Shown: one piece after another, positions 1 through 64,000 of the stretch
Layout: every line of letters begins with the position of its first letter
Numbering within the stretch: position 1 is the first letter of the stretch
Source: Symbiobacterium thermophilum IAM 14863
Lineage (GTDB): Bacteria; Bacillota; Sulfobacillia; Symbiobacteriales; Symbiobacteriaceae
Direction: 5' to 3'
NCBI RefSeq assembly: GCF_000009905.1
Contig: NC_006177.1
Location: 992,001 to 1,056,000 of the forward strand
DNA length: 64,000 nucleotides
The notes under the pieces: model-generated
The model's input: only the letters and a program-made list of their open reading frames with translations
The model's database searches: none
What the model was told of the DNA's origin: nothing
Program-made: the position numbers and the translations under genes

Positions 1-55
1 CCCGCATGTCCGGTGGTGTGAGAGGACGGGGGCTAGCCGCCCCCTCCTACTCGAT
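1..55 (+). mobile_element. 3' tail of a group IIC intron (cut by the window edge)
   Basis: These 55 bases are identical to the last 55 bases of the complete group IIC intron at 18793-20672. They contain the 3' strand of domain 5 and all of domain 6, with the probable branch-point A in the CCTACTC segment, and end in AT, the usual AY end. After base 55 the two loci diverge, which fixes the splice boundary. The rest of this copy lies upstream of the window, so its insertion target and any reverse transcriptase cannot be seen. Confidence 0.9.
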
Positions 56-237
56 TGTTTTCCTCCCCTCCGCCCGCCGCACAGCGGCCGCGCCTGTGGT
101 TCCCGTGGCCCTGCACCCGTGGCCCTGCAGGAGAGGAGCCCGGTCCGCTAGTGATCGCACGAACTTAGAGGAAAGTGAATAAAGTCCGACGAATTATACT
201 GGAGTTACCGAATCGCGTGGGGGAGGGTTCGGTCAGG

Positions 238-2202
<1,965 letters not shown>

Positions 2203-2208
2203 GCGGAA

Positions 2209-2234
2209 GGGGAGGGGCAAACCCCTCCCCTCTT
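2209..2234. terminator. Bidirectional intrinsic terminator
   Basis: The perfect 9-bp stem GGGGAGGGG / CCCCTCCCC with a 4-base loop is followed by TCTT. It separates the convergent acs and LysM genes, and its right flank overlaps the LysM stop codon. Confidence 0.8.
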
Positions 2235-2598
2235 ATCGGGCCGGCACGCAGATGATCTGGCCGATGCGCAGGTTGTTCGGGTTCACCGGGTTGACCCGCA
2301 GCAGGTTGGCCACGGTGGTCTGCCGCTCCCAGGCGATGCTGCCCAGGGTGTCGCCCGGCTGGATCCGGTAGGGTTCCCAGCCCTGGGGGCATCGCCCTTG
2401 CGGCGGCGTGACCCAGGGGGACCAGCCCGGGATGCAGAGGGTCTGGCCGATGCGCAGCGACCAGGAGTTCACGCCCGGGTTGGCCCGGGCGATGGCCTGA
2501 GGGGTGGTGCCGAACCGCCAGGCCAGCGTCCAGAAGTTGTCTCCCGGCCGCACCGTGTACGAAAAGGAGCCGGGTGGGCACTGGGGCACTGGGCTCAC
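2233..2598 (-). CDS. Small protein with two LysM domains
   Basis: The protein has 121 residues made almost entirely of two LysM peptidoglycan/chitin-binding repeats, at about 13-57 and 77-120. Each begins with Y.V/I.PGD and ends in LRIGQ.(L/I)C(I/V)P. LysM domains bind N-acetylglucosamine polymers in cell wall or spore cortex. There is no signal peptide or enzymatic domain, so it resembles the small LysM proteins of spore-forming Firmicutes that act in spore coat or cortex; that role is inference. Translation starts at a GTG overlapping a weak GAGG. It is convergent with acs and divergent from the CapA-type gene across about 190 bp. Confidence 0.8.
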   Translation of the reverse strand: MSPVPQCPPGSFSYTVRPGDNFWTLAWRFGTTPQAIARANPGVNSWSLRIGQTLCIPGWSPWVTPPQGRCPQGWEPYRIQPGDTLGSIAWERQTTVANLLRVNPVNPNNLRIGQIICVPAR

Positions 2599-2791
2599 CT
2601 CGCAGAAGTGTGGGTCTCATCCCCAGCCTATGTGAGGGCGCCTCCTGGTGACGAAGCCATCTCCACAGCACCCGGGAGGGCCCGGCCTCCCACAGGGCGC
2701 CGGGCTCCTTTCCTGCGCAGCCGCGTGCAACGGGCGGGGCTCGTCCACCGTCCTACGGGTAAGCCAATCCATGCCTATGGAGGGATAACGC

Positions 2792-4129
2792 TTGAAAACG
2801 AGACGCCGCGGGGCCACCTGGGTTGCACCGGCCGTCGCGCTGTTGGCGTGCCTCCTGCTTCTGTCCGGCTGCACCGGACGGGGACCGGGGGGCGGGGCCG
2901 GCGCGCCGCAGAACGCGGGCGGTGAGGCGCAGGCCCCCGGCCCCTCGGGCGGCGCGGAAGAGCCCGCAGGGCCCGAGACAGGGCCCGGGTCGTCGGAGGA
3001 CGCCGACCCGGAGCAGGAGGAACGGCGGACGGCCCGCATCCTGGCTGTGGGCGACCTGCTCATGCACCTGCCCCTGGTGTATGCCTCGGCGCTGCCGGAC
3101 GGCGAGTGGGACTTCACGCCCCTGTTCGAGCCGGTCCGCCCCTGGATCGAAGCGGCGGACCTGGCCGTCGCCAACCTGGAAACCACCCTCACCGGCCCTG
3201 ACTACCCCTGGGCCGGGTACCCCAGCTTCAACACCCCGCCGGAGTTCGCCCGCGACCTGAAGGCGGTCGGGTTCGATGTCCTGACCCACGCCAACAACCA
3301 CTCGCTGGACTACCTGAAGTTCGGCATCGAGAAGACCCACGAGGCCCTGGAGCGGTACGGGATGCCGCACACCGGCACGGCGCGCACGCCGGACGAGCGG
3401 GAGGAGATCCTGGTCGTGGAGCCGGTGCCGGGCATCCGCGTGGCGGTGCTGGCCTACACCGCCACGACCAACTGGATCCCCCTGCCGGAGCCCTGGTCGG
3501 TGAACCTGGTGGACGACGAGCAGATGCCTGCCGACATCCGCCGGGCGCGGGCGCGTGAGGACGTGGACCTGGTGATCGTCGCGCTGCACTTCGGCGAAGA
3601 GTACGCCCGCGAACCCAACGATGAGCAGCGCCACTACGTGGACGTGGCGCTGCAGGCCGGGGCGGACATCGTCCTGGGCAGCCATCCTCACGTGATCCAG
3701 CCCATCGAGGTGCGCCAGGTCCGGGACGAGTTCGGGCGCGACCTGCCCCGGGCGGTGGTCTACAGCCTCGGCAACTTCATCTCCAACCAGGAGGGGCTGT
3801 ACCGGGAGGCCGGCATCATGATGCTCATCGACGTGGCAAAGGAAGGCGGCGTCACCCGGATCGAGCAGGTCTCGTTCGTGCCCACCTGGGTCCACGGGTA
3901 CCGGGCCGAGGGAAGACAGCGATACCGGGTGGTGGTGGTGGAGCAGTCGCTGCGCGACTGCGAGGCCGGGCTCGACCCGCTCCTCACCCCGGCGGACTGC
4001 CAGCGGCTCCGGGAGGTCTGGGCCGATACGACCCGCCAGGCGGCGGGCAGCCCCGACGTCGCCGTCTGGTCCGTCGACCTCCCTCCGCAGCATCCCCGCG
4101 CACAGGCGGTGGCCCCGGGATCATCATAG
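2792..4129 (+). CDS. CapA/PgsA-family lipoprotein (metallophosphoesterase fold)
   Basis: This 445-residue lipoprotein starts at TTG with GGAGGG seven bases upstream. A basic N-terminus and hydrophobic helix end in the lipobox LSGC, with lipidation at Cys27, followed by a Gly/Pro/Glu-rich linker to about residue 75. The rest matches the PGA_cap family: GDLLMH, NLETTLTG, a THANNHSLDY segment, GSHPHVIQP and YSLGNFIS, which supply the metal ligands of the calcineurin-like phosphoesterase fold. Family members take part in poly-gamma-glutamate capsule production, but no capBC genes are adjacent, so its substrate here is unknown. It should act on the outer face of the membrane. Confidence 0.88.
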   Translation: MKTRRRGATWVAPAVALLACLLLLSGCTGRGPGGGAGAPQNAGGEAQAPGPSGGAEEPAGPETGPGSSEDADPEQEERRTARILAVGDLLMHLPLVYASALPDGEWDFTPLFEPVRPWIEAADLAVANLETTLTGPDYPWAGYPSFNTPPEFARDLKAVGFDVLTHANNHSLDYLKFGIEKTHEALERYGMPHTGTARTPDEREEILVVEPVPGIRVAVLAYTATTNWIPLPEPWSVNLVDDEQMPADIRRARAREDVDLVIVALHFGEEYAREPNDEQRHYVDVALQAGADIVLGSHPHVIQPIEVRQVRDEFGRDLPRAVVYSLGNFISNQEGLYREAGIMMLIDVAKEGGVTRIEQVSFVPTWVHGYRAEGRQRYRVVVVEQSLRDCEAGLDPLLTPADCQRLREVWADTTRQAAGSPDVAVWSVDLPPQHPRAQAVAPGSS

Positions 4130-4165
4130 ACTGGGGAGAGCGAGGACGCGGAAGGGGGGAGGCCC

Positions 4166-4525
4166 TTGGCGGAGGCCCGACAGATCCTGACCCCGGCGGA
4201 CGTCGACGCGGTCATCGAGGCGTCGCGGAAGCGGCCGGTACTGGTGTTCAAACACTCCACCCGGTGCCCCATCTCGGCAGCGGCCCACCGGGAGTGGAGC
4301 GCCTTCCTGGCCGGCCCCGAGGCGGAGCGGGCTGATCACTTCTGGGTGCGGGTGATCCAGGAGCGGCCCGTGTCCCTGGCCCTGGCCAGCCGCGTGGGGG
4401 TGCCCCACCAGTCGCCCCAGGTGCTGCTGATCCGAGACGGCCGGGCGGTCTGGCACGCGTCGCATTACGCCATCACGGCCGGGCGGCTGAAGGCGGCGCT
4501 GGACCAGGCAGCCGCGCAGCGGTAA
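4166..4525 (+). CDS. ytxJ: Bacilliredoxin-like monothiol protein YtxJ
   Basis: This 119-residue protein has the single-cysteine motif KHSTRCPIS near residue 34, typical of the YtxJ (DUF2847) thioredoxin-fold family. These proteins are associated with bacillithiol and are thought to remove bacillithiol from oxidised protein thiols. The second half has the family's WxRVIQERPVS and cis-proline-like VPHQSPQ segments. It starts at TTG with a very strong GGGGGAGG site. The gene is 36 bp behind the CapA-type gene and may be cotranscribed. It suggests the cell makes bacillithiol, although no bsh genes are in view. Confidence 0.85.
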   Translation: MAEARQILTPADVDAVIEASRKRPVLVFKHSTRCPISAAAHREWSAFLAGPEAERADHFWVRVIQERPVSLALASRVGVPHQSPQVLLIRDGRAVWHASHYAITAGRLKAALDQAAAQR

Positions 4526-4566
4526 GGGCGTGCCAAGGCGCACCTCGGGGATCGCCGGACAAACGC

Positions 4567-4611
4567 AAGGGGCTGTCCCGGAGCAGAGACGTCTGCCCGG
4601 GACAGCCCCTT
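4567..4611. terminator. Long bidirectional terminator hairpin
   Basis: A 15-bp perfect outer stem (AAGGGGCTGTCCCGG and its complement) extends inward through GCAGA/TCTGC. It lies between the convergent ytxJ and methyltransferase genes. T residues follow on the plus side; on the minus side the AA pairs supply TT. Confidence 0.8.
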
Positions 4612-4635
4612 GTGCTTCTGGTGTAAACGCCTCAC

Positions 4636-5475
4636 TTACTTCTCCAGGATGCAGACGACAGCCTTCATGAAGAACTCCGGCGCCACCGCCGCCAGGGGCT
4701 TCAAGAAGGAGCGGAGCGGCACCAGCCGCCAGTGGGCGATCCGGAACGGCGACTCTTCCACGATACGCCGGAACCGCTTGATCGTCATGCGGTTGATGTA
4801 GGTGATCCGGGTCCGGTTGGTCTCGGGATTGCCGAGCCGCAGCCGGAGCCGCATGTCGGCGTCCGGCAGGTCCTTTACCAACTCCCGGTATGCCTCGATC
4901 AGCACTGGCTCGCTGAAGAACGCGTGGACCCAGGGGATGCCGATGACGTCCGAGAGGTGGGCGCCGTAGGGGTGGTAGTACGGAGGGAAGTTGGTGAAGA
5001 ACCGGCCCCCGGGCTTCAGCACCCGGTACGCCTCCCGCAGCACCGCCTCGGGCTGGGCCACGTGCTCCATGACGTCGTTGGCGATGATCACGTCGAAGTG
5101 GTCGTCCGGGAAGGGCAGGGCGGTGGCGTCGGCGGTGAGGAACTCGGCCCGGTCGGAGAGGTTCTTCTCGGCCGCCAGGGCCCGGGCCTCGTGCTCGTAG
5201 TGGGGGACGACGTCCACGCCGTAGATCTTTTTCACGCCCAGGGTGGCGTAGTAGAGGGTCTTGCCGCCCGCCCCCGAGCCGATGTCCAGCACGGTCTTGC
5301 CCCGCATGATCTCCTCCGGCGACAGGAAGGGCCGGTAGTGCTCCAGGGTGAGATGGCCCCGCTCGAACTGCCAGTCGGCGTACCGCATCGTGCCCTGGTT
5401 GGCCAAATTGAACGGGTGCACGGGCGGGGGGAAGAGCTTGTTCAGCGAAAGCAGAATCCTCGTGGCCAGTCGCAA
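4636..5475 (-). CDS. Class I SAM-dependent methyltransferase
   Basis: This 279-residue protein has the Rossmann methyltransferase signature VLDIGSGAGGKT (motif I), an acidic motif II in YGVDVV and the motif-IV-like DVIIANDVMEHV, as in UbiE/Methyltransf_11 proteins. The C-terminal third (RLRLGNPETNRTRITYINR onward) may select the substrate, which I cannot identify. I prefer the TTG start at 5475 because AGGAG lies about 10 nt upstream; an in-frame ATG at 5493 has no clear site and would add six residues. It reads in the same direction as lhr, 190 bp downstream of it. Confidence 0.85.
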   Translation of the reverse strand: MRLATRILLSLNKLFPPPVHPFNLANQGTMRYADWQFERGHLTLEHYRPFLSPEEIMRGKTVLDIGSGAGGKTLYYATLGVKKIYGVDVVPHYEHEARALAAEKNLSDRAEFLTADATALPFPDDHFDVIIANDVMEHVAQPEAVLREAYRVLKPGGRFFTNFPPYYHPYGAHLSDVIGIPWVHAFFSEPVLIEAYRELVKDLPDADMRLRLRLGNPETNRTRITYINRMTIKRFRRIVEESPFRIAHWRLVPLRSFLKPLAAVAPEFFMKAVVCILEK

Positions 5476-5520
5476 GTCGTCACCACTCCTCATCGGCGCC
5501 GCCGGGAGGAAACCTCCACC

Positions 5521-5613
5521 GGGGACGGCGCCTGCTTCGGCAGCGCCCGGGGCGGCACGGGCCCCGGCGCCCCCCGGGCGTTTCCGGCCGCAGGGGACAG
5601 CACCTGCTTCGGC
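5521..5613. repeat. Two near-identical 21-bp direct repeats
   Basis: Copies at 5521-5541 and 5593-5613 share GGGGAC.GC.CCTGCTTCGGC with two differences. The first copy can fold into a TTCG-capped hairpin (GGCG.CTGC/GCAGCGCC). They lie in the 172-bp gap between lhr and the methyltransferase; function is unknown. Confidence 0.5.
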
Positions 5614-5665
5614 GCAGGCCGAAGGATTCCTGCCTGCACGGGTGCGCGGTCTTGAGGGTTCCCCG

Positions 5666-10057
<4,392 letters not shown>

Positions 10058-10129
10058 ACGGCGCACCTCCCATCCGATCTGTCGGTCATTTCGCTGTGAG
10101 ATGATTTTCCGGCTACGGCCTTAGCACCG

Positions 10130-10158
10130 TTGACTGCAATCAGAATATAATGTAGATT
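10130..10158 (+). promoter_or_regulatory. Possible sigma-A promoter
   Basis: TTGACT is separated by 17 bp from TAGATT in a locally AT-rich stretch upstream of the broken lipoprotein gene. A perfect TATAAT lies within the spacer at 10146 but is only 10 bp from TTGACT, so the true -10 element is uncertain. Confidence 0.35.
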
Positions 10159-10227
10159 TACATGTGCACAATCCATCTTGCATCAACGCCTTGTTTGTAA
10201 TTCTGTTTACGGAGGCTGGCTCACCTG

Positions 10228-10805
10228 ATGAGAACTTATCGAATGAAAATAGCCGGAATGGTCGGGCTCGCCCTGCTTTCTCTCGTAACCATGGTCGCCT
10301 GTGCGCAGCCAGACCATTCCGCTTTGGAGGAGTACGAAGCCGCCATACAAGCCAGGGCTCCGCACGAAGTTCCGCGCGATGGCCGCACAATACTCCTCTT
10401 CATCCATTCGAAATGCCGGGGGAAGTCGATTGGTACGTTGTGACTCGAACACTCGATAAGACGATATTGAAGCAGTTGTACCAGCATGTACCGCCGGAAC
10501 GTGGGATCTTTGATGCTGAGGGTGAAATTGGGCGCGTCTTCAGTGTGGAGCGAGTGCCCAGCACGGCTTTCCTGGAGGATGGCATCCGTGTGCTCTACAC
10601 GGTGTTACTCCGCAGAGCTGGGTTTGCGGTGATTGGTCGCCTTGGCAGTACACGAACACTTACTGCAAGAGTGCCCCATTCGCTTGCCTATTTGAACCAC
10701 AAAAGGGACATTATTACGATCGATATCGGAGGTCAAGAGTCTGCTGCGATTCCATTTCGGGGATTTGCGAGACAAGGAATGAGTTCCGGGACGAGCTCTA
10801 CATGA
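10228..10805 (+). pseudogene. Broken thioredoxin-like lipoprotein gene
   Basis: The first frame (10228-10443, ATG) encodes a signal peptide with a lipobox-like MVAC near residue 25. It then gives a helix and RTILLFIHSKC, which looks like the first strand and first active-site cysteine of a thioredoxin fold, before a TGA at 10441. The next frame continues the fold: a strand DWYVV, then RGIFDAEGEIGRVFSVERVP, with a cis-proline-like VPST next, ending at 10805. The second active-site cysteine and the following helix are missing, so a deletion with frameshift is more likely than a simple one-base slip. Base composition is less GC-rich than the neighbours. Reading this as one decayed gene is inference. 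Confidence 0.6.
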
Positions 10806-11107
10806 GCTGTGCATGCGATCCCTAGCAAACTTTGTCCGCGATAACCCATGTTCCGACGGGGGATGCGAGGCGCGGTTTGCCTTGGTTCTCGTGTCCCCCA
10901 TTTCCACTCCAAGAGCCGCTGCAGCCCCTGCAGGAATGAGTTCAAGGACCTGCTCCTTTACCGGTATACCTACAATTTGCAGCATGCTTACCTGCGGTAA
11001 TCGTTGTGCCGAAGGGGAAACGAGGGGTCGCCGATGTTGGCTCTCGTGTCCCCCTTCCCATGAGGAAGGGATTTCATGTGCCTGAGAAGGGGAGTGCTCT
11101 GCAACCC
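10806..11107. other. Gap with no convincing gene
   Basis: About 300 bp between the broken lipoprotein gene and the ABC operon. Short open frames exist on both strands but none has a good ribosome site or recognisable product. Two imperfect copies of a segment containing CTCGTGTCCCCC occur near 10890 and 11043. Composition is less GC-rich than the surroundings, consistent with decayed sequence. Confidence 0.5.
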
Positions 11108-12802
11108 ATGATGTCCGTTCGCACTTTCACCCGCCTGTTGCAAGGCTACACCGCCCATTCCCTGCGGAGCCCCGACTTCCTCATGAGTGCGTTCCTCGCC
11201 TTTGCTGCCGTCGGACTCGACCTGAACCCGGGCTCCTCGGCCGGGTGGTTGTCGGTCGGGGAGTTCGGCCGGCACGTCTACGGCCTCAGCACCCTGCTGG
11301 GGCCGCTCGTCGCGTCGCTGATGCTCTGGCGTTTGGCTCGTCTGGATCAGGCGCTGGATGAGGTCGTCGAACTGCGCACCGACCACGAGTTGGGCCCCCT
11401 GGCGGCGCGGGCGCTGGGCGGCGCCCTGGCAGCGGTGCTGGCGATCGGCCTCGGTGTGTGCGGGGTGGGCCTGGTCCATCAGATCGGGCAGCCCTTCACC
11501 TGGTCCGGCTGGCCCTATGCGGTGGCCTACCTGGCCCGAAGTGCCGCCACCATGCTGGTCTGGACCGGGCTGGCCACCGCGGGGATCGCGGCGACCCGGA
11601 GCCCGTGGGGCGCCTTCGCCCTCCCCCTGCTCACCTGGATTGTGGCGTTCGCCCCCCGGCTCCCCGAAAAGGTCTCGGAAATGGCCCGGTTCCTGGTGCT
11701 GACCGACGCGGCCATTGTGAGTCCGATGAATCCCTGGGGGGTCGGCTTCGTGAGCGCCGCAGGCTGGGTGGGTGCTTTCCTCCTGGGCTTCCTGGGGCTC
11801 CTCGGCTTGGCCGCATCGGTGCAGCGAGTGCATCGCTGCACGTTTCGCGCCGGCACGGCCGCCTTCACCCTGCTCTGCTGGGGGGGCCTGCCGCTCTACC
11901 TGGCCGTTGCCGATCCCGTACCCGCAGAAGTGGCATTCACAGGTGCGATCCAAACGCGCTATCCGGTCACCCACAGGTCCGCGTCCGACCCGGTCCCGGC
12001 GAAAGCAGGCATGGAAGCGCTGGCGACCGGGACCGGGGTCCTGTACCGGCCGGCCGGGAAGCCGGTGCCGGACGAACTCCTGCCCGTCTACCGCACCGTC
12101 CGGTCGTGGATTGAGCAGGCCCCCTGGGAAACGGGCATCGCAGATGTTTGGGTGCTTCCCGACTTCAACCTCCTTTCGTACCCGGTCGAAACTTTCGTTG
12201 ACGGGTCCAACCTGATCGTCGACGAGGACCTGCTGCGCCAGTTCCGCGTCGCGGACCGGCTGTCGATTGCTGTGAAGCTCACCGAGCCCCTGCCGGTCAA
12301 CCGGCCGGCGCGGATCTACCTGGCGCTCTGGCTCCTCTCCGGCGGGCAGGAAAGGGAGATCCGGCCGCTGCTGGCCTTCCTGGAGCACTACATGGCCACC
12401 GGGACGACCTCCTCCGCGGGCGCCTGCGAGGGCGCACTGGCGTGGGACATCCCTGACGACGAACTCGGGCGCCTTGCCTGGGGGGATCGGTTCCGGCCCA
12501 TCGATCTTTCGCCCCGCGATCTTTCTGCCCTGCCCGGTGACGGCGTCGTCTCAGCTCCCGCTTTGGCGGCAGAACAGTACCAGTTTGACGGGCCGACCGT
12601 GGCGGCGGCAGAAGAGCGCCAGCACGAAGTGCTGTTCAGCATGCTGCACCGGTGGAACCCGGCGTTTCACCAGCCCCATCAGTTCAGCGCCCTCGACGCC
12701 TGCCTGGTCCTGCGCCACTGGGAGGCGGGCGAGGAGCAGGGCCACGAGCGCTACATCGCCGGACGGCTGGCGGAACTGCAGCACCCGAGGGAGGCGGAGT
12801 AG
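11108..12802 (+). CDS. Polytopic membrane protein of an ABC-type operon
   Basis: A protein of about 564 residues. The N-terminal 270 residues contain roughly six hydrophobic segments, resembling an ABC-2 type permease. The C-terminal half is soluble, probably on the outer face, and has no motif I recognise. The stop codon directly abuts the ATG of the ABC ATPase gene, so the two should be cotranscribed. The start is uncertain: ATG 11108 and ATG 11111 follow AAGGGGAG at a long spacing of 13-16 nt, and an upstream in-frame start at 11006 is less likely. A permease with a large fused sensor or substrate domain is the simplest reading, but the substrate is unknown. Confidence 0.7.
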   Translation: MMSVRTFTRLLQGYTAHSLRSPDFLMSAFLAFAAVGLDLNPGSSAGWLSVGEFGRHVYGLSTLLGPLVASLMLWRLARLDQALDEVVELRTDHELGPLAARALGGALAAVLAIGLGVCGVGLVHQIGQPFTWSGWPYAVAYLARSAATMLVWTGLATAGIAATRSPWGAFALPLLTWIVAFAPRLPEKVSEMARFLVLTDAAIVSPMNPWGVGFVSAAGWVGAFLLGFLGLLGLAASVQRVHRCTFRAGTAAFTLLCWGGLPLYLAVADPVPAEVAFTGAIQTRYPVTHRSASDPVPAKAGMEALATGTGVLYRPAGKPVPDELLPVYRTVRSWIEQAPWETGIADVWVLPDFNLLSYPVETFVDGSNLIVDEDLLRQFRVADRLSIAVKLTEPLPVNRPARIYLALWLLSGGQEREIRPLLAFLEHYMATGTTSSAGACEGALAWDIPDDELGRLAWGDRFRPIDLSPRDLSALPGDGVVSAPALAAEQYQFDGPTVAAAEERQHEVLFSMLHRWNPAFHQPHQFSALDACLVLRHWEAGEEQGHERYIAGRLAELQHPREAE

Positions 12803-13543
12803 ATGCTGACCTATGAGCTCCGAGACGTTTCACTCACGCTGGGGCGCAAGCGAATTTTCAGCGGGCTCGACCTGAAGCTGGAAGGCCGCGTGATCGGCCT
12901 CCTGGGCCCCAACGGCGCCGGCAAGACCTCGCTGATGCGCCTGCTGGCGACCCTGCTCCGGCCGACCCGGGGGCAGATCCTGCTGCACGGCCGGGACATC
13001 GTCCGCGAGCCGGCGTACGCCCGCACCCGGATCGGCTACGTCCCCCAGCACTTCCGGCCCCCGGGCGACCTGACCGGGCGGCAGGTGCTCCAGTACCTCG
13101 GGGCCCTGCGGGACGTGGTGGAGGCCGAGAGAATCGACCGGTGCCTGGTGCAGACGGGGCTGAGCCGGGTGGCCGACCAGGCGGCGGGGGCCTATTCCGG
13201 CGGCACGCTCCGGCGCCTGGCCCTGGCGCAGGCCCTCCTGAGCGACCCCCAGGTCCTCCTGATGGACGAGCCGACGGCCGGCCTGGACCCCGAGGAGCAG
13301 GACCGCTTCCAGACCCTGGTGCGGGGCCTTGCCGAGCGGGGTGCGCAGGTGCTCATCTCCACCCACCTGCTGGCGGAGGTCTCCCAACTGGCCGACACGG
13401 CCGTGGTGCTGCACGAGGGGCGTATCCTCTTCGCCGGTCCCGCCCCGGACTTGCTGGCCAGGACCGGGGCGCAGCGGCTGCAGGACGCCTACCTGCGCCT
13501 GCTGCGCGACCCGGCGCTCCAGGTGGTGGGGGCGAGGCCATGA
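12803..13543 (+). CDS. ABC transporter ATP-binding protein
   Basis: This 246-residue nucleotide-binding domain has Walker A GPNGAGKTS at 35-43, Q-loop VPQHF near 80, signature YSGGT at 131-135, Walker B VLLMDEP at 151-157 and the switch histidine in STHLL. Architecture and the DEPTAGLD sequence fit ABC-2 type exporters of the CcmA/NatA group. It abuts the upstream membrane protein gene and overlaps the next permease gene by four bases (ATGA), so the three proteins probably form one transporter. Confidence 0.92.
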   Translation: MLTYELRDVSLTLGRKRIFSGLDLKLEGRVIGLLGPNGAGKTSLMRLLATLLRPTRGQILLHGRDIVREPAYARTRIGYVPQHFRPPGDLTGRQVLQYLGALRDVVEAERIDRCLVQTGLSRVADQAAGAYSGGTLRRLALAQALLSDPQVLLMDEPTAGLDPEEQDRFQTLVRGLAERGAQVLISTHLLAEVSQLADTAVVLHEGRILFAGPAPDLLARTGAQRLQDAYLRLLRDPALQVVGARP

Positions 13544-14172
13544 GGGTAGAAATGAGCCTGAACTTCCTGCGGGAGGCCCGCGTGCTCTTCCACGGCCGGC
13601 GCGGCCTCGCCTGGCTGGTGCCCCTGGCGGTGCTGCTCCTGCGCTTCGCCGGGTTTGATGCGACGAGCCCCGAAAACGCCGCCGCGCTGGAGCTCCTGCT
13701 GCCGCTGGTCGGGCCCGCCATCGCCGTCGTGCTCCTCAGCCTGGACCAGCACGGCATGGGCGAGGTGGTGCTGGCCGGCTCCCGTGCGGGCCACTTCGTC
13801 TGGGTGTACCGGCTCGCCTGGGTGGTCCTGTGGCTGCTCCTCCTCGTGGCGGTGCCGGCGCCTTCGCCGGACCTGCTCCTGGCGCTGGGACCCGCCGCAC
13901 TGCTCATGGGCGTGGTCCTGTCGCTGTCGCGGCGGATCAGCCTGCGGGCCGGCCTGAGCGTCGCCCTGGTGTGGTGGGGCATCTCCTACCTCGCCATCCG
14001 GTTGGCGGACCCGCTGCTCTACTTCAGCCCGTTCTCCTGGGCGATGCTGCAGCTCGTGCAGACCGGGCTGTTTCCCGAGGAGATCTGGCTGCGCAAGGGT
14101 GCGCAGCTCCTCCTGGGCCTGCTCCTGGCCCTGGACTGGGCGCGCCAGAACATGAAAGGTCACCATCATTAA
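13540..14172 (+). CDS. Small ABC-2-like permease
   Basis: A 210-residue hydrophobic protein with about five to six membrane segments and short loops, starting at an ATG that overlaps the ATPase stop. It has no motif of its own, but its position behind the ATPase gene and its size suggest the second membrane subunit of the exporter encoded by this operon. It ends in a basic HHH-containing tail. A terminator follows within 20 bp. Confidence 0.7.
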   Translation: MRVEMSLNFLREARVLFHGRRGLAWLVPLAVLLLRFAGFDATSPENAAALELLLPLVGPAIAVVLLSLDQHGMGEVVLAGSRAGHFVWVYRLAWVVLWLLLLVAVPAPSPDLLLALGPAALLMGVVLSLSRRISLRAGLSVALVWWGISYLAIRLADPLLYFSPFSWAMLQLVQTGLFPEEIWLRKGAQLLLGLLLALDWARQNMKGHHH

Positions 14173-14185
14173 GTAAGCGTCAACG

Positions 14186-14215
14186 GCCGGCGGTCGCCAG
14201 ACCGCCGGCTATTTG
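14186..14215. terminator. Terminator of the ABC operon
   Basis: The 10-bp stem GCCGGCGGTC / GACCGCCGGC with a GCCA loop is followed by TATTTG. It also touches the stop codon of the convergent MFS gene and may work in both directions. Confidence 0.78.
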
Positions 14216-15633
14216 TCGGCATCCTTCGCCACCGTCGGCCGCACCAGCGAGAGCAGGGCGCCGGTCACCGCCAGGCCCACCGGGACCGCCAGTGTGGTGC
14301 GGAAGGCGGCGAGGAAGTCCATGCGCTGGCTCAGGTGGGCGAACAGGGTGCTGGCGATGGTGATGCCCGTGACCATGCCCACGTTGCGGGCCGCGGCCAG
14401 CAGGGCGGCCGCCACCCCCTGCCGGTCCCAGGGCGCAGCGCTCATGATGGAGCTGTTGTTGGGCGGGTTGAAGAAGCCGGCGCCCAGGCCGATCAGGGCC
14501 AGGCAGAGCGCCACCTGCGTGACCGGGGTCGCGGCGCCGGCCCGGGACACCAGCCAGAGCCCGCAGGCGATGGCGGCCATGCCCGCCGTGGCGGGGATGC
14601 GGGTGCCGATCCGGTCGGAGAGCCAGCCGGCCAGCCCGGCCACGGCCACCATGGCGGCGGGCTGCGCCGTCATCACGGCCCCCGCGGCGCTGGGGCTGAG
14701 CCCGCGGAACTGCTGCAGGTAGAAGGGCAGCAGGAACGTGAGGACAAACGTGGCGGAGAACTGCAGGAGCGCCGCGGCGACCCCGCCGGTGAAGGCCGGC
14801 ACCCGGAACATCCACAGCGGCAGCATCGGCTGGGCGGCGCGCCGCTCCTGCCAGAGGAAGAGCAGGAGCAGCAGGGCGCCGCCGGCGAGGAGCAGCCGGG
14901 TGCGCAGGTCGCCCCAGCCCCAGGTCTCGGCCTGGCTGAGCGCCAGTAGAACCGAGGCCAGGCCCGCCGCGAACAGCAGCGCCCCGGCGAAGTCGAAGGC
15001 CTGGCCGCTCCGCCGCTCGGTGGGGCGCAGCTGCGTGTAGGCCAGGACGGCCCCGACCGCCGCGACCGGCAAGTTGATCAGGAAGACCCAGTGCCATCCC
15101 CACCGGCCCGCGATGAACCCGCCCAGGCTGGGGCCGAGGGTGAGGCCGGTGAAGGTCAGGGTCGCCTGCATCCCCAGCGCCCGGCCCCGCTCCCGGCCGG
15201 GGAACGTGGTGGTGATGAGGGCGGGGGAGAGCGCCATCATGACGGCCGCGCCGACCCCCTGCACCAGCCGGCCGCCGATGAGGGTCGGCAGGGTGGGGGC
15301 GAGGCCGCACAGGAGCGAGCCGAGGCCGAAGACGATGAACCCCGCGCCGAAGACCGGCCGGTATCCCCACATGTCGCCGAGCCGTCCCGCGGAAAGCAGC
15401 AGCGACGAGATGGTCACCAGGTAGGCGGTGGAGACCCAGCTGATGTCGCCGAGGGTCGCCTGGTACTGCGCCTGGATCTGGGGGATGATGATGTTGATGA
15501 TGCTGCCGTCCAGCGCCCCCATGAAGGCGCTGGTGCCGGCCACGATGAGGACAAGCCACCGGTAGCTGTCGTTGACTGCCGCCCGGCCTTCCCCGGTCGG
15601 TGCGGCCTTTTGCTCCCTGGACGTAATGGTCAA
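14209..15633 (-). CDS. DHA2-family MFS drug exporter (14 TM)
   Basis: This 474-residue transporter belongs to the EmrB/QacA group of proton antiporters. Helix 1 has GALDGSIINI.IP, matching motif D1, and GRLGDMWGYRPVF is motif A. GPSLGGFIAGRWGWHWVFLI carries motif C and the family's W.W.F.IN segment. About 14 hydrophobic segments fit DHA2. It likely exports drugs or organic compounds, with the actual substrate unknown. The start is uncertain: TTG 15633 is immediately preceded by GGAGG, which is closer than normal. It is transcribed away from the phosphoesterase gene. Confidence 0.88.
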   Translation of the reverse strand: MTITSREQKAAPTGEGRAAVNDSYRWLVLIVAGTSAFMGALDGSIINIIIPQIQAQYQATLGDISWVSTAYLVTISSLLLSAGRLGDMWGYRPVFGAGFIVFGLGSLLCGLAPTLPTLIGGRLVQGVGAAVMMALSPALITTTFPGRERGRALGMQATLTFTGLTLGPSLGGFIAGRWGWHWVFLINLPVAAVGAVLAYTQLRPTERRSGQAFDFAGALLFAAGLASVLLALSQAETWGWGDLRTRLLLAGGALLLLLFLWQERRAAQPMLPLWMFRVPAFTGGVAAALLQFSATFVLTFLLPFYLQQFRGLSPSAAGAVMTAQPAAMVAVAGLAGWLSDRIGTRIPATAGMAAIACGLWLVSRAGAATPVTQVALCLALIGLGAGFFNPPNNSSIMSAAPWDRQGVAAALLAAARNVGMVTGITIASTLFAHLSQRMDFLAAFRTTLAVPVGLAVTGALLSLVRPTVAKDADK

Positions 15634-15776
15634 CCTCCACCGCAGCAGATTCCGGGATCATCCTGTTCGCCCTGAACCGGCCGATTTCCCGCCTGCAGTC
15701 CGAACCGAGGGAGGCTTGTCAGCACGCGCAGGCGGGATTAAGATGGGGAAAGAGTTCCAAAGCGAGGTGGCTGGCG

Positions 15777-16517
15777 GTGCGCATCGCCATCATTTCCGAC
15801 GTTCATGGCAACCTGACGGCGCTGGAGGCGGTGCTGGCCGACATCGACCCGGAGACCGTGGACGCCCTGATCTGCCTGGGCGACCTGGCCTTCAAGGGCC
15901 CGCAGCCGGCCGAGTGCATCCGGCGGATCCGGGAGCTGGGCATCCCCTGCCTGCACGGCAACACGGACGTGGCCCTGGTGATGGCGGCCGGACGGAAGCC
16001 CCGGCGGCCGCTGCCCGCGGGGTTCTCGCTGCCCGACCCGCTCCCGCCCAGCCTGGCCTGGCCGCTGGCGCAGCTTTCGGATGCTGATGTGGAGTACCTG
16101 GCCGGGTTGCCCTTCTCCCACCGGCTCGAGGCCGACGGACAGACCGTGCTGTTCGTCCACGCCTCGCCGCAGGACGCGATGACCGGCATCGCGCCGACGA
16201 TGGGGCCCGATGAGATCCGGCCGCTGCTGCGGGAGGAGCAGGCCGACTGGATCATCGCGGGCCACGTGCACCAGGCGTACGCTTTCCGCTTCGAGGGGCG
16301 CTGGCTCGCCAACCCGGGCGCCGTCGGTTTCTCCCTGGACGGCGACGGCCGGGCCGCGTACGCCGTACTGGACACCGCGCGGTCCCGCTTCGAGCTGCGC
16401 CGGGTGGCCTACGACGTGGACGCCGCGGTGGCCGCGGCCCGGCAGCGGAGCTTTTACGCCGACCCGGACCGGTACGGCGAAGCGCTGCGGGCCGGCACGT
16501 GGCCCGCGGACCTGTAA
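15777..16517 (+). CDS. Metallophosphoesterase (calcineurin-like, YfcE/ApaH-type)
   Basis: This 246-residue cytosolic protein has the calcineurin-like metal motifs in order: SDVHGN near residue 8, GDLAFKGP near 36, GNTD near 62, VHASP near 125 and the late GHVHQ. Such proteins hydrolyse phosphodiesters or nucleotides, but the sequence does not fix the substrate. GTG 15777 has a GAGG site about 10 nt upstream. It stands alone between the MFS gene (opposite strand) and the Nudix gene 213 bp downstream; nothing recognisable lies in that gap. Confidence 0.87.
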   Translation: MRIAIISDVHGNLTALEAVLADIDPETVDALICLGDLAFKGPQPAECIRRIRELGIPCLHGNTDVALVMAAGRKPRRPLPAGFSLPDPLPPSLAWPLAQLSDADVEYLAGLPFSHRLEADGQTVLFVHASPQDAMTGIAPTMGPDEIRPLLREEQADWIIAGHVHQAYAFRFEGRWLANPGAVGFSLDGDGRAAYAVLDTARSRFELRRVAYDVDAAVAAARQRSFYADPDRYGEALRAGTWPADL

Positions 16518-16730
16518 CGGCCAGGCACGCGTGTGCGGGCCGAGCCACCTGTCGTCATAGCTTGTCGTAGAGGCAGCGGCAGGATTCAGAGCCCGGATGG
16601 TTGAACCCTACATCCGCTTGCAGCCCTGCGACGGCGGCCCCCGGGCCGCCGGAGGGCCCGCATGCGCACGGCGGTACATCCGCCTGCCCGCATGCGGGCC
16701 TGAAACGTTGACGAAGGTGGCGAGGAAACT

Positions 16731-17294
16731 GTGGCCCACATGACCGGCGAGGTGCTGGCCCGGGCGGAGGCGGAGCTGGGCAGGCCGGTGGTCCTCACGT
16801 GGCGGTACCCGATCCTGCCTGACGAGATGGCGATGGTGGTCGCCTCCACCCGTGGTCAGCAGCGGCTCCACGACGTGACGCTCTTCATCTTCGACCCGGC
16901 CGGCCGGCTGGCCCTGATCCGCAAGCACCACTACCCGCCGGGCATCTGGCGCGCCCCGGGCGGAGGGGTGAAGCCCGGCGAGGAGTTCGCGGCCGGCGCC
17001 GCCCGGGAGGGGTGGGAGGAGACGGGGCTGGCTGTGCGCGTGACCCGGTACCTCCTGCGCGTACACGTGACGTTCACCTGCGGCGGCCAGGAGCAGCCCT
17101 GGACCACGCACGTGGTGCTGGCGGAGGGGGAAGGGGATCCGGCCACCCGCGACCCCCGGGAGATCGGGGGCGTGAAATGGGGGTCCATGGAGGAACTGTG
17201 CGGACCCATCGCCGACGCGATGCTGGCGACGGGCCGCGGCCTCTTCGCCTACCGGGTCGCCCTGCACCGGCAGGTCGCGCAACTCCTGCCGTGA
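16731..17294 (+). CDS. Nudix hydrolase
   Basis: The 187-residue protein has a full Nudix box from Gly78 (GVKPGEEF) through REGWEETGL ending at residue 100, which binds divalent metal and cleaves nucleoside diphosphate-X compounds. The first 45 residues are an extra helical N-terminus, and DVTLFIFDPAGRLALIRK starts the core. The substrate cannot be deduced. GTG 16731 follows GAGG by five bases; ATG 16740 is an alternative. The next gene, the ArsB-like transporter, is 135 bp downstream in the same direction. Confidence 0.88.
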   Translation: MAHMTGEVLARAEAELGRPVVLTWRYPILPDEMAMVVASTRGQQRLHDVTLFIFDPAGRLALIRKHHYPPGIWRAPGGGVKPGEEFAAGAAREGWEETGLAVRVTRYLLRVHVTFTCGGQEQPWTTHVVLAEGEGDPATRDPREIGGVKWGSMEELCGPIADAMLATGRGLFAYRVALHRQVAQLLP

Positions 17295-17429
17295 ACCCGG
17301 TCCGTCCTGCTCGGCCTCTCTTGATCCCGCGCCGCCCGGGGCGGCCACGGGGCGCCGGCACGGGGAAGGCTGACGCCCGTCATTCTCAAACGCCTCATCC
17401 TGGTGTGTGGAGGACGAACCGAATCGCAT

Positions 17430-18731
17430 ATGGAGACGATACTTACTCCCGCGGCGATCTTCGCGGGGACGCTCTTTCTGGTGATCCGCCGGCCCTGGAA
17501 CCTGAACACCGGCGTCTCCGCGCTCCTGGGCGCGCTGCTCGCCCTCCTGGCCGGTTCCATCACGCTCGTGGACGTGGAGTCCGTCATCGGCATCGTCTGG
17601 GATGCCACCCTGGCCCTGGTGGCCATCATGGTGATCTCGACCCTGTTGGAGCAGGCCGGCTTCTTCCGCTGGGCAGCGCTGCACCTGGCCCGGCGCGCGG
17701 GCGGCAGCGGCCGCGGCCTGTTCGTGGCCGTGATCCTGCTGGCCACCGCCGTGTCGGCTTTCTTCACCAACGACGCCACCGTGCTCATCGTCACGCCGAT
17801 CGTGCTGGAGATGGTGGAGGCCCTGGGGTTCGGCCACCAGGCGCTGCTGCCCTTTGCCATGGCCTGCGGCTTCATGGCCGACGCCATGTCGATCCCGCTG
17901 GCGGTCTCCAACCTGACCAACATGATCGTGGTCCGGTACTTCGACCTCTCCTTCGCCCGGTTTGCGTTGATGATGCTGCTGCCCAGCCTCGCCTGCCTCG
18001 GCGTGACCACCCTGGTGCTGCTGGGGTACTACCGGCGGGAGATCCCCCGCCGGGTGGATGCCTCGGGGCTCGGCGAACCGGCGGCGGCGATCCGCGACCC
18101 GTTCCTCTTCCGGGTCGGGGTTGCGGTGGTCTGTGGGATGATCCTGGCCTTCCTGTTTAACCGGACCGCCTTCCACGTGCCGACCTCGGCGATCATGACG
18201 ATCGGCGCGGTGCTGCTGCTGCTGGCGGCGCTCCGGAACCGGGTGGTGGAACCGTGGCCGGCCATCCGGCGCGCCCCGTGGCACGTGGTGGCGTTCGCCC
18301 TGGGCATGTACCTGGTGGTCTTCGCCCTGGGCAAGGCCGGGCTGACCGGCATGGTGGCCGGCCTGCTGCAGGGGCTCACGGCCCGAGGGCTGGGAGTGAC
18401 CGTCCTGGGGACGGGCCTTCTGGTGGCGCTGCTTTCCGCCGGCGTGAACAACCTGCCCGGCGTCCTCATCGGCACCCTGGCGGTGGCGGCCACGGGCGCG
18501 GCGGGCGCGATCGGCGAGGGCATGGTGATGGCCACCGTCATCGGCGCGGACATCGGCCCCAAGCTGACGCCCATCGGCTCCCTGGCCACGTTGATGTGGC
18601 TGCACATCCTCGAAGGCCGGGGGCTGTCGGTCTCGTGGGGACGCTATCTGCGCACCGCCCTGGTGATCACGCCGCCGGTGCTCCTTGCCACGTTGGGGGC
18701 GCTCTGGGCGGCCCTGCGGCTCATGAACTGA
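17430..18731 (+). CDS. ArsB/NhaD-superfamily ion transporter
   Basis: A 433-residue membrane protein with about 11-12 hydrophobic segments. It matches the ion-transporter superfamily containing ArsB arsenite pumps: SAFFTNDATVLIVTPIVLE, the NLTNMIV segment, and in the second half VNNLPGVLIGT and GADIGPKLTPIGSLATLMW, the two pseudo-symmetric N-x-P and TP signatures. Arsenite efflux is the commonest assignment, but no arsR or arsC is nearby, so sodium or dicarboxylate transport is possible. ATG 17430 is chosen because homologous proteins begin there; GGAGGA lies 15 nt upstream, and an in-frame GTG at 17403 is alternative. Its terminator is the intron insertion site. Confidence 0.85.
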   Translation: METILTPAAIFAGTLFLVIRRPWNLNTGVSALLGALLALLAGSITLVDVESVIGIVWDATLALVAIMVISTLLEQAGFFRWAALHLARRAGGSGRGLFVAVILLATAVSAFFTNDATVLIVTPIVLEMVEALGFGHQALLPFAMACGFMADAMSIPLAVSNLTNMIVVRYFDLSFARFALMMLLPSLACLGVTTLVLLGYYRREIPRRVDASGLGEPAAAIRDPFLFRVGVAVVCGMILAFLFNRTAFHVPTSAIMTIGAVLLLLAALRNRVVEPWPAIRRAPWHVVAFALGMYLVVFALGKAGLTGMVAGLLQGLTARGLGVTVLGTGLLVALLSAGVNNLPGVLIGTLAVAATGAAGAIGEGMVMATVIGADIGPKLTPIGSLATLMWLHILEGRGLSVSWGRYLRTALVITPPVLLATLGALWAALRLMN

Positions 18732-18759
18732 CGCCCACTTTCACGCTACGCGCGTCGGG

Positions 18760-18792
18760 GAGCGGTCCTCCTCCGGAGGATCGCTCCTTTCT
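18760..18792 (+). terminator. Terminator used as group IIC intron target
   Basis: A 12-bp stem (GAGCGGTCCTCC with its complement, one G-T pair) and three-base loop is followed by CTTTCT. The intron begins at the next base. Insertion directly behind an intrinsic terminator is the known habit of group IIC introns. Confidence 0.88.
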
Positions 18793-19348
18793 GTGTGCCC
18801 GGCATGGGCGCTGACTTGGCGGTGAAAGTCCGCTACGGGCGAGGCAGCACCAGCCCGTTAGCCAAAGGCAAGGGTGTCCGTCGTGAGGCGGAATCTGAAG
18901 GAAGCCCGAGGCAAAGCCACGACCCGAGGAACACGAACCCCATAGGAGGCTGTGCCGCTCGGGTGAGCTGGCCGAACACAGCAAAACCCGAAGCTGCCAA
19001 AGGGCGGTGCGGTAGATGGGGCGGGTGCGGGGTGAAGGTCAGCGTTCTTACCCGGGGAGATCTGCCGGGAACGCCAGCAACGCTGGTAACCTGCGTCGGG
19101 AGACGCAGCTGAACCGGCAGAAGTCAGCAAAGGCCATAGTACCGGCAGGGGGACGCCCCAACCGGGAAGGGCCGAACGTCAGGAAAGGGGTGAACCCGTT
19201 GCGTTCGAGCAGCCCGCGACAAACGCAGAAGACCCCGAACGGGACCTGCTCGCCGGAGGTAGCGGTGAAGCCGCAAGGGACGGCGAGAGGGCGGAGTGGG
19301 CAGCCGGCACAAGACGGAACGTCACCCCGCGGGGAGCACAGCAACCTG

Positions 19349-20638
19349 ATGGAGCAGGTGGTGGCCAGGGAGAACATGCTGGCCGCCCTGAAACGGGTGG
19401 AGCGGAACGGAGGCGCTCCCGGCGTGGACGGTGTCCCCACCGAACGGCTGCGGGACCAGATTCGCGTGGAGTGGAGCCGCATCCGTGAGGAACTGCTCCA
19501 GGGGACCTACAGACCGCAGCCAGTCCGCCGGGTCGAAATCCCGAAACCGGGCGGCGGCAAGCGGATGCTGGGGATTCCCACCGTGATGGACCGCCTGATC
19601 CAACAGGCACTCCTGCAAGTACTGACGCCGATCTTTGACCCGACATTCTCCGAATCCAGCTACGGCTTTCGGCCGGGGCGGCGGGGTCATGATGCGGTCA
19701 GGAAGGCACGTCAGTACGTGGAGGAAGGGTACGACTGGGTCGTGGACATGGACCTGGAGAAGTTCTTCGACCGGGTCAACCACGACGTGCTGATGGCCCG
19801 CGTGGCGCGGCGGGTAACGGATAAGCGTGTGCTGCGGCTGATCCGGCGGTACTTACAGGCCGGGGTCATGCTGAACGGGGTGGTCGTGGCGACGGAGGAA
19901 GGGACGCCGCAGGGCGGTCCGCTGAGTCCGCTGCTGGCGAACATCCTGCTGGATGACCTCGACAAGGAGCTGGAGCGCCGTGGCCACCACTTTGTCCGGT
20001 ACGCCGATGACTGCAACATCTACGTCCGCAGCAAGCGGGCGGGAGAACGGGTCTACAGGAGCGTGCGCCACTTCCTGCAGGAGCGGTTACGGCTGAAGGT
20101 CAACGAGGAGAAGAGCGCAGTGGACCGGCCGTGGAAGCGGCAGTTCCTCGGGTTTAGCTTCTACAAGCACCGGGGAGTGCGCATCCGGCTGGCCCCGAAG
20201 AGCCTGAAACGCGTGAAGGACAAGCTCCGCACGCTGACGGACCGCAACCGCAGCCAGAGCATGGAGGACCGAATCCGGCGCCTGAATGCCTACTTGCGGG
20301 GCTGGGTTGGGTACTATGCGCTCTCCGATGCCAGGTCAGCCTTTGAAAGACTCGAAGGATGGCTGAAGCGTCGGCTGCGAGCATGCGTATGGAGGCAGTG
20401 GAAGCGTGTACGCACGCGCTTTCGGGAGTTACGCGCCCTCGGTTTGCCCGAATGGGTAGTCTACCAACTCGCCAACAGCCGCAAAGGCCCGTGGCGGATG
20501 GCAGGTGGCCCACTAAACAGCGCCCTGGGCGACGCCTACTGGCGTGCCCAGGGGCTGATAAGCCTGACCGAATGCTATGAAGCGACTCGTCAATCCTGGC
20601 GAACCGCCGGATGCGGACCCGCATGTCCGGTGGTGTGA
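19349..20638 (+). CDS. ltrA: Group IIC intron reverse transcriptase/maturase
   Basis: A 429-residue intron-encoded protein. Motifs in order: NGGAPGVDGV (RT0/1), SYGFRPGRRGHDA near 104, the catalytic strand DMDLEKFFDRVNHD near 133, GTPQGGPLSPLLANI near 185, YADD at 218-221, and FLGFSFYKHRG. The thumb/domain X follows with RRLNAYLRGWVGYY. There is no HNH endonuclease domain, as expected for class C enzymes that prime from nascent DNA. ATG 19349 has GGGGAG 12 bases upstream; the frame is open further upstream through intron RNA but that part is not protein-like. The C-terminus overlaps domain 5. Confidence 0.93.
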   Translation: MEQVVARENMLAALKRVERNGGAPGVDGVPTERLRDQIRVEWSRIREELLQGTYRPQPVRRVEIPKPGGGKRMLGIPTVMDRLIQQALLQVLTPIFDPTFSESSYGFRPGRRGHDAVRKARQYVEEGYDWVVDMDLEKFFDRVNHDVLMARVARRVTDKRVLRLIRRYLQAGVMLNGVVVATEEGTPQGGPLSPLLANILLDDLDKELERRGHHFVRYADDCNIYVRSKRAGERVYRSVRHFLQERLRLKVNEEKSAVDRPWKRQFLGFSFYKHRGVRIRLAPKSLKRVKDKLRTLTDRNRSQSMEDRIRRLNAYLRGWVGYYALSDARSAFERLEGWLKRRLRACVWRQWKRVRTRFRELRALGLPEWVVYQLANSRKGPWRMAGGPLNSALGDAYWRAQGLISLTECYEATRQSWRTAGCGPACPVV

Positions 20639-20672
20639 GAGGACGGGGGCTAGCCGCCCCCTCCTACTCGAT
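20601..20672 (+). ncRNA. Intron catalytic domains 5 and 6
   Basis: Domain 5 begins GAACCGCCGGATGCGG and closes with CCGGTGGTGTG; its CGC near the base of the stem corresponds to the catalytic triad of IIC introns. Domain 6 is the GGGGG/CCCCC-based hairpin after it, with a bulged A in CTACTC as likely branch point. Confidence 0.85.
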
Positions 20673-20784
20673 CATTTGGTCGCAGGGATGCCGGCCCTAG
20701 GGTCTAGTCCGCATGGGGGACATAGTACCGAACACCCACCCGCGCCGCCCTTCTATCCATGCGCAGGATGGGGGAGACGGCGCG

Positions 20785-20814
20785 TTGACCCCGATCGCTC
20801 TGAGGGCCGACAAT
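20785..20814 (+). promoter_or_regulatory. Probable sigma-A promoter of the rnf operon
   Basis: TTGACC (5/6) is followed after 18 bp by GACAAT (4/6), 65 bp upstream of rseC. This is the only good promoter-like pair between the intron end and the operon. Confidence 0.45.
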
Positions 20815-20878
20815 AAAGGCGTGATCGAGTTTCCGGGCACGCGGAGACGCCGGATACATATGGAAACGAGGTGACGGG

Positions 20879-21325
20879 ATGAGGCTGCAGGGCACCGTCC
20901 TGAGCTGGAAAGACGGCGTCGCCAGGGTGCATATCGCCGTGAACCCATGTTCCGCCTGCTCGCACCGCTGCGGGGCGCACTCGTCCGGCGGCGGGCGGTA
21001 CCTGCTGGTGGAGTCGTCCACTCCCCTGAAGCCCGGGCGGGCCATCGTGGTCGAGGCGCCGCTCCCGTCGCCTGCCCGCGCCGTCGCCCTGGCCTACCTG
21101 CTCCCGCTGGCGGGCTTCATGGCAGGGCTGTTCATCGGCAACGCCGCGTTTGACGGAGCCCCGCTGCCCGTCCTCGGCTCCGGCCTGGCCGGCGCCGCGG
21201 CGGCCTATGCGGGTGTCGCGTGGACGGAGCGCAGCCGGCGCGCCCGCGTCGCCGGCGCAACTGAGGCGGAACCGGAGGGCGCATGCATGCCCGGAACGGC
21301 CGCGCTCGCTCCGGAGGACCTCTGA
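20879..21325 (+). CDS. rseC: RseC/MucC-family redox protein, first gene of the rnf operon
   Basis: This 148-residue protein has the RseC layout: an N-terminal domain with a cysteine cluster CSACSHRCGAHS near residues 24-35, then two membrane helices at about 60-110. In gammaproteobacteria RseC works with Rnf proteins to keep SoxR reduced; in Firmicutes it is often the first gene of the rnf cluster and its role is not well defined. ATG 20879 has GAGG upstream. RnfC starts about 105 bp downstream in the same direction. Confidence 0.82.
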   Translation: MRLQGTVLSWKDGVARVHIAVNPCSACSHRCGAHSSGGGRYLLVESSTPLKPGRAIVVEAPLPSPARAVALAYLLPLAGFMAGLFIGNAAFDGAPLPVLGSGLAGAAAAYAGVAWTERSRRARVAGATEAEPEGACMPGTAALAPEDL

Positions 21326-21430
21326 CCCGAGGACGGGCGGGTGGACGCGCACCTGAACGCACCTGAACCGACGATCAGCCGCAGCTTGCACGAACCAAAT
21401 GAGACCCAGTCACATGAGGGGGCATTGCGC

Positions 21431-22771
21431 ATGAACCTGTTGGCCCGCTTCCGCGGGGGGGTCCATCCCGACGACCGCAAGACGACCGCGGCCAGTGCGA
21501 CGCAGCCGCTGCCGCGTCCGCAGCGTGTCGTGATCCCCCTGCGACAGCATATCGGGGCGCCCTGTCAGCCCCTGGTAAGGAAAGGCGACCAGGTGGCGCT
21601 GGGCCAGCCCATCGGAACCGCGGAAGCCCCGGTCTCGGCGCCGGTGCACGCCAGCGTGAGCGGCACCGTTGCGGCCGTGGAGCCCTGGCGGACGCCCGGT
21701 GGACGCATGGAGCAGGCCGTGGTCATCGAGCCGGCACCAGAGGACCAGCCGTGGGAGGGGCTTCCCGACGGGCTGGGCTGGGACCTCGATCCGGAGTCGC
21801 TGGACCCGGCCTTCATTCGTGACCGCGTGCGCCAGGCCGGGCTGGTCGGCATGGGCGGCGCGGGCTTCCCGGCGGCCGTCAAGCTGACCCCGAAGCCGGG
21901 CACGGAGCCCGATGTGGTGATCCTCAACGGTGCCGAGTGCGAGCCGGCCATTACGTCGGACCACCGGCTGATGTTGGAGCACCCGGAGCAGGTGGTGCTC
22001 GGGCTCCGCCTGTTCATGCGGGCCAGCGGGGCGAAGCGGGGGATCATCGCCGTCGAGGCCAACAAGCCCGACGCCGCCGGGAAGCTGTCGCAGCTGGTCG
22101 CTGGCGACCCGGCCATCTCGGTCGAGGTCCTGCCGGTGCGCTACCCGCAGGGCGCGGAGAAGATGCTGGTCTGGGCCCTGCTGCGCCGGGCGGTGCCGGT
22201 GGGCGGCATCCCGCTGGACGTGGGCGCCGTGGTGCAGAACGTGGCCACCGCCGCGGCCGCGGCGGTCGCCCTGGCCGAGGGCCGGCCGCTCACCCACCGC
22301 ATCGTCACCGTCACCGGCCGGGTGACCCGGCCGGGCAACTGGCTGGTGCCGCTGGGCACGTCCTTCGTCGACCTGGTGGAGGCCTCGGGCGGCCTGACCG
22401 GCCCGCTGGCGCGGGTGATCGCCGGCGGCCCCATGATGGGCATCGCCCAGCCGGACCTGGACGTCCCGGTGATCAAGACCACGGGCTCGGTCATCCTGCT
22501 GGGTCCCGAGGACCTGGACGAGACCCCTGCAGGCCCGTGCATCCGCTGCGGTCGCTGTGTGGCGGCCTGCCCGATGGGGCTCCTGCCCGCCCGGCTCTGC
22601 AGCGCGGCGCTGGCCGGCGACTGGGGGGCGGCCGAGCGGTACCACGTGCGGGCGTGCATGGAGTGCGGCAGCTGCAGCTACGTCTGCCCGGCACGCCGTC
22701 CGCTGGTGCAGTCGATCCGGCTCGCGAAATACGAACTGGGGCGGCGCGCCGCCGCCGGGGGGAGGGGGTAG
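21431..22771 (+). CDS. rnfC: Rnf complex subunit C (NADH dehydrogenase-like subunit)
   Basis: This 446-residue peripheral subunit of the ion-translocating ferredoxin:NAD oxidoreductase contains the early RGGVHPDDRK segment, the NADH/FMN-binding glycine-rich GMGGAGFPAAVK near 138, LNGAECEP, and two 4Fe-4S motifs starting at Cys370 (CIRCGRC) and Cys409 (CMECGSC). RnfC is the site of electron exchange with NAD on the cytoplasmic side. ATG 21431 is selected over upstream in-frame codons because GAGGGGG lies nine bases before it and family proteins start with this RFRGG segment. It abuts rnfD. Confidence 0.95.
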   Translation: MNLLARFRGGVHPDDRKTTAASATQPLPRPQRVVIPLRQHIGAPCQPLVRKGDQVALGQPIGTAEAPVSAPVHASVSGTVAAVEPWRTPGGRMEQAVVIEPAPEDQPWEGLPDGLGWDLDPESLDPAFIRDRVRQAGLVGMGGAGFPAAVKLTPKPGTEPDVVILNGAECEPAITSDHRLMLEHPEQVVLGLRLFMRASGAKRGIIAVEANKPDAAGKLSQLVAGDPAISVEVLPVRYPQGAEKMLVWALLRRAVPVGGIPLDVGAVVQNVATAAAAAVALAEGRPLTHRIVTVTGRVTRPGNWLVPLGTSFVDLVEASGGLTGPLARVIAGGPMMGIAQPDLDVPVIKTTGSVILLGPEDLDETPAGPCIRCGRCVAACPMGLLPARLCSAALAGDWGAAERYHVRACMECGSCSYVCPARRPLVQSIRLAKYELGRRAAAGGRG

Positions 22772-22774
22772 CCC

Positions 22775-23752
22775 ATGAGCAAGACCGAGAACGGCGAGCT
22801 GTTGGTGGCGTCGAGCCCGCACCTGTGGGCCGGCGTGTCCACGGCACGCATCATGCGGGATGTCCTGATCTCCCTGGCGCCGGCGGCGCTCGGGGCCGTC
22901 TGCTTCTTCGGCTGGCGCGCGGCCCTTATCATCGCCCTCAGCATGGGCGCCGCCGCGCTGACCGAGTGGGGTTGCATGCGGCTGATGGGCAAGCCTTCCA
23001 CGCTGGGCGACGGCTCCGCGCTGGTCACGGGGCTCTTGCTGGCCCTGACGCTGCCGCCCGCCTCGCCGGTCTGGCTGCCGGTGGTGGGCGCCGCCTTCGC
23101 CATCGCCGTGGTCAAGGTGGCCTTCGGCGGCCTCGGGCACAACTTCGTCAACCCCGCCCTGGCCGCCCGGGCGTTCCTGCTTGCGGCCTTCCCGGCCGCG
23201 ATGACCACCTGGACGAGCCCCTTTGACGCCGTCACCACGGCCACGCCGCTGGCGGTCCTGCCCAGCCCCTTCGACCCGGAGGTGCTCGCGGGCCCGCTGC
23301 CCTCGTACCGGGACCTGTTCCTGGGCACCGTGGGCGGATCCCTGGGGGAGACGTCGGCGCTGCTCCTCCTGATCGGGGCGGCGTACCTGCTGGCCAGGCG
23401 GATCATCGACTGGCGGATCCCCGCGGGTTTCCTGGGCACGTTGGCCCTGCTGTCGTGGATCCTGAGCGGGCAGGGCGGCCTCTTCACCGGCGACCCGCTC
23501 TACCACGTGCTGGCCGGCGGCGCGATCCTGGGCGCCTTCTTCATGGCCACCGACTACGTCACGGGACCCATCACGCCCAAGGGCCGGTGGGTCTTCGCCG
23601 TGGGCTGCGGCCTCATCACCGTGCTGATCCGGCTCTACGGCGGCTACCCGGAGGGCGTGCTGTTCGCGATCCTGCTCATGAACGTCGTGACGCCCTTGAT
23701 CGACCGGTTCATCGTGCCGGCGCCCTTCGGGGGGGTGAAAGGCCGTGCGTGA
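22775..23752 (+). CDS. rnfD: Rnf complex membrane subunit D (flavinylated)
   Basis: This 325-residue integral membrane protein with about 9-10 helices matches RnfD/NqrB. Characteristic parts are the SSPH opening, GDGSALVTGLLLALTLPP, GGLGHNFVNPALAARAFL and MATDYVTGPITPKGR. The segment DAVTTATPL fits the D-x-x-T/S-x-A-T motif modified by ApbE, making Thr157 the probable covalent FMN site. RnfD forms part of the ion channel. It starts three bases after rnfC and overlaps rnfG by eight. Confidence 0.95.
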   Translation: MSKTENGELLVASSPHLWAGVSTARIMRDVLISLAPAALGAVCFFGWRAALIIALSMGAAALTEWGCMRLMGKPSTLGDGSALVTGLLLALTLPPASPVWLPVVGAAFAIAVVKVAFGGLGHNFVNPALAARAFLLAAFPAAMTTWTSPFDAVTTATPLAVLPSPFDPEVLAGPLPSYRDLFLGTVGGSLGETSALLLLIGAAYLLARRIIDWRIPAGFLGTLALLSWILSGQGGLFTGDPLYHVLAGGAILGAFFMATDYVTGPITPKGRWVFAVGCGLITVLIRLYGGYPEGVLFAILLMNVVTPLIDRFIVPAPFGGVKGRA

Positions 23753-24317
23753 GGCCGTGCGGATGATCCTGACGCTGCTGGTGGTCACGGTCCTGGCCGG
23801 GGTCGCCCTGGCCGGGGTGAACGGCGTCACCGCGCCCATCGTGGCGGAGATGGAGGCGAGGGCGCTGCAGGAGGGCCTCGCGGAGGTGCTGCCCGGGGCG
23901 GCCACCTTTGAGGAGGTCCCGGCCGACGAACTGGCCCGTGCGGGCGGGCCGGTGCAGGCCGCCTGGCGCGGGGTGGACGCCGAGGGAGAGCCGGTGGGCG
24001 TCGTCGTGCAGGCGGCCCCGAGCGGCTACGGCGGTGCGATCGTGCTGCTGGTGGGCGTCGAGCCCGGCGGAACGGTGCATCAGTTGAAGGTCCTCAGCGC
24101 GACCGGCGAGACCCCGGGCCTGGGCAGCAAGGCCACTGAGCCGGCGTTCCTGCAGCAGTTCCTGGGGCTCAGCCCGTCCATCGAACTCGTGAAGAACCAG
24201 CCCCCGGCGGGGAATGAGATCCAGGCCGTGACCGGCGCGACGATCTCGTCCCGCGCGGTGCTCGACGGCGTCAACGCGGCGCTGGACGCCGCCCGCCAGC
24301 TTCAGACCGGGAGGTGA
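23745..24317 (+). CDS. rnfG: Rnf complex subunit G (flavinylated)
   Basis: This 190-residue protein has one N-terminal membrane helix and an extracytoplasmic FMN-binding domain. The sequence AVTGATISSRAV matches the S/T-GAT flavinylation motif, with Thr166 the expected site of phosphoester-linked FMN. GLGSKATEP is also family-typical. Start GTG 23745 overlaps the end of rnfD; ATG 23764 is in another frame. ApbE, which would attach the FMN, is encoded further down the same operon. Confidence 0.93.
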   Translation: MREAVRMILTLLVVTVLAGVALAGVNGVTAPIVAEMEARALQEGLAEVLPGAATFEEVPADELARAGGPVQAAWRGVDAEGEPVGVVVQAAPSGYGGAIVLLVGVEPGGTVHQLKVLSATGETPGLGSKATEPAFLQQFLGLSPSIELVKNQPPAGNEIQAVTGATISSRAVLDGVNAALDAARQLQTGR

Positions 24318-24322
24318 GGGTC

Positions 24323-25030
24323 GTGAAGCCATCCGCTCAGTCCCCAACGTTCGGGTCCGTCCTGGCCGACGGACTCCGGCAGGCCCCGCCGTTCCGGCTG
24401 CTGCTGGGTCTCTGCCCCTCGCTGGCCGTGACCACGGCCATGGAGAACGGCTTCTGGATGGGCCTGGCCGTGATCTTCGTCCTGTCCTGCTCGGAGCTGA
24501 TCATCAGCCTGCTGCGCAGGGTGATCCCCGACCGGGTACGCATTCCGGTCTACATCGTGATCGTGGCCACCTTCGTCACCGTGGTCGACATGGTGATGAA
24601 GGCCTATCTGCCGGAGATGCACGCCATTCTGGGCATCTTCATCCCCTTGATCGTCGTGAACTGCATCATCCTCGGCCGGGCGGAGGCCTTCGCCTCCAAG
24701 AACGGCCCGCTGCTCTCGGTGGCCGACGCGGTGGGCGTGGGCCTGGGCTTCACCGCATCGCTCATGGCCATCGGCGGCGTGCGGGAGCTCCTGGGCACCG
24801 GCAACCTGAAGCTGTTCGGCGTCGCCCTGCTGGGCCCGGGCCTGCCGCTGGAGGTCGTGGTGATGCTGCTACCCGCCGGCGCCTTCTTCGTCATCGGCTT
24901 CCTGATGGCCGGCCTGGCATGGCTGCAGCAGCGGCAGGAGGCGCGGGGGCGGCGGGACCGGCCGGCATCCGGATCCGGTTCCACCGCCGGCGCCGGCACA
25001 GTGTCCGGAGGAGAGGAGGCGGCGGTCTAG
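24323..25030 (+). CDS. rnfE: Rnf complex membrane subunit E
   Basis: A 235-residue protein with six membrane helices of the RnfA/RnfE/NqrDE family. It shows GLCPSLAVTT near residue 30, IPLIVVNCIILGRAEAFAS, and GFTASLMAIGGVRELLGTG. RnfE and RnfA form the paired inner subunits whose conserved cysteines carry an iron-sulfur centre in the membrane. I prefer GTG 24323, eight bases after GGGAGG; GTG 24314 lies inside that site. The C-terminal tail is Gly/Ser-rich. rnfA begins at the next base after its stop. Confidence 0.94.
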   Translation: MKPSAQSPTFGSVLADGLRQAPPFRLLLGLCPSLAVTTAMENGFWMGLAVIFVLSCSELIISLLRRVIPDRVRIPVYIVIVATFVTVVDMVMKAYLPEMHAILGIFIPLIVVNCIILGRAEAFASKNGPLLSVADAVGVGLGFTASLMAIGGVRELLGTGNLKLFGVALLGPGLPLEVVVMLLPAGAFFVIGFLMAGLAWLQQRQEARGRRDRPASGSGSTAGAGTVSGGEEAAV

Positions 25031-25618
25031 ATGGAGATCCTGGCGATCCTGATCGGCGGCATCCTGGTCAACAACTATATCTTCTCCCGCTTCCTGGGCC
25101 TCTGCCCGTTCTTCGGCGTCTCCAACAAGCTGGAGACGGTCTACGGAATGGGCGCCGCGGTCGTCTTCGTCATGACGCTGGCCTCGGCCATCACCTGGCC
25201 GCTGCAGCATCTCCTTCTGGAGCCGCTGGGGCTGGGCTACCTGCAGACGGTGGCCTTCATCCTGGTGATCGCCGCCCTGGTGCAGACGGTGGAGATGGTC
25301 ATCCAGCGGGTCAGCCCCACCCTGTACGCCGCCCTGGGCATCTTCCTCCCGCTGCTCACCACCAACTGCGCCGTTCTGGGCGCCGCGCTGCTGAATATCA
25401 CCCAGGGTTACGGCTTCATGACGTCCGTGCTGAACGGCTTCGCCTGCGGCGTTGGCTGGACCCTGGCGACGCTGCTCTTCGCCGGCGTGCGGGAGCGGAT
25501 CGAGGGGGCGCACATCCCGCCGGCGATGCGGGGTATGCCCATCGCGTTCGTCGCGGCCGGCCTGATGGCGCTGGCCTTCATGGGCTTCCAGGGCCTCTTT
25601 CGCGGGATCCTCTTCTAA
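25031..25618 (+). CDS. rnfA: Rnf complex membrane subunit A
   Basis: A 195-residue, six-helix protein very close to family consensus: NNYIFSRFLGLCPFFGVS at the start, LPLLTTNCAVLGAAL in the middle. It pairs with RnfE to form the symmetric core of the pump. It abuts rnfE and precedes rnfB by 16 bp. Confidence 0.95.
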   Translation: MEILAILIGGILVNNYIFSRFLGLCPFFGVSNKLETVYGMGAAVVFVMTLASAITWPLQHLLLEPLGLGYLQTVAFILVIAALVQTVEMVIQRVSPTLYAALGIFLPLLTTNCAVLGAALLNITQGYGFMTSVLNGFACGVGWTLATLLFAGVRERIEGAHIPPAMRGMPIAFVAAGLMALAFMGFQGLFRGILF

Positions 25619-25634
25619 GTGAGGTGTTGGCGCG

Positions 25635-26450
25635 ATGATGACAGCAGCGCTTGTGCTCGGGGGAGCGGGTCTGGTGCTCGGCGCGGGCCTGGCCTTCGTC
25701 GCCGTGAAGATCGCCGTCCCGCCCGACGAGCGGGTGGTGGCCGTGCGTGAAGTCCTGCCCGGCGCCAACTGCGGCGCCTGCGGCTTCCCGGGCTGCGACG
25801 GGCTCGCCGCCGCCCTGGTGCGCGGTGAAGCCAAGCCGGACGCGTGCGCGGCCGGCGGCCCGGCGACGGCCGCCGCGGTGGCCGGGGTGCTGGGCGTGGA
25901 GGCCGCGGTGGGCGAGCGGCTGGTCGTCCACGTCCACTGCGTGGGTAGCGATGCGAAAGCCCGGCGAACCTATCTGTACCAGGGCATCGCGGACTGCCGC
26001 GCGGCGGCCCTCATGCCCGGCGGCGGGCCGAAGGCCTGTTCCTACGGCTGCGTTGGCCTGGGAACCTGTGTGCGGGCCTGCCCGTTCGACGCTCTGCACA
26101 TGGACGAGGCGGCGGGGCTGCCCGTGGTGGACCGGCAGAAGTGCACCGGCTGCGGCATCTGCACGCAGGAGTGCCCGAAGGGGATCATGGCCCTGGTGCC
26201 GGCCTCGCAGGCCACCGTCGTCTCCTGCCGGAACGTGGACAAGGGTCCGCAGGTGCGCAAGGTCTGCACCGCCGGATGCATCGCCTGCGGCCTCTGCGTG
26301 CGCCAGTGCCCGCAGAAGACCATTGCGATGGTGAACAACGTCGCCTACATCGATCCCAGCGGCTGCGACGGGTGCGGGATCTGCGCGGAGAAGTGCCCCA
26401 CCAAGTGCATCGTCGCGACGCAGCCCGTCCCGGCCGTAGAGGCTGTGTAG
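25635..26450 (+). CDS. rnfB: Rnf complex polyferredoxin subunit B
   Basis: This 271-residue protein is the ferredoxin-accepting subunit. It has one N-terminal membrane helix, then the Fe-S domain motif CGACGFPGCDG near residue 48. Further cysteine clusters follow: CSYGCVGLGTCVRACP, CTGCGICTQECP, CIACGLCVRQCP and CDGCGICAEKCP. The number of clusters is typical for clostridial RnfB. Electrons from reduced ferredoxin enter the complex here. ATG 25635 has a GAGGTG site. Confidence 0.95.
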   Translation: MMTAALVLGGAGLVLGAGLAFVAVKIAVPPDERVVAVREVLPGANCGACGFPGCDGLAAALVRGEAKPDACAAGGPATAAAVAGVLGVEAAVGERLVVHVHCVGSDAKARRTYLYQGIADCRAAALMPGGGPKACSYGCVGLGTCVRACPFDALHMDEAAGLPVVDRQKCTGCGICTQECPKGIMALVPASQATVVSCRNVDKGPQVRKVCTAGCIACGLCVRQCPQKTIAMVNNVAYIDPSGCDGCGICAEKCPTKCIVATQPVPAVEAV

Positions 26451-26474
26451 GCCGGTCGTGGGGAGGAGTCTGCC

Positions 26475-28112
26475 TTGTCCCGCAAGCGGTCGCCTGGTGA
26501 CCCGTCTTCGGGGAACTGGTCCGAGGTGGTCCGGTTCCCGGCGACCGGGGCTGAGGAGAGCTTGGAGCAGGGGGGCGAGCCCCGTGGGGGCCGGCTCCGG
26601 GCGGGTGAGTCCCTGGGCCGCCGGTCTGGGGTCGTTCGGGCCCGGAAGGACAGGTCGCGGGATGGCCGCTCCCAGGGCGATGGTTCCCAGGCATATCCGT
26701 TCTGGGGCCGCTGGTTTCAGGGCGCTGGCTCCGGACAGGATGAGCTCCGGGGCGGGCGGTTTCAGGGCGCCGGTTCCCCGGTGGACGAGTCCCGGGGAAG
26801 CTGGTTGGGAGGCATTCGTTCCCCGGCGGGCCAGCCTCGGGACGGCTGGTCCCAGGGCGCGGGTTCCGGCCGGGATGGGTTCCGGGACGCTCGGTCCCAG
26901 GGCGCGGGTTCCGGCCGGGATGAGTTCCGGGGCGGCCGGTTCCAGGGCGTCGGTTCCCGGGTGGACGAGTCCCGGAGCGGCTGGTTTCAGGGCGTTCATT
27001 TCCTGGCGGGTCCGTCCCGGGGCGCCCGGCCCGCGCGGCTCCGGGTGTTGAGGCCGTCGGCTACAGGGGTTCGGATGGATCGCTCCTGGGGGGCATCCTC
27101 CCGGTCGGGCCGGTCCATCGTGGCCCTGCTCATCGCCGCGGCCTTCTTCGCTGCGCTCTGGCACGGCGGCCGCACCGAGCGGGTCGAGCGCACCGCCATC
27201 ATGATGGACACGTCTGTGCGCGTGGTGGTCTACGCCGGGGGCTGGGATGCCGAATCCGCCGCCGACGCCGCGATGGATTCGATTGCCCGGCTGGAGTCGC
27301 TGTGGCACCCCGGGCGCGCGGACAGCGATGTGTCTCGGATCAACGCCGCAGCCGGGGCGAAGCCAGTGGTTGTCGCGCCCGAGACGGTGGAACTCGTGCA
27401 GGCGGCGCTCCAGGTGGCCAGGGAGTCCCGCGGCGCGTTCGACCCGACCATCGGGCCGCTCGCGGCGGCCTGGGGATTCGGCGAGGGGGGCCGCGTGCCG
27501 GACGCGGCCGAGCTGGAGGCAGCCCGGGCGCTGGTGAGCTGGCGCGACGTGCACGTGGACCCCGAGGCCGGGACCGTTTTCCTCTCCAGGCCTGGGATGC
27601 AGCTGGAGCTGGGCGCGGTGGCCAAGGGGTTCGCCGCCCGTCTGGTGCGGGACCAGCTGGCCCAGGCCGGCGTCCGGGCGGCGCTGGTGCAGCTCGGGGG
27701 CAGCATCGCGCTGCTGGGCGACCGGCCCGAGGGCGGGCCGTGGCGCATCGCCGTCCAGCACCCGCGGGATCCGCAGGGCTACATCGCCACGCTCTCGCTG
27801 GACGGGGGCTACGCCGACACGGCAGGCGACTACCAGCGGTACTTCGAAGCGGACGGCGTGCGCTACCACCACATCCTTGACCCGTCCACCGGCTACCCGG
27901 CCCGGGGGATGGCCAGCGTGACCGTGGTCGCCCCCCGGGGCGAACTGGCCGACGCCTACGCCACCGCCGCCTTCGTGCTGGGCATGGAGGGAGGGTATCG
28001 CTTCCTCGTGGAACGCGGCGTGGAGGGGCTCCTGGTGAGCGACGCCGGCGAGGTGCGCATGACCCCCGGCATGGCGGAGTTGGCGGAGCTGACGCAGGAT
28101 GCTGGATGGTAG
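26475..28112 (+). CDS. apbE: FAD:protein FMN transferase ApbE with an N-terminal repeat region
   Basis: The ApbE domain starts near residue 235. MMDTSVRVVVY, SDVSRINAAAG, FDPTIGPL, the LGAVAKGFAA and LVQLGGSIALLG segments, and DPSTGYPARG are present. It attaches FMN to threonine residues of RnfD and RnfG at the extracytoplasmic face, consistent with the membrane helix at about 213-227. Before that helix, residues 20-184 consist of eleven 15-residue units rich in Gly, Arg, Ser and Gln, which no ApbE needs. Start TTG 26475 has GGGAGGAG six bases upstream; ATG 27075 with AGGGG would omit the repeats and gives a conventional membrane-anchored ApbE. Which start is used cannot be decided here. Confidence 0.85.
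   Translation: MSRKRSPGDPSSGNWSEVVRFPATGAEESLEQGGEPRGGRLRAGESLGRRSGVVRARKDRSRDGRSQGDGSQAYPFWGRWFQGAGSGQDELRGGRFQGAGSPVDESRGSWLGGIRSPAGQPRDGWSQGAGSGRDGFRDARSQGAGSGRDEFRGGRFQGVGSRVDESRSGWFQGVHFLAGPSRGARPARLRVLRPSATGVRMDRSWGASSRSGRSIVALLIAAAFFAALWHGGRTERVERTAIMMDTSVRVVVYAGGWDAESAADAAMDSIARLESLWHPGRADSDVSRINAAAGAKPVVVAPETVELVQAALQVARESRGAFDPTIGPLAAAWGFGEGGRVPDAAELEAARALVSWRDVHVDPEAGTVFLSRPGMQLELGAVAKGFAARLVRDQLAQAGVRAALVQLGGSIALLGDRPEGGPWRIAVQHPRDPQGYIATLSLDGGYADTAGDYQRYFEADGVRYHHILDPSTGYPARGMASVTVVAPRGELADAYATAAFVLGMEGGYRFLVERGVEGLLVSDAGEVRMTPGMAELAELTQDAGW
26532..27026 (+). repeat. Tandem array of eleven 45-bp units
   Basis: When read in the apbE frame the region gives eleven 15-residue units of the type W/R-F/S-Q-G-A-G-S-x-x-D-E-x-R-G-G, at residues 20-184 without length change. 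The two best units, at residues 125-154, differ at few positions. Because the unit length is a multiple of three, several frames stay open, so openness alone does not prove translation. Confidence 0.85.
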
Positions 28113-28118
28113 ACCGGT

Positions 28119-29285
28119 GTGACGACTGGGCGCTGGATGGACCGGACGCACCCGTGTGAAGGTCATGAGCCTGGTCGTCCCTGTGCGCCTGCCGGGGACA
28201 CGGGCAGCCCTTCCACGTCGCACCCCATGCCTGCCCGACGGCCGAGGCGCAGTCAATCGCAGCACGTGGGGGTGACCCCGCTGAGTGGACGCAGAACCAG
28301 CGAACCGAAGGTAACGAGGAGCTTCAGCACCCGGCAGTTGACCCGGTTAAGCCTGCTCACAGCCGCAGGCCTGGCGCTGGCGCTGCTGGAACGCCAGTTG
28401 CCGCCGCCGGCGCCGGTGCCGGGAGTTCGCTGGGGACTGGCCAACGCCGCCACGCTCGCCGCCCTGGCCCTCGACGGCCCCGCGGCGGGCTTGCTGGTCT
28501 GGTTCTGCCGGTTCATTCTCGCACAGATCTTCGCCGGAACCCTCTTCGGCCCCGCCTTCTTCGTCGGCGGCGCCGGAGGGTTGCTGGCCTGGGCCGCGAT
28601 GGCGCTCTTCGCCCGCGGCCGCCGGCTTGGGCCCGCAGGCGTCAGCGCCGCGGGAGCGGTCGCCCACCACGTGGGCCAGCTGGCCGCCGCGGCCGCGGTC
28701 ACCTCCACCCCGGGCGTCCTGGCGCTGCTGCCGCTTCTGCTGGTGCTCGGTCCTCCCGTCGGTCTGCTGACCGGCGCCCTCGTCGGCCTGCTCCTGCGCC
28801 GCCTGGAGGCCGCCGGAGCGTTGGGCGGGGCGGGCGCGGGGGACGTAGCCCGGGCCACGGCCCCCGACGGGTCCGCGCCCCGCGCCGCCGTCTCCGGGGG
28901 CCGGTCCGGGCTCATCCGCGCTTCCGACCTGGCGCTGGCCGGCGGGGTCGCCGTCCTGGCCGGAGCGCTGGTGCTGGGCAGGGGCTGGTGGGCTGGATCC
29001 CGCGGCCCGGCCGCCCAGGCTGTGGTGACGGTGGCGGGAGCCCCCTGGCGCACCCTGGATCTGCGCCAGGACGGGCTGTATCCTGTGGAGCCCGCAGGCG
29101 GGCATCTGGTCGTGGAGGTGGCCGACGGGGCGGTGCGGGTGCGGGAGGCGGACTGCCCGGACCAGGTGTGTGTGCTGACCGGCTGGATCTCCAGCCCGGG
29201 CGACATGATCGTCTGCGTTCCCTACCGTGTCGTCATCCAGATCACCGGCGACTCGGGCGTCGGACCGGACGCCATCCTGCGGTGA
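28119..29285 (+). CDS. Gx-transporter-like membrane protein fused to a NusG-II domain
   Basis: A protein of up to 388 residues. After about 70 poorly structured residues come five to six membrane helices (about 75-235) with LANAATLAAL and FCRFILAQIFAGTLFGPAFF. These match the Gx transporter/heptaprenyl diphosphate synthase component I family often found beside rnf and apbE. A membrane helix near 268-290 leads to an extracytoplasmic domain with DCPDQVCVLTGWISSPGD, the NusG domain II family signature. In Firmicutes these two are usually separate neighbouring genes. The start is unclear: GTG 28119 lacks a clear site and internal codons are possible. Its task in flavin or quinone supply to Rnf is unproven. 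Confidence 0.78.
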   Translation: MTTGRWMDRTHPCEGHEPGRPCAPAGDTGSPSTSHPMPARRPRRSQSQHVGVTPLSGRRTSEPKVTRSFSTRQLTRLSLLTAAGLALALLERQLPPPAPVPGVRWGLANAATLAALALDGPAAGLLVWFCRFILAQIFAGTLFGPAFFVGGAGGLLAWAAMALFARGRRLGPAGVSAAGAVAHHVGQLAAAAAVTSTPGVLALLPLLLVLGPPVGLLTGALVGLLLRRLEAAGALGGAGAGDVARATAPDGSAPRAAVSGGRSGLIRASDLALAGGVAVLAGALVLGRGWWAGSRGPAAQAVVTVAGAPWRTLDLRQDGLYPVEPAGGHLVVEVADGAVRVREADCPDQVCVLTGWISSPGDMIVCVPYRVVIQITGDSGVGPDAILR

Positions 29286-29286
29286 G

Positions 29287-29309
29287 GCCGGGGCGTGGCC
29301 CCGGCTTTG
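29287..29309 (+). terminator. Terminator of the rnf operon
   Basis: The stem GCCGGGGC / GCCCCGGC with a three-base loop, followed by TTTGA, sits two bases after the last stop codon of the operon. Confidence 0.65.
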
Positions 29310-29397
29310 ACGCGGGTGCCGGCTGCGCCGCTGCCCCTGGCGTGTCGGGCGGGGTATGATGTGACCTTGAGCTTGCCGAAGAGGGAGAGTCGTAAGG

Positions 29398-29836
29398 ATG
29401 GTGCGGATTCCGTTCCGTGAGGTGATCGGGGCCCAGGTGGTGGAGGCCGGGCATGGGCGGAGCACCCTGCGCATGCAAGCCAGTGAGCACACGCAGAACA
29501 ACATGGGGATGGTGCACGGCGGGGCGCTCTGCACGCTGGCCGACGCGGCCATCGGCACGGCGCTGCGCAGCGCGCTGAAGCCCGGTGATGCGATCGCCAC
29601 GATCGAGATGAAGATGAACCGATCGCACCGGGCCGCGGCAGTCTGTTGGCCCGGGCCCGCGCCCTGCACGTCGGCGGAACCACGGCGGTGGGGGGGTGGA
29701 GATCGAGGATCTCCAGGGCAGGTTGGTGGCGAAGGGGCTTGCGACCTTCTACCTGAAGCGCGCGGCGGTGGAGCCGCGGCCCGGGGCACGTACGGCGATG
29801 ATCCCGGAGGTGGACGGCCCCGAACCGGAAGACTAG
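29398..29836 (+). pseudogene. PaaI-type hotdog thioesterase, two frameshifts
   Basis: Three frames together encode one hotdog-fold thioesterase. ATG 29398 (site AGGGAGAG upstream) gives NNMGMVHGGALCTLADAAIG, the PaaI active-site segment, up to IEMKMN near 29619. The next segment is in another frame (IAPGRGSLLARARALHVGG). A third frame from 29696 gives VEIEDLQGRLVAKGLATFYL and ends at TAG 29834. Restoring one base near 29620 and one in the GGGGGG run near 29691-29696 would give a 146-residue protein, normal for PaaI. Either the gene is dead or there are two sequencing errors. Confidence 0.8.
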
Positions 29837-30888
29837 ACCGCCGCCTCTTGTCTGACCGCGGCCCGGTAGCGCTGCGAGTGGCGGAGGAGCGCCTGATACA
29901 CATACCGCTCTTCGTCCGGGAGGTCCCGGAGCGGGACGCCCGCCTCACGCAGGAGCTCCGCCAGGCGTCGGAAGCTCAGGTCGGGCGGATGGACTTCGAT
30001 CAGCCTGATCCCCGCCGCCTCGCTCAGCTGCCGCTTCAGCCGGTCCCGCTGCTGCTGCCGCTGCAGTTCGGCGGCGTCCGGGAACCGCTGGGTGACGCGG
30101 CTGTGCTGGGGTCCCTGGTACTCCAGGGCCACGCTGTACTTGGGAAGGAACAGGTCGAACTGCATGCGCGCGCCGGTCTCGGGGTTGTCCAGGCAACTGG
30201 CAGCCCCGTTTTCCAGTAAGACCGTGCCGGTGAGCATCTCGACCATGCGCGCCAACAGGAACTGCCCGAAAGAGTAGGCTCTCCACTGCTGGACCAGCGA
30301 CTTGCTCTTCTCGAACTTCGCCAGCGCGGCGAGGCGCCGGCTCTCCGCCGGGTTGCTGGCTGTCAGGTCGAAGGCCTTCCGCCGCCCGACCCGGCACGTC
30401 GTTCCCGTAAGATGTCCCTTCTCCTGCAACACCCGCAAGTACTTGGTCAGGCTGTTGTGGCAGTACCCGGTCAGTTGGATGAGCTTCTGGTAGCTGAAGC
30501 GCCGGCCCAACCGCCGGATGACGCCCCACACCCACCTGGCCGCGTGCGGCAGGCTTCGGTCAAGCAGGAGGTCGTCCGTCAGCACGATGTACCTGCACGA
30601 CCTGGGCCAGAGGGGCTGCACCTCCACGGTGCGGCCGGACCGGGTGTACTGCAGCCAGAGCTTGCGGGACAGCGCCTCCAGATGCCGGAGCAGGCTGTGC
30701 TGGCTCAGTCCCGTCGCCCGCCGAAGCTCGGCGAAAGTGTACTTCGTGCACGTCGTGCGGGTCATCCAGAGGAAGCACCACAGGTAGCGGGCGCCCTCCG
30801 TCAGACCGCGGTCTCTCCAGAGGAGATCCGGCACACGGACGTCCAGCGGCCTTTTCTGGTGCAGGCGCGCGTTCGCCAACGCCTCCAT
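29833..30888 (-). CDS. Double winged-helix protein with a C-terminal nuclease-like domain
   Basis: A 351-residue protein that I cannot name. Residues about 25-90 and 110-175 each read as a winged-helix DNA-binding domain (FAELRRATGLSQHSLLRHLE and KLIQLTGYCHNSLTKYLRVL are the recognition parts). Residues about 235-300 contain GARMQFDLFLP followed by VALEYQGPQHS. That is a D...E-x-Q pattern like the PD-(D/E)xK fold of Vsr/DUF559-like endonucleases, with Q in place of K. Plain start ATG 30888 follows GGAGGGG. The gene ends by overlapping the stop of the convergent PaaI pseudogene by 3 bp. Its upstream side faces the 37-bp repeat array. Nuclease activity is inference. Confidence 0.7.
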   Translation of the reverse strand: MEALANARLHQKRPLDVRVPDLLWRDRGLTEGARYLWCFLWMTRTTCTKYTFAELRRATGLSQHSLLRHLEALSRKLWLQYTRSGRTVEVQPLWPRSCRYIVLTDDLLLDRSLPHAARWVWGVIRRLGRRFSYQKLIQLTGYCHNSLTKYLRVLQEKGHLTGTTCRVGRRKAFDLTASNPAESRRLAALAKFEKSKSLVQQWRAYSFGQFLLARMVEMLTGTVLLENGAASCLDNPETGARMQFDLFLPKYSVALEYQGPQHSRVTQRFPDAAELQRQQQRDRLKRQLSEAAGIRLIEVHPPDLSFRRLAELLREAGVPLRDLPDEERYVYQALLRHSQRYRAAVRQEAAV

Positions 30889-30926
30889 GACCACCCCTCC
30901 GGCCTACTCCATTCGGCACCGAACAT
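30801..30926 (-). other. Possible leader reading frame over the nuclease gene start
   Basis: ATG 30926 on the minus strand is preceded five bases upstream by AGGAGGAG, a better ribosome site than that of the nuclease-like gene. It opens a 41-codon frame that overlaps the beginning of that gene in a different frame. The Trp/Arg-rich peptide resembles nothing known. It may be a chance frame or a translational leader. Confidence 0.3.
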
Positions 30927-31126
30927 ACAATCTCCTCCTGTTCTGGATATGTTTGCCTCACCACGGCGGGTCGTCGGCGCGCGGTGCGCCCGAGGAAACG
31001 CACAAGTCTTTGGAGCCAGGACGGGATGGGGTGGGGTCTGGTGCCTCCTCAGGCTATCATCGATGTGCACGAGGCCATGGTTCTGCGATGAGTAGATATG
31101 TCAGCAGGCACGACTGCCAGGAAGAA

Positions 31127-31161
31127 GGCAGATGACCGCGTGAATAACGGGGTCATCTGCC
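31127..31161. repeat. Perfect 11-bp inverted repeat
   Basis: GGCAGATGACC and its exact complement GGTCATCTGCC are separated by 13 bases. There is no T-tract, so a terminator is unlikely on the plus strand. It lies in the gene-free stretch between the nuclease-like gene and the 37-bp array; function is unknown. Confidence 0.6.
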
Positions 31162-31276
31162 ATGTGGGACGTCTTCCTCGGGTGCTCGGCTCACAAGAGT
31201 TGCCAGATTGGCTCTCGGTTTCCCTCGGCCGGCGTGGACCAAGGGCTCACTTGTCGCACGGCTGGCCTGAACCCGT

Positions 31277-31560
31277 GCTCGCAAGCTGCCGTGTCCGGAT
31301 TGCCTGAAGCTGGGTTCGCAAGCTGCCGTGTCCGGATTGCCTGAAGCTGGGTTCGCAAGCTGCCGTGTCCGGATTGCCTGAAGCTGGGTTCGCAAGCTGC
31401 CGTGTCCGGATTTCCTGAAGCTGGGTTCGCAAGCTGCCGTGTCCGGATTGCCTGAAGCTGGGTTCGCAAACTGCCGTGTCCGGATTGCCTGAAGCTGGGT
31501 TCTCAAGTTGCCGGGTCCGGGTTGCCTGAAGCTGTGTTCTCAAGTTGCCCTGTCCGGGGC
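31277..31560. repeat. Tandem array of eight 37-bp units
   Basis: Unit starts are exactly 37 bp apart at 31277, 31314, 31351, 31388, 31425, 31462, 31499 and 31536, the last unit being incomplete. The core is GCAAGCTGCCGTGTCCGG followed by ATTGCCTGAAGCTGG. The middle units are nearly identical, and the right-hand ones drift (CTCAAGTTGCC). There are no spacers. A degenerate partial unit precedes the first. No gene with a ribosome site covers the array. Confidence 0.92.
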
Positions 31561-32007
31561 GGTGGGCAAGCTCGGGCGGAGGGAGAGGCGGAGGTGCTTG
31601 CATCGACTCGGGGGAGACAGCGGCGAGCTGGGTCGACGACAGATGGCAGCCGCGGTCCCAAGCGGATGTGTGGGGGGCAGTTCGTTTGAGGCAGCTCTGC
31701 GAAACGCGTAAGTCTTGGGAGTTGATCTGGCGGAGGGGGAGTGTGGCGGGGCCCATGGGGTGCGTGCGGGTGACTCTAATTGCGTTTCCGGGGATGCATG
31801 AAGCAGGGGGGCTGCAGGAGGCCGGGATGCCGCTGCATGCGCCCCTCCTGTGTCTGCTCACACGATCTGCGAGTCTCGCTCCTTGCCCGCAGCATCACAT
31901 AAATATTTGCAGCACCAGATCATCTCGCTTGACCCGAAGGGGCTCCACAGGCCTTCCTTCCCACGATCTGCGACTTTCCCCAGTGCCCGGGTCCGGGCTC
32001 CGAAACG
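31561..32007. other. Gap without a convincing gene
   Basis: No reading frame here has a recognisable product. Two similar segments beginning CACGATCTGCGA occur near 31859 and 31963, separated by an AT-rich piece with AAATATTT. Together with 30889-31276 this makes over 1.1 kb without a gene apart from the tandem array and an inverted repeat. Confidence 0.5.
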
Positions 32008-32044
32008 CCACCCCCCGGCCGGAGGTGTCCGGCCGGGGGTGTTC
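32008..32044. terminator. Terminator hairpin after the S9 peptidase
   Basis: The stem CCCCCGGCCGGA / TCCGGCCGGGGG with a short GGTG loop lies just beyond the S9 peptidase stop. TTCT follows on the plus strand; on the minus strand only a weak TTT follows. Confidence 0.65.
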
Positions 32045-32048
32045 TGCC

Positions 32049-34202
32049 CTACAGATACTCCGCAAACCACTCTGCGATCATCCGCAGCCTGTGGACCCGG
32101 TGCCAAGGCTTGCCCGTGCGGCTCATGCCGTGGGACTCGCCAGGGTACCGCACAAACTTCACCGTCTTGCGCTGGTACTTCAGCGCCGCGTACAGCTGCT
32201 CGGCCTGGTCGATGGGGCAGCGCATGTCGTTCTCCTGATGCTCGATGAGCAGCGGGGTGTTGATGCGCGAGGCGTGGACCAGCGGCGACTGCTTAAGGAA
32301 CGGCCCCAGGTTGTCCACTTCCCACCAGTTCTCGACGCCGAACTGGCGCAGCCGGTCGTAGCCCAGGTCGGACGTGCCCATCGCCGACCAGCGGTTGACG
32401 ACGGAGCGCATCGTGACCGCCGCCCGGAAGCGGTCCGTGTGGCTCACGATCCAGTTGACCATGAATCCGCCGTAGGACCCGCCGGCGACGCCCAGGCGAT
32501 CGCCGTCCACGTAGGGGAACCGCTCCACCGCGCCCTCGATGGCGGCCATGACGTCGGCGTAATCCCGGTTGCCCCAGTCGGCCCGGATCACACGGCAGAA
32601 GTCGTGTCCATACCCCTGCGATCCCCGGGGGTTGGAGTAGACCACCGCGTACCCCTGCGCGGCCAGCCAGTGGAACTCGAAGAAGAACCCGGCGCCGTAC
32701 ATGGCCATGGGTCCGCCGTGAATCTCCAGCACCGCGGGGTACTTCTTGCCCTCCTCCCGTCCCACGGGCGGTAGGATCCAGGCGTCGACGAGGGGCTCGC
32801 CCTCCCCGGCGGACACCTGGAACCGCTCGGGAACCGTCAGTTCCAGCTCGGCGAAGAGTTCGGCGTTGTGGTCTGTCAGCCGTACCTCCCGCACGCCGCC
32901 GCCGCGCAGCACCGTGCCCGCCGACGACACCGGCGGGACAGGCTGTGGCTCGTCCAGCTGCGCCAGGTACACGTCACCGGGGGAGAGCGGCGTCGCGTAG
33001 GCCAGGGCGGCCCTGCAGCAGTCCGGCGTCAGGGAGAACGCGTAGACGACCCGGTCGCCGCCGGTCACGGGCCATACCTCCCCCGTCACCGCGTCGACCC
33101 GGACCAGCTGCACCTGACCGCCGTCGGAGACGGTGGCGTAGATCCAGCGTGCGTCCGGCGACCAGTGGAGCCGGCCGCCCGAGGGCGGAACCAGATCTCC
33201 GGTCGTTTCGTTGCCGAAGGGGCGGTCCAGGTCGGTTGCGAGCTGACGGATCTCCCCGCTCGACCGATCCAGCACGTAAAGGCCGGTGAGGCCGTAGCCT
33301 GATTCGGCGGGATCGCTGGCCAGGAAGGCGATCATGCGTCCGTCGGGAGAGGCGGAGGGGGAACTGCAGGCGAGCGTGCCGTCACCCGGCGTGAGACGGA
33401 CGGGCATGCAGTTGCCCTGAGTCTCCTCCGCAGCCTCGCATCGATCGGGGCCCGGGCCCTCAGGCGGCGTGTACGCCGAGGACCGCTGTCCCTGCCCGTC
33501 GTCACTCAGGGACAGATACCACAGGTCCACGTGGCCCGGATACCAATCCCGGTCCTCCCGCCGGTTGGCGGCGAAGACCAGCCCGCGACCGTCGGGGGTC
33601 CAGCTGACGTCCAGGTGGTTGAAGTCGCCGAAGGTCAGCTGCCGCGGCTCTCCTCCGTCTACGTCGACCACGCAGATGTGCTTGCGCTCGTCGGTGTAGA
33701 ATCCCACGCCGTCCATCTTGTAGTGCAGCCGCGTGATCACGCGAACGTCCTTGGTGTACTTCCGGTATAGGTCCTGGTCGTCCTCGTCGCCACCCTCCGG
33801 TTGAATGCCAGCCTCGGTCAGGTTTGCCGTGAAGGCGATGGTGCGGCCGTCCGGGCTCCACACCGGGTTCTGGACCCCGCCCTTGATCCGGGTGATCTGC
33901 CTGGCCTCGCCCCCCTCCATGGACAGAAGCCACAGCTGGTTCGATCCGCTGCGATTGGAGACGAACACCAGGTGCCGGCCGTCGGGAGACCATCGCGGCT
34001 GCGTGTCCCTGGGTCCGGCGGTGAAGCGCACCGGCGGGGAGCCCTCCCGGGCCAGCCAGATGCTGGAGGTGTACTCATTCTTCTTCTTGTCGATCTCCTG
34101 CAGCACATAGGCCACGCGGGTGCCGTCCGGGGATATCTGGCAGTCGCCTGCCAGCTTGATGGCAAGCAGATCCTCGGCCTGGAGCCTGCGGCGGGTGGTC
34201 AC
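32049..34202 (-). CDS. S9-family (prolyl oligopeptidase type) peptidase
   Basis: A 717-residue cytosolic peptidase of the acylaminoacyl-peptidase/DPP group. The N-terminal two thirds form a TolB/WD40-like propeller with repeated SPDG-type blades (ISPDGTRVAY, WSPDGRHLVF, WTPDGRGLVF and others) that gates the active site. The C-terminal alpha/beta hydrolase has the nucleophile in GGSYGGFM, the aspartate in HQENDMRCP and the histidine in GESHGMSR. GTG 34202 follows GGGGGAG by about six bases and is preferred over in-frame codons further upstream. It likely trims peptides, with unknown specificity. It is transcribed away from the 23-bp repeat array. Confidence 0.92.
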   Translation of the reverse strand: MTTRRRLQAEDLLAIKLAGDCQISPDGTRVAYVLQEIDKKKNEYTSSIWLAREGSPPVRFTAGPRDTQPRWSPDGRHLVFVSNRSGSNQLWLLSMEGGEARQITRIKGGVQNPVWSPDGRTIAFTANLTEAGIQPEGGDEDDQDLYRKYTKDVRVITRLHYKMDGVGFYTDERKHICVVDVDGGEPRQLTFGDFNHLDVSWTPDGRGLVFAANRREDRDWYPGHVDLWYLSLSDDGQGQRSSAYTPPEGPGPDRCEAAEETQGNCMPVRLTPGDGTLACSSPSASPDGRMIAFLASDPAESGYGLTGLYVLDRSSGEIRQLATDLDRPFGNETTGDLVPPSGGRLHWSPDARWIYATVSDGGQVQLVRVDAVTGEVWPVTGGDRVVYAFSLTPDCCRAALAYATPLSPGDVYLAQLDEPQPVPPVSSAGTVLRGGGVREVRLTDHNAELFAELELTVPERFQVSAGEGEPLVDAWILPPVGREEGKKYPAVLEIHGGPMAMYGAGFFFEFHWLAAQGYAVVYSNPRGSQGYGHDFCRVIRADWGNRDYADVMAAIEGAVERFPYVDGDRLGVAGGSYGGFMVNWIVSHTDRFRAAVTMRSVVNRWSAMGTSDLGYDRLRQFGVENWWEVDNLGPFLKQSPLVHASRINTPLLIEHQENDMRCPIDQAEQLYAALKYQRKTVKFVRYPGESHGMSRTGKPWHRVHRLRMIAEWFAEYL

Positions 34203-34293
34203 GCACACTCCCCCTCGCAATAATTCGTTTCGTTAACAGTTTGGCGGGCAGGAGCGGGATTCCTCCCCGGGGCTCGGCTCATACGGTATGCTG

Positions 34294-34710
34294 CTGCGGC
34301 GCTGGCGAAGCGGGGGCTGGCGCGCTGGCGGGAGGCTGCCTGCAGCGCAGGCGAGACGTAGCCTGGAGTGCTCGCGGTGCGCAACTCGGCGCTCGCGAAG
34401 CGCGGCCTGCAGTCCCTGCGAGGCGAGGCCTGTGGCGCTGGTGAGACGTAGCCTGTGGCTCTAACGCTGCGCATCTGCGGCGCTGGCGAAGCGGGGCCGG
34501 AGGCACAGGTGAGACGTAGCGCGCTGCGCTGGCGGTGCGCAACTCGGCGCTCGCGAAGCGTGGCCTGCAGTCCCTGCGAGGCGCTGCCTGTGGCGCTGGC
34601 GAAGCGGGGCCGGAGGCGCAGGCGAGACGTAGCCTGTAGCACCGGCGGGTCGCAGCGGCGGCGCTCGGGAGGCGTAGCCTGCGGCACCGGCGAGGCGCGG
34701 CCTGCGGCGC
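34294..34710. repeat. Degenerate tandem array of about eighteen 23-bp units
   Basis: Reading from 34294, most units are exactly 23 bp, a few 21 or 22. They follow the pattern CTG-Y-R-GCGC-Y-GGCGA-R-R-CGTAGC; clear examples are CTGCAGCGCAGGCGAGACGT and CTGTGGCGCTGGTGAGACGT, each plus AGC. A higher-order copy exists: 34374-34425 and 34532-34583 are identical over 52 bp except for one base, offset 158 bp. The array lies between the S9 peptidase start and the ECF sigma gene. Frames across it are open only because of the GC-rich repeats. Confidence 0.88.
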
Positions 34711-34966
34711 CCTGCACACGGGGAAGGGCGAATGCAGCGCGGGTGCCCACACGGCCGCGAAGGGCCGGTGAACGACGGCGAGGGCGAGTGAGGCCGAACG
34801 GCGGAGGAAGAAGAACCCGCATCAAGGAAACGGGCGCGGATGAAACGGGACAGCCCGCTGCCCCCGTCTGTCTTGGTGAAAAGCGGCTGAGGCAGGTACG
34901 GGGCAACTGCGTGGCGTAAACCTTCGTCAAACAGAGGATTCGATCCACTCGAAGGGAGACGCCTCG
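34711..34966. other. Upstream region of the ECF sigma gene
   Basis: About 250 bp with no convincing gene. The only recognised element is the ECF-like promoter at 34904-34928; the ribosome site AAGGGAG lies just before the sigma gene. With the array and 34203-34293 the gene-free stretch totals about 760 bp. Confidence 0.5.
34904..34928 (+). promoter_or_regulatory. Possible ECF-sigma autoregulatory promoter
   Basis: CAAC and CGTC are separated by 17 bp, similar to the AAC / CGT(C/A) pattern of ECF sigma promoters, 39 bp upstream of an ECF sigma gene. ECF sigma factors commonly control their own operon, which is the main support. Confidence 0.35.
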
Positions 34967-35527
34967 ATGTCGCAGTCCGATAGGGCAGCCCTGCCGTCCG
35001 ACCGAACGGCCGCGATCGATCACCTGATGCGGGAGTACGGCACGAAGGTACTCCATCTCGCCTATTCCTACCTGAAAGACCGGCACCTCGCCGAGGACGT
35101 GGCCCAGGAGGTCTTCATCAAGGCCTACCGCAACTGGGAGAACTTCCGCGGCGAGAGCTCGGCCTATACCTGGCTGTACCGCATCACGGTGAACCTGTGC
35201 CGGGACAAGGCCCGCAGCGCATGGTGGCGGCGGCTGCTGCCGACGGACGATCCCCGGGCGGCCGGCACGCCCGTCGAGCCCGACACCGCCGGGGACGATC
35301 CCGAGGAGGCGGTCGTCCTCAGCGACCAGCGTGAGCGGCTCCTGGACTACGTGATGCAGCTCTCTGACGCCTACCGGGAAGTGATTATCCTGTACTATTA
35401 CCACGACCTCACCACGGTGGAGATCGCCGAGGTGACGGGCCAGAATGAGAATACCGTCAAGACCCGGCTCTTCCGAGCGCGGGCCATGCTGAAACAGATG
35501 CTGCAGAAAGGGGGTGTGGCCCGATGA
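34967..35527 (+). CDS. ECF-family RNA polymerase sigma factor
   Basis: A 186-residue sigma-70 family protein of the extracytoplasmic function type. Region 2 contains LAEDVAQEVFIKAYRNWENF and TWLYRITVNLCRDK; region 4 has YREVIILYYYHDLTTVEIAE and the helix-turn-helix ENTVKTRLFRARAML. Regions 1 and 3 are absent, as usual. The linker is somewhat long and acidic. ATG 34967 has AAGGGAG upstream. It overlaps the next gene by four bases, a membrane protein that should be its anti-sigma factor. Confidence 0.93.
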   Translation: MSQSDRAALPSDRTAAIDHLMREYGTKVLHLAYSYLKDRHLAEDVAQEVFIKAYRNWENFRGESSAYTWLYRITVNLCRDKARSAWWRRLLPTDDPRAAGTPVEPDTAGDDPEEAVVLSDQRERLLDYVMQLSDAYREVIILYYYHDLTTVEIAEVTGQNENTVKTRLFRARAMLKQMLQKGGVAR

Positions 35528-37032
35528 GCGACGCGGACAAGGAACTGCGGCAGTTGATCAAGGACGAGTTCGATCGGTCGCTCGCGGGCTGGACCTTTAC
35601 CCCGGCCATGCGCCAGGCGGTCCTGGACCGCATCGCCGGGGAGGGGGAGCCTGAGGCCACGCCTGTTCCCACCCTGTCCAGACGCTTCCGGCCCGCCTAC
35701 TGGGTCGCCGCGGCGGCCGCGGCGTTCGTGCTGGCCATCAACCTCTGGCCGCGCGTCTCCACCGACGGGCGCCTGACCGGTACCGCGTCGGATGCGCGCT
35801 CCGGAGGAGCGCCGGAGAGCGCGCCAGGCGCCGAAGCCGCTGCGTACGGCCTGCAGGCGACGGGCGAGTTGCAGGCGCTGGGGGCCGCGCCCGGGCAGTC
35901 CGGGACCGCGGATTCGGCCGAGGCCGACGCCGCCTCCACCTTGAAGGCCGGCGGGGTTCGCGCTCTGTCCGCCATCTCCCCCGTGAGGCTGACCCTCAGC
36001 GTGGCCGAAGTCCCTGACGTGTTCGTCGTCGAACGGGCGGGGGAGAAAGTATCCCTGCACGTGAGCGAGACCACCGGCCGCGCCCTGACGGACGGGGCCG
36101 AGGAGGCCCAGGCCGGGGCGACGGCGGCGGCCGTTCCCGACGCGCTGGACCTGAACCCGCTGCCCGACGGAAACGTGGTCGTCGTCCAGCGATGGGCTGT
36201 GAAGATCGTGGACCAGCACGGCAACCCGGTCGCCGAGTCGCCGGTCGAGCCGGAGGCGGCTGCGGTGGCCGAGGGGCCGGCCGGCGAAACGGTGGTGGTC
36301 TCCTCCGACGCCCTTACCTTGTTCACGGTGACGGGAAAGCCCGCCGAGCTGATCGGCCTGGACCAGTATCCGTCCCTGGTGGCCGTCAGCGGAACACGCA
36401 TGGCCGTCGCGAATGACGGGGGCGTGGAGGTCTACGAGGGGGGAGCCCGTGCGCTGACCCTTCCCAGGCTGCAGCCCCGCGCGATGGCTCTTGCCCCCGA
36501 CGGGGCCCTGGCCGTGCTGACCGGCTCGCCTCCGGACGCCCGCCTGCTGATCTATGCCGCCGACGGCTCGCTGTTGCTGGACCGCCCGGTCGCACCGGAC
36601 GGCGAGGGGTTCGGCTTCATCGGGGACGGGCTGCAGGTGGCGGTGGGCAGCGTCGTGTACGACCGGACGGGGGACGAGCGCTGGCATTTCCCGTTCGCCC
36701 CTGCCCGGGTGACAGCCCTGGCGGACGGCGTGAGCGTGCTGGCGTGGAACTCCCGGCAGGCGGCCCGGGTGCTGGCCGACGGCGGCACACAGGTCTGGAT
36801 GGCTGAGGTGACGGACGCCGACTTGGTGCGGGCGTCCGGGTCGGCCCGGGGTGACCTGGTGGTACTGGTGGCCGCCGCGGACGACGGCGCCGCGGTCTGG
36901 GTCATCGACCAGGGAGGCAACCAGCGACACGCCGAACGGCTTTCCCGGGTACCCGTGGACGTGACCGCATCCGGCGACCGGATCCTGCTTCTCAACGCCG
37001 AGGGGCTGGAGGTGCGTCCCCTGAACCGCTGA
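35524..37032 (+). CDS. Membrane-anchored anti-sigma factor with outer beta-rich domain
   Basis: A 502-residue single-pass protein whose ATG overlaps the sigma gene stop (ATGA). The first 55 residues are charged and helical, as in anti-sigma domains. A transmembrane helix lies at about 60-75 (YWVAAAAAAFVLAINLWP). After an Ala/Gly-rich linker, the C-terminal 330 residues contain repeated strands of the type V.A.D.G.V.V.....V.D, consistent with a beta-propeller sensor outside the cell. It would hold the ECF sigma inactive until a surface signal; the signal is unknown. I see no classical zinc-binding HxxxCxxC motif. Confidence 0.72.
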   Translation: MSDADKELRQLIKDEFDRSLAGWTFTPAMRQAVLDRIAGEGEPEATPVPTLSRRFRPAYWVAAAAAAFVLAINLWPRVSTDGRLTGTASDARSGGAPESAPGAEAAAYGLQATGELQALGAAPGQSGTADSAEADAASTLKAGGVRALSAISPVRLTLSVAEVPDVFVVERAGEKVSLHVSETTGRALTDGAEEAQAGATAAAVPDALDLNPLPDGNVVVVQRWAVKIVDQHGNPVAESPVEPEAAAVAEGPAGETVVVSSDALTLFTVTGKPAELIGLDQYPSLVAVSGTRMAVANDGGVEVYEGGARALTLPRLQPRAMALAPDGALAVLTGSPPDARLLIYAADGSLLLDRPVAPDGEGFGFIGDGLQVAVGSVVYDRTGDERWHFPFAPARVTALADGVSVLAWNSRQAARVLADGGTQVWMAEVTDADLVRASGSARGDLVVLVAAADDGAAVWVIDQGGNQRHAERLSRVPVDVTASGDRILLLNAEGLEVRPLNR

Positions 37033-37189
37033 CCGGAGCAGCCGGACGCCCGAAGACCGGCTGGAGCCCGGGGATACCGGGACCGTCCCGCCTGTGGCGG
37101 TCGGGATGACCCGGGGCTTGCAGGGAACCCGCTCCTGGGGGAGAATAGAGTCGCAACGTACGAATCTCCGGCGAGTAGGGGGGGTTCCG

Positions 37190-37318
37190 GTGAACTTCTG
37201 GCTGTGGATCATCGGCTGGATCGCCGCCTCGGCGGTCGTGGTCTTCGCCCTGTCGATCAACGGCAAGACGGAGTCGGGGGAGGCCCTCGAGGGAGGCCAC
37301 GGACACGGCCATCACTAG
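37190..37318 (+). CDS. Small single-pass membrane peptide with a His-rich tail
   Basis: A 42-residue peptide starting at GTG 37190 with GTAGGGGGGG about 6-10 bases upstream. A membrane helix at about 3-22 (FWLWIIGWIAASAVVVFA) is followed by a polar stretch and the tail GGHGHGHH, which could bind metal. No family is recognised. It follows the anti-sigma gene by 157 bp and is closed by a hairpin at 37333. The good ribosome site and the hydrophobic/polar layout are the case for a real gene. Confidence 0.6.
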   Translation: MNFWLWIIGWIAASAVVVFALSINGKTESGEALEGGHGHGHH

Positions 37319-37332
37319 GAACGCAGACACGA

Positions 37333-37367
37333 GCCCGCCGTGACAGCGTTTGCCACGGCGGGCTTGC
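37333..37367 (+). terminator. Terminator hairpin before ispH
   Basis: The 10-bp perfect stem GCCCGCCGTG / CACGGCGGGC with an 11-base loop is followed by TTGC. It separates the small membrane peptide gene from ispH. Confidence 0.6.
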
Positions 37368-37401
37368 GTAACATCCCGGCCGGGTGGGAGGACAACCGTT
37401 G

Positions 37402-38289
37402 ATGGAAGTCATCAAGATTACGCCGCGGGGGTATTGCCACGGGGTCGTCGGCGCCATCCAGCTGGTCCGCCGTGTGGCCCGGGACCCGAACGTGCCCCGG
37501 CCCATCTACGTGCTCGGGCAGATCGTGCACAATCGTCACGTGGTCGAGGAGATGGAGGCCCTGGGCGTGATCACGCTGGACGGCGAGGACCGCCTCAGCC
37601 TCCTGGAGAAGATCGACGCCGGGACGGTCATCTTCACCGCCCATGGCGTGTCGCCGGCGGTGAAGATCCGGGCGCGGGAGAAGGGACTGTACGTCGTGGA
37701 TGCCACATGCCCGGATGTGACCAGGACCCATGAACTCATCGCCGAACTGGTCAGCCGGGGCTATGAGGTCATCTACATCGGCAAGAAGGGGCACCCTGAG
37801 CCCGAGGGGGCAGTGGGGGTGGCCCCGGGCCACGTGCACCTGGTGGAACGGGCGGAGGACTTGGAGGCGCTGTCCTTCGCGCCCGGCCAGAAGCTGGCGG
37901 TGACCAACCAGACGACGCTGTCCCAGTGGGACACCCAGGCCCTGATGGAGCAGGTCAAGGCGCGCTGGCCCCAGACCGAGATCTACAACGAGATCTGCCT
38001 GGCCACCCAGCAGCGGCAGGAGGCGGTGGCACGGATGGCGCCGGAGGCCGATCTGGTGATCGTCGTCGGCGACCGCCGCTCCAACAACTCCAACCGCCTG
38101 GTACAGGTGGCCCAGGAGCTGGCGGCCCGGGAGGCCCACCTGGTGGACAGCGTGGAGGAGATCGATCCGGCCTGGCTGAAGGGGAAGCGGAAGGTCGCCG
38201 TCACCTCGGGCGCCTCCACCCCGACGCACATCACCCGGGCCGTGATTGAGTTCCTGGAGAAGTACAACGTCGAGGTGGAGGAGCGCTGA
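37402..38289 (+). CDS. ispH: 4-hydroxy-3-methylbut-2-enyl diphosphate reductase
   Basis: A 295-residue IspH/LytB, the last enzyme of the MEP isoprenoid pathway, producing IPP and DMAPP with a 4Fe-4S cluster. The three cluster cysteines are visible at Cys12 (RGYCHGV), Cys103 (VDATCPDV) and Cys199 (NEICLAT). TAHGVSP, HPEPEG, TNQTTLS and SGASTPT are family-conserved substrate-binding segments. ATG 37402 has GGGAGG ten bases upstream. The next gene follows by six bases. Confidence 0.96.
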
Positions 38290-38295
38290 GGCGTC

Positions 38296-39129
38296 ATGCG
38301 TACCGAAGGTGAGCTCCGCGCGCTGGTCAGCCTGCTCGCCGACGAGCAGGAGGGCGTCGCCCGGGCCGCCTGGGATGAACTCCTGGGCGCCGGCCAGGCC
38401 GCCGTGCCCTTCCTCGAGGCGGCGTTCGACGATCCGGACCCGCGCCTCAGGGGACGGGTGCGCGCCCTGCTGGAGGAGCTGCGCCTCGAGGCGCTGGAGT
38501 TGCAGTGGCGGCGGCTCGCGCAGAAGGACGACGACGCCCTCGACCTGGAGGAGGGCTGCATCCTCCTGGCCGCCCTGGGGGGCACGGTCGGGCGGGAGCG
38601 CGCGGTCGCCTCGTTCCTGGACGCCGTGGCCGGCAGCGTACGCGCCCACATGCCCGCCGTGGGCGGCCTGCGGGCGATGGGCGAGGTGCTGTTCGAAAAC
38701 CTTCGGTTCCGGGCCGGAGAGATGGGCAACCCGGAGCATCACTTCCTGCCCAGCGTTCTCGAGCGCCGGCGCGGGATCCCGATCGCGCTGGCCGCCGTGT
38801 ACATCCTCGTCGGCCGGCGGGTGGGGCTGCCGGTGTACGGCGTGGCCATGCCGGATCACTTCCTGGCCATGTATGCGGAGGCCGACCGCCCGGCCTATGT
38901 CGACTGCTTCAACCAGGGGCAGGTCTACCGCTACGAGACCCTGAGCCGGATCCTGAGCCGCCGGGGAGTGGTCGCTCCCGAGCGCGTGCTCTCGCCGTGC
39001 AGCACGCGGGTGATCCTGTACCGCATGTTGGGCAACCTGGAGCGGCTGTACACCGGCGTCGGCCAGTCCCGGATGGTCGGGAGGGTCCAGCGCTGGCGGG
39101 AGATCCTGGTGGTGAAGGGCAGACCCTGA
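38296..39129 (+). CDS. SirB1-type transglutaminase-like protein
   Basis: A 277-residue protein. Residues 1-70 look like a HEAT-type helical domain (EGVARAAWDELLGAGQAAVP...). Residues 80-270 match the Transglut_core2/SirB1 family with EEGCILLAAL, NPEHHFLPSVLERRRGIPI and GVAMPDHFLAMY, ending in YRMLGNLERLY. Members in other bacteria have no settled biochemical role and the transglutaminase triad is often incomplete. The gene lies six bases behind ispH and should be cotranscribed. Confidence 0.82.
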   Translation: MRTEGELRALVSLLADEQEGVARAAWDELLGAGQAAVPFLEAAFDDPDPRLRGRVRALLEELRLEALELQWRRLAQKDDDALDLEEGCILLAALGGTVGRERAVASFLDAVAGSVRAHMPAVGGLRAMGEVLFENLRFRAGEMGNPEHHFLPSVLERRRGIPIALAAVYILVGRRVGLPVYGVAMPDHFLAMYAEADRPAYVDCFNQGQVYRYETLSRILSRRGVVAPERVLSPCSTRVILYRMLGNLERLYTGVGQSRMVGRVQRWREILVVKGRP

Positions 39130-39143
39130 GCGCACGATCGCAC

Positions 39144-39191
39144 AGGCGCCCCTGCAGGCGGCCGCAGAAGGCCGGTTCCGCAGGGGCGCCT
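39144..39191 (+). terminator. Hairpin after the ispH operon
   Basis: AGGCGCCCCTGC and its exact complement GCAGGGGCGCCT are separated by 24 bases that can form a further small stem. The T-tract is poor, so it may be a processed 3' end rather than a classic terminator. Confidence 0.5.
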
Positions 39192-39369
39192 CGCGCACCG
39201 ACGGGGAACCGATCCGCGCCGGGGAATGGGGGCCTGCCCGTCGGGTATCTGCGCCGGCGGCGCCGGCGTCATACCATTGCTGGCTGCCCGCCGTTTCCGA
39301 AGCCGTGTCAAGGGGGGAGGATTCGGCGGGGGTTTCCGGGAAATATTAGGAAAAGAGGGGCGTGAGCCC

Positions 39370-39576
39370 GTGCTGAAAAACGTGTTCCGCAAGTTGATCG
39401 GGCTTCTGGTCGTCGCGCTGTTCGCCGTTGCCGTGGTCCAGTACTTCCGGCAGACGTCGGGGAACCCTTACGTGTGGTCTGCCCTGGGGTCCGGCCTGTG
39501 GATCCTGCTCCCGCTGGCCGCGGTGCTCAGCGCCGTCTGGTGGGCCGACCGGCGCATGCGGGCCCGCGGAGAGTAG
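39370..39576 (+). CDS. Small two-helix membrane protein
   Basis: A 68-residue protein with hydrophobic segments at about 8-24 and 37-59, basic at both ends (MLKNVFRKL and DRRMRARGE). GTG 39370 follows AGAGGGG by about eight bases. It lies 13 bp before the M16 peptidase gene and may be cotranscribed with it. No known family is recognised. Confidence 0.62.
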   Translation: MLKNVFRKLIGLLVVALFAVAVVQYFRQTSGNPYVWSALGSGLWILLPLAAVLSAVWWADRRMRARGE

Positions 39577-39588
39577 AGGAGGGGATCG

Positions 39589-42354
39589 ATGAGTTACCGC
39601 ATCGCACCGACGCAGGTCGCCGAGCTGCCCAACGGGCTGAAGGTGTATGTCCGGGAGGTGCGGCATGCGCCCGTCGTAACCTCGATGGTCTGGTACGGGG
39701 TCGGCAGCCGGGACGAGGGCCCGGGGCAGACCGGCCTGTCGCACTTCCTGGAGCACATGATGTTCAAGGGCACACCCCGCTTCCCGTACGGCGTGCTGGA
39801 AGAGGCGGTGAAGCGGCGCGGGGGAATGTGGAACGCGTTCACCTCGTACGACTACACAGCCTACTACGAGGTGCTGCCGGCGCAGCATCTGGAGTTCAGC
39901 TTCGAGGTGGAGGCCGACCGCATGGCCTCCATGACCTTTGACCCCGATCTCACCGTGCGTGAGCGGGGGATCATCGTGAGCGAGCGGGAGGGGGGCGAGA
40001 ACCACCCGTCGTTCTGGCTGAACGAGGCCTTTATGGCGACGGCCTTCCGGGTGCTTCCGTACCGGCACCCCATCATCGGCAGCAAGGCCGACATCCGCGC
40101 CACCACGGCCGACGCCCTGGCCGCGCACTACCGCCGCTACTACCGGCCCAACAACGCCGCGCTGGTGGTGGTGGGCGACGTGGAGGCCGAGCGGGTGCTC
40201 CGCCTGGCGGAACGCCACTTCGGCCCCCTGCCGGCCGGCGGGCCGGTGCCCCCGTTCACCGCGGCGGAGCCCGAGCAGGAAGCCGAGCGGCGGGTAACCG
40301 TTCGGCGGCCGGGGCCGCACCCGATGCTGCTGGCAGGTTACCGGATCCCGGAGGCTGCGCACCCGGACCAGCCCGCGCTCATGCTGCTGGCCGCACTGCT
40401 TTCCGGCAGCGCCTCCCCGGGCGCGGCGATGGGCCGGTCCAGCCGGCTGCACCGCCGGCTGATCGACACGGGCCTGGCCGTGTCCGCCGGGGCGCACGTC
40501 CGGGCGTTTCAGTACGCGGGCCTGTTCATGCTCACCGCCACGCCCGCTCCCACCGTGTCCCTCTCGTCCCTGGAGGAGGCGCTGTTCGACGAGGTGGAAC
40601 GGCTGCGGGCCGGCGAGGTCAGTGATGAGGAGTTCGCACGGGCGCGGAAGCAGGTGCGCGCCAGCCTGCTGTACACGATGGAGTCCACCCTGAACCAGGC
40701 CGTCTTCCTGGGCAGCACGGCCCTGACCCAGGGCGTGGAACGGTTCGACCGCGCCCTGGAGGAGCTGGAGGCGGTCACCCCGGCGGATGTGCTGCGGGCC
40801 GCCAGGCAGTACCTGGACGTGCGGCGCCGCACGGTCGGTCACTTCGTGCCGGGCGATGAGGCAACCCCGGGCGATGAGCCGCTCCCCGGCGGCGAAGCCA
40901 GGGCGGCCGCAGCGGCGTCAGCGCCCCGTGCCGCCTCCTCGGCCGATGCGCCGTCTTCGGTTGCCGTGGCCCCCGGTGCCAACGGGGCGTCGCCGGTCGG
41001 AACGCCCGACTACCAGCAGCCGACCGACCGGAGGATCCCCCGTCCCGAGGCGGGCCCTGCACGGCCGCTGCTGGCCGCGGAGCGGATCGTACGGCGGGAG
41101 CTGCCGGGGGGCGCGGTCCTGCTGCTGCTTCCGACGCCGACGGTGCCCAGCGTCTTCGTCCGGGTGCAGATGGAGGCCGGCGCCGTGCACGAGCCTCCGG
41201 AGAAGGCGGGCCTGGCCCAGCTGGTCGCCGGCGTGCTCACCCGGGGCACCGCCGCGTACAGCGCCCAGGAACTGGCTATCATCACCGATGCGCAGGGAAT
41301 GTCGCTGCGGGTGGACGCGGGACGCGAGACCGCCGTTGCCGCGCTGAAGTGCCTGCCGGAGGACCTCGCCCGGGGCGTGCAGCTGCTCGCCGAGGTGGTC
41401 CGCCGACCGAGCTTCCCCGACGACGAGGTGGAGCGGCTGCGCACGCAGATGCTGGTCAACTGGCGCCGGTCGGAGGACGATACCCGGTCCGTGGCCGCCC
41501 GCCGCCTGATGGAGCGGATCTACCCCGAGGGGCATCCCTACCGGCAGCCCATCGGCGGCACGGAGGCGACGCTCACCGGCCTTCAGGCGGACGACCTCCG
41601 CCGCTTCCACCAGGCGCACTACGGCCCGCGCGGCGCGGTGATCACGGTGGTGGGCGACGTGGATCCCGAGTCGGCCGCCGCCGCGCTGGAGGAGGCCTTC
41701 GCCGGGTGGGAGGGCGGAACGGGAAGGGCGGCGATCCCGCCGGTGCCGGTCCCGCCGGGGGGCAGGACCCACGTGCCGCTGGCCGGGAAGACGCAGACCG
41801 ACATCGCTCTGGGCTGGCCGCTGGTGGATCGGGGGCACCCCGACTACCTGGCCCTGGAGGTGCTGGCCACGCTGTTCGGGGGCAACGGCACGCCCGCCAG
41901 CAGTCGGCTGTTCCGGGACGTGCGGGAGCGGCACGGCCTCTCCTACTACCAGTACGCCGTGTTCGGCGGGACCAGCGGGCCGGGGCCCTGGACCGCCCAC
42001 CTGGGCGTGAACCCCTCCCGGCTGGAGTTCGCGGTGGAGACGGTCCGCGCGGAGCTGCGGCGGCTGGTGGCGGAGCCGGTGCCGGTTCCGGAGCTGCAGG
42101 CGCTGCAGGATTTCCTGACCGGGTACCCCGCGGTGCAGCATGAGTCGCCGGAGCGGATTGCTGCCCGGTTGGCGGAGATCGAGCGGTTCGGCCTCGGCCT
42201 GGACTGGCTGCAGCGCCACCCCCGGGAGCTGGCGGCGCTGACGCCCGAGGTGCTGCAGGAGGTGGCCGCACGCCACCTGGTGCCCGAGCGGCTCACGATC
42301 GTCACCGCCGGCCCGGCAGAATCTCCGGCGAATGTTTCGGCGTCGAAAGAATGA
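39589..42354 (+). CDS. Double-domain M16 zinc metallopeptidase
   Basis: A 921-residue protein with two M16 halves. The N-terminal half carries the inverted zinc motif HFLEH at 52-56, the LSHFLEHMMFKG context and the downstream EVEADRM glutamate region, so it is the active half. A Gly/Ala/Ser/Pro-rich linker of about 60 residues follows (around 425-485). The C-terminal half repeats the fold (HEPPEKAGLAQLVAGVLTRG) without the HxxEH residues and probably completes the clamshell. Members degrade peptides; no signal peptide is visible, suggesting cytosolic location. It stands 42 bp before clpP. Confidence 0.92.
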   Translation: MSYRIAPTQVAELPNGLKVYVREVRHAPVVTSMVWYGVGSRDEGPGQTGLSHFLEHMMFKGTPRFPYGVLEEAVKRRGGMWNAFTSYDYTAYYEVLPAQHLEFSFEVEADRMASMTFDPDLTVRERGIIVSEREGGENHPSFWLNEAFMATAFRVLPYRHPIIGSKADIRATTADALAAHYRRYYRPNNAALVVVGDVEAERVLRLAERHFGPLPAGGPVPPFTAAEPEQEAERRVTVRRPGPHPMLLAGYRIPEAAHPDQPALMLLAALLSGSASPGAAMGRSSRLHRRLIDTGLAVSAGAHVRAFQYAGLFMLTATPAPTVSLSSLEEALFDEVERLRAGEVSDEEFARARKQVRASLLYTMESTLNQAVFLGSTALTQGVERFDRALEELEAVTPADVLRAARQYLDVRRRTVGHFVPGDEATPGDEPLPGGEARAAAAASAPRAASSADAPSSVAVAPGANGASPVGTPDYQQPTDRRIPRPEAGPARPLLAAERIVRRELPGGAVLLLLPTPTVPSVFVRVQMEAGAVHEPPEKAGLAQLVAGVLTRGTAAYSAQELAIITDAQGMSLRVDAGRETAVAALKCLPEDLARGVQLLAEVVRRPSFPDDEVERLRTQMLVNWRRSEDDTRSVAARRLMERIYPEGHPYRQPIGGTEATLTGLQADDLRRFHQAHYGPRGAVITVVGDVDPESAAAALEEAFAGWEGGTGRAAIPPVPVPPGGRTHVPLAGKTQTDIALGWPLVDRGHPDYLALEVLATLFGGNGTPASSRLFRDVRERHGLSYYQYAVFGGTSGPGPWTAHLGVNPSRLEFAVETVRAELRRLVAEPVPVPELQALQDFLTGYPAVQHESPERIAARLAEIERFGLGLDWLQRHPRELAALTPEVLQEVAARHLVPERLTIVTAGPAESPANVSASKE

Positions 42355-42396
42355 CAAGAGCGGGGACGGCAGGCCCCGATCAAAGGAGAGACACCC

Positions 42397-42999
42397 ATGA
42401 GCTCGTTGATTCCGATCGTCATCGAGCAGACGAGCAGGGGCGAGCGCTCCTACGACATTTACTCGCGCCTGCTCAAGGACCGGATCATCTTCCTGGGCAC
42501 GAGCATCGATGATCAGGTGGCCAACGCGGTCACGGCGCAGCTGCTGTTCCTGGAGAGCGACGACCCCGACAAGGAGATCAACATGTACATCAACTCGTCG
42601 GGCGGCATCACCAGTGCCGGCCTGGCGATCTACGACACGATGCAGCACATCAAGCCGAAGGTCAACACCTACGCCATCGGCATGGCCGCCTCGATGGCCG
42701 CCGTGCTGCTGGCGGGCGGGACGGGCACGCGGTATGCCCTGCCCCACGCCCGGATCCTCATCCACCAGCCGTGGGTGAAGGGCGGCATCGGCGGCCAGGT
42801 GACCGACATCGAGATCACCGCGAAGGAGCTGCTGCACACCAAGGAGAAGCTCGCGGAGATCATCGCCAAGCACACCGGCCAGCCGCTGGAGAAGGTGAAG
42901 GAGGACTCGGAGCGCGACCGCTGGATGTCGGCGGAGGAGGCCAAGGCCTACGGCCTCGTCGATGTCGTCGTCCAGCCGCGGGAGCGGAAGAAGGCGTAG
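42397..42999 (+). CDS. clpP: ATP-dependent Clp protease proteolytic subunit
   Basis: A 200-residue ClpP. The catalytic serine lies in GMAASMAA (Ser99), the histidine in ILIHQP (His123) and the aspartate in KEDSERD (about Asp170). [20 protein letters not shown] is the standard N-terminus. It lacks clpX beside it and differs at several usually invariant places, for example INSSGG instead of the common INSPGG, so it may be a second ClpP paralogue. AAAGGAGAG lies before ATG 42397. A strong terminator follows. Confidence 0.94.
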
Positions 43000-43005
43000 C
43001 CGACG

Positions 43006-43049
43006 GGCGCGCAGAAGGGGGCCGCCGGGGCGGCCCCCTTCTGCGCGCC
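43006..43049. terminator. Very long terminator hairpin
   Basis: A near-perfect 20-bp stem (GGCGCGCAGAAGGGGGCCGC with its complement) with a minimal loop lies between clpP and the convergent beta-lactamase-like gene. The CTTCT segments supply limited T richness. Confidence 0.75.
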
Positions 43050-43154
43050 TGCACGTTTCCTCCTGCCGCCGGCACAGGCTCTCCGCTGCGCCGTGCCGGC
43101 CTCTTGCGCGCTGCGGCCCGGTCGGCCCGGGCGGGCCGGCCCGCCTTCGTTCCG

Positions 43155-43973
43155 TCAGGGCTCGAGGAAGTGCCGGTAGAGAATCGCAACCGCCCGGCCG
43201 ACGGCCAGCACGCCCTCGTTGTCCTCGACCCGCCGCTCGTCCTTGCAGTCCTTGGTCATCACGCTGAACACGAAGCCCCGGCCGCCCTTCCAGACCGCGC
43301 CGACCTCGTGCCGGCAGCCGGTGATGCTTCCGAACTTGGCCGCGATGACCGGCCCCTCCGGCGGCCTGTCGTACTGCGAACCGCCGGGCAGGTAGCGCGC
43401 GGCGTAGGGGCTCTGCACCTGCTTCATGACCCGGAGCATCTCGTCGCAGGCCTCCGGGGTCAGCACCTGGCGGCGGACGATCATGTCCATCAGCCGCCCG
43501 AGCTGGGAGGGCACTGCGGCGTTGACCGGCTGGCCGGCGGGGGCGCCGAAGAACTTCCAGCGGAGGCGCAGCCCCGTGAGCCCCAGCTCGTCCATGGACC
43601 GGTTGACCGACTCGATGCCCACGGCGTCGATGCACATGTTGGACGCGGTGTTGTCGCTGATGATCATCATGAGCGTGGCGAGATCCCTGAGCGGGAGCCG
43701 GATTCCCGGACTCAGATCGCGCAGCACGCCGCAGCCGGGCACCTTGTCCTCGGTCCGCAGCTCACGCGGCTCGCTCAGGTCCAGCCTCCCCTCGCCGGCC
43801 TGGCGCATCACCTCATAGAAGATCGCCAGCTTGATGGTCGACGCGCTCGGGAAGGTATCGTCGGACGCCCCCACCTGGATGACCTCGTCCGTCTGCAGGG
43901 ACCGGGCCCACACGCCCATCGTGCCGGAGAAGCCCGCGACCAGGGCGTTCAGGGTGCTGACCGGATCCGTCAT
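43155..43973 (-). CDS. Class A beta-lactamase-fold serine hydrolase
   Basis: A 272-residue protein with the serine beta-lactamase/DD-peptidase motifs: STIK at 45-48 with the nucleophilic serine, SDN at 106-108, and KFGS in place of the KTG triad. No signal peptide is seen, unlike secreted resistance enzymes. There is no clear Omega-loop E-x-E-L-N. It may be an intracellular or peptidoglycan-related hydrolase rather than a resistance enzyme. ATG 43973 with GGAGG 12 bases upstream is chosen over GTG 43985, which overlaps the site. It lies downstream of the nitrate reductase operon, on the same strand. Confidence 0.82.
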   Translation of the reverse strand: MTDPVSTLNALVAGFSGTMGVWARSLQTDEVIQVGASDDTFPSASTIKLAIFYEVMRQAGEGRLDLSEPRELRTEDKVPGCGVLRDLSPGIRLPLRDLATLMMIISDNTASNMCIDAVGIESVNRSMDELGLTGLRLRWKFFGAPAGQPVNAAVPSQLGRLMDMIVRRQVLTPEACDEMLRVMKQVQSPYAARYLPGGSQYDRPPEGPVIAAKFGSITGCRHEVGAVWKGGRGFVFSVMTKDCKDERRVEDNEGVLAVGRAVAILYRHFLEP

Positions 43974-44109
43974 GCTCTCGCCCACCTCCCACAGCCTTTC
44001 GCCGTGGGTGTTTCGGCGCCCCCGGTCCCATCTCCTCCGGGGCCGGCGCCCTCATGCACCGCGGCCTCCGTGGGTCGCCCACCGCCTGCGGGCCGGGCGC
44101 CCCCAAGCC

Positions 44110-44779
44110 TCAGGGGTTCAGCGGTTCGACGTGTATGGCGGCGGGCTCCACCAGGCAGTGCTCCTCGCAGAGTCCGCACCCCGTGCAGAGCGCTGGATCC
44201 ACGACCGGCCGGAGGGCGCCCTCCAGCACGATTGCCCGGCCCCGCAGGGGGCAGGCGTTGAAGCAGCTGCGGCAGATGTCGCCCATGTGGGCCAGGCACC
44301 GCGTGGCGTCGATGACCGCGGTGCCCATCCGCACCGGCTCCCCGGGTTCCAGGTGCAGCGCCTGGGTGGGGCAGACCGCCGCGCAGGCGGGCGCCTGCCC
44401 GCCGCAGAGGTCGCAGGCCGTCTCCCGGGCGGCGATGTAGGGCGTACCCGTGCTGAGCCCGTGCTCCCACCGGGCGATCCGGATGGCCGAGCGCGGGCAG
44501 GCCTGGGCGCACTGGCCGCAGCGGAGGCAGAGCCCCAGGAAGAAGGGCTCGGGCAGGGCGCCGGGGGGCCGGAGCAGCCGCCGCCCCAGCCAGCCACCGG
44601 CCGCCGGCCGCCAGCACCTGTGCGGCCGCAAACGGGTCGGTGAGGGGCAGCCCCAGGAACCGGGAGCTGACGTAAGTCCCGCGGAACCAGGGGAAGCCCG
44701 CGAGCGGCAGCAGGAGGAGCGCCCAGAAAAGGAGCTGGGTGGCGAGGCGCAGCCTGCGCCACCCGATCTTCTTCATCAT
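44110..44779 (-). pseudogene. NapH/NapG-like iron-sulfur protein, frameshifted by a 4-bp duplication
   Basis: The first frame (ATG 44779) gives a basic N-terminus, one membrane helix and VSSRFLGLPLTDPFA, the opening typical of NapH. After about 60 residues the useful frame changes to one with four 4Fe-4S cysteine sets: CLRCGQC, CDLCGGQ, the CRSC group and CTGCGLC, typical of NapG/ferredoxins. At the junction the minus strand reads TGGCTGGCTGGGG, a tandem GGCT pair (plus 44588-44595). Removing one copy restores a continuous 221-residue protein. It would pass quinol electrons to the nitrate reductase. It begins 12 bases after napA. Confidence 0.8.
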
Positions 44780-44791
44780 CGCCCGCACCGC

Positions 44792-47056
44792 CTACGCCTT
44801 CTCAACCCGCACGGCGCAGACCTTGTACTCCATCTGCTTGGAGGTCTCGTCGACCGCGTCGTTGGTCAGGAAGTTGGCGAGCCGCTCGGTGCGGTCGTCG
44901 TGCATGAGCAGGAACACCAGCCCCTTCTGGGGCACGGCCCGGCCGCCGACGCGCGCCGTGGCGACCACCTGCCCGCGGCGGCTGGTCAGCTTCACCAGGT
45001 CGCCGTTCTGGATGCCGAGCCGGGCGGCGTCCTCCTCATGGATCTCGCAGTAGAACTCGCCCGCGCCCTTCATGATCTCGGGCACCCGCTTCGTCATGGT
45101 GATGGTGTGCCAGTGTTCGAGGATCCGCCCGGTGGAGAGGTAAAACGGGTACTCGGCGTCGGGCACCTCGGCCGGATCCCTGTGGGGCCGGGCGTAGATG
45201 ACCGCCTTGCCGTCGGGCTTGCCGTAGAAGTAGATCCCCGCGCCCTCCGGCACGAAGGGGTCGTCGCCTTCCACATACCGCAGGGTGGTCCCGGCGGGCT
45301 GCTTGTCGTTCACCGGCCAGCGGAGGCCGCGCTCCTGCTTGTACCGCTCGTACGGCGCGTAGTCGTAGCCGGTGCCGCCGCCGCCCATCTTCCGGAACTC
45401 TTCCCAGATCACCTCGTTGGAGGTGTAGTGGCTGAAGTACTCGCCGTAGCCCAGTCGCTTGGCGATCTCCAGCAGGATCCAGACGTCGGGCCTGGCCTCA
45501 CCCTTGGGCTCGACGGCCTTGGCCAGGTGCTGGGTCCGGCGCTCGGTGTTGCCGTAGATGCCCTCCTTCTCACACCAGAGGGCGGAGGGCAGCACCACGT
45601 CCGCCAGCTCGGTGGTGCGGTTGTGGAAGGCGTCCATGACCACGAGGAAGGTCTTCTCCAGGGAGGCCCGCACCGAGTTCAGGTTGGGCAGCGAGTGGCC
45701 GGGGTTGGTGCAGGAGATCAGCAGGGCCTTGATGCGCCCGTCGCCGGCGGCCCGGAACATCTCCATGGTGTGGTAACCGACCTTGTCCGACATCCGGGTA
45801 TAGTCGACGCCCCACACCGCGGCCACTTCCTTGCGGTGCTGCTCGTTGGTCACCTGGCGGCCGCAGGGCAGCAGGTGGGACAGGCCGCCGCCCTCGCGCA
45901 CCGAGCCGCAGGCCGAGGGCTGTCCGGTGAGGGAGAAGGGGCTGTTGCCGGGCTGGCAGATCTTGCCCGTCAGCAGGTGCAGGTTGTAGATGGCGTTGTT
46001 CAGCCACGTGCCCACCGTGCGCTGGTTGATGCCCATGCACCACAGCGTCATGGTCTTGCGGCCCCGGGCGCCGATCTCCCGGGCAGCCGCCCGGATGTCG
46101 TCAGGCGAGAGGCCGGTGATGGGGGCGACCTTCTCCGGGGTGTAGTCCTGCAGGAATGCGACATACTGTTCGAAGGTGATGGCGCCGTTACCATCCTGGA
46201 ACGTGGTGTGACGCTCGATGAAGTCCGGGTCGTGGAGGCCTTCCTCGATGATCACCTGGGCGAAGGCGTTCAGCAGGGCGAGGTCGGTGCCGGGCCGGAA
46301 GGGCAGGAAGATGTCGGCGATGTCGGCCACCCGGTGCCTGCGCGGATCGGCCAGGATGACCTTGACGTCCTTCCCCGTCTGCTTGCGGGTGGTGATGCGG
46401 GAGTAGATGATGGGATGGGCCTCCGCGGTGTTGGAGCCGATGATGAAGAAGGTGTCGGCATGCTCGATGTCGTCCAGGTTGCCCATGGGCTCGTCCTTGC
46501 CGAACGTGGAGAGGAAGCCGGCCACGGCGGAGGCCATGCACGTGCGCGGGTTGCCCTCGACGTTGTTGGTGCCGATGCAGCCCTTGAAGAGCTTGTTGGC
46601 GATGTAGGTCTCCTCGGCGAGGTTCTGGCCGGATCCGTAGAAGCCGACCGAATCGGGGCCGTGCTGGTCGATGGCCTCGCGGAACCTGGCGGCCACCAGG
46701 TCGAGCGCCTCGTCCCAGGAGGCTTCGGTGAGCTGGCCGTTCTTCCGGATGAGTGGCTTCAGGATCCGCCCTTCCTCGGTGTTCATGATCCGGTCCAGAT
46801 AATAGCCCTTGACGCACAGAAGTCCCTTGTTGACCGGGTTCTCCGTGTCGCCCTTCACCGCGACCACCCGGTTGTCCTTCGCAGCCACCATCACGCCGCA
46901 ACCGACGCCGCAGTAGCGGCAGACAGTCTTGTACCACGTGGCGCCTTCCGTCTCGGGGTTCTGCTTGGGCGCGACGGGCTGCGGCGAGCATCCGGCCGCG
47001 ACCATGGCGGTGGCGAGGGCCGACGCCTTCACGAACGAACGGCGGGTGAACTTCAT
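44792..47056 (-). CDS. napA: Periplasmic-type nitrate reductase catalytic subunit
   Basis: A 754-residue molybdopterin oxidoreductase. The Tat motif RRSFVK is followed by a hydrophobic helix and a lipobox-like AAGC at Cys23, so it may be exported folded and lipid-anchored. Cys46, Cys49, Cys53 and Cys81 bind the 4Fe-4S cluster, and Cys173 in NPRTCMAS should ligate molybdenum, as in NapA rather than the arginine/serine of other families. GSNTAEAHPI, MGINQRTVGTW and GNTERRTQ are NapA-like. Its ATG overlaps the napD stop. Assimilatory NasA is the main alternative, but the napD and tetrahaem neighbours argue for respiratory Nap. Confidence 0.92.
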   Translation of the reverse strand: MKFTRRSFVKASALATAMVAAGCSPQPVAPKQNPETEGATWYKTVCRYCGVGCGVMVAAKDNRVVAVKGDTENPVNKGLLCVKGYYLDRIMNTEEGRILKPLIRKNGQLTEASWDEALDLVAARFREAIDQHGPDSVGFYGSGQNLAEETYIANKLFKGCIGTNNVEGNPRTCMASAVAGFLSTFGKDEPMGNLDDIEHADTFFIIGSNTAEAHPIIYSRITTRKQTGKDVKVILADPRRHRVADIADIFLPFRPGTDLALLNAFAQVIIEEGLHDPDFIERHTTFQDGNGAITFEQYVAFLQDYTPEKVAPITGLSPDDIRAAAREIGARGRKTMTLWCMGINQRTVGTWLNNAIYNLHLLTGKICQPGNSPFSLTGQPSACGSVREGGGLSHLLPCGRQVTNEQHRKEVAAVWGVDYTRMSDKVGYHTMEMFRAAGDGRIKALLISCTNPGHSLPNLNSVRASLEKTFLVVMDAFHNRTTELADVVLPSALWCEKEGIYGNTERRTQHLAKAVEPKGEARPDVWILLEIAKRLGYGEYFSHYTSNEVIWEEFRKMGGGGTGYDYAPYERYKQERGLRWPVNDKQPAGTTLRYVEGDDPFVPEGAGIYFYGKPDGKAVIYARPHRDPAEVPDAEYPFYLSTGRILEHWHTITMTKRVPEIMKGAGEFYCEIHEEDAARLGIQNGDLVKLTSRRGQVVATARVGGRAVPQKGLVFLLMHDDRTERLANFLTNDAVDETSKQMEYKVCAVRVEKA

Positions 47057-47298
47057 GTCCGATCCTCCTCAACGGATTGAATGTACGCCGGCAGGACCGA
47101 GTAGACGCCGGGAATGGCCCTCAGGTGGTCAAGTGTCCTGACCGACGCTTCCGTGCCGGGGGATTCCAGGACGCCGACCAGGTAGCCCGGGCGGCCTCCC
47201 GGGGTGATGTCGGACAACCCCGGCACGCCGGCCAGCCGCGCCGCGACCGCCTCCACCCGGGCGGGGTCGCACTGGAACACCAGTCCGCTGATCACCAT
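47053..47298 (-). CDS. napD: NapD-family maturation chaperone
   Basis: An 81-residue protein with the ferredoxin-like NapD fold: ISGLVFQCDPARVEAVAARL at the start, then DITPGGRPGYLVGVLES, a helix and IPGVYSVLPAYIQ. NapD binds the NapA Tat signal peptide and controls its export. It overlaps both neighbours (ATG within the cytochrome gene's stop region; stop over the napA start), showing tight translational coupling. Confidence 0.88.
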   Translation of the reverse strand: MVISGLVFQCDPARVEAVAARLAGVPGLSDITPGGRPGYLVGVLESPGTEASVRTLDHLRAIPGVYSVLPAYIQSVEEDRT

Positions 47299-47717
47299 TT
47301 CCGGTCCTCCCTGACGCCGTGTGGATCGTCGAAGTGGCAGTTCAGGCAGCCGCGGTTCTCCGGCACGCGGACGTGGTCGGTCTGCACGTGGCAGGCGATG
47401 CAGTTGTCCAGCAGGATCTGCTCGCTCTCCGGGGACAGTTGGATGTCCTCGTAGCCCGTGATGGTCGCCCACACGTGCTTGAACCCCGCCTCGTACTTGG
47501 CCGGGATCGAGGCGAGCCCCTGGGGCAGGTGGCACTGGGTGCAGGCGACCGCCGCGTGGTCGGACTGGGCGTGGGTTGTGCGGAACTCTTGCATGGAGTG
47601 GCACGTGGCGCAGGTCGCCGGCTCCGCGCCGGTGGCGGTGATGACCGACGGCCCGCCGATGAGCAGGACAAGGGCCGCGGCCGCGACGGCGACGAGGATC
47701 CACCCGCGCTTGGTCAC
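47292..47717 (-). CDS. Tetrahaem c-type cytochrome, NapC/NrfH-like
   Basis: A 141-residue protein with an N-terminal membrane anchor (about 6-24) and four CxxCH haem motifs: CATCH, CTQCH, CIACH and CLNCH. This is the size and layout of NrfH/NapC quinol dehydrogenases, which take electrons from menaquinol to periplasmic reductases. It is the first gene of the operon and directly precedes napD and napA. GTG 47717 has GGGAGGG about eight bases upstream. No napB is present, so it may donate directly to NapA. Confidence 0.88.
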   Translation of the reverse strand: MTKRGWILVAVAAAALVLLIGGPSVITATGAEPATCATCHSMQEFRTTHAQSDHAAVACTQCHLPQGLASIPAKYEAGFKHVWATITGYEDIQLSPESEQILLDNCIACHVQTDHVRVPENRGCLNCHFDDPHGVREDRKW

Positions 47718-47843
47718 ACAAATCCCTCCCGTGGATTCATCTGCCCTTCAGGGTAGTAGTAAAGGATTTCGGAGGGATTACACGGAGATTGGGATACCCT
47801 TGGGCGGGGACAAGGAAAGTATCAGAAAAGGGGGGGTGTAAAG

Positions 47844-47851
47844 GTCTACAT
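47844..47851 (+). promoter_or_regulatory. GTCTACAT element, copy 1
   Basis: The context is AAAGGTCTACATC, about 130 bp upstream of the cytochrome start. On the minus strand it overlaps a TTTACA that could be a -35 element of the nap operon. It is shared with copies at 47940 and 51142. Confidence 0.45.
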
Positions 47852-47939
47852 CCCCCGGCAGAGTGGGCCTTTGTATCTACGAAGTCGTGTTGGCATCTCC
47901 TCGGCGCGTCGGGGAAGGGATCCGGCGGAGAAACAGCGA

Positions 47940-47947
47940 ATGTAGAC
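47940..47947 (-). promoter_or_regulatory. GTCTACAT element, copy 2
   Basis: The minus-strand context is AAAAGTCTACATTC. It is inverted relative to copy 1, 96 bp away, in the same nap/kinase control region. Confidence 0.45.
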
Positions 47948-48015
47948 TTTTGAGCTATCGACAGGGGCTCGACCGGCGCCTGATCCGTCCCCGGACTTAG
48001 GGCGCCGCTCATATA

Positions 48016-48029
48016 TTGTGACACGTCAA
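48016..48029 (+). promoter_or_regulatory. CRP/FNR-like palindrome
   Basis: TTGTGACACGTCAA has the TTGTGA-type half site and a TCAA close, about 70 bp upstream of the kinase gene and next to a TATATT. An Fnr-like oxygen regulator would fit the nitrate context, but the match is imperfect. Confidence 0.3.
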
Positions 48030-48098
48030 GGAGAGTGGGGCCGGTCAGGCGCGCGGCGCGCCCGTGACCACCTGGCCCCGGAGGTCGTGGAGGTCTAG

Positions 48099-49139
48099 AT
48101 GCGGTTGCTCTCGTACCTGCACAGCCGGACCAGCCTGTTCACCAAGGTCCTGGTGGCCAACGCGGCCATCGCCGTCATCGGCGCCACATGCGCGGTGCTC
48201 ATCGCGACCCACTTCTGGAACAGCCAGGAGCACGCGCCCATATGGGAGTTCGGCCTCATCGCCGTCGGCCTCGTGGTGTCGCTGGGCGTCAACTACGCCC
48301 TGCTGCGGGTCGCCTTCCGGCCGCTGTTCACCCTGCATGCGACGCTGGACAGGGTCAGGCGGGGCGACTTCTCCGCCCGGGTGCCGATGGTGCCCGGCGA
48401 TCCGGACATCGCCCGGGTGAGCGAGATGGCCAACCTGATGCTCGACCGGCTGGCGGAGCACCGCCAGGCCGTGGCGGCCCAGATCCTCCGGGCGCAGGAG
48501 GAGGAGCGGAAGCGCATCGCCCGGGAGCTGCACGACGAGACGGCCCAGTCGCTCACGTCGATCGTCGTCAACCTGGAGGCGATCGAGCGGCAGGCCGTGG
48601 GCAGCGGCGTCGACGAAGCCCTGTGCGAGCGGCTCCACCTGACCAAGGAGGTCGCACAGCGGACGCTGGACGAGACGCGGCGGCTCATGATGGACCTGCG
48701 CCCGTCGGTGCTGGATGACCTGGGCCTGGTTCCCGCCCTCCGCTGGTTCATCAACCACCGGGTGCTGCCGGCCGGCCTGGAGGCCGACTTCCAGGTGAGC
48801 GGGCTCACCGAACGGCTGCCCGAGGAGCTGGAGACCGCGCTGTTCCGCATCATGCAGGAAGCGATCACCAATGTGGTGAAACATGCGAAGGCGAAGACCG
48901 TGCTGGTGCGGCTCCACCGGGAGCACGGCGAGATCACGGGACTTGTGGTCGACGACGGACAGGGATTCCACGTGGTGCATACGGTGGGACAACCGGTGCG
49001 GGACCGGGGGCTCGGACTCTTCGGCATGCAGGAGCGGGCCGCCCTGGTGGGCGGCAAGGTGGTCGTGGAGTCTGCACCGGGCCGGGGGACTACGGTGCGG
49101 GTGACGGTTCCGGATCGCAGAGGGGGGGACGTGCGATGA
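48099..49139 (+). CDS. Sensor histidine kinase (HisKA_3 type)
   Basis: A 346-residue kinase with two membrane helices (about 15-38 and 52-70) around a very short external loop, a HAMP domain near 72-124, the phospho-acceptor His145 in RIARELHDE, and a HATPase_c domain with NVVKHAKA, DDGQGF and GLGLFGM. This matches the NarX/DegS/LiaS class. The loop is too short for a classical ligand domain, so the signal may come from the membrane or a partner. The next gene, a NarL-type regulator, overlaps it by four bases. The divergent nitrate reductase operon suggests a role in nitrate or redox control. Confidence 0.92.
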   Translation: MRLLSYLHSRTSLFTKVLVANAAIAVIGATCAVLIATHFWNSQEHAPIWEFGLIAVGLVVSLGVNYALLRVAFRPLFTLHATLDRVRRGDFSARVPMVPGDPDIARVSEMANLMLDRLAEHRQAVAAQILRAQEEERKRIARELHDETAQSLTSIVVNLEAIERQAVGSGVDEALCERLHLTKEVAQRTLDETRRLMMDLRPSVLDDLGLVPALRWFINHRVLPAGLEADFQVSGLTERLPEELETALFRIMQEAITNVVKHAKAKTVLVRLHREHGEITGLVVDDGQGFHVVHTVGQPVRDRGLGLFGMQERAALVGGKVVVESAPGRGTTVRVTVPDRRGGDVR

Positions 49140-49828
49140 GTCCGATTCGTGTGCTGCTGGTAGACGATCACGCCATCCTGCGGGAAGGCATCCGATACCT
49201 GCTCTCCGCCAGCGGGGAGGTGGAGGTGATCGGCGAGGCCCAGGACGGCGTCGAGGCGCTGGAGATGGTGGAGAAGCTCCGGCCCGACGCGGTGCTGATG
49301 GACATCGCCATGCCGCGCATGAACGGCATCGAGGCGACCAAGGAGCTGAAGAAGCGTCACCCCGACCTGCCGGTGCTGATCCTGTCGATGTACGACAGCG
49401 AGGAGTACGTTCTGCCCATCCTGCGGGCCGGCGCCGCCGGGTACGTGCTGAAGCGGGCCGCCGCGCAGGAGCTGGTCTCGGCCCTGAAGGCGGTGACGTC
49501 GGGCCAGGTCATCCTACACCCGGACGTGGCCCGGACCGTGATGGACAACCTGCAGGCGCAGGAGAGTCCACAGGGGCCGCCCGTAGCGCCGAGGGGCGCC
49601 TCCGAGGCCCAGGCGCAGCTGGCCCAGCTGACCGAGCGGGAGCGGGAGGTCCTCACGCTCATCGCCCACGGCCTGACCAACCAGCAGATCGCCGAGAGGC
49701 TGTTCATCTCCATCAAGACCGTGCAGGCGCACCGGGCGAACCTCATGGAAAAGCTCGACCTGCATGACGCGGTCGAGCTCACCAAGTTCGCCATCAAGAG
49801 CGGCCTGCTGCCGCTTGACGAGATCTGA
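49136..49828 (+). CDS. NarL/FixJ-family response regulator
   Basis: A 230-residue regulator with a receiver domain (phospho-acceptor Asp56 in LMDIAMP, Asp10-Asp11, Lys near 106) and a C-terminal LuxR/NarL helix-turn-helix containing LTEREREVLTLIAHGLTNQQ and IKTVQAHRANLMEKL. Its start overlaps the kinase stop (ATGA), making it the cognate regulator. It is a good candidate to bind the GTCTACAT elements, which is inference. Confidence 0.93.
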   Translation: MSPIRVLLVDDHAILREGIRYLLSASGEVEVIGEAQDGVEALEMVEKLRPDAVLMDIAMPRMNGIEATKELKKRHPDLPVLILSMYDSEEYVLPILRAGAAGYVLKRAAAQELVSALKAVTSGQVILHPDVARTVMDNLQAQESPQGPPVAPRGASEAQAQLAQLTEREREVLTLIAHGLTNQQIAERLFISIKTVQAHRANLMEKLDLHDAVELTKFAIKSGLLPLDEI

Positions 49829-49846
49829 CCCGTCCAGGGTCAGAAA

Positions 49847-49875
49847 GGCGCAAGTGGCAGCAGGCCACTTGCGCC
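49847..49875. terminator. Bidirectional terminator
   Basis: The 12-bp perfect stem GGCGCAAGTGGC / GCCACTTGCGCC has a five-base loop. TTTCTG follows on the minus strand, so it serves the convergent small gene best and may also end the kinase/regulator operon. Confidence 0.72.
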
Positions 49876-49909
49876 TGAAGGAGCCTTCCTGCGCGTCGGG
49901 CCGGGCGCC

Positions 49910-50122
49910 TCAGCGGGTCAGGCTCGGCGCGGCGCCGTGGACGGCGAGCGTGCGCCGGGGCCGGACGTCGTAGACCAGCCCCTCGTACAGCACCGTCAGG
50001 TTGCCCAGGGACACGGCGCGCAGGCCCGGCAGGTACTCCAGGTCGTCCACGTCAAACCCCGGTTCCACGTGAATGGAGATGGTGCGGCCGTTCAACAGCT
50101 TGAGCTGCAGCTCGTTGAACAC
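49910..50122 (-). CDS. Small protein of unknown function
   Basis: A 70-residue protein, predicted mostly beta (LQLKLLNGRTISIHVEPGFD, then LGNLTVLYEGLVYDVRP). GTG 50122 is preferred because GGAGGAGGCGGAG lies about 4-15 bases upstream; an ATG at 50140 lies within that site. No family is recognised. It is convergent with the response regulator gene and divergent from the second regulator. Confidence 0.55.
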   Translation of the reverse strand: MFNELQLKLLNGRTISIHVEPGFDVDDLEYLPGLRAVSLGNLTVLYEGLVYDVRPRRTLAVHGAAPSLTR

Positions 50123-50265
50123 GTCTCCGCCTCCTCCCATGCAGTGCAGGGTGTGCGAGGACACGGTTCTGCGCCATCGGTTCCCAAAGCCGCGGCCGGC
50201 CAGGGTGACATGAACGTCCGCGCATAGTATGCCCGTTTTGCCCGTGCCGCCCGCGTGTAGCGCAC

Positions 50266-50294
50266 TTACAGTATGGGTAAGACTAGGCTATAAT
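50266..50294 (+). promoter_or_regulatory. Sigma-A promoter of the second response regulator
   Basis: TTACAG, 17 bp, then a perfect TATAAT. The -10 box lies inside the inverted repeat GACTA-N8-TAGTC (50281-50298), and AGCCA-AAA-TGGCT follows at 50307-50319, both possible operators. The leader to ATG 50410 is about 110 nt. Confidence 0.6.
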
Positions 50295-50409
50295 AGTCAT
50301 TGAAGTAGCCAAAATGGCTTGTACGTAACTTTCCGACTAGGGCGAGGGATCGGTTGTCCGGCATCCCCTGTCATGATAAAGTCTAGATGGAGAGGAGGGC
50401 ACCCGAACG

Positions 50410-51066
50410 ATGAAAGTCTTGATCGTAGATGATCACCTCATGCTTCGGAAGGGTGTACTGAGTGTCCTTTCGAATACCGATCTTGAGGTCATCGGCGAGG
50501 CATCGAACGGTCAGGAAGCACTGGAGCTGGTTCCCAAGCTGAAGCCAGACCTGGTGCTCATGGACATCAACATGCCGGTGCTCGACGGCGTCGAGGCGAC
50601 CCGGAAGCTGAAGCAGATGTACCCGGACCTCAAGGTCGTTATCCTCACGGTCTCGGAGATCGACAAGGATCTCTTCGAGGCGATCAAGGCCGGCGCGGAC
50701 GGCTACCTGCTGAAGAACCTGGGGCCTGAGGAACTGGTCTCCTCTCTGCGTGCGGCGATCTCCGGCGAGGCGCCCATCTCGTCGGTCATGGCGGCCAAGA
50801 TGCTGAAGGAGTTCCGCCAGCCGCGCGCCAACACCACGGGCAAGCAGCCCGGTCAGCAGCTCTCCCCCCGGGAGATCGAAGTGCTGCGCCTGGCTTCGAC
50901 CGGCCTGACCTACAAGGAGATTGCCGCCAAGCTGTACGTGGCCGAGTCCACGGTGAAGAACCACATGCGGCACATCCTCGAGAAGCTGCACCTGCGCAAC
51001 CGGTCCGAGGCGGTGGGGTACGCCATCCGGACCGGGCTGGCCGGCGAGCCGCCCAGCAATCGGTAG
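50410..51066 (+). CDS. Orphan NarL/FixJ-family response regulator
   Basis: A 218-residue regulator with receiver Asp52 in LMDINMP and a LuxR-type helix-turn-helix (LSPREIEVLRLASTGLTYKE, VAESTVKNHMRHILEKL). No kinase gene adjoins it. It may share the kinase at 48099 or respond to another one. GAGGAGGG precedes ATG 50410. Its own promoter and a strong terminator make it monocistronic. Confidence 0.92.
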   Translation: MKVLIVDDHLMLRKGVLSVLSNTDLEVIGEASNGQEALELVPKLKPDLVLMDINMPVLDGVEATRKLKQMYPDLKVVILTVSEIDKDLFEAIKAGADGYLLKNLGPEELVSSLRAAISGEAPISSVMAAKMLKEFRQPRANTTGKQPGQQLSPREIEVLRLASTGLTYKEIAAKLYVAESTVKNHMRHILEKLHLRNRSEAVGYAIRTGLAGEPPSNR

Positions 51067-51078
51067 CGAACGCAATGG

Positions 51079-51107
51079 GACCACCTGTGCACACAGGTGG
51101 TCTTTTT
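51079..51107 (+). terminator. Strong intrinsic terminator
   Basis: GACCACCTGTG / CACAGGTGGTC followed by TTTTTC, directly after the orphan response regulator. Confidence 0.88.
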
Positions 51108-51141
51108 CTCGCTGTTGCGACTTGGCTCAGTCCGGAAATTA

Positions 51142-51149
51142 GTCTACAT
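51142..51149 (+). promoter_or_regulatory. GTCTACAT element, copy 3
   Basis: The context is TTAGTCTACATTAGAAT, about 125 bp upstream of the universal stress protein gene. TAGAAT just after it could be a -10 element, but no matching -35 was found. Confidence 0.4.
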
Positions 51150-51275
51150 TAGAATCAGTCGAACGAACGATTTTGGTCTACCCCGCGGTGCGGCTAAGAT
51201 TCAGACAGAAGAATCGTGCGGTACCGCTGGGGGGCGGCACCCCGACCGTTTCCCAACTGGAGGAGGCGATGGGTC

Positions 51276-51713
51276 GTGAAGAAGATTCTGCTCGCGACCG
51301 ACGGCAGCGAGAGCTCCCTGAAGGCCGCCCGGATTGCGGGAGAGCTGGCCTCTCTGCAGAACGCTCAGGTGATCGTCCTTTACGTGGCGCACGTTCCGCG
51401 GGCCTACTACGCCACCGACGAGTTTGGCAACAAGGTCACCCCTGAGGTGCCCATGGACGTGCTGATCCGGCGCACCGGCGAGCCCATCCTGCGCAAGACC
51501 GTGTCCGCCATCGGCCTGCCCGAGTCGCAGGTGGTGACGGAGGTGCAGGTGGGCGAGCCGGCCGAGGAGATCGTCGATTACGCCCGGTTGGAGGAGGTGG
51601 ACCTGATCGTGATGGGCAGCCGGGGCCTCAGCCCGATCCGGGAGCTGCTGCTGGGCAGTGTGTCGGACAAGGTCCTGCGCACCGCCCCGTGCCCGGTGCT
51701 CATCGCCCGGTAA
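51276..51713 (+). CDS. Universal stress protein (UspA family)
   Basis: A 145-residue cytosolic protein with the Usp fold: KKILLATDGSESSLKAA at the start and the ATP-binding loop IVMGSRGLSPIRELLLGSV near the end, a G-x2-G-x9-G-S/T pattern, followed by PCPVLI. ATP-binding Usp proteins act in stress survival; the specific role is unknown. GTG 51276 follows GGAGGAGG by nine bases. It shares the GTCTACAT element with the nap/regulator region. Confidence 0.92.
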   Translation: MKKILLATDGSESSLKAARIAGELASLQNAQVIVLYVAHVPRAYYATDEFGNKVTPEVPMDVLIRRTGEPILRKTVSAIGLPESQVVTEVQVGEPAEEIVDYARLEEVDLIVMGSRGLSPIRELLLGSVSDKVLRTAPCPVLIAR

Positions 51714-51728
51714 CCGCCATCCAACTGT

Positions 51729-51761
51729 CACCCCGGCCGCCGGACATCGGCGGCCGGGGTG
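51729..51761. terminator. Bidirectional terminator
   Basis: CACCCCGGCCGCCG and its complement surround a short loop between the universal stress gene and the convergent patatin-like gene. The T-tract is weak. Confidence 0.65.
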
Positions 51762-51791
51762 CGGCTGTATTCCCCGGGGCGCGGGCGGAGA

Positions 51792-52553
51792 TCAGGCCCA
51801 GAAGGACCGCACCTGAAGGGCCGCCTCCGCGCCCTGCCGACGCCCGTTCTCCAGGGCGTCGAAGATGCGGGCGGGGTCCATGAGGTTGTCGCCGAACACC
51901 TGCAGGGTCGCGGGGTCGGGCAGCACCGTCAGCACCCGGGAACCGTCCGCCTCCAGCGCAGCCCGCTCCTTCTGCAGCATCTCGTGCCCCCGCGGGTACT
52001 TCGGCCCGCCCATGGGCGCGACGATCAGCACACGGCGGAAGCCCGCCGCCTGGTCGGCGTGCGTCCCCGACCACGCCCCTCCGTCCACGTAGCGGCGGCC
52101 GTTGATCAGCACCGTGGGCAGGAGGCCCGGTACGGCGCAGCTGGAGGCCAGGGCCCGGGCCAGCGGTATCCCCGAGGCGTTCGTCCACATCACCGGCTCG
52201 CCCGTCTCCGCGTCGACGGCCGAGATCCTGAGGGGCTTCTCCGGCCAGGGGACGTCGCCCAGGGGGGCCTGGAACAGGCCGACCCATTCGTCCTCGGTCA
52301 GCCCGGCGCCCGTGGCCACCTTGGCGACCGCGGCAGGCGGGAGGCCCATGCCGGCCGCGACGAGGTGTGTGAGCTGCGCGGGGTCGACCCCGTAGCGGAT
52401 GAGGGTGCCGACCACGGAACCGGCGGAGGTGCCCACCACCAGGTCCGCGGAGCCCAGGTCCACGCCGGCCTCTTTCCAGGCTGCGGTCAGCCCCACCATC
52501 CAGGCGATGCCCAGGACGCCGCCTCCGCCCATCACCAGCGCTCTGTCCGTCAT
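51792..52553 (-). CDS. Patatin-like phospholipase
   Basis: A 253-residue patatin-family hydrolase with the oxyanion-hole GGGGVLG near residue 9, nucleophile GTSAG at 41-45 (Ser43) and the catalytic aspartate in VDGGAW, giving the Ser-Asp dyad. It should hydrolyse acyl esters of membrane lipids, with the exact substrate unknown. ATG 52553 is preferred over an upstream in-frame codon because MTDRALVMGGGG is the normal family start; GGGAG lies 12 bases before it. Confidence 0.88.
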   Translation of the reverse strand: MTDRALVMGGGGVLGIAWMVGLTAAWKEAGVDLGSADLVVGTSAGSVVGTLIRYGVDPAQLTHLVAAGMGLPPAAVAKVATGAGLTEDEWVGLFQAPLGDVPWPEKPLRISAVDAETGEPVMWTNASGIPLARALASSCAVPGLLPTVLINGRRYVDGGAWSGTHADQAAGFRRVLIVAPMGGPKYPRGHEMLQKERAALEADGSRVLTVLPDPATLQVFGDNLMDPARIFDALENGRRQGAEAALQVRSFWA

Positions 52554-52718
52554 GCCTTCGGCCAACTCCCTTCCACAGCAGCAGTATGGCAAAGATGCAC
52601 AGTGGAGATACTGGATCTGGCGCCGCCGGGGTTGCCGGCATCGGGCCTGTCTTGATAAAGTCGTAACTTTCACGACGAACCCGCTGCCATGTCCCTGGCG
52701 TCACAAGTACGGAACCCC

Positions 52719-52733
52719 TTAGATTGATTCTAA
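52719..52733. promoter_or_regulatory. PerR/Fur-family operator
   Basis: TTAGATTGATTCTAA is a 15-bp near-perfect palindrome with the spacing of the PerR box TTATAATnATTATAA. It lies 23 bp before a peroxiredoxin gene, where a peroxide regulator would be expected. Confidence 0.6.
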
Positions 52734-52755
52734 CTGTCAAGGAGGTCTCTGCGAC

Positions 52756-53295
52756 ATGCGTCTGGTTGGTAAGCCTGCTCCTGACTTCACGATGCTGTCC
52801 ACCAAGGACCTGGACAAGCTCGATCAGAAGGTCAGCCTCTCCGACTACAAGGGCAAGTGGCTGATCCTGTTCTTCTACCCGGCGGACTTCACGTTCGTGT
52901 GCCCCACTGAGATCACGGCGTTCAACGACCGGGTGCAGGAGTTCCAGGATGCCAACTGCGAGATCCTCGGCGTGTCCGTCGACTCCGTGTACTCGCACCG
53001 GGCCTGGATCAAGACCCCGAAGGAGGAGGGCGGCCTCGGCCCCGTCAACTACCCGCTCGCCTCGGACATCACCAAGGAGGTCTCCCGGGCCTACGGCGTG
53101 CTGATCGAGGAGGAGGGCGTGGCGCTGCGCGGCCTCTTCATCATCGACCCCGACGGCATCGTCCGCTACCAGGTCGTGCACGACAACAACATCGGCCGGA
53201 ACGTGGACGAGGTGCTCCGGGTCCTGGAGGCCCTGCAGGCCGGCGGCCTGTGCGCGGCCAACTGGAAGCCCGGCGACGCCCTGCTGAAGGTGTAG
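52756..53295 (+). CDS. Typical 2-Cys peroxiredoxin (AhpC/Prx1 type)
   Basis: A 179-residue peroxidase. The peroxidatic Cys49 is in DFTFVCPTEITAF and the resolving Cys166 in GGLCAANWKPG. It reduces hydrogen peroxide and organic peroxides and needs a thiol reductant. AAGGAGG precedes ATG 52756. A PerR-like box overlaps the promoter region, implying induction by peroxide. The next gene, a thioredoxin-like protein, starts 17 bp downstream and may provide the reductant. Confidence 0.95.
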   Translation: MRLVGKPAPDFTMLSTKDLDKLDQKVSLSDYKGKWLILFFYPADFTFVCPTEITAFNDRVQEFQDANCEILGVSVDSVYSHRAWIKTPKEEGGLGPVNYPLASDITKEVSRAYGVLIEEEGVALRGLFIIDPDGIVRYQVVHDNNIGRNVDEVLRVLEALQAGGLCAANWKPGDALLKV

Positions 53296-53312
53296 CGAGG
53301 GAGGCCTGCTTC

Positions 53313-53759
53313 ATGCCGATGCGCCTTGGCAGCCCGATGCCCCCCCTCGAAGGGGCAACCGGGTCCTACAACGCGGAAGGGTTCGATCCCGCACAGCTGT
53401 CCGGGCATCCGGTGCTGATTCACTTCTGGGCGGTGTCCTGCCACATCTGCCACGAGGTCATGGACCAGGTGCTGCAGTACCGGGACATGTACCAGCCCAA
53501 GGGGCTCAAGGTGGTCGCCATCCACATGCCCAAGGAGGAGGGCGACCTGGACACGGCCAAGGTGGAACGGGACATCGCGCAGTACGGGATCACGCAGCCG
53601 GTCCTCCTGGATCACCGGCACGCCCTGGCGCAGGCGTTCCAGAACCAGTTCGTGCCTGCCTTCTTTCTCTTCGACGCGCAGGGAAACCTCTTCTTCCGGG
53701 CTGCGGGAGACAAGGGACTCCAGAACCTCGGCCCCAAGCTGGAGCAGCTCCTGGGCTGA
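53313..53759 (+). CDS. TlpA/ResA-like thioredoxin-fold protein
   Basis: A 148-residue redoxin with the active site CHIC (Cys43, Cys46) in LIHFWAVSCHICHEVM and the cis-proline in FVPAFFLFDAQGN. No signal peptide is visible, so it is probably cytosolic. ATG 53313 has GGGAGG eight bases upstream. Directly behind the peroxiredoxin gene, it probably belongs to the same peroxide-controlled operon and could reduce the peroxidase; this partnership is inference. Confidence 0.85.
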   Translation: MPMRLGSPMPPLEGATGSYNAEGFDPAQLSGHPVLIHFWAVSCHICHEVMDQVLQYRDMYQPKGLKVVAIHMPKEEGDLDTAKVERDIAQYGITQPVLLDHRHALAQAFQNQFVPAFFLFDAQGNLFFRAAGDKGLQNLGPKLEQLLG

Positions 53760-53775
53760 TCCTTTCGGACTATGG

Positions 53776-53802
53776 CGGCCGCCCTTTCACAGGGCGGCCG
53801 CT
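53776..53802 (+). terminator. Terminator of the peroxiredoxin operon
   Basis: The 11-bp perfect stem GCGGCCGCCCT / AGGGCGGCCGC with a TTCAC loop follows the thioredoxin-like gene. The T-tract is poor. Confidence 0.62.
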
Positions 53803-53937
53803 ACTGCTGGTCGCCTAGGGCTCACGCCTCAGGGCCGCGGCCCCGGAATCGCTGGCGGCACCGATGGGAACGGCGGGTCGCGGCGGTTATACTGACGCCA
53901 GCAGGGGGCCGCGCGCGGCGAGGGGAGGGGATGACGA

Positions 53938-54366
53938 GTGAGCTGGAAGTCGGTGCGCGACCTTCTGCCGCTCGTGGTGCTCCACGTGGCCGCCGCCGCG
54001 GTGCACGCGGCGAGCGCCGTGGGACTGAGCGGCGTCCGGCCGGGTGCGGCCTTCGAGGTTGCCCTCGCGTTCGTGGCGCTGGTCGTCCCCATGGCGGCGG
54101 TGCTGGCCCTGGCAGCGGGGATGCGCCGGGTCGGCGCGGCGCTCCTGGTTCTGTCGTACCTGGGCGTCGCCGGCCTGACCCTGGTCGGGCACCTGGGCCT
54201 GAACTTGCTGGTGAACGCGTTGGACTCAGCCCCTTCCGCCTTCCGCACGGCGTTCTTCGCGAGCGGCCTGGTCATGCCGGTGATCCAGGTCTGCGGCGTG
54301 GTGGAGGCGCTGCGCACCTGGGGGTTGATCGCCGAGCCCCGGCGGAACCGGCTGTCGGTCAAGTGA
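53938..54366 (+). CDS. Small four-helix membrane protein
   Basis: A 142-residue protein with about four hydrophobic segments (residues 8-28, 40-62, 67-87, 105-125). GTG 53938 follows GGGGAGGGG by seven bases. No motif or family is recognised. It has its own terminator and no obvious functional neighbours. Confidence 0.68.
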   Translation: MSWKSVRDLLPLVVLHVAAAAVHAASAVGLSGVRPGAAFEVALAFVALVVPMAAVLALAAGMRRVGAALLVLSYLGVAGLTLVGHLGLNLLVNALDSAPSAFRTAFFASGLVMPVIQVCGVVEALRTWGLIAEPRRNRLSVK

Positions 54367-54373
54367 GCGCCAC

Positions 54374-54399
54374 AGGCCCCCACCGCCGGGTGGGGGCCT
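54374..54399 (+). terminator. Intrinsic terminator
   Basis: AGGCCCCCACC / GGTGGGGGCCT with a four-base loop, eight bases after the preceding stop codon. Confidence 0.72.
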
Positions 54400-54491
54400 C
54401 GTCGTGTGCTGTGACCCGCGTCACGGGGCCGATCGGGTGCACTGCGGTATGGTTGAAGCGAAAGGTACGTCCTGACAGGAGGTCAACGGAG

Positions 54492-55700
54492 ATGCACGCG
54501 GCCAACATCCTGCTCCGCTCCTCCGCCCGGTGGCTGGCGGTGGTGCTGCCCCTGGGCGTCCTGATCCGTTCCGCCTTCGTGTGGCTCTATACCCCAGGCC
54601 CCTTCTACTGGGGAGACCTGATCCACGCCCACAGCCATACCGCGTACTTCGGCTGGGCGGGGCTCGGGCTGATGGGGCTCATCCTGCACCTCCTGCCCCG
54701 GTTCACCGGCCGGCCCGTGGCCGAATCCCGACCGCTGACCTGGCTGCTGCGGCTCGCCCCGTGGGCGGTGGGCGGCGCCCTGGTCACCTTCGCCTGGTGG
54801 GGGTACGCCGGGCCGTCGATCGGTTTCGCCGCCCTCAACGAGGTGCTGTGGGTCCTCTTCGCCGTGGTGTTCTGGCGGGAGGTGCGGGGCCGGCCCCTTC
54901 GCGACTGGCCCGCGCCCCTGGTGCTGATGGGCGCGGCGGTCCTCCTGCTGCTGCTCTCCATTTCGGGGACGACGCTGGTGATCATCTCCGAGGCGGTGCT
55001 CGACGGCGCCTTTCCCCTGCTCTACCAGGCCGGGGTCTACCTGTTCCTCGAGCTCTACGCCGACGGCTGGGTGGAGATCGGCCTCATGGGCGTTGTGCTG
55101 GCCCTGGCCGAGCGGGAGGCGGCCGGGGGCCAGGCGGACGAGGGGCCCGCGGCGCGGCGCGTGGCCACGGCGGCGCTGCTGCTTGTGGGCCCGGCCGCCC
55201 TGCGGATGCTGATCCCGCGGGGACTGGAAGGGCCGCTGGTCTGGCTCAGCATCGCGGCCGGGGCGCTGTTCGGCCTTGCGCAGCTGTACTTCCTGGCGAT
55301 CGCGCGTCGGCTTCGGCTGCCGGCGGCCGCCGGGCCGTGGTGGCGCCTGGCCGCGCTCAGCCTCGCCCTGAAAGCCGCCCTGGAGTTCATGCCGGTCCTG
55401 CCGGCCTGGTCCGCGCTGGCCCTGGACCGCAACCCCGTGATCGCCTACCTGCACCTGAAGCTGCTGCTTCTGGCCTCCAGCGGCCTGCTGGGCGCCCTGG
55501 CCGCGGTGCGCGGGGCCGCCGAGCCGTGGTCGTTCCGGCTCTACGCGGCCGGCTCGGTGGTCATGGTCGCTGCGCTGGCCGCGCACGGCCTGCTGGCCCG
55601 GGCGATTCCGGCGGTCAACTGGCCCCTGTACGCCGTGGCGTTCGCCGCGGCGTTCCCCGCCGCGGCGGGCGGCATCTGGGGAGCGCAGCCCTGGCGCTGA
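54492..55700 (+). CDS. Polytopic membrane protein with haem-copper-oxidase-like His motif
   Basis: A 402-residue protein with about 10-12 helices. The segment DLIHAHSHTAYFGWAGLGLM resembles the H-x-H...GW helix of subunit I of cbb3/NorB-type haem-copper oxidases. SEAVLDGAFPLLYQ and AYLHLKLLLLASSG could form further parts, but the copper-site histidine pair is not seen. It could be a haem-binding relative without oxidase activity. AGGAGG stands 8-13 bases before ATG 54492. It is convergent with the glutamate-synthase-like gene. Confidence 0.65.
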   Translation: MHAANILLRSSARWLAVVLPLGVLIRSAFVWLYTPGPFYWGDLIHAHSHTAYFGWAGLGLMGLILHLLPRFTGRPVAESRPLTWLLRLAPWAVGGALVTFAWWGYAGPSIGFAALNEVLWVLFAVVFWREVRGRPLRDWPAPLVLMGAAVLLLLLSISGTTLVIISEAVLDGAFPLLYQAGVYLFLELYADGWVEIGLMGVVLALAEREAAGGQADEGPAARRVATAALLLVGPAALRMLIPRGLEGPLVWLSIAAGALFGLAQLYFLAIARRLRLPAAAGPWWRLAALSLALKAALEFMPVLPAWSALALDRNPVIAYLHLKLLLLASSGLLGALAAVRGAAEPWSFRLYAAGSVVMVAALAAHGLLARAIPAVNWPLYAVAFAAAFPAAAGGIWGAQPWR

Positions 55701-55729
55701 CAGGCCCCGGGGTCGGCGGGCAGGGTGGC

Positions 55730-57175
55730 TCAGTGCACGGGCTCGGCGGAGAACGGTTCCGCAGCGGGCGGGCCGGGCGGCTCCGCCCAACCGGGGAGCC
55801 GCCTGTCGGGCGCCACTTCGGGGAAGAGCCTGTGCTGCCGGTCCGGCGCCACGAGCCCCAGCTGCACCCCGGTGGCCCGGGCCAGCACGGGATCGAGGGT
55901 GCAGAGGTCGGACCGGCCGATCTCGGAGAGCGCGGTGCGCCCCAGCGTGACGGCCACCATCTCCATCTCGCGGACGCAGGCGTTCAGGAACCGCTGGAGG
56001 CTGCGGGCGGCTCGATCCACGTCCAGTTCCCCGGTCCGTTTCCCCGTATAGACGACCAGACTGGTGGGCGGCTCAAAGGGCAGCGCCTCGGCGGCCTGCT
56101 CGCCAATCAGGGTCATCAGGGCGGCCGTGCCGGTGTAGACCGCGTCGGCGCCCAGGGCCATTGCCTTCAGCATCTGCCCGGGAGTGATGAGGCCGCCGGC
56201 GGCGATCAGGCTGACGTCGCCGGCGGCCTTCTGCCGTACCAGGAAGTCGCGCGCCCGGGCGACCGCGTAGAGCGTCGGCAGCCCCACGTCGTCCTGCAGG
56301 GTCGGGGCGCCCCCGTGGGTGCCGCCCTCAGCCCCGTCCACGGTGACGAAGTCGACGCCCGCCTCCAGCGCCACGGCCAGCTCCCGTTCCAGGTGGTGCG
56401 TGGCGGCCAGCTTCACCCCCACGGGAACGCCCGTCTCCGCCCGCAGCCGGCGGACGAGCCGGATGAAGTCCGCCTGGGAGTTCACGCCCGGCAGGCGGGA
56501 GTGGATGACCGCATCCTGACCCGGTTCCAGGCCGAAGGCGGCGCGGAAGTCCGGGCCGATGTTCCGGGCAGAGGTCCGCTGCGGCGTGGATCCCTGGGCC
56601 CCCTGTCCCGGCTGGATCTCGATCGCGTCCACCCGCCGGTACTGCTCGGGCCGGTTGAGCCAGCCGCCCCGGTTGTACTGGCCGATCAGGAGGCGCGCGG
56701 CGGCCCGCTCCTCCTCCAGCAGGGGGGCCTCGCCGGTGTTGGTGGCCGTGCCCACCGCCGTGGCGGCCCGGGCCAGCGCGATCTTCGCCCGCTTGGAGAG
56801 CGCGCCGCCGAAGGACATGCCGGCGATCAGGACGGGGATGGCCACGGTGAGGGGTCGCCGGGCCCGGGGTCCGATGGTCACGGCCGTGTCGATGGGGACG
56901 TTCTCGGGGGTGGGGAAGCGGCAGAGGTGGACGGGGTTGAACAGGAGCTTATCCCAGGGGGAGAGGCGGAGGGGGCTGCCCAGGGGGCGCGGCGCCGGCG
57001 CGCCCTGGGCAGCCCGCATCGTGATCTCCAGGGCGTTCAGCCCGCCGACCTTGCGCAGGGCCCCCACCATCTCCCCGATGGACTCCGGGTACTCGTCCCG
57101 CACGACCCGGGCGAGCGCCCGGTCCACCGTCTCGTCGATCGCGGCCCGGAGCCACTTCTCAATGAGCCGGAGCAC
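55730..57175 (-). CDS. FMN-binding glutamate-synthase-like protein
   Basis: A 481-residue protein equal to the FMN/synthase domain of glutamate synthase large subunit, without the glutaminase domain. Typical segments are GMSFGGALSKRAKIALARAA, GTATNTGEAPLL, IEIQPGQGAQG, VGVKLAATHHLE, TVDGAEGGTHGGAP and GADAVYTGTAAL. Stand-alone versions of this type are archaeal-like and often of unproven substrate. The usual three-cysteine iron-sulfur set is not obvious. GTG 57175 with GGGGGAGG just before it is preferred; it overlaps the upstream 95-residue gene by 17 bp, suggesting coupling. Confidence 0.85.
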   Translation of the reverse strand: MLRLIEKWLRAAIDETVDRALARVVRDEYPESIGEMVGALRKVGGLNALEITMRAAQGAPAPRPLGSPLRLSPWDKLLFNPVHLCRFPTPENVPIDTAVTIGPRARRPLTVAIPVLIAGMSFGGALSKRAKIALARAATAVGTATNTGEAPLLEEERAAARLLIGQYNRGGWLNRPEQYRRVDAIEIQPGQGAQGSTPQRTSARNIGPDFRAAFGLEPGQDAVIHSRLPGVNSQADFIRLVRRLRAETGVPVGVKLAATHHLERELAVALEAGVDFVTVDGAEGGTHGGAPTLQDDVGLPTLYAVARARDFLVRQKAAGDVSLIAAGGLITPGQMLKAMALGADAVYTGTAALMTLIGEQAAEALPFEPPTSLVVYTGKRTGELDVDRAARSLQRFLNACVREMEMVAVTLGRTALSEIGRSDLCTLDPVLARATGVQLGLVAPDRQHRLFPEVAPDRRLPGWAEPPGPPAAEPFSAEPVH

Positions 57176-57446
57176 GATCCTCCCCCCCTTCCGGCCGCCG
57201 CTCCAGCGCACTCTGGATGTCTGCCATCCGCCGGGCCAGCTCGCCGCAGACGTGTTTCACCATGGACAGCTGGCGGGCGGCGCTCTGCTCCTCCGTGGCC
57301 AGGTCCAGGAGCGCGCGGTCGTCGAACCGGTTCAGGGCGTCATAATGCTCCCGCTCGATCATGGCCAGGGTGCCGGCCACGGTCTCGATGCGGCCCAGCT
57401 CCGAGATGATGTACTGGCAGGTCGCACTCAGCTCTTCAGGGTTCAT
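57159..57446 (-). CDS. Small helical protein upstream of the glutamate-synthase-like gene
   Basis: A 95-residue protein, almost fully helical and acidic (CQYIISELGRIETVAGTLAM, EHYDALNRFDDRALLDLATE). No known family is recognised; CotF-like or coiled-coil partner proteins are weak ideas only. ATG 57446 follows GGAGG by eight bases. Its last codons overlap the next gene by 17 bp, so both products are probably made together. Confidence 0.7.
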   Translation of the reverse strand: MNPEELSATCQYIISELGRIETVAGTLAMIEREHYDALNRFDDRALLDLATEEQSAARQLSMVKHVCGELARRMADIQSALERRPEGGEDRAPAH

Positions 57447-57577
57447 GGCGATGACCTCCGGATGGGTATGCTGCACCATCAGTTTGCCCATCCGGAGGCG
57501 GGGATCATCTCGCCGCGGACGCCGCCCGGGGGGCCCGTCGGGTGCGGCCGTGCAACGCCGGAACCGTGTGTGTTCGG

Positions 57578-57781
57578 TTACATGCCCTTCTTCCGCCGCT
57601 CCGTCACGGTCTCGCCCGCAATGCCCCAGTTGTCGGTGTCGACCTCCTCGATAATCACGAAGGTGGTCTGCGGGTTCTTGCCCAGCACCTCCTGGAGCAG
57701 GCGGGTGGCGCCGGCGATCAGCTGCTTTTTCTGCTCGGGCGTGGCGCCCTCCCGCGTGATCTTGATGTTCACATACGGCAC
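57578..57781 (-). CDS. 4-oxalocrotonate tautomerase-family protein
   Basis: A 67-residue tautomerase whose catalytic Pro is residue 2 (MPYVNIKITREG), becoming the N-terminal proline after Met removal. The helix EQKKQLIAGATRLLQEVL and FVIIEEVDTDNWGIAG are family-typical. It is a hexameric 4-OT type by size. Substrate is unknown, and no aromatic meta-cleavage genes are nearby. GTG 57781 follows GGGAGG by eight bases. Confidence 0.88.
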   Translation of the reverse strand: MPYVNIKITREGATPEQKKQLIAGATRLLQEVLGKNPQTTFVIIEEVDTDNWGIAGETVTERRKKGM

Positions 57782-57927
57782 GTGTTCGACCTCCCTTGCC
57801 TTCGCGTGTTGCATCCGCCAGGACGAGCGGGCCAGGGGCGCTGCGGGGCGACCCGTGGACCGAGCCTGCGGCCTGGCTCTGCGATGATTGTAGGGAACGG
57901 CACGAATCAGCAAAATGGCCAGAAGAT

Positions 57928-58182
57928 ATGATTTCAGGCTGTCGCCCCGGTGTGGAGCGAAAGTGCCACGTGGACGGCCAGGTGCACCAGGTGGAGATCA
58001 CCCGCATCGCCCGCGAGGTGACCGGCCGGGCCCTCACGGCCAACGTCGTGGCCCTGGGCGTGCTGAACCGGCTCTGCCGGCTGGTCAGCGACGAGGCCTT
58101 GGTGGAGGCGGTGCTGGAGACGGTGCCCCGCGGCACCGAGGCGATCAACCGGAAGGCGCTGGAGGCCGGGATGGCGATCTGA
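57928..58182 (+). pseudogene. Remnant of a 2-oxoacid:ferredoxin oxidoreductase gamma subunit
   Basis: This 84-codon frame, from QVEITRIAREVTG through TANVVALGVLNRL to EAINRKALEAG, reads as the C-terminal third of a KorC/VorC/PorC gamma subunit. The N-terminal 100 residues with the thiamine-domain glycine motif are absent, and no alpha or beta subunit is near. ATG 57928 has a weak site. A decayed fragment is the simplest reading; a short stand-alone protein cannot be excluded. Confidence 0.65.
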
Positions 58183-58195
58183 TCCGGACGCTCAT

Positions 58196-58210
58196 TGATA
58201 ACCATTCTCA
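58196..58210. promoter_or_regulatory. Fur-like operator upstream of ferredoxin
   Basis: TGATAACCATTCTCA matches the Fur-type pattern TGATAATnATTATCA at 13 of 15 positions and lies just upstream of the ferredoxin promoter at 58235. Confidence 0.45.
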
Positions 58211-58234
58211 ACCAGAAAATAGCCCGTGGCTCCC

Positions 58235-58263
58235 TTGACGGGCCTGTGCCCGGCGGGTATCCT
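58235..58263 (+). promoter_or_regulatory. Sigma-A promoter of the ferredoxin gene
   Basis: TTGACG (5/6), 17 bp, TATCCT (4/6), about 105 bp before the ferredoxin start. The leader contains an ACCCGTATCGGGT palindrome near 58281. Confidence 0.55.
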
Positions 58264-58367
58264 TAAAGTGTGTTTTGATTACCCGTATCGGGTACAAGGG
58301 GCAAGGTAACCATTAGGGCTGCACCCCACAGCGATGTCGGCGTGCGCCTCAAAGGAGGAGAAGATCC

Positions 58368-58658
58368 GTGGCGGTAAAGATTATTGATACTTGCATCTCG
58401 TGCGGCGCCTGCGAACCGGAGTGCCCCAACGAGGCCATCAGCCCGGGCGACACCATCTACGTGATCGATCCTGACAAGTGCACCGAGTGCTACGGCTTCT
58501 ACAGCGAGTCCCAGTGCATCGCCGTCTGCCCGGTCGAGTGCATCATCCCCGATGAGGATCACGTCGACGACGTCGAGAGCCTGACGGCCAAGTTCAACCG
58601 GCTGCATCCGGGCCAGGAGATGAAGAACACCGACAGCTGGACCAAGCCCGGCGCGTAA
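58368..58658 (+). CDS. 2[4Fe-4S] ferredoxin, YfhL type
   Basis: A 96-residue ferredoxin. The first cluster motif is CISCGACEPECP, the second CTECYGFYSESQCIAVCP, with the longer eight-residue insertion between cysteines typical of YfhL/FdxN-like ferredoxins, and an acidic C-terminal tail. It carries low-potential electrons, possibly to RnfB or oxidoreductases. GTG 58368 has AAAGGAGGAG upstream. Monocistronic with its own promoter, Fur-like box and terminator. Confidence 0.93.
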   Translation: MAVKIIDTCISCGACEPECPNEAISPGDTIYVIDPDKCTECYGFYSESQCIAVCPVECIIPDEDHVDDVESLTAKFNRLHPGQEMKNTDSWTKPGA

Positions 58659-58668
58659 GGTGTAAACC

Positions 58669-58700
58669 AGAGGACGGTCTCCCGGACCGTCCTCTCTTGA
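58669..58700 (+). terminator. Terminator of the ferredoxin gene
   Basis: AGAGGACGGTC / GACCGTCCTCT followed by CTTGAT. Confidence 0.75.
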
Positions 58701-58796
58701 TGTGTTATTTCATCAGAATAGTCAGTACATATCCGCAACCGCTGCTGCCCCGGGGGCGTCTCAGGAAAGGAGAACGCAGACAGAGGTGGGCAGAGC

Positions 58797-60020
58797 GTGC
58801 AGCGGGCAGTGACTGCGGGCATTCTGTGGGGGGTCGTGGGCCTGGCGGCGGCGGTCGGCGCCGCCTGGCTGGTGGCACGGCCGGCGGAGCCGGCCATCCT
58901 CGCGTCGCCTGCGGGTTCAGGCGGGGCGCCGGACGGACGGCGTGCGCAGCAGGGCGCCGGGCGGGAGGTGTATGCCCAGCCTGCGCTGGCCAACCGGGCC
59001 GAGCAGGTCGGGGAGCTTTTTCCGGCCGGCTCGGCGCCCCTGGTCGGGCAGGCTGAGCCGGTCGGGCAGGCTGAGCCGGTCGGGCAGGCTGAGCCGGTCG
59101 GGCAGGCTGAGCCGGTCGATCCGGTCGAGCCGGTCGGGCAGGCGGCGGTCGATCGGGCCGGGCTGCCCCCGGCGGCCCATCCGCTGGCCGACTACCAGCC
59201 GATGCACGTGGAGCCGGTGGAGCCGATCATCCCCGCCCCGCCGGAGGACGTGCCGGAGCTTTGGCGGCCGCTGCACGAAACGGTGTATGCGGTCGCCGTG
59301 GAGTACCCGGGCCGCATCAGCGTCGTGGCGGTGGACCTCACCACCGGCAGCCGGTACGAGTTCCGGGCGCGGGATCCGTACCTGCCGGCCTCCACCTTCA
59401 AGCTCCCCGTCGCCCTCTGCGTGTTGGAGGCCATTGACGCCGGGGAAATGGCCTGGAACACCCTGGTCACCTACACCGAGGAGGACTACGAGCCGGTGGG
59501 GGCCGGCGGCTTCGCCCAGGCCGCCTTCGGGAGCCGGTGGACGGTGCGGAACCTGGTCGACCGCTCCCTGATCTCGTCCAACAACGTGGCCGTCAAGATG
59601 CTGGCCCGCACGCTCACCTGGGACGGGCTCCTGGCCTGCACCACCGCGATGGGCGGCCCGGTCACCCGCACAGAGGAGGGCTCCACGCCGGTCTCCGCCG
59701 CGGACGAGGCGGCGTGGTGGCTGCGGCTGTGGGAGCTGAGCAGGGAGCGGCCCGAGCTGGCAGAGCAGCTCCTCCGGCCGCTGCGCCAGGCGACCTACCG
59801 CGGGCGCATCCAGGCCGGCACGCCCCGTCCGGAGCTGGTTACCCACAAGTTCGGCACCTATGCCGGCTACGACCACGACGGGGGGATCGTCTGGGCCGAG
59901 CGGCCCTACGCGCTGGTCGTGCTCACCTACGGCGGGGGCGAGTACCTGGCCGACCGGGCCATTGAGCGCATCGCGGCCGCCGCCTGGGCGTCCGTCATGG
60001 GAGACGCGGCCGGCCGGTGA
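58797..60020 (+). CDS. Secreted class A beta-lactamase-fold protein with repeat linker
   Basis: A 407-residue protein with an N-terminal membrane/signal segment (about 5-22), a long Pro/Glu/Ala linker to about residue 155, then a serine beta-lactamase fold. The motifs are STFK near 199 (nucleophile Ser199), SNN at 261-263 instead of SDN, and KFG near 351 instead of KTG. The domain resembles the penicillin-binding-protein-like or inactive class A group rather than a resistance enzyme. The linker holds four exact VGQAEP repeats. GTG 58797 follows GAGGTGG. Confidence 0.83.
   Translation: MQRAVTAGILWGVVGLAAAVGAAWLVARPAEPAILASPAGSGGAPDGRRAQQGAGREVYAQPALANRAEQVGELFPAGSAPLVGQAEPVGQAEPVGQAEPVGQAEPVDPVEPVGQAAVDRAGLPPAAHPLADYQPMHVEPVEPIIPAPPEDVPELWRPLHETVYAVAVEYPGRISVVAVDLTTGSRYEFRARDPYLPASTFKLPVALCVLEAIDAGEMAWNTLVTYTEEDYEPVGAGGFAQAAFGSRWTVRNLVDRSLISSNNVAVKMLARTLTWDGLLACTTAMGGPVTRTEEGSTPVSAADEAAWWLRLWELSRERPELAEQLLRPLRQATYRGRIQAGTPRPELVTHKFGTYAGYDHDGGIVWAERPYALVVLTYGGGEYLADRAIERIAAAAWASVMGDAAGR
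59043..59114 (+). repeat. Four identical 18-bp tandem repeats
   Basis: The unit GTCGGGCAGGCTGAGCCG occurs four times without change, coding for VGQAEP in the linker of the beta-lactamase-fold protein. Related degenerate units continue to about 59144. Identity suggests recent expansion by slippage. Confidence 0.92.
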
Positions 60021-60154
60021 ACGGGTGCCGCCGCGCGGCGATCCGGTGGGCGGGACGCAGGGATTTCGGGCGACCCGGCAAATCCATTGGACTGGAGGAG
60101 CGGGGCCACCATCCGGCGGCCAGGGCGGTGGCCGCATGCAGAGGGGGGAATCCG

Positions 60155-60613
60155 ATGCTGGCTTTTGACCTGTACCGCCATTGGGAGACCGATCTGCGCC
60201 CCTTCACCGTGAACGCCTTGCGCCGCATGACGCCGGAACAGCTGGCCTGGAAGCCGCCGGGATGGCACTCCAGCGCCTTCGAGCTGGCCGAGCACATGGC
60301 GCTCTGCGAGTGGGTCTGGATCTACCGGAACGCCCTGAAGGTGGTGCCCTGGGAGGCGCGGTGGGAATCGGGCCGTTTCCCCGACCTCGACAGCCTGCTC
60401 CAATACTGGGACGAGATCCACCGGGTCACCGTCCAGTGGCTGAAGGACACCCCGATCAGCCAGCTGGGCCGGAAGCTGCCCATGCCGTACCCGGACATGC
60501 CGTGGGCGACGATGGACTGGGTGATCTACCACGTGATGGAGCACGAGATCCACCACCGGGGCCAGATCTTCATGCTCATGCGCATGCAGGGGATCGACCC
60601 GCCCGAGATCTAG
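60155..60613 (+). CDS. DinB-family four-helix metalloprotein
   Basis: A 152-residue DinB/YfiT-like protein. The metal-binding histidines appear in FELAEHMALCE near residue 45 and in VIYHVMEHEIHHRGQIFML near 131, the family's three-His arrangement. Homologues include bacillithiol-S-transferases and DNA-damage-induced proteins, so a thiol-transfer role would fit the YtxJ gene in this window, but that is inference. ATG 60155 has GAGGGGGGAA upstream. Confidence 0.87.
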   Translation: MLAFDLYRHWETDLRPFTVNALRRMTPEQLAWKPPGWHSSAFELAEHMALCEWVWIYRNALKVVPWEARWESGRFPDLDSLLQYWDEIHRVTVQWLKDTPISQLGRKLPMPYPDMPWATMDWVIYHVMEHEIHHRGQIFMLMRMQGIDPPEI

Positions 60614-60639
60614 CGGGGCCTCGACACGGAGGCCCCGCT
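60612..60639 (+). terminator. Terminator after the dinB-like gene
   Basis: AGCGGGGCCTC / GAGGCCCCGCT with a six-base loop, starting within the stop codon. Confidence 0.7.
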
Positions 60640-60761
60640 CTCCGCGATGTGCCGCCGCCGCGTGTCGACGGCGCCGCGGCGGGTGTATCCTAGGGATGAG
60701 CCGCGGCCGCCCGGCGCCACCGCGCGGCGGCTGCCGGACGGGTCGGGAAGGAGGGGATCGC

Positions 60762-61685
60762 ATGCGGCGATCGCGCGCCAGGATGCTCGGCCGGTACGCC
60801 TTCTTCCTGGAGCGGTTCCGGAGCCGGTACGATCTGGCGGAGGCCTACTACCGGCGGGCTCTGGCCAGGGACCCGGAGGATGCGCAGACCCGCCGGCACT
60901 ACGCCATCTTCCTGGAGACCGTCCGCGGCCGGTACGACGAGGCCGATGCGCAGTATCGCGCCGCCCTGCGCCTCGCGCCCAACGATCCGGCCCTGCTTGG
61001 AGACTACGCCGACTTCCTGGAACACGCCGTGCAGGACCTGGACGGGGCCGAGCGCTACTACCGGCGCGCGCTGGAGGCGGACCCGCTGCACCCGGGAAAC
61101 CTGACCAACTACGCGACCTTCCTGACGGAGGTGCGGGGGGAGCACGGGCGGGCGGAGGCGCTCTACCAGCGGGCCCTGGAGGTGGCGCCGCTGCACCGCA
61201 ACGCCCTGTTCAAGTACGCGCTCTTCCTGACGGACGTCAAGGGCGCGTACGACGACGCCGCCGAGCTCTACCGGGTGGCGCTGGAGGCCTATCCGGGAAA
61301 CGGCGCGATCATGGCCAACCTGGCCGGCGTGCTGCTGCTGGGCGGGCAGGCCGGCGAGGGGCGGCGGATGCTGTCCGCGTGCCTCCGGCACCCGGCCCTG
61401 CAGCGGCCCACCGCGGACGCCGCCGAGGTCCGGTTCTATCAGGTGGTTTACGGCGACCCGGAGGAGCGCCCGGCCGCGCTGCGCGCCCTGCGCCGCCTGC
61501 TGGAGGCGGGCGTCCGCTCGCCGGGATTCCAGCTGGGGCCGCACGTCGCGGCCGCCCGTGGGCAGGGCCACCCCTGGGCGCACTGGCTGGGGTCGCTGGC
61601 CGCCGTGCTGACCGGCGAGGCGGAACCCGCGGTCCTGAACCCGTGGGAGGATTGGGCGGAGGCCCGGCCCGATCCCGTTCACTGA
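60762..61685 (+). CDS. Tetratricopeptide-like repeat protein
   Basis: A 307-residue protein. Residues about 12-187 are five successive 35-residue TPR-like units starting YAFFLE, YAIFLE, YADFLE, YATFLT and YALFLT, each with the pattern A.xxYRRALE..P. The consensus YA.FLE..RG.YD.AE..Y is more uniform than in usual TPRs. The C-terminal third is helical and unrelated. It should mediate protein contacts. ATG 60762 with GGAGGGG before it is preferred to an upstream in-frame codon. Confidence 0.83.
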   Translation: MRRSRARMLGRYAFFLERFRSRYDLAEAYYRRALARDPEDAQTRRHYAIFLETVRGRYDEADAQYRAALRLAPNDPALLGDYADFLEHAVQDLDGAERYYRRALEADPLHPGNLTNYATFLTEVRGEHGRAEALYQRALEVAPLHRNALFKYALFLTDVKGAYDDAAELYRVALEAYPGNGAIMANLAGVLLLGGQAGEGRRMLSACLRHPALQRPTADAAEVRFYQVVYGDPEERPAALRALRRLLEAGVRSPGFQLGPHVAAARGQGHPWAHWLGSLAAVLTGEAEPAVLNPWEDWAEARPDPVH

Positions 61686-61698
61686 TCCGGAGCGCGGA

Positions 61699-61729
61699 GC
61701 ACCCCCGGGCTCGGAACGCCCGGGGGTGC
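61699..61729. terminator. Bidirectional terminator
   Basis: GCACCCCCGGGC / GCCCGGGGGTGC with a seven-base loop between the TPR gene and the convergent dehydrogenase gene. Confidence 0.72.
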
Positions 61730-61748
61730 CGGTTCGCGTGCGCGGGGG

Positions 61749-62630
61749 TCAGGCCCGCACCTTCACGCCGGCCAACTCCTCCAGCGGCCGGATCAGCGCG
61801 GCCTGGTCCGAGCCGCCGTAGCCCAGCGCCCGGGCCTCGGCCAGGAGCTGCTGCGTGACGGCCCCGAGCACCATCCGCACGTTCTCGTCCTTCCCCAGTT
61901 CCACCGCGAGGGCGACGTCCTTGTGCAGGTGGTCGATGGAGAAGGCGGCGTCGAACTTGCCCGGGAAGACGAACTGGGGGATGTTGCGGGCGATCTGCGC
62001 CGAGTGGCCGGTCGCGTTGGAGATGATCTCGTAGAGCGCCTTGGGGTCGACACCGGCCTTGGTGCCCAGCACGAAGGCCTCGGCCATGGCCGCCGTGTGG
62101 ATGCCCACCAGGAGGTTGTTGCAGAGCTTGGCCACGGAGCCCGCGCCCACCGGTCCCAGGTGGTGGATTGCCTTGCCCTCGACCTGAAGGTAGGGGAGCA
62201 CCGCCTCGAAGGCCGCCCGGTCGCCGCCGCACATGATGGTGAGCGTCCCGGCCTCCGCGCCCCAGGGGCCGCCCGAGACCGGGGCGTCGATGAACTGGAC
62301 GCCCTTCTCCGCGCACATCGCGGCGATGCGCTTGGCGTCCCGCACGCCGATGGTCGAGTGGTCGACGAAGATGTCGCCGGGCTGCGCGCCCTCCAGCGCC
62401 TGACGCAGGATGCTCTCGACCACGTCGGGCGTGGTGAGGCAGGTGAAGAGCACGCGGGCGTCCCGCGCCACCTCCGCGGGGCCCGCCGCCCGCCGGCCGC
62501 CTTCGGCCACGAGTTCATCGACGACCGCCTGGCTGCGGTTGTAGAGGGTGACGGTGTGTCCGGCCCTGATCAGGTTGCGCGCCATGTGCCGGCCCATGCG
62601 TCCGAGTCCGATGAATCCGAGGTTGGCCAT
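61749..62630 (-). CDS. Beta-hydroxyacid dehydrogenase (HIBADH/tartronate semialdehyde reductase family)
   Basis: A 293-residue NAD(P)-dependent oxidoreductase. The N-terminal Rossmann motif GFIGLGRMGRHMARNL lies at 5-20, substrate-binding DAPVSGGPWGAEAGTL at about 125, and the catalytic lysine in GSVAKLCNNLL. These are shared by 3-hydroxyisobutyrate dehydrogenase and 2-hydroxy-3-oxopropionate reductase, and sequence alone does not separate them. ATG 62630 follows GAGGAGG by about eight bases; a GTG one codon earlier is possible. Confidence 0.9.
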   Translation of the reverse strand: MANLGFIGLGRMGRHMARNLIRAGHTVTLYNRSQAVVDELVAEGGRRAAGPAEVARDARVLFTCLTTPDVVESILRQALEGAQPGDIFVDHSTIGVRDAKRIAAMCAEKGVQFIDAPVSGGPWGAEAGTLTIMCGGDRAAFEAVLPYLQVEGKAIHHLGPVGAGSVAKLCNNLLVGIHTAAMAEAFVLGTKAGVDPKALYEIISNATGHSAQIARNIPQFVFPGKFDAAFSIDHLHKDVALAVELGKDENVRMVLGAVTQQLLAEARALGYGGSDQAALIRPLEELAGVKVRA

Positions 62631-62773
62631 CACGGCATCCTCCTCTGCCAGGATTGCAAGTCCATCCTACCATATCCGGGGCGATGCCGGGCGGCGGATC
62701 CGGCACGTTCCAGACATGCAGGGCGACGCAGGGCGCAGAATGTGGTACAGTGCAGGTGAACGGGGGGATATCT

Positions 62774-63358
62774 GTGGGCGTTGACCTGCGCCTGATCGCC
62801 GAGGCCCGCCGGCTCCTGGCCGACGAGACGCCGCTGCCCTTCGACTGCGGCACGCTCTGCGGCCACCGCTGCTGCACCGACTTCGGCCCCGACGAAGGCA
62901 TCTACCTGATCCCCGGCGAGCTGCCGCTGTTCGACGGCACCGAGGACTTCACCCGATGGCAGTTCCACTCCACCCGCGAGTACGAGTTCGCCCCGTCGTG
63001 GGAGGAGCGGTTCGACGCGGTCCCGTTCCTGCAGTGCACGCGGCTGTGCGACCGGACCAAGCGCCCGTTCGAATGCCGCACCTATCCGCTGCTGCCGTAC
63101 CTGCGCCCCGACGGGGAGTTGGAGATGCGCTACTCCTTCCTCGCCCGGGGGCTCTGCCCCCTTCCGGAGCGCTACCGGCTGGACGAGCTGGACCCGGCCT
63201 TCGTGGAGGCCGCCCGCCGGGCCTGGGCGTTGCTGATGGAGGACGAGGCCATGCGGGAGCATGTGGAGTGGCTGACGGCGCAGTTCGACGCGCTGGAGCT
63301 GCCGGGGCTGGACGAGGAGGGCCCCTGCGGCGCCCGGGGCGGGGGTGAGCCGTCGTGA
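62774..63358 (+). CDS. YkgJ-type cysteine-cluster protein
   Basis: A 194-residue protein with the metal/iron-sulfur-type cysteine set of the YkgJ (CxxCxxCC) family: CGTLCGHRCC near residue 25, then CTRLCDRTKRPFECRTYPLL near 95, plus a later cysteine in RGLCPLPERY. Function in the family is not established. GTG 62774 follows a GGGGGG run. It overlaps the mug gene by four bases (GTGA), so they form an operon. Confidence 0.85.
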   Translation: MGVDLRLIAEARRLLADETPLPFDCGTLCGHRCCTDFGPDEGIYLIPGELPLFDGTEDFTRWQFHSTREYEFAPSWEERFDAVPFLQCTRLCDRTKRPFECRTYPLLPYLRPDGELEMRYSFLARGLCPLPERYRLDELDPAFVEAARRAWALLMEDEAMREHVEWLTAQFDALELPGLDEEGPCGARGGGEPS

Positions 63359-63888
63359 CCCGGGCCCTGCCGGACTACCTGGCCCCGGGGCTGCGCGTGG
63401 TCTTCGTCGGTTTCAACCCCGGGGAGACGTCGGCCCGGGAGGGGCACTACTATGCCTATCCGGGTAACCGGTTTTACTGGCTCCTCTGGCAGGCCGGGCT
63501 CACGGAGCGGCGCTACGCCCCGCACGAGGATGCCCGGCTCCTGGAGATCGGCTATGGGCTGACGGATCTGGTGGGCCGCTCCACCCGCTCCAGCGGCGAC
63601 CTTTCGGCTGCGGAGCTGCGGTCCGGACGGGAGGAGCTGCTGGCCAAGCTGGCCCGGTACCGGCCGCGAGTGGCCTGTTACAACGGCAAGGGCATCTACG
63701 CGGCGCTGACCGGCCGCCGGCGGGTGGCGTACGGCCTGCAGCCGGAGTCGGTGATCCCCGGGGTGCTGGATTTTGTGGCGGCCTCTCCCAGCGGGCGGAG
63801 CCGGGAGCCCCTGGCGGAGAAGCTGCGGCTCTACCGGGAACTGCGCGCGCTGATCGCGGAGGGGGATGAGGGTGAGCGACTGGGGTGA
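63355..63888 (+). CDS. mug: G:T/U mismatch-specific uracil-DNA glycosylase
   Basis: A 177-residue family 2 uracil-DNA glycosylase. The active-site loop is GFNPG at 19-23, where family members have G-x-N-P-G, followed by GHYYAYPGNRFYWLL. The later loop PSGRSR near 142 corresponds to the DNA-intercalating motif. It removes uracil or ethenocytosine opposite guanine. Start overlaps the YkgJ-type gene stop; it overlaps the next gene by 17 bp. Confidence 0.9.
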   Translation: MTRALPDYLAPGLRVVFVGFNPGETSAREGHYYAYPGNRFYWLLWQAGLTERRYAPHEDARLLEIGYGLTDLVGRSTRSSGDLSAAELRSGREELLAKLARYRPRVACYNGKGIYAALTGRRRVAYGLQPESVIPGVLDFVAASPSGRSREPLAEKLRLYRELRALIAEGDEGERLG

Positions 63889-64000
63889 GTACGTGCACGG
63901 CATTGCCGCACAGATGGCCCTCTACCGGGAATCCGCCCGGCGGCTGTGCGAGCTGGCCGGGCTGCGGCCGGGGATGGCCGTCGTCGACCTGGGGGCCGGC
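63872..64000 (+). CDS. Start of a SAM-dependent methyltransferase (cut by window end)
   Basis: The first 43 residues are visible, starting at GTG 63872 with GGAGGGGG about eight bases upstream. The end of the visible part, LRPGMAVVDLGAG, is motif I of class I methyltransferases. It overlaps the mug gene by 17 bp, so it is the third gene of that operon. Substrate cannot be judged. Confidence 0.75.
   Translation, partial: MSDWGEYVHGIAAQMALYRESARRLCELAGLRPGMAVVDLGAG

Follow-up and report, generated by a model that had tools for sequence, protein, structure and literature searches.

In the chromosome of Symbiobacterium thermophilum (G000, a single contig of 3,566,135 bases), one gene of the 64,000-nucleotide stretch that we analysed, referred to as the window, belongs to a multicopy family of predicted nucleases, and cognate palindromic arrays of this family are dispersed genome-wide. 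This is the main point that emerges beyond the view of a single window. We consider that the genes and arrays probably make up a nuclease-driven repeat system that resembles RAYT/REPIN in its working and is unrelated to it in descent, apparently a selfish repeat system that does without the known transposase. The association between nucleases and repeats is much safer than this causal reading.

A predicted double winged-helix nuclease and its family

The window gene occupies 29836–30894 on the minus strand and encodes 353 amino acids, with a GTG start at 30894 or an ATG start at 30888 and a stop codon at 29833–29835. No curated protein family matched the protein above its cut-off; Pfam returned weak matches to DUF2726 (residues 255–304) and to helix-turn-helix families. 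Sequence searches of the nuclease domain against solved structures gave nothing useful, and its likeness to Vsr and I-Bth0305I emerged only by structural comparison of a predicted model (mean pLDDT 75, ~90 in the nuclease core). In this comparison, residues 11–101 matched the N-terminal domains of RepA_N plasmid initiators (Z 9.7), with the predicted winged helix 1 at approximately residues 20–95 (30610–30837, minus strand), and residues 106–182 matched MarR/TFE winged helices (predicted winged helix 2, 30349–30579, minus strand). Residues 202–321 matched Vsr over 110 residues (Z 8.9, 3.3 Å) and residues 208–320 matched the I-Bth0305I catalytic domain over 92 of 97 residues (Z 8.8, 2.2 Å); these Z values are moderate, and the I-Bth0305I match spans nearly the whole of its domain. 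The predicted Vsr/EDxHD-homing-endonuclease-like domain (29932–30288, minus strand) carries the conserved residues D247, E258, Q263, H264, R283, D284 and K287 and was matched in PHROGs by phrog_9084, ‘homing endonuclease’ (E 3e-12). The initial annotation had proposed two winged-helix domains followed by a nuclease-like C-terminus; the predicted model bears out the former, and the latter coincides with the predicted nuclease fold, in which the segment D247...E258-x-Q260 is present.

Seven diverged paralogues occur in S. thermophilum, the other six being 28–43% identical to the window copy. The family, unnamed in curated libraries, was found by profile search in 40 of 154 genomes of the class, with at most 12 matches each, and is present in 30 of 398 genomes of the phylum; relatives are built from one or two winged helices and the nuclease. 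Within the C-terminal domain, 37 relatives show no variation at D, E, G, H, T, D, K and L; of the E-D-H-D set, D, H and D are constant, and the position following the conserved G is occupied by E in many members and by Q in the clade of the window protein. In comparisons of orthologues from different species, dN ranged from 0.14 to 0.33 and dS from 0.59 to 1.19 (window gene and its orthologue in G002, another genome of the genus: dN 0.32, dS 1.11), and this excess of dS indicates that the genes of the family are under purifying selection.

A related nuclease domain is common on viral contigs, some of which add one short helix-turn-helix match; the double winged helix was absent from the viral-contig matches. 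At phage loci L117, L125, L107 and similar ones, proteins of ~214–226 aa combine a helix-turn-helix match with the same nuclease domain. An origin of the whole protein from a plasmid or phage was considered and rejected, as tblastn gave no match and plasmid DNA gave none.

Cognate arrays beside the genes and across the genome

Five of the S. thermophilum paralogues lie directly downstream of tandem arrays, and a sixth lies 1.4 kb away. Around other family genes of the genus, tandem arrays were found ~100–400 bp upstream, each with a different unit of 75 to 250 bp (cis arrays at L039, L040, L042, L043, L044, L046, L047, L051, L052, L055, L056 and L057). At L041 the upstream distance is 1.4 kb, and a transposase gene (~8180–9530) separates this family C array from the nuclease start; no recognisable upstream array was found at L038 (G000), L049 (G002) or L053 (outside the genus). 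A spaced palindrome, its arms ~11–20 bp long, is present in most cis units. In the 800 bp upstream, the most frequent 11-mer reached at least 4 copies for 11 of 20 family genes of the genus and at most 3 copies for all 178 control genes of S. thermophilum. Only one palindromic long-period array (family B, defined below) was encountered in 400 kb of evenly sampled genome; such arrays are thus rare, and their association in cis with the family genes is not background.

The cis units of S. thermophilum match many other places in its chromosome, mostly at 70–85% identity. We examined 20 further intergenic loci, comprising 18 tandem arrays and two single units. These trans loci have ordinary genes as neighbours, the 10 kb surrounding each of them contains no member of the family, and some of the arrays sit between convergent genes. 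The trans loci sort into four palindrome families, each corresponding to one cis array: A (L042), B (L043), C (L041) and D (L039). Near-identical group II intron reverse transcriptase genes adjoin arrays of families A and B (L241, 5732–7351; L249, 3387–5006).

The pairing of half-sites follows a fixed geometry. In family B all 49 neighbouring pairs, from ten loci and with the two single units included, had a head-to-head distance of 33 bp; in family C all 26 pairs, from five loci, had one of 24 bp. The distance from unit to unit in family B varied by locus, with spacing classes of 41–42, 51–54 and 73–74 bp that are close to whole helical turns, and with one pair at 107 bp. Constant pairing combined with variable unit distance is as expected from a locally duplicated dimer site. 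The arms within units did not covary (family B, p = 0.245; family C, p = 0.856), which favours DNA sites over RNA hairpins; selection for an RNA hairpin was rejected on this ground.

Enzyme presence tracked the cognate repeats across the three genomes of the genus that we compared. Orthologous nucleases of two species have the same palindrome (family C, L041/L051; family D, L039/L047) or a closely similar one (family B, L043/L056), and paralogues within one genome have different palindromes. Nucleases A–D are missing from the sister species G001, where A–D units gave no significant match, a co-absence drawn from three genomes; the cis units of the G001 nucleases at L052 and L055 recur in G001, and S. 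thermophilum gives one weak L052-like match. G002 has nucleases C and D together with many C and D units. Another tandem array family, with a motif near GGTTCTGTTCG, occurs in G001 (L052, 17243–18209; L055, 3513–4071; L278, 1782–3180).

Orthologous places differ in whether, and with which family, they are occupied. Between the same neighbouring genes, L254/L279 holds 995 bp in S. thermophilum compared to 10 bp in G001; the corresponding lengths are 1435 bp and 117 bp at L243/L267 and 1550 bp and 336 bp at L240. At L255/L282/L281 there are 5.5 family C units in S. thermophilum, one in G002 and none in G001. A family A site in S. thermophilum corresponds to one family C palindrome in G002 (L242/L265), and a family B site to family C (L248/L276). 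Judged from sequence, these empty, single-unit and swapped sites fit the arrival of a single unit followed by local amplification, and at any one of them units may have been lost.

The initial annotation had proposed a check of whether homologues also neighbour repeats, and this association was found in the genus, in the class and outside the class. Beyond the genus, scoring the strongest inverted repeat within 350 bp upstream of each gene proved a weak measure, and we used the count of half-sites instead. Upstream counts were above controls in the class excluding the genus (p = 0.003), and outside the class the half-site link was seen for 10 of 20 family genes compared to 7 of 53 controls (p = 0.002). 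In G043, which belongs to another family of the class, half-site GTTCGGGTAAAAATTGAAC is found upstream of the nuclease gene. It recurs in four elements of ~230 bp that are dispersed, resemble one another closely and have the same half-site layout; a contig end cuts one of the four. Several arrays outside the class have palindromic units of ~32–34 bp, and one of this type in G466 is flanked by ordinary genes, the 20 kb examined there containing no member of the family. As many family genes outside the genus have no repeats (L053, L168, L171, L183 and others), the link there is common, not universal.

Upstream region of the window gene

A segment of ~2.16 kb containing the nuclease gene, a tandem array and candidate half-sites (29837–31997, ends approximate) is absent at the orthologous place in G001, where matches to the thioesterase and the S9 peptidase stop 27 bp apart. 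The mobile-element function suggested in the initial annotation fits such empty orthologous sites. A target-site duplication was sought at the window junction and yielded a 9-bp repeat alone, which is not convincing; neither a target-site duplication nor a common element end was found.

The same annotation had put forward a 37-bp tandem array and an 11-bp inverted repeat as possible binding sites. Both exist, the array at 31265–31557 (7.9 copies, 94% match) and the inverted repeat, GGCAGATGACC-13-GGTCATCTGCC with a 13-bp spacer, at 31127–31161, and at the level of the family upstream repeats exceed chance. Their proposed role was not supported: the 37-bp unit lacks a palindrome, differs from the repeats beside the closest orthologue and has no second copy in the genome, which rules it out as a dispersed repeat, and a binding role for the inverted repeat was unsupported. 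The 37-bp array thus appears atypical, and better candidate sites lie within 31191–31980. These sites, which resemble the repeats in the array of the G002 orthologue (L044), are a candidate half-site TCACACGATCTGCGAGTCTCGC (31858–31879, plus strand), a second candidate with 3 mismatches to motif TCACACGATYTGCGAGTYTCGC (31959–31980, plus strand), and two weaker candidates with 5 mismatches each (31699–31720, minus strand; 31191–31212, plus strand).

Allowing up to 6 mismatches, motif TCACACGATYTGCGAGTYTCGC gave four sites in the 64 kb, all within the window segment, compared to 4 per 400 kb for the control. Because the motif was derived from window sequence together with a single G002 site, its fair support comes from the matches with 4–6 mismatches in each unit of the G002 orthologue’s array. 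At up to 3 mismatches, the only matches in S. thermophilum are two, each in cis, and 0 were obtained with the reversed control pattern; the window copy accordingly resembles a family member of low copy number. At the same threshold G001 has an inverted pair 104 bp apart, and G002 has one lone copy at the peptidase locus, where the contig ends (C225:86763; L309, ~2700–2960), the G002 orthologue of the window nuclease being on another contig, C141.

Three further features of the window were recorded. The thioesterase gene beside the nuclease (29398–29836) apparently needs two frame changes, near 29620 and at a G run near 29690, and appears to be a pseudogene or to contain a sequence error. Repeats of 45/90/135 bp lie at 26704–27029 inside the open reading frame 26475–28112, ahead of its ApbE-like part, and a G+C-rich repeat of 23/113/158 bp lies at 34294–34711 between the S9 peptidase gene and a sigma-factor gene.

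Proposed mechanism, alternatives and known systems

We propose that the window gene is one member of a multicopy chromosomal endonuclease family, in which every nuclease would act as a dimer that binds a spaced palindromic DNA site of its own. A half-site of ~15 bp would be read by the two winged helices, and two nuclease domains would meet over the spacer. The autonomous unit would consist of a nuclease gene and its upstream sites, and the same palindromes between other genes would be non-autonomous copies. A nick or break at or near the sites may lead to recombinational repair that seeds single units at new places, where they would expand into tandem arrays, the filler sequence being homogenised locally. 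A dsDNA homing-endonuclease-like enzyme would take the place that an HUH transposase holds in RAYT/REPIN. Both the dimer site and the idea of amplification draw on precedents: I-Bth0305I forms a dimer on a target nearly 60 bp long (PMC3943268), and the homing endonuclease SegB is needed for tandem amplification of phage T6 DNA (PMC13096335). We infer binding, cutting, and nuclease-caused spread and amplification from the association and its geometry. A point against the proposal is that unrestrained cleavage at dozens of chromosomal sites would be toxic. The chances are about even that the pairs represent a new class of selfish DNA, in which palindromic satellites are spread and amplified by site-specific dsDNA nucleases independently of transposases, with several distinct pairs per chromosome.

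The main rival to a nuclease-driven repeat system is a host role, in which chromosome-organising or regulatory DNA-binding proteins would use the arrays as phased platforms and the nuclease would act rarely or otherwise. Such a role agrees with purifying selection on the genes, with the ~32–34 bp periods of arrays outside the class and with the cis position, which would suit autoregulation, and the near-helical spacing of family B could mean a structural nucleoprotein role. However, the array families and their positions differ between species of one genus, several arrays sit between convergent genes, and the nuclease residues are invariant; on balance we regard a host platform as unlikely. 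We find it more doubtful still that the arrays are moved by another enzyme, such as an undetected transposase or RAYT, with the nucleases merely sitting in the arrays or guarding against them. While group II intron and transposase genes are also present at array loci (L241, L249, L257 and L041), each cis array represents a separate family, and in three species the occurrence of these families goes with that of the nuclease genes.

Two further readings place the nuclease in other kinds of system. ToxIN has tandem repeats directly upstream of its nuclease gene, as do the loci described here, and transcribed arrays could produce hairpin RNAs that guide or inhibit the nuclease, as in CRISPR or type III toxin-antitoxin systems; nevertheless, the arms of the units do not covary (p values above), Rfam gave no match at the window locus and trans arrays stand alone among unrelated genes, leaving an RNA role highly improbable. 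We attach equally little weight to a function in defence or restriction, with the genomic palindromes as by-products or decoys. Related nuclease domains are common in phages, but PADLOC gives weak winged-helix matches only, and the arrays would accumulate the putative target in the host’s own chromosome.

Until now, dispersed palindromic repeats in bacteria have mainly been explained by RAYT transposases. The pairs described here join an unrelated enzyme family to its own cognate repeats, with several distinct pairs per genome and in several bacterial classes, and we found no description of such a pairing in the open-access literature, subscription papers being outside our scope. They provide a naturally occurring collection of nucleases matched to long DNA sites, a case in which to test how bacterial satellite arrays originate and expand, and winged-helix nucleases that bring new specificities.

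Compared with known systems, the family resembles RepA_N initiators and their iterons in its winged helix 1 and in having repeats beside the gene, and differs from these replicons in its nuclease domain, its chromosomally dispersed repeats and the lack of a plasmid match. It is unlike ToxIN-like type III toxin-antitoxin systems in that no ToxN family, and likewise no Y1 transposase family, occurs among the Pfam matches of 37 members, and in that its arms do not covary. With EDxHD or Vsr-like homing endonucleases such as I-Bth0305I it shares the predicted nuclease fold and, as its sites suggest, a long dimer target. Unlike I-Bth0305I, however, the family is chromosomal and multicopy and lies outside any intron or intein, its sites persist as arrays rather than being destroyed by insertion, and its DNA-binding part differs; membership among EDxHD homing endonucleases holds for the predicted fold only.

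The closest parallel in working is RAYT (TnpA-REP) with REP/BIME/REPIN, in which an enzyme is tied to its own dispersed family of extragenic inverted repeats (PMC2817692, PMC3116915, PMC8266576) and enzyme number correlates with repeat number (PMC2817692). As in RAYT/REP, enzyme and repeats co-diverge, an enzyme-bearing strain has its repeats, and the repeats cluster in arrays. In contrast to RAYT, the enzyme pairs winged helices with a Vsr/EDxHD-like domain instead of being an HUH tyrosine transposase, as judged by Pfam and predicted fold, and its sites lie upstream of the gene, whereas RAYT sites lie on both sides. The repeats also differ from REP in having no GTAG foot (GTAG/CTAC near half-sites in 1 of 116 in family B, 10 of 207 in A and 9 of 64 in C). 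The two arms of a unit agreed no more than expected, which gives no sign of hairpin selection and may set the units apart from REP hairpins. None of the components is homologous to RAYT/REP, and a stricter view could describe the nuclease-array pairs as a non-homologous version of enzyme-linked repeats.
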